Origin: a virus
DNA length: 22,488 nt
Strand: one strand, 5' to 3'
IMG/VR virus record: IMGVR_UViG_3300021964_011795
Coordinates: 1 to 22,488 of that record
Shown here: piece after piece, positions 1 through 22,488 of the stretch
Layout: every line of letters starts with the position of its first letter
Position numbering within the stretch: the stretch's first letter is position 1
Notes under the pieces: model-generated
Databases searched by the model: none
Told to the model about the DNA's origin: nothing
What the model saw: only the letters and a program-made list of their open reading frames with translations
Translations under genes and position numbers: made by a program

Positions 1-348
<348 letters not shown>

Positions 349-373
349 TGTATTTTTATAAACCTAATGTGAC

Positions 374-1963
374 TTAACTGGCAATATATTGGAACGGTTT
401 TGAACCCGACAGTTTGAAATAGGCCAATCGCTGTTCACTGCCCCATAGAGAGTTGGTCACTGTGTAATCGTCTGAATTGCCTGTTGTGAATATCCGATCT
501 GTAGCATTGTTTTGGAACCAATTGACAACCTGGATAGGTGTCCAGTCAGGATGAATCTGCATCAGCAAAGCGGCCATTCCCGCAATTTGTGGAGAAGCCA
601 TGCTGGTTCCATTGATATTCATTTGCCAGAAACTGTTGTTCAAATAATACACTCTTCTAGAACCTGTGAAATTTGGTGCTGTATTGCTACAAGCACCTAT
701 TATGTTTGTTCCAGCGGCATAGATATTGATTGCGGCACCACCATCACTGTAACCGGCTTTTTCGTCCTGTGTTGTAGAAGGAGATTGATTACCTATTGCA
801 CCAACATTGAATCCAGGATTGGATCCCAGTCGAGGTGATGAACCTCTATGATAATAACCGTTTCCGGTATACAGTCCTGAATATGAAACATAATTGTTGT
901 AGTCATCGCCGTTTTCCACGTCCTGTTTCATTGAATTGTTGCCTGCCGCGATGCACACAATTATTCCTGCATCAGTTAATTGTTCAACTGATGTGTCCAC
1001 ACTGTTCATCACAATAGGTATTTGATAATAACCGCTACCGGCATTTCTTCCAGTGACTCCTTTTGAAACTAAATCTGCTCGTTCAGTCAATGTGTGAGGA
1101 GCATTATTATAAGGCGAATCTCCTCTGTATGAACCACCAGTTAATGTGGAATATACTTGAAGATTATTATCAACAATAGTGTTCGGAGACACGTTGGTGT
1201 TCAAATATAATGCATACCCCCAACTCATATTGACCACTGTGGGTCTTCCGTTTGTTTTTGCGTTGTGCCAACCCAATAGTGTATCAAACGCATCAGCAAT
1301 AGATAATTCATTTGTATCATTGTCAAATATAGTTTGTACATAGATGTCGGCATTTTTGGCCCAACCAAATGTTTTACCTGCCATTATAGATGCCACGTGT
1401 GTTCCGTGACCGTCAATATCTGTATAATGATTAGCAGGCATTGTTCCTGACACGCCAGATTCAGTAAACCAGTCGATCTGTTTTACTCTGGAAACTCCGT
1501 TCGCATCTTGGAATTCTGGATGATCTGCTTGTATGCCTGAATCCATTATCACAACATCAACTCCTGTACCGTCAAGAACATAGTTATAAGTTCCTCCGGG
1601 ATCATTGAGTGATGTGGAATAAATGTTGGTAGCAGAAGTGTGTCTCAACAAACCCCAATTCTGTTGTTCTCCTGCGGCATTGGAAGTTTTACTAAAATTT
1701 CCATCCTGTATTTTATCTGATGTAATGAATCCTAATCCTGCTTTTTCCACAGACATCACTCTGCTGTCATTTTTTAATGAGTCTGCTTCTGGGTCAGTTA
1801 GATCGTAGTGTGTTATTCTGTTATTGGTTGATCTTAATTTGATTACTGTGACTGCTCGATCCGGAATGTTTGCTATGGGAGAACCACTGGTGTCTGTTGT
1901 CAACTCAGTGTGCAACTGTTGCCAATCAACTCCTTTGTTTACTGTGACGATATATTCAGCCAT
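374..1963 (-). CDS. Subtilisin-like serine protease (peptidase S8)
   Basis: 529 residues with a complete S8 catalytic triad: Asp141 in VVIMDSGIQADHP, His186 in DIDGHGTHVASIMAG and Ser454 in NGTSMASPQIAGMAALL. The oxyanion Asn is N342 in IAAGNNS. Residues 1-80 (MAEYIVTVNKG... SRVMSVEK) resemble an I9-type inhibitor propeptide that would fold the enzyme and be cleaved off. There is no signal peptide, so secretion by the Sec route is unlikely. The gene lies between two fibre-like genes, starting 6 bases after the stop of the 1156-residue fibre gene, which suggests co-expression with virion parts. A tail-associated or assembly-related protease is a reasonable inference, but a role in host protein cleavage at lysis is also possible. 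The enzyme class is secure; the target is unknown. Confidence 0.93.
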   Translation of the reverse strand: MAEYIVTVNKGVDWQQLHTELTTDTSGSPIANIPDRAVTVIKLRSTNNRITHYDLTDPEADSLKNDSRVMSVEKAGLGFITSDKIQDGNFSKTSNAAGEQQNWGLLRHTSATNIYSTSLNDPGGTYNYVLDGTGVDVVIMDSGIQADHPEFQDANGVSRVKQIDWFTESGVSGTMPANHYTDIDGHGTHVASIMAGKTFGWAKNADIYVQTIFDNDTNELSIADAFDTLLGWHNAKTNGRPTVVNMSWGYALYLNTNVSPNTIVDNNLQVYSTLTGGSYRGDSPYNNAPHTLTERADLVSKGVTGRNAGSGYYQIPIVMNSVDTSVEQLTDAGIIVCIAAGNNSMKQDVENGDDYNNYVSYSGLYTGNGYYHRGSSPRLGSNPGFNVGAIGNQSPSTTQDEKAGYSDGGAAINIYAAGTNIIGACSNTAPNFTGSRRVYYLNNSFWQMNINGTSMASPQIAGMAALLMQIHPDWTPIQVVNWFQNNATDRIFTTGNSDDYTVTNSLWGSEQRLAYFKLSGSKPFQYIAS

Positions 1964-1969
1964 GGTTTA

Positions 1970-4900
1970 TTACGACACCACTGCTCTATCGGTGACCCTT
2001 CTCCAGTTGCTTCCATCGTAGAATGCCGGAACTGATCCGCCCGATTCATCTGTACAGAATACCATGGCACCTGTTGTCGCAACCAATGATGACAGTTGTG
2101 CCACTGTCCTGCTGTACAATGTCATAGGCGCAGTGTTTAAAGTTTCTTCTGATGGACTCAATGTTATTGTTGTTGGTGATGTTATTGTGTAACTGCCTGA
2201 TATTGAATCTGGTGGTGAAATAGTTGAAGCCACGATAGTTCCAGCAGTCAATGTGCCGGTCACTCTCACACCATCATTTATTACCACTTCTGTTGAATCC
2301 GAACTTGTAATTGTGTTTGTTACTAGACTAGGTGCTGTTAATTCTCCTGTTATTCTCACACCGTCGTTAATTAATATTTGCGATGAATCTGTTGATGATA
2401 TTGTTGAACCTTCCACAGTGATTCCTTCAATAACAACAGAACCACCCGAACTGGTCAATGTCAAATTCGCACTCGAAGGAGATGAAATAGTTGATCCTGT
2501 TATTGATAGGTCACCAATATCTCTGGCATCCACATAGGCCTTCGTAGCATATGATGTTAAATCAGGACCTGTGATAGTTAGGGTATCACCTGACACTGCT
2601 GTTGTAATATTAGTGCCGCCAGCAAATTTGAATGTTTCACCTGTGTTGACTGTGGTTCCTGTGGAATCGTCGCCAACGAATGTCATCTCTGAAATTACTG
2701 TGGCAAACGACAAGTTACCGGAACCATCAGTTTTTAAGAACTGTCCGGCTGTACCGTCCGCTGTTGGCAATGTGTAAGCACCATTTATTTCAACGGAATC
2801 ATTTAATTTAATTTTTCCTGTGCCGTTGGCAGAAAGAGTTAGATCTAAATTTGAATCTACAGTCTTGACTTCACCTGAGTGTAATTGTACTCCACCCAGG
2901 TAGTTTTTCCAGTTGGTGTTTTCGATATACACACCATATGGATTTGTCGCTATGGTTTGATCTTTTGCATAAAAAGAGTATTCATTCGTGATAGTGGCAG
3001 TGGCACCAACGTTGGTTTTCCTACTTCCTGCCGTGATGAAACCGTAGTGGTTGGTGATGGTTGTAGTACCATCGTTGATTCCAGCGTCCAGGTTGGTCAC
3101 CATGTCGCTGTAATCTGTTATTGTGATACTGCCCTGAGAAGAAGTATGTAAAAATCTTGTGATAGAACTTGTTCCTGTTGACTCTGTCAAAGTAGAATTT
3201 CCGGCCGCTGTGTTTCTAAATAAATTAGCCGCCTGCAGGGCACCGGGTCCACCTGTCAATAATCCAGATGTGGTACTTGTTACACTGCCTCCATCTAGAT
3301 CAGTTATTAATTCTGTTCTTAGACCTTTCCATTGGTTTTCTGATTTACTTCCTGGATCGGTGTTAGTTAAAAATACCCTGGCACCTATACTGTTGGCATT
3401 CATTCTTGGAATAGTTGATGCTGATAAATCAAAACTGTAAGTGTCTAACGAAGAAAGTCCATAATTGTATCTGTTGTATGTGTTAGGATCTGTATAAGCA
3501 GTGTCCCACCAATCAAACATTTTTATTCTGTTACCTTTTAAAATCAAATCACCAGTACCGTTGGAGTTCAACTGAATATCATCATTTGATGAACTAGGTG
3601 TAATCACTGTTCCGTCAACTTTCAAGTCTCCTATGTCGGCTGATGAACTTATGCCGGAACCGTCTATGGTCAACGTGTCGCCAGCCACCGTGGCAGTGAT
3701 ACCACCCGCTCCTTTTAAGTTCAATACGTTTCCGTTGGTGATTTCTATAGTGGAAGAAGTGGTGTCTCCAAATTTTATTGATGGTGTAAACACACTGCTT
3801 ACATCGGCAAATGCCAAAGTGCCCGAACCGTCAGTAACAAGCACTTGATTGCCTGTGCCATCACTAGATGGGAATGTGTATGCTTCGTTGAATTTTATGT
3901 TACCGGTGTCTGTTATCTCAAATCTTTTGGCAATTGTGTTTGATACTTTGGTGTCTATTCTGAATTGACTATCAGCATCGGCGGATGTTGCTTCCCAACC
4001 CAGTATACCAGTATTGACGAATTGTGTCGTACTGCCATCGTTGGTCCCATACGAGAAGGCATTCAGTTTACCTAATGAATCTCCAGTTTGAACAACAGTT
4101 TTAGAACTGTTCGTTCCTCTTGCTTTTCTTAGATTTATATCTGGTCCATCTGTGTCTGTGCTGACCTGTGTGATTCGTAATTGAGCAGTGTTTGTGGTTT
4201 CACCTAATATGTCTAATCTCACCTCAGGAGATGAATCGAAGTGACCAATACCTATCCTGTTGTTTGATACATCAACTTTCAATAAGTTTGATGATGCGAT
4301 GTTTTTGTCACTGCCAACATACATAACATTTTGTTCATCGCCCAGTGTGTCTACTCTCAATGGAGCGTTCACGTTCACGGCAGATGAATCTGCTGTTTCT
4401 ATGTCGGTGACTGTTAATTTTGAATTGATGTTCACAGTGCCCGTGCCGTTGGCCGACAGTTCTAAATTTGAATTTGATTGGGTCGTTGAAATCGTGTTGC
4501 CAGAAACTGTGACATCTGTGCTGTTTAGATAATTGGTCAAATCAGGTCCTGTGATTGTCAAAGATGGATTAGAAACATCGTTATCAACTGTCGCTGTGAT
4601 ACCTTGAGCTCCACTAAATGTAAACGTATTCGTGGTCACCGATATCGCCGTAGAAGTGTCGTCTCTGAAAGTGACGGATCCACCACCACCTGCACCCAAC
4701 GACACAAATGATAAATTGCCTGCTCCGTCTGTTTGAATAACTTGTCCTGCAGTACCATCTGAACCTGGAAAAGTAAATCCTGATATTCTGGTTGTGCCAT
4801 TCACTATCAATCCATCGTCGATCACTACCGAAGTGGAATCTCCCGAATAAATGGTGTTGACATCTAAAGTGTCTGCACTCACCCTGCCCGCGACATTGAT

Positions 4901-5440
4901 ACCGTTGCCGAACTGGATGTGTGTGGAATCACTGGATGAGATGAAATTTGTATCTATAGTGTTTGCGTTTAATGTTCCAGAAATTTCCAAGCCGTCGTTT
5001 ATGTGAATAGTACCAGAATCATCTGATGAAATTGTGTTTGTGATCAGATTGGATGCTGTGAAATTTCCAACCGATGTGACAGCACCATTGACCGTCAACG
5101 CACCTTCAATTCTTAAACTGCCTGTTCCTGACGGGTTAATTATCAGGTCCTCGTTTGATCTTGTGCCTTCTATGTGATTGTCTCTTATTCTAATATCACC
5201 TAAATTTACACTGCCTGTACCATTAGGAGAAAGTGTTATATCACCATTGGTTGTGTTGGTTGTTATTGTGTAATTCTGTACGTCTAAGTTGCCGGCCAGT
5301 TTGGGTGATGTGTCTTCTTCTAGTTCATTAGATGCATACAACTCTTGGAAGTTGCTGTTGACTTTCTGCATCGCAAGACGTAAATCATCACCTGTGCCGT
5401 CGTTTGCGTTAGTTCCTATGTTGATAATTTCTCTTGTCAT
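1970..5440 (-). CDS. Large modular phage fibre-like structural protein
   Basis: 1156 residues, almost entirely Thr/Ser/Asn/Gly-rich beta-type sequence. Residues 1-36 carry the INIGTNANDGTGDDLRLAM plus KVNSNFQELYA module shared with two neighbouring proteins. Three module families recur inside: an S-x-NGTG-x-V/L type (about residues 65-82, 97-112, 326-340, 622-636, 866-882), an ISSxDSxxIxINDGxxVxGxL type (137-160, 168-190, 198-220, 1014-1037, 1044-1067) and a TFPxxDGTxGQVLxTDGxGxLxFA type (223-247, 521-546, 888-913). The C-terminus (GAMVFCTDESGGSVPAFYDG then SNWRRVTDRAVVS) is a common end domain of phage fibres. Best read as a tail-fibre, baseplate or whisker-like protein. The ATG at 5440 follows the stop of the 85-residue gene by one base. 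No receptor-binding domain could be recognised with certainty. Confidence 0.85.
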   Translation of the reverse strand: MTREIINIGTNANDGTGDDLRLAMQKVNSNFQELYASNELEEDTSPKLAGNLDVQNYTITTNTTNGDITLSPNGTGSVNLGDIRIRDNHIEGTRSNEDLIINPSGTGSLRIEGALTVNGAVTSVGNFTASNLITNTISSDDSGTIHINDGLEISGTLNANTIDTNFISSSDSTHIQFGNGINVAGRVSADTLDVNTIYSGDSTSVVIDDGLIVNGTTRISGFTFPGSDGTAGQVIQTDGAGNLSFVSLGAGGGGSVTFRDDTSTAISVTTNTFTFSGAQGITATVDNDVSNPSLTITGPDLTNYLNSTDVTVSGNTISTTQSNSNLELSANGTGTVNINSKLTVTDIETADSSAVNVNAPLRVDTLGDEQNVMYVGSDKNIASSNLLKVDVSNNRIGIGHFDSSPEVRLDILGETTNTAQLRITQVSTDTDGPDINLRKARGTNSSKTVVQTGDSLGKLNAFSYGTNDGSTTQFVNTGILGWEATSADADSQFRIDTKVSNTIAKRFEITDTGNIKFNEAYTFPSSDGTGNQVLVTDGSGTLAFADVSSVFTPSIKFGDTTSSTIEITNGNVLNLKGAGGITATVAGDTLTIDGSGISSSADIGDLKVDGTVITPSSSNDDIQLNSNGTGDLILKGNRIKMFDWWDTAYTDPNTYNRYNYGLSSLDTYSFDLSASTIPRMNANSIGARVFLTNTDPGSKSENQWKGLRTELITDLDGGSVTSTTSGLLTGGPGALQAANLFRNTAAGNSTLTESTGTSSITRFLHTSSQGSITITDYSDMVTNLDAGINDGTTTITNHYGFITAGSRKTNVGATATITNEYSFYAKDQTIATNPYGVYIENTNWKNYLGGVQLHSGEVKTVDSNLDLTLSANGTGKIKLNDSVEINGAYTLPTADGTAGQFLKTDGSGNLSFATVISEMTFVGDDSTGTTVNTGETFKFAGGTNITTAVSGDTLTITGPDLTSYATKAYVDARDIGDLSITGSTISSPSSANLTLTSSGGSVVIEGITVEGSTISSTDSSQILINDGVRITGELTAPSLVTNTITSSDSTEVVINDGVRVTGTLTAGTIVASTISPPDSISGSYTITSPTTITLSPSEETLNTAPMTLYSRTVAQLSSLVATTGAMVFCTDESGGSVPAFYDGSNWRRVTDRAVVS

Positions 5441-5441
5441 T

Positions 5442-5699
5442 TTATATCGATTGTAATACTAATTTTTTCCATATGACCGTTGATCCATCATGGTTGGCAG
5501 TACACACATAAAGGTTTGTGGAATCATATGCAAGTTGCCCTGCAACATCTCCCTCAACACCAACAGCCGCTGGTGTTTTTGCTACAGATCTAGCAAACAG
5601 TTCCTCAAAATTGCTGTTCACTTTGGTGAAAGCAGTTCGCAGTGAATCACCTGTTGCTGGATTTCCTTGTGTTCCTGTGTCTATCGTTAATCTGGCCAT
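5442..5699 (-). CDS. Small fibre-related structural protein
   Basis: 85 residues starting MARLTIDTGTQ at 5699. A longer in-frame start at 5798 is rejected because its first 33 residues show no family match and run across the divergent promoter region. Residues 1-36 (LTIDTGTQGNPATGDSLRTA then FTKVNSNFEELFA) match the N-terminal module of the two large fibre-like proteins, and the C-terminal half (GDVAGQLAYDSTNLYVCTAN then HDGSTVIWKKL) is a compact module also seen in phage structural proteins. It looks like the module skeleton of a fibre without the long repeat shaft. It ends one base before the ATG of the 1156-residue gene, so the two are probably co-translated. A late-type box lies upstream at 5708-5720. 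It may be a minor virion protein or an adaptor; this is inference. Confidence 0.75.
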   Translation of the reverse strand: MARLTIDTGTQGNPATGDSLRTAFTKVNSNFEELFARSVAKTPAAVGVEGDVAGQLAYDSTNLYVCTANHDGSTVIWKKLVLQSI

Positions 5700-5707
5700 A
5701 TTATTTT

Positions 5708-5720
5708 TGTATGTATTTAT
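5708..5720 (-). promoter_or_regulatory. Late-type promoter box ATAAATACATACA
   Basis: ATAAATACATACA on the minus strand matches 12 of 13 bases of the ATAAATACACACA element found before the holin-like pair and the secreted peptide gene. It lies upstream of the 85-residue/1156-residue fibre operon and resembles the T4 late box followed by a CA-rich initial transcript. No -35 hexamer is evident, as expected for late promoters. Confidence 0.5.
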
Positions 5721-5739
5721 TAAATATCTATGAACCATT

Positions 5740-6036
5740 ATGTTCCTAGAAACACTGAAAACAATACGTTTGTACGAACGCCAAAGCAAACTTGGCATAT
5801 ATCACACATTCAAAAGAAAGAACACTGTGTACGTTTTTAAATGCGATTGTTGTGGAGTCACTTTTCTGAGACCCCGGGCAAAAGTTGACCCGATCAGGGC
5901 CACAAACGATTACAAACACGTGTGTTCCTTTTGTGATGCAAAGAAATATGCTCAATCAATAGGTGTCAAAATGCGTAAGATCTATAGAACAGATGCCAGT
6001 TCAACACACTCGATAGGTGACATACCAATCAAATAG
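5740..6036 (+). CDS. Small two-CxxC zinc-finger-like protein, unknown role
   Basis: 98 residues, one of only three plus-strand genes here. Cysteines C35 and C38 (KCDCCG, with a third at C37) and C62 and C65 (VCSFC) form two CxxC pairs spaced like a zinc ribbon or treble clef. Basic residues are frequent (KRK, RPR, KMRK), so nucleic-acid binding is plausible. No HNH, GIY-YIG or other nuclease motif is visible, so it is not called a homing endonuclease, although similar CxxC modules occur next to such enzymes. Its ATG at 5740 is divergent from the fibre operon and its stop is two bases from the stop of the convergent GNGES gene. Frame, compact fit and motif make it a real gene; function is unknown. 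Confidence 0.65.
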   Translation: MFLETLKTIRLYERQSKLGIYHTFKRKNTVYVFKCDCCGVTFLRPRAKVDPIRATNDYKHVCSFCDAKKYAQSIGVKMRKIYRTDASSTHSIGDIPIK

Positions 6037-6038
6037 TG

Positions 6039-6794
6039 TTAATTTTTCCAGACAACAGCATCAAGATGACCATCCACGATCCTTTGCAAATCCGCATAAA
6101 TTCCAAACTTTATGTTGCCGGGAGCATGGGCAAAATATTTTTTGAGAAGATTGTTTGATTCTATGTACTCTTTTCTGTTGATGTAATAGAAATCGGTGTT
6201 GGGAAATTTCCTAAATATCTGTGTGAGATGAAATAGCCATTCGTATTTGAGATATGTCTTCATGCTTTTTCTGTGATCGTAATTTGGACTGTTTTTATAA
6301 ACGTTGTTTTGTATGTTGCTCAATTCGTTGTCAGATAACTCCCATTGTCTAGCACCCAATATGTCAAATCCGATCATGACGACATGTCGAAATCCTCTCT
6401 CCGCCGCGTGTAGGACCGCTGAACACCCACTGCCCCTGTGATCACAGAAATCCTTGTGTTTGACTTTGCCTGTGTCTTTGTCGATGTTGGTCCACGATCT
6501 GTATATTTTTAATTTGTTTGGTACAATGTCCATGGGTTCGTCGTCAATGACATAATCCCATTTTGATATGTCATCTATGCCGATCAATTCTGTTCTGGAA
6601 GATATCTTATCCTGTTTCTTTGCTTCCACAAGCTCGTCATACATGGGTCCATTGACCGCCACTATTCTATCACACAGATCAGCATGATCCCTGTAGATGG
6701 CATTGCAACCATATATGAATCCTTTGCCTTTTATGTTGTTGATGGGATATATTAATCTACTCTCGCCATTGCCTATGACGTATGCGGTGTCCAT
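6039..6794 (-). CDS. GNGES-motif Rossmann-like transferase, paralogue 1
   Basis: 251 residues from the ATG at 6794, which overlaps the stop of the Fe-S carrier gene by one base (TAATG). The longer in-frame start at 6824 is rejected for that reason. The N-terminus AYVIGNGESRL, then YGCNAIYRDH, then VVMIGFDIL and NNVYKNSPNYD, are shared in order with the product of 15424-16053. The nucleotide-loop-like IGNG(E/P)S motif recalls DUF115/MptE-like and sialyltransferase-like glycosyltransferase folds, in which the loop binds a nucleotide sugar or nucleotide. That family placement is by motif only. Modification of surface sugars or of phage or host molecules is possible. The coupling to an Fe-S carrier may be simple packing. 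The existence of the protein is secure; the activity is inference. Confidence 0.7.
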   Translation of the reverse strand: MDTAYVIGNGESRLIYPINNIKGKGFIYGCNAIYRDHADLCDRIVAVNGPMYDELVEAKKQDKISSRTELIGIDDISKWDYVIDDEPMDIVPNKLKIYRSWTNIDKDTGKVKHKDFCDHRGSGCSAVLHAAERGFRHVVMIGFDILGARQWELSDNELSNIQNNVYKNSPNYDHRKSMKTYLKYEWLFHLTQIFRKFPNTDFYYINRKEYIESNNLLKKYFAHAPGNIKFGIYADLQRIVDGHLDAVVWKN

Positions 6795-7129
6795 TAGAAT
6801 CCAAATGATTCCCCACAGCCACAACCGGCCGATGCATTGGGATTGCTGATCTCAAACTGAGAACCAAACACTTCTTCTTTCCAATCAATGGTCGTGCCTA
6901 TCACATACATCATACTGGTTGAATCAACACCGAACTTTCCGTTCTCCCAGGTTATGATATGGTCTTCGGGATCAACATCCTCGGCCGTGTCGAAAAATCC
7001 CCATTCGTACTTGAATCCTGCACAACCACCACCCATCACACTCAGTCGCACAGCATACTTGTCTGGGTTTTTGTCCAACAACTTTTGCATCTGTGCCTTC
7101 GCAGTATCCGTTAAAATAAATGGTTCCAT
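6794..7129 (-). CDS. A-type Fe-S cluster carrier (HesB/IscA/ErpA-like)
   Basis: 111 residues, the normal length for the family. The three cluster-binding cysteines are present: C36 in MGGGCAGFKYEWGF, and C103 and C105 in the AGCGCGESFGF tail. These proteins receive iron-sulfur clusters and hand them to target enzymes in the cytosol. HesB-like genes occur in marine T4-like phages, where they are thought to support phage or host Fe-S enzymes during infection. It starts 8 bases after the stop of the 94-residue gene and its stop overlaps the GNGES gene start, so it sits inside one operon. All key residues are intact, so activity is likely. Whether it is the IscA or ErpA type cannot be told from sequence alone. 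Confidence 0.95.
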   Translation of the reverse strand: MEPFILTDTAKAQMQKLLDKNPDKYAVRLSVMGGGCAGFKYEWGFFDTAEDVDPEDHIITWENGKFGVDSTSMMYVIGTTIDWKEEVFGSQFEISNPNASAGCGCGESFGF

Positions 7130-7137
7130 GCTAGTAA

Positions 7138-7422
7138 TTATCCTTTTTGTTCGGACATGACTTTGATATTTTCAAACCAAAAACGCACGGCATCTCTTTT
7201 GTGTGTGAAAGACATGAATGCTTCTTGAGACTCATAGTTCCAATCATGAAAGGTATGACCATGTTCACTGCCTTCGCGGATATTGATGGGTTCGAAGAAC
7301 CATCCCCACTTGCCCTTACAATTTTTTTCACACCAATTCATGCATTCTCCCGGAACACCGTTGTCATTGATGGAGATATGATATCGGAAACGTCCTAGGT
7401 AGTGTCCTTTATTTTTCTTCAT
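7138..7422 (-). CDS. Small conserved-looking protein of unknown function
   Basis: 94 residues from the ATG at 7422. An in-frame TTG at 7440 would add six residues but lies within a 20-base palindrome and is less likely. The protein is rich in aromatic residues and Cys/Trp: CMNWCEKNCKGKWGWFFEP near residues 27-45, and RDAVRFWFEN close to the C-terminus. There is no signal peptide or membrane segment. The KWGWFF-type core suggests a compact beta-rich fold as in several small phage proteins, but no family is recognised. It lies between the UvdE-type gene (27 bases away) and the Fe-S carrier (8 bases). The three C residues in CxxxWCxxxC spacing could bind a metal, which is speculation. Confidence 0.6.
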   Translation of the reverse strand: MKKNKGHYLGRFRYHISINDNGVPGECMNWCEKNCKGKWGWFFEPINIREGSEHGHTFHDWNYESQEAFMSFTHKRDAVRFWFENIKVMSEQKG

Positions 7423-7426
7423 AACA

Positions 7427-7446
7427 ATATTATTGTACAATAATAT
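7427..7446. promoter_or_regulatory. Perfect 20-base palindrome before a start codon
   Basis: ATATTATTGTACAATAATAT reads the same on both strands (centre between 7436 and 7437). It fills most of the 27-base gap between the UvdE stop codon (7450-7452) and the ATG at 7422 and ends four bases before that ATG. As DNA it could be a dimeric repressor site; as RNA a fully paired hairpin (ten base pairs less the loop) would mask the translation start. A terminator is unlikely because there is no T-run after it. Confidence 0.55.
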
Positions 7447-7449
7447 CTG

Positions 7450-8490
7450 TTATTGTTCAATACCCATTGATTGGTTATATAATTGTTCAGCGGCCATGTT
7501 CTTGCCCTTGGCCTCGGTCTGTATGTCAAAGTTTTCTGAAAATGACAATGCCCAATCATTTACCTTACGATTTGGTAATAGGTCCGAGTGTGCCCGCAGT
7601 TTCTGTTTCTTGCAACCACGTTCCAACAACATCTTGATATCATGCATCTCGGTATGTGTTTTTTCTCCCAACTCAGCAGGAGCCAGTGCCTCGTCTCTGG
7701 AATACGAGTAGTGCATAGTGGGTCTCACACCACGCCATGAGTCTATCACCCTTTTGACCCTGTCGTCAGTGGGTTCTATGTATTCTTCGTCCCTGATCCA
7801 ATGATGATGTATGTCCATGACAAGTGCAATGTGTTTTTCCAGTTCCAGGCTCTTTTCCAGTCCATGACCCATCTCGTCATTCTCTATAGTGATCAAATTC
7901 CTTGCTTCCGGTGACAGTCTGGGCAATACTTTTATGATGCCTTCTGGACCTTCCCTGCCGGAGATATGCACATTGATCTTACAACCGTCGTGCCATGTTT
8001 TGCCATAGCCCATCCAACGTGCCATGTCCACGTGATATTCAAATTCCAATATGCTCCTCTCAACTATGTCAGGAGTGGTGCTGGCCAGCACACAGAACTG
8101 TCCTGGATGGAATGAAATTTTAACATCGTGTTTCCTTGCGGCCTCGCCCACGGGTGCAAATATTTTAGCACAATGATCTTGTATTTCTTTTCGTTGCCAC
8201 CAGTCAATCCAATTGGCTTCCGTGTATCCTTGTAACATTTCACTACCAAGCCTGACCATCCTACGTTCTGATGGTAGCGTGCCAACACGTTCCACCATCC
8301 TCTTGGCCGCGGCCGCATTGTGGTTCATGATATCCCATTGTCGTTGTTCGGCTTCGTCCTTGTGTTCTCGTAACCAACGCATGGTCGTACTTCTACCATT
8401 GAGATCACGATCCTTGGCATTCACTTTCATGCCACCAAATTCTGATTTGTCGTTGAGCCATTTGCAACAGAAACCTATACGCTTGATCAT
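7450..8490 (-). CDS. uvsE: UV damage endonuclease, UvdE/UVDE family
   Basis: 346 residues matching the TIM-barrel UV-damage endonuclease family, which nicks DNA 5' of UV photoproducts and starts an alternative excision repair. Visible signatures: N-terminal strand MIKRIGFCCKWLN, FHPGQFCVL (His128, Gln131), INVHISG (about 172-178), TIENDEMGHG with the metal-ligand Glu203, and VMDIHHHWI with its histidine cluster. These histidines and acids form the metal centre in the family. It is slightly longer than the usual roughly 300 residues, with an extra charged C-terminus. The gene has its own perfect-consensus promoter at 8497-8524, whose predicted start falls on the ATG itself, suggesting a leaderless message. 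Repair of sunlight damage in a surface-water phage is the obvious role. Family call is secure; substrate range is inferred. Confidence 0.92.
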   Translation of the reverse strand: MIKRIGFCCKWLNDKSEFGGMKVNAKDRDLNGRSTTMRWLREHKDEAEQRQWDIMNHNAAAAKRMVERVGTLPSERRMVRLGSEMLQGYTEANWIDWWQRKEIQDHCAKIFAPVGEAARKHDVKISFHPGQFCVLASTTPDIVERSILEFEYHVDMARWMGYGKTWHDGCKINVHISGREGPEGIIKVLPRLSPEARNLITIENDEMGHGLEKSLELEKHIALVMDIHHHWIRDEEYIEPTDDRVKRVIDSWRGVRPTMHYSYSRDEALAPAELGEKTHTEMHDIKMLLERGCKKQKLRAHSDLLPNRKVNDWALSFSENFDIQTEAKGKNMAAEQLYNQSMGIEQ

Positions 8491-8496
8491 ATGTTT

Positions 8497-8524
8497 ATTA
8501 TAGCATAGTGTTGTTATATGTCAA
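8497..8524 (-). promoter_or_regulatory. Perfect-consensus sigma70-type promoter for uvsE
   Basis: TTGACA (8519-8524) and TATAAT (8497-8502), minus strand, are separated by 16 bases, with TGC just before the -10 (extended -10). The -35 overlaps the stop codon of the helicase gene. The -10 ends six bases before the ATG at 8490, so the expected start point is at or next to the start codon. Confidence 0.85.
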
Positions 8525-11500
8525 ACTGCTTTCTTAAGTGGATCTGTGTCATAAGTTTTGCCTTGGTGTAACGTCCTACCTGTTGACAAACTCCATTCAC
8601 CTTTCTCTATCATCATTCCCACATATCTTCCTAGATTTTGCTTCTTTTTTTGATTAGGCCTATATGTCTTAATTTTATTATCCTTGATTGCAAGATGTAT
8701 TTCATCTGATTTGTAGGTCCCTCGAGGAGTTATCAAAAGTTCGCCTTCATTTAACAATCCATACCCAGTAGACTTTTGTAAGTCTTTTACTTTGTGATCA
8801 TACTCTCGTAATATCTTTTTTTCAGCAGACGTGTATCTACGCCAGGGTTTTTCTTTACCATACATCTTCTTGCCATTTGATATCAATGATCTTACTGTAG
8901 AAGCCGTTAGTTTTACGCCAGTTTCTGCAAATATGTAATCTACCAACACACTGTTGTTCTTTAGGAAGTAAGTGCCTTTTATTTTATCACCCATCTCATA
9001 TCCACACAATTGATTTAAATTCTTTTTGTAATCGTTTTTGTGTTTTAGGCCGGACACATATTCAACTATTTTCTCACACACTTTCCTTTGTGTTTTAGGG
9101 TAGTTATCTTTATACTTTTCCCATAAAATGTCAATCTTAAATGTTCCCTTGCCAAATGCTAATATAACAAGATCCCAAACATCTTTTTTCTTTTCACCTT
9201 CAAATAAAGAACGATCCACAAACGGTAAATTAAGAATATCTTCTCTATATGTAGAAAAGTTAGTATTAGGGTGAAATTGTTTAGCGACGTGATTTTCTAC
9301 CACAGTTCTAATCTGCTGTTTTTGAACTTCGGCAAGTTTTTCTTGCTGTTCTTTCCATTCAAAAATTTGAATTTTTCTTTCTGGATTAACCTTATAAGAC
9401 CTTCCATGTAAAAGTTTTCTAAGTTGCATAACCTTTCTATGTGTTGGTACTTTCTTTCCTGTTCGTTCGTGAATTTCAAGAGACTCAGAAAATTTAGATA
9501 ATATTTCTTTTTCAAGATCTTGAAGTTTATTTTGTGTTTTTACTCCAAAACATAAATTTTGTTTTTCATATTCGTTTTGATAATAATCAATAATTTCGTT
9601 AGTTTTTTCAAATAAACGATAATGTTTACCAAATGCCACATAACTGTTAAAAGCGCCGGTGAGGACAGAGGTATCTACTTCGCTGTAAAAAGTTTCAAGG
9701 TCTCGGCCTCTTACCTTAGACCCTCCAGGTTTGCTAATACCTCTGACTGCTTTAAATATCACACTATCACGAATATCTTCAAATCCGTGTTGTAGTTTTT
9801 CACCTACACGAACAACAGTTTCGCAGATTCTGTTTCGATAAGACTGTTCATCTTCCAACTCTTCTTTATGCGTTGCTATCACAAGATCGTTGTATTTTCG
9901 ATATTGAGGACCTCGTGCACCACGATTAACATCTTGATAAATTCTCAACTCACTATGGGTTGGATCCATGAAACAGTTACCTTGTACCCATCCGTCCTTT
10001 GGATCCCACCCTTCACCTAATAGGAAAACGTGTCCAAAGTCAGCACCTTCTGGGTAAACATCAGGAATAGCCTCTACTTTTCTTAATATTGCAGATGTTT
10101 TAAAACTCTTAGTATCTGCTACAATAAAAGGCCGATTAAGAATATCTCTATATCGTTTTGTGTTACTTGAAATAATACCACTACGCATCAGTGTTCGAAG
10201 GATTTGTTCTTTAAGTTTTTGATAGATTTTTTCAAATTCTACAATATCATCTATACGGTTAAAAGTGTATTTCATATATTTGATATCGTGTTCGATGTAA
10301 GCACGTATATTAGCATCAAGTTGTTCCGCCCAATGTAAAGGAACAACAACATCGTCGAACTTAACAATAGGAAGTTTATCTTCCCCAATTTCAATTTGCC
10401 ATTCTTCGGGATATGCTGTGTGATCATATTCATATACTAGTTGACGAGTTTGTCGTTTGTAGCCTAACTTGACTGCTGTTTGTTCGTCAAGGTCTTTGAT
10501 ATAGATATCGGCAAAGTTATCGTCGTCCATGGATTCAACAGAACCTTTACCTCGTGCTACACGAATGTTAGCACTTGTCATGTACGACCATTTTACTTTG
10601 ACTACTTTATCATCAAGCGGTGCTCTCCAACTTGAATCTAATGGTTGAATATTGTGATGTACTTCGTCAATGTGCTGAAAGAATATACTTTTCTTTAATG
10701 CTGATAAGAATAGACCTACTTTTTCATAACTGTTATTAGTAACGTGAATCCAAACAGTTGAGTTTTTGTACTTCTTTATTAGTTTAATAAAATTTTGTTC
10801 ACTTTTTGGAATGTCACATAAATGTTTTAATGTAGCAAGGTCGTCCATGTTAGCACCTTTTGTTGCTTCACCAAAAACAATATGTCTGACATTGTTTTTT
10901 AGGGCAAGGTCGTGTTCTACTTGCTTAATAAGGTTAGTCTTAAGCACTGCTGTATTAGGATTAACAATAGCATTGATCGGATAAGATTTTTCGAAATCCC
11001 ACAACGGTTCAATATATAAATCGTAAATCAATCGAGGCATTGAGCCTTTACCGGTTGATGCCGGCCAGTGCTGAAATATTTTTATACGACCTTTGGTGTC
11101 TTTATGTATCGTAATCTGAGATCCACAGTCGTCTATTGCTTCTTTAAAAAACTCATCACGGGGAGATAAAGCAAAGTAAACTTTTTGTTTACGATTTTTT
11201 AGATACATTCTTACAGTATCAACAGCATCAATTGAAAAAATTTCTTCTCTAAAAATGTAACCTACGTCTGGATTGAATTTTTCAGCACGGAATGATGCTT
11301 TGGTCTTATTTGTTACAAAAATCAGTTTATCAACATTTGTATTTTGTATTACGCTATTTTTATTTGCTACATCTTTGTGTGCCAAACCTTTATGGATATT
11401 TTGTTCTTCATATCTTTTAGACTCGAAAGCAATAGAAGTATTGTCGCCAGTTTCTAAAAAGTCCATCCCTTCGGCATTAGCACCACTGGTAATAACATCA

Positions 11501-11709
11501 AGGTTTAACTTTTTACGGATTTTTGCAGGTACATTGTTTAAATCTCTAGTGTGATATACATTATTAAGACTTGTTGCTTTGCGATAAATGTATGAGTGTA
11601 ATTCAAAAAGATCCGAATTGCTATCTAAAATATCTACTATATCAAAATGATTTTTGTTATCTGAATAGACTTGTTTCAAGTCGTTAATTGTTTTAATTTT
11701 AATAGTCAT
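8521..11709 (-). CDS. HsdR-like PD-(D/E)XK nuclease / SF2 helicase fusion
   Basis: 1062 residues. Residues about 75-140 look like a restriction-type nuclease: G-M-D83, then E96-S97-K98 in IAFESKRY, then DKLIFVTNKTKASFRAEKF as in Mrr-like cores. Residues about 210-600 hold SF2 helicase motifs: a Walker A-like PASTGKGS (K221), DEVHH (348-352, DEAH-type), YMTSANIR (376-383, motif III position), GEGWDP (565-570) and QDVNRGAR (592-599, arginine-finger motif VI). About 400 further residues, Lys-rich, have no recognised domain. The order nuclease-helicase-extra domain is that of type I restriction HsdR subunits, but no methylase or specificity gene is nearby. Walker A has Gly where Thr/Ser normally follows the Lys. 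It is more AT-rich than most neighbours. It could be a stand-alone defence or anti-competitor nuclease, or a host-DNA degrading enzyme. Architecture is well supported; role is open. Confidence 0.75.
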   Translation of the reverse strand: MTIKIKTINDLKQVYSDNKNHFDIVDILDSNSDLFELHSYIYRKATSLNNVYHTRDLNNVPAKIRKKLNLDVITSGANAEGMDFLETGDNTSIAFESKRYEEQNIHKGLAHKDVANKNSVIQNTNVDKLIFVTNKTKASFRAEKFNPDVGYIFREEIFSIDAVDTVRMYLKNRKQKVYFALSPRDEFFKEAIDDCGSQITIHKDTKGRIKIFQHWPASTGKGSMPRLIYDLYIEPLWDFEKSYPINAIVNPNTAVLKTNLIKQVEHDLALKNNVRHIVFGEATKGANMDDLATLKHLCDIPKSEQNFIKLIKKYKNSTVWIHVTNNSYEKVGLFLSALKKSIFFQHIDEVHHNIQPLDSSWRAPLDDKVVKVKWSYMTSANIRVARGKGSVESMDDDNFADIYIKDLDEQTAVKLGYKRQTRQLVYEYDHTAYPEEWQIEIGEDKLPIVKFDDVVVPLHWAEQLDANIRAYIEHDIKYMKYTFNRIDDIVEFEKIYQKLKEQILRTLMRSGIISSNTKRYRDILNRPFIVADTKSFKTSAILRKVEAIPDVYPEGADFGHVFLLGEGWDPKDGWVQGNCFMDPTHSELRIYQDVNRGARGPQYRKYNDLVIATHKEELEDEQSYRNRICETVVRVGEKLQHGFEDIRDSVIFKAVRGISKPGGSKVRGRDLETFYSEVDTSVLTGAFNSYVAFGKHYRLFEKTNEIIDYYQNEYEKQNLCFGVKTQNKLQDLEKEILSKFSESLEIHERTGKKVPTHRKVMQLRKLLHGRSYKVNPERKIQIFEWKEQQEKLAEVQKQQIRTVVENHVAKQFHPNTNFSTYREDILNLPFVDRSLFEGEKKKDVWDLVILAFGKGTFKIDILWEKYKDNYPKTQRKVCEKIVEYVSGLKHKNDYKKNLNQLCGYEMGDKIKGTYFLKNNSVLVDYIFAETGVKLTASTVRSLISNGKKMYGKEKPWRRYTSAEKKILREYDHKVKDLQKSTGYGLLNEGELLITPRGTYKSDEIHLAIKDNKIKTYRPNQKKKQNLGRYVGMMIEKGEWSLSTGRTLHQGKTYDTDPLKKAV

Positions 11710-11729
11710 TAATTTTTAGTATTATTTTT

Positions 11730-11757
11730 ATAATAGCATGATTTGGAAAAACGTCAA
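11730..11757 (-). promoter_or_regulatory. Sigma70-type promoter of the nuclease-helicase gene
   Basis: TTGACG (11752-11757) and TATTAT (11730-11735) with a 16-base spacer and a TGC extended -10, minus strand. The predicted start is near 11723, giving a leader of about 14 bases with no Shine-Dalgarno sequence. An 8-base inverted repeat (AACCAACA 11756-11763, TGTTGGTT 11779-11786) abuts the -35 and could be a repressor site. Confidence 0.7.
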
Positions 11758-11786
11758 CCAACATTAACCAAAAAAAAGTGTTGGTT
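11756..11786. repeat. Inverted repeat AACCAACA/TGTTGGTT beside the -35 box
   Basis: Arms at 11756-11763 and 11779-11786 are exact reverse complements, separated by 15 bases that include an A-run on the plus strand (T-run on the minus). It overlaps the -35 of the helicase promoter by two bases. It may be an operator, or a weak hairpin after the stop of the upstream gene; the T-run lies in the loop, so it is not a standard terminator. Confidence 0.4.
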
Positions 11787-11797
11787 TTACTAGGTTT

Positions 11798-12154
11798 TTA
11801 GTGTTCTAATTTTTGTTCCACATATGTCCTTCCCATGTGCGTTATGGTGCTTGTCTTGAATTGCCAACCCGACACATCCTTGGTCAGCATCTCCATTTGC
11901 TCCCGGGCCTCGATTTCCATTGATAGGTCACTTCTTTTATCCCAGTCCACATCTATGTGTTTCTGCACCACGACAGTGTGTCCTTCGTGTGTGAATTCCA
12001 TCCTGTAAAGCATCACTTTACCAGAGGCAACATCTTTTTGTTCCTGTGTCATGTATCTTTTGACGTTGTTTTTGACCTGCCTGCTTTTGATCAGTTGCAG
12101 TATGTCTTCCGCCCTCTTGGCTGGTGTTTTTATTTTTTGTTTTGTTTTTTTCAT
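11798..12154 (-). CDS. Small basic protein of unknown function
   Basis: 118 residues from the ATG at 12154, preceded by a good AAGGAG Shine-Dalgarno sequence. An in-frame alternative upstream at 12190 lacks such a site and is rejected. The N-terminus is very basic (MKKTKQKIKTPAKR), followed by a helix RAEDILQLIKSRQ that closely resembles the C-terminal helix RAEQILNLIRKRQ of the preceding gene's product. The remainder (GKVMLYRMEFTHEGHTVVVQ, then WQFKTSTITHMGRTYVEQKL) looks like a beta-rich domain with alternating hydrophobics. No family is recognised. The gene follows a 78-base GC-rich gap that can fold (12155-12232). It may act with its neighbour through the shared helix, which is inference only. 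Confidence 0.6.
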   Translation of the reverse strand: MKKTKQKIKTPAKRAEDILQLIKSRQVKNNVKRYMTQEQKDVASGKVMLYRMEFTHEGHTVVVQKHIDVDWDKRSDLSMEIEAREQMEMLTKDVSGWQFKTSTITHMGRTYVEQKLEH

Positions 12155-12232
12155 ATTTCTCCTTGTTTTCCCACCCTTCCTCAGGCCCACTACCGAGTGA
12201 GCGTCGGTGTGCCTCCTGACCCAGCGTGTGAT
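12155..12232 (-). other. GC-rich intergenic segment with nested stems
   Basis: On the minus strand TCAGG pairs with CCTGA (plus positions 12181-12185 and about 12215-12219) and encloses ACCGA/TCGGT around a seven-base loop. The segment is strikingly GC-rich for this window, and its 3' end leads into the AAGGAG site of the 118-residue gene. A structured leader RNA or mRNA-stability element is possible. No known RNA family was recognised. Confidence 0.35.
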
Positions 12233-12754
12233 TTATTTTTTGTTCTGTCTTTTCCTGATCAGGTTCAGTATCTGTTCGGCACGCAATTTGGCACCGGGTT
12301 TCCGTATGATGCCCCGATAAGGTGGATTTTCTATTGGCGCATCGTCCTCACATACTTCCTCTGTGTCGACTTCTTCGTCTTTGTGTAGGTTGTCCAACAG
12401 TTGTTTGAGTTTCGTTGATTTTTTATTGACCTTCTTTTTGTTTCCGTTTTTGAGTTTGGTCATGTGTTCCTCAAACAACACCAACGGAAAATAGGCCATG
12501 CTGTCTGACCAATTTTTCTTGATTGTCTCGAGATGTACTGCACAATCACAGTAGAATAGTGCGTGTGAATTATAGACCATGACCACAAGACAACCTTCGG
12601 TCCTTAGATAGTCCAGTGCCGGACTCAACCTTACGTACTCGTCCAATGCCGATAATCCGTGCATCATGGAGCAGTAGGGTATCTTGACCAGTTGTTGGGG
12701 TTTGATTCTTTCGTGTGTGAGGTTGTCGTCGTAGTAGGGATCGTGAATGTTCAT
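12233..12754 (-). CDS. Protein of unknown function behind a long leader
   Basis: 173 residues from the ATG at 12754, with AAGGAG seven to ten bases upstream. The first 100 residues form a mixed alpha/beta region with several Cys and Tyr residues (IPYCSMMHG, TEGCLVVMVYNSHALFYCDC), possibly a small enzyme-like or binding domain. It is followed by a Lys-rich stretch (about 103-120), an acidic stretch (DEEVDTEEVCEDD) and a C-terminal helix RAEQILNLIRKRQ. That helix is repeated near the N-terminus of the next gene's product. No known family is recognised. The gene is the first of its transcript: a sigma70-type promoter at 12893-12921 and a roughly 130-base leader precede it, so it is likely regulated after transcription starts. 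Confidence 0.6.
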   Translation of the reverse strand: MNIHDPYYDDNLTHERIKPQQLVKIPYCSMMHGLSALDEYVRLSPALDYLRTEGCLVVMVYNSHALFYCDCAVHLETIKKNWSDSMAYFPLVLFEEHMTKLKNGNKKKVNKKSTKLKQLLDNLHKDEEVDTEEVCEDDAPIENPPYRGIIRKPGAKLRAEQILNLIRKRQNKK

Positions 12755-12892
12755 TTGAACTCCTTGTTAAATGTTCCTCCTTTTAGACGTTGGAGGTTTA
12801 ACGTGGAATTTGCCGGTGCCTAGTTAATCTCTGAGCCATGCCGGTATTTGGGCTCTTCACTCTGCAAAGGACTTGCAGTTAAGCATAACAAA
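12755..12892 (-). ncRNA. Candidate structured leader RNA (riboswitch-like, family unknown)
   Basis: The predicted leader runs from about 12886 to the ATG at 12754. Three stems can be read: CTGCAA/TTGCAG (12862-12867 with 12873-12878), GAGCC/GGCTC (12833-12837 with 12851-12855) and CCTCC/GGAGG (12776-12780 with 12792-12796). The last pairs a strong AAGGAGG purine tract. A heptamer (TGCCGGT on the plus strand) occurs twice, at 12811-12817 and 12839-12845. The leader also holds a nine-codon open frame, MLNCKSFAE, at 12886-12857. It is GC-richer than the flanks. It did not match the glnA/glutamine, SAM, TPP or preQ1 consensus features I could recall, and it is not a tRNA. Call is inference from composition and base-pairing. 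Confidence 0.4.
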
Positions 12893-12921
12893 ACTATATA
12901 TGATTTTTGCAACAAGGTCAA
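12893..12921 (-). promoter_or_regulatory. Sigma70-type promoter with long leader
   Basis: TTGACC (12916-12921) and TATAGT (12893-12898) on the minus strand with a 17-base spacer. It lies in the gap after the glycosyltransferase gene and would start transcription near 12886, at the head of the candidate structured leader. Confidence 0.6.
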
Positions 12922-12941
12922 TGATCTTTTTGATTTATATA

Positions 12942-13640
12942 TTATTTCCAATGATCGGTCACGAACTGATCTCCACATTCATGCGGATCGGGTTTACCGT
13001 GGAACACGGCCACACAATTCTCCTGTGTTATTGTTGGCGGATGCTGGAAAATATATTTCTGTCCATTCCTGATCTTGGTGTCTTTCTTGCCTATCATTTC
13101 CCACTTGTAAGAACGTATCCATTCATCGGGCCAGTGTGTTATGTCTTCCTTGGCCCTCTTGGTTATGAAATCCTGATCTCCATGATTGTTGCTCATGATC
13201 ACCGAAGGATTGTTTGAGAATTCGTTCCACAAATAATGTAGTGTTCCCGCCTGCCATTTCATACACGATGAATTGGACAGATTCCAAGTTGCTACTCTAC
13301 ACCTATTGAAATCTCTTATTATAGAGAACTTTCCAGGATTCCATCCAAATAGGTGATCTATGTTCCTGAAGATGACCACATCCAGATCAAAATACAATAT
13401 GGTTCCTTGTTTGATGGGCATGTCGGGAGAAAACATATACAGTTTGCTCCACCAACTCTTGATTCCTATGAGGTTTGGAAGATTTATTATGTTGATGTCT
13501 GCTCGTATTCCTGTTGGATCTTCGGTCAAGCAATGGAAGGTGAAAGGCACGGTCAGGTGTCGATCACACATATTTTTCAATATGTCCACATACTTGCTTT
13601 CGTACTTCTTACCCCATTTAACGCAGATTACGTGATTCAT
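12942..13640 (-). CDS. GT-A type glycosyltransferase (GT8-like)
   Basis: 232 residues. The N-terminal CVKWGKKYESKYVDILKNM and the later LPNLIGIKSWWSKLYMFSP lead to a DxD motif D85-L-D87 in ILYFDLDVVIFRN, the metal and nucleotide-sugar site of GT-A enzymes. NNHGDQDFI and VAVFHGKPDPHE near the C-terminus also fit the GT8-like pattern (FHG.P). It would transfer a sugar from a nucleotide-sugar donor in the cytosol. Acceptors in phages include DNA bases, capsid proteins and host surface sugars, and the sequence does not decide between them. It overlaps the end of the 376-residue gene by 23 bases, and a GAAGG sequence inside that gene serves as ribosome site. Together with the two GNGES proteins it suggests a sugar-modification set. 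Confidence 0.8.
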   Translation of the reverse strand: MNHVICVKWGKKYESKYVDILKNMCDRHLTVPFTFHCLTEDPTGIRADINIINLPNLIGIKSWWSKLYMFSPDMPIKQGTILYFDLDVVIFRNIDHLFGWNPGKFSIIRDFNRCRVATWNLSNSSCMKWQAGTLHYLWNEFSNNPSVIMSNNHGDQDFITKRAKEDITHWPDEWIRSYKWEMIGKKDTKIRNGQKYIFQHPPTITQENCVAVFHGKPDPHECGDQFVTDHWK

Positions 13641-14748
13641 ATCCTTCTCTCAGATTGTCCATTTGTATTTTTTTCCAATTCTCGCTGTCAAGAGTATACG
13701 GATATTCACATTTGATTGATGTTTTGATACTATTGATGTTTAGATTGTCAAGCATGGTGTTGTATATTTCTAAAAAGTTTGTATTTCCGAAAGTTTTATT
13801 TAAGTCTATTTGACCCAACTTGATGTACCCCAAAGATAACTTTGGATCTTGCCAATCATAGTTGTTGTCTTCGAGCCATGACTTGAACTTATCCATCTCG
13901 TCCTTTTTAAAACTATTTCTGGAATTGGTTATAGTTTGTCCCCATTCGACATCAAATTCTCCGGAATAATATTTCTGATGATTGATAGCAGAGCAAGTGG
14001 CCTCATCCATCTTCACTCCTCCCTCGTCTCTAAAAACTTCGTATAGGGTCTTGCCCACTTGTGACCAATGTAGGTATACTCCTCCCAATTCTCTGTCGTA
14101 TCTGTTTGATTTAAAAAGTTCATAGTCATCTTCGTGTAGATCGTACCTGGGAGCATTTAAAAATGTGGTTATCTGTGAGGGTCTGATCCATTCGGGTTCT
14201 ATGTGTTTTTTTCTATCTGCCAACACCCAACTTTCTATTTCATGACATATATTATTCAACTGCCTTATGGCATATTTGGTAGGATGATCTGCCTGTTTGT
14301 AATAGTTCGAAATATTCCATGCTGTTCCCTGCAGGTCCTCAAAATATCTGTGTAATAAATTGCAGGCATCGTGTTTTAATTTTTTCCCTGGCTTGCCTTG
14401 TCCTATGGGCAAGTTGGAAGAATACTGGAAATCGTCAGCAACAAAAGGATGTATTTTTTGATATGGAGGATCAAATTTAAAAGAGTTTATTTGATTGACA
14501 ACTTCGTTCAGTTCTCTGCACAAATAGTTTAAATCTCGTTGCGAATCTGCGAATCCCAAAAAGCAAAAATTTTTTTCTAGAACACGTTTTTTTTCAAGAT
14601 TATCTGTGAGTGCATCTAGCCATCGTTCCCCCATGGGGGTGTCGTATACACCGATCTCGTACTTTATATTGTTTAGTTCAACCTCAACTTTTTGTGATAG
14701 GAAATTATTTTCTTCCGTAGATGGCACTGTTCGCTCCGTGTTCTGCAC
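13618..14748 (-). CDS. Protein of unknown function, 376 residues
   Basis: Hydrophilic, rich in Asn, Asp, Tyr and Trp, with no signal peptide or membrane segment. Segments such as NSFKFDPPYQKIHPFVADDF, DACNLLHRYFEDLQG, IRPSQITTFLNAPRYDLHED and DRELGGVYLHWSQVGKTLYE look conserved and enzyme-like, but I do not recognise the family. The start at 14748 has GAGG five bases upstream and lies 44 bases inside the QueD-like gene; a later ATG at residue 39 is possible but lacks a better site. It overlaps the glycosyltransferase start downstream, so the three genes are tightly coupled. In the row I counted, its AT content is closer to the helicase gene than to the QueD-like neighbour. A carbohydrate- or nucleotide-related role is suggested only by neighbours. 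Confidence 0.65.
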   Translation of the reverse strand: MQNTERTVPSTEENNFLSQKVEVELNNIKYEIGVYDTPMGERWLDALTDNLEKKRVLEKNFCFLGFADSQRDLNYLCRELNEVVNQINSFKFDPPYQKIHPFVADDFQYSSNLPIGQGKPGKKLKHDACNLLHRYFEDLQGTAWNISNYYKQADHPTKYAIRQLNNICHEIESWVLADRKKHIEPEWIRPSQITTFLNAPRYDLHEDDYELFKSNRYDRELGGVYLHWSQVGKTLYEVFRDEGGVKMDEATCSAINHQKYYSGEFDVEWGQTITNSRNSFKKDEMDKFKSWLEDNNYDWQDPKLSLGYIKLGQIDLNKTFGNTNFLEIYNTMLDNLNINSIKTSIKCEYPYTLDSENWKKIQMDNLREGYESRNLR

Positions 14749-15154
14749 ATTCTACCTCAACCACGTAACATCTGTTATTAGTCTTTTCTCTGATCAGTTT
14801 GTCTGCGAAATTAAAGGCGTGTTCGGCGAACTTCTCCGCACCCACACCATCGAATACTCTAATTTCTGCTAGATCCATTTTTTCCAGTTCTCGGAATTTT
14901 TCAAGATGTGGATCATCCTTGTCCAATGCCAGTTTGTGATCGAAATGGTCTTCCAACCAAGCCTTCAAAGGTTTCAGTCCCCCAAAGTCCACTGCCCAAT
15001 TCTTGTTGTCCAGATCATCACAACCAAACGTGAATTTAAATTGTAAACTGTATCCGTGTAGCAAGTGACAGTGTGAATGGTCTGCGTTGGGTTGACGGAA
15101 CACTGCTGATAAACCTATGTTGTGTCCGTAAGTTTTTGTTGAATAGTATGGCAT
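14705..15154 (-). CDS. queD: QueD/6-pyruvoyl-tetrahydropterin synthase-like protein
   Basis: 149 residues of the T-fold pterin synthase family. Key segment HSHCHLLHGYSLQFKFTF (residues 26-43) holds the catalytic Cys29 and zinc-type histidines, NWAVDFGGLKPLK matches the family VDFxxLK motif, FDHKLALDKDDP the LDH segment, VGAEKFAEHAFNF the AEN-like helix, and VEVECAEHGANSAIY the C-terminal strand. QueD makes 6-carboxy-tetrahydropterin from dihydroneopterin triphosphate on the way to preQ0, queuosine or 7-deazaguanine DNA. The usual HGH is HGY here, and the early FSAxH His is missing, a variant I recall from phage and alphaproteobacterial relatives. No other preQ0 gene lies in the window. It may serve DNA or tRNA modification; a pterin role is possible. 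Confidence 0.85.
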   Translation of the reverse strand: MPYYSTKTYGHNIGLSAVFRQPNADHSHCHLLHGYSLQFKFTFGCDDLDNKNWAVDFGGLKPLKAWLEDHFDHKLALDKDDPHLEKFRELEKMDLAEIRVFDGVGAEKFAEHAFNFADKLIREKTNNRCYVVEVECAEHGANSAIYGRK

Positions 15155-15158
15155 AGTA

Positions 15159-15407
15159 TTAATTATACTTCTTATTGTTGTTCATGTCAATATCTAATTG
15201 TTCACACAGTTCCTTGATTTGATCGGACAGTTTGTTTGGTAAATTCATTTCCCCATCTATTATTATCTTGAGAAAATGCACCAAAACTCTAAATTCTGGT
15301 AAAGAGGATACCTGCTCTGTGTTCAGTCCGTTTTTGCTCATGGCATGGAGGATGTACTCAGTGGTGTCCGTTAGGCACTTGATACTTTTCTTATGTCTTT
15401 CTATCAT
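15159..15407 (-). CDS. Small helical protein of unknown function
   Basis: 82 residues from the ATG at 15407. Mostly predicted helix: CLTDTTEYILHAMSKNGLNT and LPEFRVLVHFLKIIIDGEM, ending in a polar Asn/Lys tail. No motif, signal peptide or membrane segment. It starts 16 bases after the second GNGES gene and ends four bases before the QueD-like gene, so it is part of the same transcript. It resembles the many small helical phage proteins that bind host factors, but nothing in the sequence names a partner. Confidence 0.55.
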   Translation of the reverse strand: MIERHKKSIKCLTDTTEYILHAMSKNGLNTEQVSSLPEFRVLVHFLKIIIDGEMNLPNKLSDQIKELCEQLDIDMNNNKKYN

Positions 15408-15423
15408 ATTATAAGTTTATATG

Positions 15424-16053
15424 TTATTTAGATTCTGTCAACTGTTTATCTACGAATTTTGTCAGTCCCTCGTAGGTTTCCTGAAAAACGTTTTTTTGTT
15501 TTTTCCATCCATCCGGCATCTGCCAATCTTTGTGATTGACTATTATCCAACGACAGTTGTCCAATTCAAACAGTTTCTGGAACTGATGTATCCAGTATCT
15601 AGGATCCACTGGTCGTTTGATGTACTGATAACCTGTGGTATTTTTATATATGTTGTTCACTTCGTTGTTTGTGCTGTGTAGATCAAAACCTATCATGAAT
15701 ACCACTTTGGGTTTGTAGCTCAATGCCACCACACCCGCATACGGTCCTGTGCCCCAATGGAATGGTTCATCGGGTCTTTCATCACCTTCGACCGGTAAAT
15801 CAGGCAAAGGTTTCACATTGGGCCACATGGCAAACTGTGGTGCCCAATCTTTCCTTGTGTATATTGTAGTTTTTTTGCCCACTGTGTTGGCCGCTTCCTG
15901 ACACATATGTTTGTCGCAACACACGAACGTTTCAAAATTATAATCTCTGAATTGTGCGTTACAACCTATGACATCGGAAAATTGTTTTAGTGTGGACAGA
16001 TCGAATCCTCTCCTAGATTCACCGTTACCTATTATGCTAACAAATTTACTCAT
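15424..16053 (-). CDS. GNGES-motif Rossmann-like transferase, paralogue 2
   Basis: 209 residues. The N-terminus VSIIGNGESRRGFDL, then VIGCNAQFRDYNFETFVCCD, VFMIGFDLHS, and NNIYKNTTGYQY parallel the product of 6039-6794 in order and spacing. A Gly/Tyr segment HWGTGPYAGVVALSY before the VFMIGFD strand could line the active site, as in DUF115/MptE-like and sialyltransferase-like folds. Family placement is by motif and not proven. It overlaps the 87-residue gene by eight bases (its ATG lies inside the last codons of that gene) and is followed by the small helical gene. With the GT-A enzyme downstream it may belong to a sugar-modifying group. Paralogy is well supported by the shared motifs; enzymatic activity is inferred. 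Confidence 0.7.
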   Translation of the reverse strand: MSKFVSIIGNGESRRGFDLSTLKQFSDVIGCNAQFRDYNFETFVCCDKHMCQEAANTVGKKTTIYTRKDWAPQFAMWPNVKPLPDLPVEGDERPDEPFHWGTGPYAGVVALSYKPKVVFMIGFDLHSTNNEVNNIYKNTTGYQYIKRPVDPRYWIHQFQKLFELDNCRWIIVNHKDWQMPDGWKKQKNVFQETYEGLTKFVDKQLTESK

Positions 16054-16309
16054 CGTTCACCATGTGCCATATTGTTTTGTAATTATCATATGCTTTTTGT
16101 AATGTGGGATATTTTTTACGAAGTTCGTATGCTTCAAAACCAAACATTTCCGAATCTTCCTGTAGTTCTCTCAATGCTCGAGCATGATCGTCCTCTTCCA
16201 CTAATCTTTTTTCACCGTTCTTCATTTGTTCGTAGACAGTGTGTCCCCCATCAGGCGAAACAAATATGGGTCCGGAGTTGCTTTTTCTTTTCTTTCTTTT
16301 TTTGGCCAT
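16046..16309 (-). CDS. Small charged protein of unknown function
   Basis: 87 residues beginning with a strongly basic tract (MAKKRKKRKSN), then a beta-type SPDGGHTVYEQMKNGEKRL unit and an acidic helical half (EEDDHARALRELQEDSEMFG then FEAYELRKKYPTLQKAYDNY). The ATG at 16309 overlaps the HIT gene stop by one base (TAATG), and the last eight bases overlap the next gene. The basic head could bind nucleic acid; this is only suggested by composition. No family is recognised. Confidence 0.6.
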   Translation of the reverse strand: MAKKRKKRKSNSGPIFVSPDGGHTVYEQMKNGEKRLVEEDDHARALRELQEDSEMFGFEAYELRKKYPTLQKAYDNYKTIWHMVNDE

Positions 16310-16710
16310 TAATACATCTCTCTATGATCTGCTCCAGGGTGTGCGTGTCTCATACCACCTTTCTTTTTGGCATCACCTTCGTGTCTTGGTATGAAATGAA
16401 TGTGCGGCCACATGATGGTCTGTCCAGCACAATCCCCAATGTTCATCCCCATATTAAATCCTGCCATTCTTTTTTCCTTGATCCATTCTCTTCCACAGAA
16501 GTAGGCTAATTTATAAGATTCTCCAACATATTCTGGTGTGTCTTTTTTTGGTATGAACAATATGTGTCCCTTGACACATGGATATTTGTCTCGAAATACT
16601 GATGTGAATTCATTCTCAAAGAACGGAGTATCGTTGCCAAGCCATGTTGATTCTTCGTACTTTGTTATTGTTTCAAATGGCTTCTTGTAGATAGGTTTTT
16701 TCAATGGCAT
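16309..16710 (-). CDS. HIT-family nucleotide hydrolase-like protein
   Basis: 133 residues, typical for the family. KGHILFIPKK (48-56) and GFNMGMNIGDCAGQTI followed by MWPHIHFIPRHEGD match the HIT core. In the usual H-x-H-x-H triad the first His is replaced by Trp101, while His103 (normally the nucleophile) and His105 remain, followed by the usual PR...GD. HIT enzymes cleave dinucleoside polyphosphates or AMP conjugates such as Ap4A or AMP-amidates. The gene starts 38 bases inside the GIY-YIG-like gene and its stop overlaps the next start. The substrate is not predictable. The missing first His may lower or alter activity. Confidence 0.85.
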   Translation of the reverse strand: MPLKKPIYKKPFETITKYEESTWLGNDTPFFENEFTSVFRDKYPCVKGHILFIPKKDTPEYVGESYKLAYFCGREWIKEKRMAGFNMGMNIGDCAGQTIMWPHIHFIPRHEGDAKKKGGMRHAHPGADHREMY

Positions 16711-17032
16711 TGGTTTTGATTATTCCTATCTTAATATTACTTGGTTTTGGATCATATCGCAACCGTATTTCTTGCCAGTATTTTGTTGAAGTGACCGATG
16801 GATTGTGTCCCAACACACCCAGTAGATTTACCAAGGCCTTCCTGACTTTCTCAGCACCACCGTGTTTGCGACAGGTGTCGGACCTTCCAACGTGTACGAT
16901 TTTATTTCCTATCTTTATTTTATAAACACAGGGCAATCTTATCCATTTGGTTTTTGGATTACGATTATGTCGTATTTTATATTTTTCTATTGTGTAGAGA
17001 TCTTCTATGCTGTACCACTTAACGTCTGTCAT
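16673..17032 (-). CDS. Small GIY-YIG-like protein
   Basis: 119 residues. CVYKIKIGNKIVHVGRSDTC (35-54) resembles the GIY-YIG nuclease signature, with CVY and HVG in place of GIY and YIG. It is followed by basic helix residues (R55, K63, R65), an N-type helix (KALVNLLG), KYWQEIRLRYD and a Glu at 111 (AIEKTYL) at the position of the catalytic acid. The basic residues and the Glu fit the fold, but the second Tyr is His. It is a minimal domain without the DNA-binding modules of homing enzymes. It may be a nuclease, or a degenerate relative used for binding. The call rests on this motif alone. It overlaps the DexA-like gene stop and the HIT start. Confidence 0.5.
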   Translation of the reverse strand: MTDVKWYSIEDLYTIEKYKIRHNRNPKTKWIRLPCVYKIKIGNKIVHVGRSDTCRKHGGAEKVRKALVNLLGVLGHNPSVTSTKYWQEIRLRYDPKPSNIKIGIIKTNAIEKTYLQEAI

Positions 17033-17558
17033 TCTTGATGCCCAACTGCTTGTAGACCCTTTGAACTTTCCGGGCCTGGAAGTAACAGTCTTCTAGTGCG
17101 TTGTGTAAGCCAGTCCTGTTCTCTGTTTCTCTTGGTACCAAAGAAAACAATGTTCTAGAATCTCTGATCTGCCAATATTGCCATGGCACGGGTTGACCCA
17201 TTTGGGCATATAGATTTTGTAGTATGGCATAATCAAACAACGGACCTTGGCACCAGAACACGTCAACACCAACTGACCATTTGTTAATGGTTTTAATTGC
17301 TTCTTGTATGGATATACGATCTTTGTCACCCAATGCTTCTTCCATTATCTTGGGATCTTGCTGTCCCCACCAATCCAATGTTTCCTGCATCACGTGTCTG
17401 CCCATGGCAGTCTGTGAATCCACATCCATTCGAAAATACATACCCTGTGATGGTTCCACGGAAAGATAAGGATCAAACTTGACTCCGCCCACAGTCAACA
17501 CAGTCGCATCGGGATTGGTGCTCAGTGTTTCCAAATCTATCATTGCATGGATGGTCAT
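17019..17558 (-). CDS. dexA: DexA/DnaQ-type DEDDh 3'-5' exonuclease
   Basis: 179 residues from the ATG at 17558. A TTG at 17567 overlapping the previous stop is less likely. The DEDDh set is complete: Asp8 and Glu10 in MIDLETLSTNP, Asp109 in PLFDYAIL, and His152 and Asp157 in GLHNALEDCYFQ. The VLTVGGVKFDP and TLDWWGQQD segments are typical of the T4 DexA/Rv2179c-like subgroup. In T4, DexA is a single-strand 3'-5' exonuclease thought to help degrade host DNA or process recombination ends. It lies behind a strong early-type promoter and the 76-residue gene, consistent with early expression. Substrate (DNA or RNA) is not decided by sequence; the fold and chemistry are secure. The product has no signal peptide and acts in the cytosol. 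Confidence 0.9.
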   Translation of the reverse strand: MTIHAMIDLETLSTNPDATVLTVGGVKFDPYLSVEPSQGMYFRMDVDSQTAMGRHVMQETLDWWGQQDPKIMEEALGDKDRISIQEAIKTINKWSVGVDVFWCQGPLFDYAILQNLYAQMGQPVPWQYWQIRDSRTLFSLVPRETENRTGLHNALEDCYFQARKVQRVYKQLGIKNDRR

Positions 17559-17563
17559 GTTTC

Positions 17564-17794
17564 TCAAATACTATTTGGTATGTTCCAAAGGCACAATTTT
17601 AATCTTGATTCATTGTCAACAAGAAATTTTATTGCCTTGGTTTTGGAATCATCTATCCTCAAACCAATGAAGTCATCACTGAACCCAACTTTTTCATTGT
17701 CAAAATATATAGGTCCGTTTTGAGGCCTCACCGGAATGGTCCAACCTTCTTTTCTCAGATTATCTTCTATTTTTGGATTTACCCAGATGTCCAT
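17564..17794 (-). CDS. Small protein of unknown function, first gene after an early promoter
   Basis: 76 residues from the ATG at 17794 with an AAGGAAAGG ribosome site seven to nine bases upstream. The sequence MDIWVNPKIEDNLRKEGWTI, then GPIYFDNEKVGFSDDFIGLR, is hydrophilic and mixed alpha/beta, with no Cys cluster, signal or membrane segment. It has no recognised family. Its promoter is perfect consensus, so it is likely expressed at the start of infection, when small phage proteins often bind host RNA polymerase or nucleases; that is inference. It is followed five bases later by the DexA-like gene, so the two are probably co-expressed. Confidence 0.65.
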   Translation of the reverse strand: MDIWVNPKIEDNLRKEGWTIPVRPQNGPIYFDNEKVGFSDDFIGLRIDDSKTKAIKFLVDNESRLKLCLWNIPNSI

Positions 17795-17818
17795 AATTTA
17801 CCTTTCCTTAATAGTTAA

Positions 17819-17846
17819 ATTATAGCAGATTTTCTGTGTTTGTCAA
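17819..17846 (-). promoter_or_regulatory. Perfect-consensus sigma70-type promoter
   Basis: TTGACA (17841-17846) and TATAAT (17819-17824), minus strand, with a 16-base spacer and TGC before the -10. Leader of about 17-20 bases to the ATG at 17794, containing a Shine-Dalgarno sequence. Same architecture as the promoters at 8497-8524 and 11730-11757. Confidence 0.88.
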
Positions 17847-18266
17847 TTAACCAACACCCAGGAGTGTGTCCAACGGAATGGTAATATCCTCTTTTATTGG
17901 AATTTCCTTTAGATCATTTTCTCTGTCCAGATATTTGTAATCAATCTTGATGGGATCAAACTGTTTTAAAAAATCAAAAACAACATCGGTGTTCAATGGA
18001 CCACAAGTGTATACGTCTAACTGTAACATCGAAGGATCATTTTCATCCCATGTGTGCATGACAATATGGCTTGTTTCGATTATGGCGAAACAGGTCAAAC
18101 CCCTGTTACCGACCATGTCCACATATCGAGCTTCGGGACCGAATAGTATTTTCATGTTGATGCCCTGTATCAATTCTTTTAAAAATTGTTTGGCTTTGTT
18201 TTCGTCTTTTGGAGGATTGTTTACTTCGGCACGAACAATCAAATGCTTATGTACAAGTGTGCTCAT
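17847..18266 (-). CDS. speD: SpeD-like pyruvoyl-dependent decarboxylase
   Basis: 139 residues, the size of a bacterial SpeD proenzyme. The core GLTCFAIIETSHIVMHTWDE (56-75) holds the Ser66 that would be cleaved to form the pyruvoyl group, the processing His71, and then Cys88 in QLDVYTCGP. S-adenosylmethionine decarboxylase supplies the aminopropyl donor for spermidine. Here Thr65 precedes the Ser, where classical SpeD has Glu (ESH), so the sequence reads E-T-S-H. Homologues of this fold have been reported to act on other amino acids such as arginine or ornithine, so the substrate is not certain. SpeD-like genes occur in marine T4-like phages and are thought to alter polyamine pools. It has an AAGG ribosome site and a moderate sigma70-like promoter upstream. 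Confidence 0.85.
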   Translation of the reverse strand: MSTLVHKHLIVRAEVNNPPKDENKAKQFLKELIQGINMKILFGPEARYVDMVGNRGLTCFAIIETSHIVMHTWDENDPSMLQLDVYTCGPLNTDVVFDFLKQFDPIKIDYKYLDRENDLKEIPIKEDITIPLDTLLGVG

Positions 18267-18300
18267 TCATTCACCTTTTCTGGTTGGTTGTAAGTTGATT

Positions 18301-18329
18301 ATTTAACTACAAAAACAAAAAAAAGTCAA
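18301..18329 (-). promoter_or_regulatory. Possible sigma70-like promoter of the SpeD-like gene
   Basis: TTGACT (18324-18329) and TTAAAT (18301-18306), minus strand, 17-base spacer, in the 69-base gap before the SpeD-like gene. The -10 matches four of six consensus positions, and the TTAAATAA could instead be a late-type box. The gap also holds a long T-run on the minus strand (A-run on plus). Confidence 0.4.
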
Positions 18330-18335
18330 TTATGA

Positions 18336-18590
18336 TTATTCTCTAAATTTAGATATGTCTTCCAGTCTTTTCATTTCGATCATGTCGAATTGTTCTCTGG
18401 CACTTTGTAAAAGATCTTTTCCGACACACCACATTTCGGCCGATGATTCTGGTGCTCTTTTCTGCATTTCATCTAGATACACTTGAGAATATGCTGTACA
18501 AGTTACATCGTTGTCAAAAGGTTGGTCGATCCAACCCATGGCACAAGTTCCTGCTATGCAAAAATAAACAACTGCAAATAGTGTCTGCAC
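18336..18590 (-). CDS. Small secreted protein, paralogue B (C-x23-C)
   Basis: 84 residues from a GTG at 18590, three bases after the previous stop. The start is chosen because it yields a clear signal peptide (VQTLFAVVYFCIAGTCA, cleavage likely near CAM). The mature part has C-x23-C ending in SAEMWCVGKD, the same pattern as paralogue A (NTSGQVWCLTKD). Two cysteines at fixed spacing suggest a disulfide in the periplasm. The C-terminal half is charged and helical. It is the second of a minus-strand pair that diverges from the holin-like pair. Role is unknown; a lysis accessory, surface or envelope-stress protein are options. The GTG start lowers confidence in the exact N-terminus, not in the gene. 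Confidence 0.65.
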   Translation of the reverse strand: MQTLFAVVYFCIAGTCAMGWIDQPFDNDVTCTAYSQVYLDEMQKRAPESSAEMWCVGKDLLQSAREQFDMIEMKRLEDISKFRE

Positions 18591-18593
18591 GGA

Positions 18594-18806
18594 TTAGGCC
18601 CCCGATGTGGGTTTGATCCAATTTTCAAATTCGTCTTTTGTAAGGCACCAAACTTGACCACTGGTGTTAGGATATGTTTGTTTTGCATACTCGGTCACAA
18701 TTGTCGCTTGTTCCAAACATTCTTTTTCAGCATCATATAGTTTTTGTTCGTAGATTGTTTGACAATCTGTGCCCCAACAAATCATGACTACTAGTATCCA
18801 TTTCAT
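18594..18806 (-). CDS. Small secreted protein, paralogue A (C-x23-C)
   Basis: 70 residues from the ATG at 18806. The longer frame from 18863 runs across the divergent late promoter and is rejected. The N-terminus MKWILVVMICWGTDC is a short signal peptide; cleavage is probably close to Cys15. A lipobox is not convincing (GTDC lacks the small residues required). The mature chain has C-x23-C with NTSGQVWCLTKDEFENWIKP, matching paralogue B in spacing and in the S-x3-WC-x2-KD motif. This indicates a tandem duplication. It is expected in the periplasm with one disulfide. It faces the holin-like gene across a 60-base gap that carries the late box. Function unknown. Confidence 0.65.
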   Translation of the reverse strand: MKWILVVMICWGTDCQTIYEQKLYDAEKECLEQATIVTEYAKQTYPNTSGQVWCLTKDEFENWIKPTSGA

Positions 18807-18848
18807 AAAAGTATTTAATTTCGCGACCAAATCATAATACGAGCACTT

Positions 18849-18864
18849 CATAAATACACACATA
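18849..18864 (+). promoter_or_regulatory. Late-type promoter CATAAATA with CACACA initial transcript
   Basis: CATAAATACACACATA on the plus strand lies ten bases before the ATG at 18867. The 15-base part ATAAATACACACATA (18850-18864) is identical to the element before the secreted peptide gene at 21693-21707. It fits the T4 late box (TATAAATA) with one change and no -35. Confidence 0.65.
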
Positions 18865-18866
18865 TT

Positions 18867-19145
18867 ATGGATTTTGTAACACTAATAGCAGAAGTAGGAT
18901 TTCCTATCGCAGGTGCCATAGCGGCGGGTGCCTTTGTGTTTATCACATTAAAATTTATTTTGGCTTCAGTGACCGGATCAGTGAATAGCCTTAAAGCCAT
19001 TATTGGTGCACTGGACAACCGGGTTCAGACCATGAACAACGATCTGGTGAAAATTGATGCTCTACTGAGTTACGTGTTGAAGATCAGACCAAACGCGGAC
19101 AGGATAGCCGCCAACGAGGGAAAGAACGATGCTCGCCGAGACTAG
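18867..19145 (+). CDS. Holin-like small membrane protein 1
   Basis: 92 residues. One hydrophobic segment (about residues 8-33, VGFPIAGAIAAGAFVFITLK then FILAS) is followed by a heptad-like stretch (NSLKAIIGALDNRVQTMNND then LVKIDALLSYVLK) and a polar Asp/Arg tail. This layout (single N-terminal membrane span, amphipathic coiled coil, charged C-terminus) is that of UviB/BhlA-type holins and related phage membrane proteins. A holin would pierce the inner membrane at the end of infection. No endolysin is in the window, so the lysis role is inferred. It overlaps the next gene by 17 bases, and its product is similar in plan to that protein. Late-type promoter directly upstream. Confidence 0.6.
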   Translation: MDFVTLIAEVGFPIAGAIAAGAFVFITLKFILASVTGSVNSLKAIIGALDNRVQTMNNDLVKIDALLSYVLKIRPNADRIAANEGKNDARRD

Positions 19146-19470
19146 TGGCATAGCAGGAATGATCAAGGACTTTGGGTTCCCCATAGTTGCGGCCATGGGA
19201 CTGGGCTACTTCGTTTTTTACATCTGGAAATGGGTGACAGAAGAGATCAAACCCGTGCTGGGTGATGCCTCGAGCACACTGATCAAACTGGTTGATCGTA
19301 TCCGCATGCTGGACAATGATATGATCAGACTCAACACCAAACTTTCGATGGTTTTGGAATACAAGGAAGAGATCGTCAAAGCCGGACGTTCGGATGAGTT
19401 GGACGAGATACTCGCAAAATACAAGAGTCATTCGCAATCTTTCGACTCCACGGGTGATACCAAAAAATAA
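19129..19470 (+). CDS. Holin-like small membrane protein 2 (paralogue)
   Basis: 113 residues starting inside the end of the previous gene (ATG 19129). It repeats the same plan: a membrane segment (about 15-36, FGFPIVAAMGLGYFVFYIW), a coiled-coil-like region (STLIKLVDRIRMLDNDMIRL then NTKLSMVLEYKEEIVKAG) and a charged Lys/Ser-rich tail. The GFPI...F motif is shared with the first protein, so the pair is a duplication. Tandem holin-like genes are known in phages, where one may modulate the other. The gene stops directly against the stop of the convergent cyclase gene; a 14-base AT palindrome (19464-19477) covers both stops. Lysis or membrane role is inference. Confidence 0.6.
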   Translation: MLAETSGIAGMIKDFGFPIVAAMGLGYFVFYIWKWVTEEIKPVLGDASSTLIKLVDRIRMLDNDMIRLNTKLSMVLEYKEEIVKAGRSDELDEILAKYKSHSQSFDSTGDTKK

Positions 19471-21480
19471 TTATTTTGTTGTTGCTCGGAACGTTCCGTC
19501 CCAGTCTTTAGGTTTGCCTGCTTTGATACGAGATTGCATATTGTCGTAATAACCTATCATGTCCTCGTGGAACTCCTTGGCTATTTCTAAATTTTTCAGT
19601 GCTTTTTTCCAATCACCTTTATAATACGATTCAAGGAACTGTTTGTGATGTTCGGTCTCCCGTCCCACAGTATAAATTTTGACTCCAATTTTTTTACCTT
19701 TGACGGCTATGCAGTCCAGTTCGAACACGTCGATGTTGCTCCTGACCTGTTCCGCTGTTTCTGGTCCCAGCACTATCTGAACACCATATGTCTTGCTTTG
19801 TCCTTCCAACCTTGCGGCCAGGTTAACACCGTCACCCAGACAGGTGTAGTCGAATCGCTGATCCGATCCCATGTTACCCACCACCACTTCAGCAGTGTTG
19901 ATGCCCATGCCCATGCCGAACGCCGGTATGCCCTCCTGTTGTATTTCTTCATTGAAACTTTTTAAACTATCCAACATCTTTATGGCCGTGTTCACGGCGT
20001 TCTCTGCGTGTCTGGTGTCTTTTAAAGGAGCGTTCCAAAAAGCCATCTGTGCGTCTCCTATGTACTTGTCTATGGTACCATTGTTCTCCAGTATCTCTCG
20101 TGTCATGGCGGTCATGTACCTGTTCATTATTTTCGTGAGTCCCTGTACGTCTCGGCCATAGTGTTCCGATATGGCGGTGAATCCCCTGACGTCAGTGAAC
20201 ATTATGCTCAACTCTCTGGAGTCTCCGCCCAACTTCAACAGGTTGGGATTCTTCTGTAGTTGTGCCACCATGTCAGGTGATAGGTATGTGCCAAACTGTT
20301 TCTTGATCTGTTGTTTTTGTAAAAACTCAACAATGAATCTATTGAAAATAGCATGAAAACTTGTGATGGTAATTACCAAATACAACCAACTGATATCCCA
20401 CAGTTGTAGGTGCCTAGTAAATGCAAAATAACTGGCGTATGCCGACCCAGAATAAATTAGTAGTAGTAGGGTGCCTATCAGCCAGTATGGGGCGTAAGCG
20501 GCGCTTAAAATTAGAATAAAGGCTATAATAGCGGTGCTTATATACTCTAAAAAATTCGCATAATCAAGCCTTACAATAGTGTCTCCATTGATGATTGTTT
20601 GTAGAGAAACAGCAGTGGTAATATGAGAATATTCTTCACCATTGGGTGTGGCTATCACGCCTCCCAACCCTTCTGCGGTAATACCAACAATAATTGTTTT
20701 GCCCTGTAGAGATTTGAAATCGTCCACTACACTCACAGTTTCAAACTGTTTGTTCCATCTCAACCATATACGAGCATTGGCATCTGTCTTGATGGTTTGA
20801 TACTTAGGAATACGCATGGCAATGATTCCACCTTCGCCTGTCTTCACTTGATATGATGGATCTCCAACAGCAACACGAATTGTTTCTATCGCAATGGCAG
20901 GATATATTTCTGTGCCCACTCGCATCAACAGAGGTAATCTTCTAACCACTCCGTCTATCTCTGGTGCTGTGTTGATCACACCCACACCGTCGGCAACCTC
21001 ACCAATGTCAGCGATAGGTCCCAACATACCCGGCCATTCAAACAACCAAGGCATGGGATCTCCAATTTTAGCAACACCTCTTGGCACTGCATTTCGATTT
21101 GTCTGTGTGGTTCCTACCTGTGCTATGATCACACCATTGTTTTGTAAAGCGTCTGTCAATGCTTGATCACCACCCATCCTGTCTGGTTCTGAAAACAGTA
21201 TGGGCAACACGATAACACCCGCGCCTGCTTCTCTCAATCTCCAGATAACATCTGCTATCACATCACGCTTCCAGGGCCACTGTCCATACTGTGCAATGGC
21301 ACGTTCATCTATTTCCACAATGGCCACATCCTGTGACACAGTGGGTGTGTCATACTTCTGTATCAGATCAAACGATTTCAGTCTGGCAGTCTGTTTGACA
21401 AATGGATCATTGAATCCCCATGCCATCAACACTGCGAGTATTATGACACTGAATATCCAATGTGTTAAAATTTTTTTCAT
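19471..21480 (-). CDS. CHASE2-domain adenylate cyclase (class III)
   Basis: 669 residues from the ATG at 21480, which overlaps the previous stop (ATGA); an in-frame start 12 codons upstream is rejected for that reason. One N-terminal membrane segment (about 8-24), then a CHASE2 sensor region (about 38-305; VAIVEIDERAIAQYGQWPWK, then VIVLPILFSEPD, then GKTIIVGITAEGLGG), three membrane segments (about 312-329, 333-354, 363-379) and a C-terminal class III catalytic domain. All key residues are present: metal Asp430 (MFTDVRGFTAIS) and Asp476 (KYIGDAQ), adenine-specifying Lys472 and Asp544 (DYTCLGDGVNLAARLE), and transition-state Asn553 and Arg557. It should make cAMP in the cytosol in response to a periplasmic signal. 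A phage-encoded enzyme of this kind is unusual. A TPR-like tail (SYYKGDWKKALKNLEIAKEF) follows. Enzyme class is secure; signal and purpose are unknown. Confidence 0.93.
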   Translation of the reverse strand: MKKILTHWIFSVIILAVLMAWGFNDPFVKQTARLKSFDLIQKYDTPTVSQDVAIVEIDERAIAQYGQWPWKRDVIADVIWRLREAGAGVIVLPILFSEPDRMGGDQALTDALQNNGVIIAQVGTTQTNRNAVPRGVAKIGDPMPWLFEWPGMLGPIADIGEVADGVGVINTAPEIDGVVRRLPLLMRVGTEIYPAIAIETIRVAVGDPSYQVKTGEGGIIAMRIPKYQTIKTDANARIWLRWNKQFETVSVVDDFKSLQGKTIIVGITAEGLGGVIATPNGEEYSHITTAVSLQTIINGDTIVRLDYANFLEYISTAIIAFILILSAAYAPYWLIGTLLLLIYSGSAYASYFAFTRHLQLWDISWLYLVITITSFHAIFNRFIVEFLQKQQIKKQFGTYLSPDMVAQLQKNPNLLKLGGDSRELSIMFTDVRGFTAISEHYGRDVQGLTKIMNRYMTAMTREILENNGTIDKYIGDAQMAFWNAPLKDTRHAENAVNTAIKMLDSLKSFNEEIQQEGIPAFGMGMGINTAEVVVGNMGSDQRFDYTCLGDGVNLAARLEGQSKTYGVQIVLGPETAEQVRSNIDVFELDCIAVKGKKIGVKIYTVGRETEHHKQFLESYYKGDWKKALKNLEIAKEFHEDMIGYYDNMQSRIKAGKPKDWDGTFRATTK

Positions 21481-21692
21481 TGATTTTGTTGAAAACAGCC
21501 TGCAACCACCGAACAATACTGTGTTGGATCATTTGAGATCAATATCTTTTCTGAATCTTCTATAGGTTCTTGAAATGGAGTATTGGTATTTTCTGTGGTT
21601 ATTTCTTCGGTTGTCTGAGACTGTGTCACATAGAGATCATTGGCCGAAACTGCCGTGATGAACAACACACAGAATAAAAATGTTCTAATCAT
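21477..21692 (-). CDS. Short secreted peptide, curlin-type motif, coupled to cyclase
   Basis: 71 residues from the ATG at 21692, just after a late-type box; longer in-frame starts up to 21974 run into the curlin gene and are rejected. The first 18 residues MIRTFLFCVLFITAVSAN are a standard signal peptide with cleavage after VSA. The mature part begins NDLYVTQSQ, like the NAIYVTQSG unit in the curlin-type protein, then an acidic Thr/Glu/Asn region and a C-terminal CSVVAGCFQQNQ with two cysteines. The stop overlaps the cyclase start by the ATGA arrangement, so the two are translated together. The peptide reaches the periplasm or surface, the side where CHASE2 lies; a ligand or partner of the cyclase is possible but speculative. 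Confidence 0.7.
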   Translation of the reverse strand: MIRTFLFCVLFITAVSANDLYVTQSQTTEEITTENTNTPFQEPIEDSEKILISNDPTQYCSVVAGCFQQNQ

Positions 21693-21707
21693 TATGTGTG
21701 TATTTAT
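21693..21707 (-). promoter_or_regulatory. Late-type promoter ATAAATACACACATA
   Basis: ATAAATACACACATA on the minus strand (part of AAATAAATACACACATAATG) sits directly before the ATG at 21692, in the 28-base gap after the curlin-type gene. Identical over 15 bases to the element at 18850-18864 on the other strand. Confidence 0.65.
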
Positions 21708-21720
21708 TTTAAATGGGCAG

Positions 21721-22488
21721 TTAATTTTGATTGATTGTAGTGGTGCCACAGCCGTTTGCATTGGTGCAGATCTGATTGAGTGAATATGTTTGATCAGTGG
21801 AGCCTGTTTGATCCAGATCCAGCGTGGCAGAATATCCCGACATATCAATGGTGGCAGAGTGCGATCCAGAACCATCCTGATTGATGTCCACAGTTTGATT
21901 ACTGCCCACAGTAACATCCAAGAAGTGTTCTCCCGTGCCCTGTTGTAGGATATCCACAGTGTTGCTGGCTCCATTCACGTCCAGGAACAGCATCTTGTCA
22001 CCATCGTCCTTTTGATCAGCGTAGGCAGTGTTTGAGTTACCCGCGATATCTATCTCCATGTAGTGTCCGTTGCTACCAACGCCACCATCGTTCTCTTGTA
22101 GAATCCCTAGGGTGTTGTAGTTGCCCACCACGTTGGTTGAACTGCGATGCCCACCCGCGTCATCCACATTGTCACCCTGTCTCACTGTGATGGAGTTGTT
22201 GGTGCCGTTGATGTCCAACAGTGTGACGTTGTTGTCACTGAATGATCCCGCTGAATTTCCCTGCGTGATTGACACGGTGTTGTCGTCGCCTGTGATCGTG
22301 GCATCTGTCAAATTGGAACTGGTTGATCCTGTGCCCGCCACCAGGTTGTCGTTGTCGTACTGTGTAATGTCTATGTCCGCCCTATCACCGGACTGCGTCA
22401 CGTATATGGCGTTGCCGTTGGTGGTGATGTTCCTGGCGTCTGTTCTCGATTGAAGTTGTGCGGCTGTGGGATCACTGGAGTATGTGGG
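21721..22488 (-). CDS. Curlin-like repeat protein (5' end outside window)
   Basis: 255 residues, open to the window end; the true start and presumably a signal peptide lie beyond base 22488. A GTG at 22401 is not a start, since the frame continues through DARNITTNGNAIYVTQSG upstream. The sequence is a series of G-x-x-N-x5-Q repeats: ITGDDNTVSITQGN, INGTNNSITVRQGD, VVGNYNTLGILQEN, IAGNSNTAYADQK, VNGASNTVDILQQG and so on, spaced about 22-30 residues. This is the CsgA/CsgB curlin pattern, where Asn, Gln and Gly line a beta-helix amyloid. Two cysteines lie near the C-terminus (ICTNANGCG). Phage-borne curlin-like proteins are known in pelagic myophages. Surface fibre, particle or host-aggregation roles are inferred. 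Confidence 0.82.
   Translation of the reverse strand, partial: PTYSSDPTAAQLQSRTDARNITTNGNAIYVTQSGDRADIDITQYDNDNLVAGTGSTSSNLTDATITGDDNTVSITQGNSAGSFSDNNVTLLDINGTNNSITVRQGDNVDDAGGHRSSTNVVGNYNTLGILQENDGGVGSNGHYMEIDIAGNSNTAYADQKDDGDKMLFLDVNGASNTVDILQQGTGEHFLDVTVGSNQTVDINQDGSGSHSATIDMSGYSATLDLDQTGSTDQTYSLNQICTNANGCGTTTINQN

Follow-up and report, generated by a model that had tools for sequence, protein, structure and literature searches.

The curli genes csgF and csgG were reported in pelagimyophages by Zaragoza-Solas et al. 2020 (PMC7029224), and Wittmers et al. 2022 (PMC9599517) described a curli cluster with FecR, curlin and an adenylate cyclase in podo- and myophages. For the curli genes of phage Melnitz, a lysis-timing pore was proposed by Buchholz et al. 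2022 (PMC9004378). In bacteria, the CHASE2 cyclases of S. meliloti sense through the outer-membrane protein NsrA (PMC13001267), and in Burkholderia a FecR protein and a CHASE2 kinase are encoded together in a biofilm operon (PMC5192318). We found no published experimental test of the phage cyclase in the literature.

In this study, we analysed a stretch of 22,488 nucleotides (the window), an IMG/VR virus contig with a CHASE2 adenylate cyclase gene near one end. Because Wittmers et al. reported the gene cluster, the core finding, a phage cluster of curli, FecR and adenylate cyclase genes, is already known. New here are the separate phage clade of the cyclases, the bacterial neighbourhood of FecR and CHASE2, the curlin-like end of FecR, a pair of small proteins, the obligate nature of the module and the missing receptor. 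The most abundant bacteria of the ocean have phages in which a complete membrane-spanning sensor with second-messenger output is a fixed component of an amyloid-secretion module, and the recipient cells apparently have almost no cAMP machinery. An active cyclase would add a new signalling circuit to the infected host and offer a clue to the purpose of the phage curli module.

Results

Structure and conservation of the cyclase

The cyclase and its parts are located as follows.

19471..21480, minus strand: CHASE2 class III adenylate cyclase, 669 aa (ORF, Pfam, residue conservation, AlphaFold2 model)
20563..21441, minus strand: periplasmic CHASE2 sensor domain, residues 14-306 (PF05226, E=3.5e-41; AlphaFold2 model)
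20293..20559, minus strand: three membrane helices and the extension of the last one into the signalling linker, residues 308-396
19672..20214, minus strand: class III cyclase catalytic domain, residues 423-603 (PF00211, conservation, fold match)
19474..19653, minus strand: helical C-terminal tail ending ..DWDGTFRATTK, residues 610-669

The length of 669 aa is counted from the ATG start; a version of 681 aa in the ORF listing starts at a TTG upstream. The AlphaFold2 model (mean pLDDT 84.8, built with 31 phage copies) places, from the N- to the C-terminus, a membrane helix, the periplasmic CHASE2 domain, three membrane helices (residues 308-329, 332-357 and 364-396), the cyclase domain and the helical tail. 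The PF05226 match, with a score of 141.9 bits against a cut-off of 26.3, lies between the first membrane helix and the three further helices, as defines a CHASE2 sensor. The catalytic domain matched PF00211 (Guanylate_cyc; E=2.6e-18, 66.7 bits against a cut-off of 21.9), and the modelled catalytic half aligned with PaCyaB and CyaC at TM scores to target of 0.79-0.84. An ending similar to the tail is also present in bacterial homologues.

All six catalytic residues are found in the window cyclase: D430, D476, K472, T546, N553 and R557. From general knowledge of class III cyclases, we take D430 and D476 to bind metal, K472 and T546 to contact adenine, and N553 and R557 to serve the transition state. 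This is the residue set of class III adenylate and guanylate cyclases (two metal Asp, Lys with Asp/Thr/Ser, Asn with Arg), and the K/T pair predicts ATP as the substrate. A preliminary description of this DNA had recognized a full CHASE2 sensor cyclase with membrane segments and every catalytic residue, and Pfam, the alignment and the AlphaFold2 layout agreed with it.

D430, K472, D476 and R557 were unchanged across 83 aligned phage copies. Between close copies dN/dS was 0.03-0.04, showing that the phage cyclase is under purifying selection; these values and the invariant catalytic residues rule out a degenerate or decaying gene. In one well-supported phage subclade, including Melnitz and locus L012, N553S occurred together with T546D (L012, L021, L022, L026, L028-L030, L049, L002 and L084-L086). 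Because the transition-state Asn is replaced by Ser, with T546D, the cyclases of this subclade may have weak, altered or different activity. The window copy retains the canonical Asn. L028 and L030 seemed to have a second cyclase, which was rejected: L028 has only a stand-alone homologue of the C-terminal tail (118 aa; L028:11234-11590, plus strand), located a few hundred bases past the small membrane proteins.

Phage origin

Carriage by a phage, as claimed in the preliminary description, was borne out by the viral record, by homologues in the isolates Melnitz (host OM43; 55% identity to the window cyclase) and HTVC008M (host SAR11; 50%), and by at least 590 viral stretches that encode relatives. 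Nucleotide matches between the window and isolate phages were never longer than 140 bases. A motif scan for the phage-type cyclase in 85,000 bacterial and archaeal species gave four matches, and each of the contigs concerned also carried the phage-type curli module. We rejected these matches as true bacterial copies and read them as phage sequence binned into MAGs; these contigs (L084-L087), in MAGs of Pirellulales, Rhodobacteraceae and Planctomycetaceae, look mis-binned.

CHASE2 cyclases are common in Alphaproteobacteria. In the CHASE2-cyclase tree that had been proposed along with a search of phage and bacterial databases, the phage copies formed one clade with 100/100 support, apart from the sampled alphaproteobacterial CHASE2 cyclases. 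A bacterial contig or contamination is ruled out by the viral record, the full-length homologues in isolate phages and this single phage clade.

Several other genes of the window are also in keeping with a T4-like marine phage, namely those for SpeD, UvdE, PTPS, HIT and Fe-S proteins and that for a fibre protein, which has short matches to the tail fibres of pelagiphage Mosig and cyanophages. A gene for a subtilase-family (S8) peptidase (374-1963, minus strand) lies beside a long fibre-like gene. A protein of 1062 aa (8521-11709, minus strand) is encoded in an island of low GC, 0.34 versus about 0.42 around it; it has neither a Pfam nor a phage match, and by eye it reads like a helicase or a restriction-type enzyme. 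No riboswitch or other known RNA was found in the window.

The curli module

The following features around the cyclase belong to this part of the window.

18849..18856, plus strand: T4-type late promoter CATAAATA, 17 nt before small membrane protein A
18867..19145, plus strand: small membrane protein A (phrog_18771), module gene
19129..19470, plus strand: small membrane protein B (phrog_18771), module gene, convergent with the cyclase
21477..21692, minus strand: small protein of 71 aa, its N-terminus like a signal peptide, with curlin-like motifs at both termini, overlapping the cyclase translationally
21701..21708, minus strand: T4-type late promoter AATAAATA, 15 nt before the 71-aa gene coupled to the cyclase
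21721..22488, minus strand: curlin-repeat protein (PF07012, E=3.2e-10), 5' end cut by the contig end

The module consists of a pair of small membrane proteins and a gene series that, in related viral contigs, runs csgF, csgG, curlin, fecR, curlin and cyclase. Because the contig ends at 22488, the curlin is the only gene of the csgF/csgG/curlin/fecR set to be seen in the window, and FecR lies outside it. Its counterpart in L012 matches this curlin at 94% and is followed by fecR, curlin, csgG and csgF. In the second curlin of L012 (L012:6307-7776, plus strand), a non-repeat N-terminal region of about 250 aa precedes the repeats; its homologue is cut at position 22488 of the window. The ATG of the cyclase overlaps the stop codon of the preceding gene (ATGA), and homologues of that 71-aa protein occupy the same position in L011-L016.

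FecR, CsgG and curlin accompanied the cyclase in all 41 viral cyclase loci with at least 7 kb of upstream sequence. Conversely, every phage csgG locus of sufficient length (24 of 24) had cyclase, FecR and curlin, and the cyclase kept its adjacency in L021 and L024 despite inversion of the operon relative to it. The phage curli (type VIII secretion) module obligately includes the cyclase, which is not a lone cargo gene. The preliminary description was right to place it among phage-type genes; it missed that the neighbouring repeat gene is a curlin and that the cyclase always belongs to a curli module. It is through this secretion module that the cyclase is tied to surface fibres.

The two small membrane proteins, which are paralogous and unnamed, formed a pair in 29 of the 29 viral loci with both flanks; they stand ahead of csgF or follow the cyclase in convergent orientation. 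Protein A was found only in the Melnitz and HTVC008M records, both with the module, among 50,697 phage records. This pair belongs to the curli module, which is new here. Both proteins are single-helix and coiled-coil-like (92 and 113 aa), and neither matched a kinase or a holin family. Wittmers et al. placed a 'histidine kinase' before csgF (PMC9599517), close in position to protein A and perhaps the same gene; A is not long enough for a kinase and has no kinase match.

Late-type promoters had also been described, and they stood up by position and not by number. The motif ATAAATA occurred four times in the window versus 5.6 expected, with no over-representation. Each of the four copies was followed 13-17 nt later by a start codon on the correct strand, a placement that 2.5% of positions would have by chance, and two of them belong to module genes. 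The motif AATAAATA and its position were repeated in the sister locus L012.

FecR

The phage FecR consists of a signal-peptide-like helix, a FecR beta domain, a helical linker and a beta C-terminus, and its model matches the periplasmic domains of anti-sigma/FecR cell-surface signalling (PupR). The phage FecRs are without the cytoplasmic anti-sigma domain and membrane helix of FecI/FecR iron uptake, and the periplasmic domain directly follows the signal-peptide-like helix. The label 'iron regulator' is misleading for them.

The terminal strand fits the curlin-like pattern x[IV]x[IV]xQ in all 58 complete phage FecRs, compared with 2 of 57 other phage CDS and none of five bacterial FecRs, a pattern set post hoc, as a first narrow version fitted 24/60 and was widened afterwards. 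Q370 was invariant in 31 aligned phage copies. As the C-terminus reads like a curlin repeat, it suggests that the phage FecR could join or cap curlin.

Among the 19 best alphaproteobacterial loci, the phage FecR profile matched an immediate neighbour of the CHASE2 cyclase gene in five, four of them divergent. Because the bacterial FecR and cyclase genes adjoin, the pairing of FecR with CHASE2 is older than the phage module. Unlike the phage FecR, these alphaproteobacterial neighbours have no curlin-like end. Curli genes beside the bacterial pairs were looked for and rejected: CsgG was present in 5 of 24 genomes and in no case on the contig of the listed pair. Taken together, the bacterial pairing, the secreted-type fold and the curlin-like end suggest that FecR may report fibre subunits to the CHASE2 sensor.

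cAMP receptors in hosts and phages

The SAR11 16S probe sequence led to one genome (G228), and the 99 genomes of its family were taken as the probable SAR11-type family. A cNMP-binding domain (PF00027) was absent in 94 of the 99 (five have one), and a class III cyclase was absent in 96 (three have any match). A set of 21 phage records, with the complete genomes of Melnitz and HTVC008M among them, likewise contained no PF00027 match, and a phage-encoded cAMP receptor of this family was rejected on that count. The host of the window phage is inferred to be SAR11-like; if so, the usual cAMP-CRP reader is missing, because 94/99 genomes and 21/21 phage records are without the domain. The cAMP reader in SAR11-type hosts is probably not a CRP-family protein. 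With the obvious receptor absent, a new cAMP target becomes a testable possibility.

Discussion

We suggest, with a probability of roughly 45%, that a late-expressed curli module of the phage uses the cyclase both as its inner-membrane sensor and as its output enzyme, with FecR as the link, and that the cyclase alters cAMP. Curlin subunits would leave through CsgG/CsgF, and the periplasmic FecR would touch the subunits or the fibre through its own C-terminal curlin-like repeat. The FecR domain would in turn touch the CHASE2 domain, so that some state of secretion or assembly could switch the cyclase dimer and change cAMP in the infected cell. A larger claim is that this forms a phage circuit in which FecR, with its own curlin repeat, reports the secretion of amyloid fibres to the CHASE2 cyclase, and a non-CRP receptor reads the cyclic nucleotide in hosts otherwise without cAMP signalling; we regard it as doubtful.

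Many other bacteria use the cAMP-CRP circuit, and the preliminary description considered that the cyclase could raise host cAMP and so act on CRP-controlled metabolism or surface genes; fibres would not need to be sensed for this. The intact catalytic residues would allow it, and our counts of host receptors cover one family, the SAR11-type one. However, the idea of CRP-controlled carbon use found no support for SAR11-type hosts, given the counts of receptors and cyclases above, and in testable loci the cyclase never occurred without curli genes; we consider this explanation improbable. Phages also encode counter-defence against cyclic-nucleotide systems, and the cyclase could flood or mimic the cyclic-nucleotide signal of a host defence. 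It is very improbable here, as no defence genes were seen in the surroundings, effectors that bind cNMP are nearly absent from the SAR11-type family and the linkage to curli genes is constant.

The late-type promoters and the small single-helix, coiled-coil-like proteins that are always in the module would also suit a role in lysis, in which the CsgG pore, the small membrane proteins and the cyclase time lysis or membrane depolarisation, the cyclase being part of the timer. The published pore hypothesis for the Melnitz curli (PMC9004378) points the same way. However, a simple pore would not need the conserved secreted curlin and FecR genes, and no holin family was matched, which makes such a timer quite unlikely. 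It is also conceivable, if unlikely, that the cyclase was inherited from a bacterial pair of FecR and CHASE2 cyclase and that its product serves a phage or host receptor outside PF00027, again with no sensing of fibres. The bacterial pairing, the purifying selection and the lack of PF00027 in the 21 phage records and in 94/99 SAR11-type genomes would all agree with this, but the curlin-like end of FecR would be left unexplained.

The closest known system is the pelagiphage curli/T8SS cluster of Wittmers et al., whose cyclase belongs to the same gene family in the same cluster of CsgF, CsgG, curlin and FecR, with 50-55% identity to isolates; the main text of that paper speaks of an adenylate cyclase and does not name CHASE2 (PMC9599517). 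HTVC008M gp019 has a shorter C-terminus and matches residues 3-591 of the window cyclase only, and Melnitz gp104 carries N553S, whereas the window copy is full and canonical. The alphaproteobacterial CHASE2 cyclases share the architecture of CHASE2 with a class III cyclase and the D/K/D/R catalytic residues, with about 41% identity at most among the best near-full-length matches; S. meliloti CyaD1, CyaD2 and CyaK are likened to them by type, not by alignment. The class IIIb cyclases PaCyaB and Spirulina CyaC are alike in catalytic fold and sequence (31-36% identity), but they have other sensor domains and are not phage-borne. Like the phage module, the Burkholderia operon combines a secreted FecR-domain protein with a CHASE2 sensor; it is not of phage origin and its output is a histidine kinase, whereas the output of the phage module is a cyclase.
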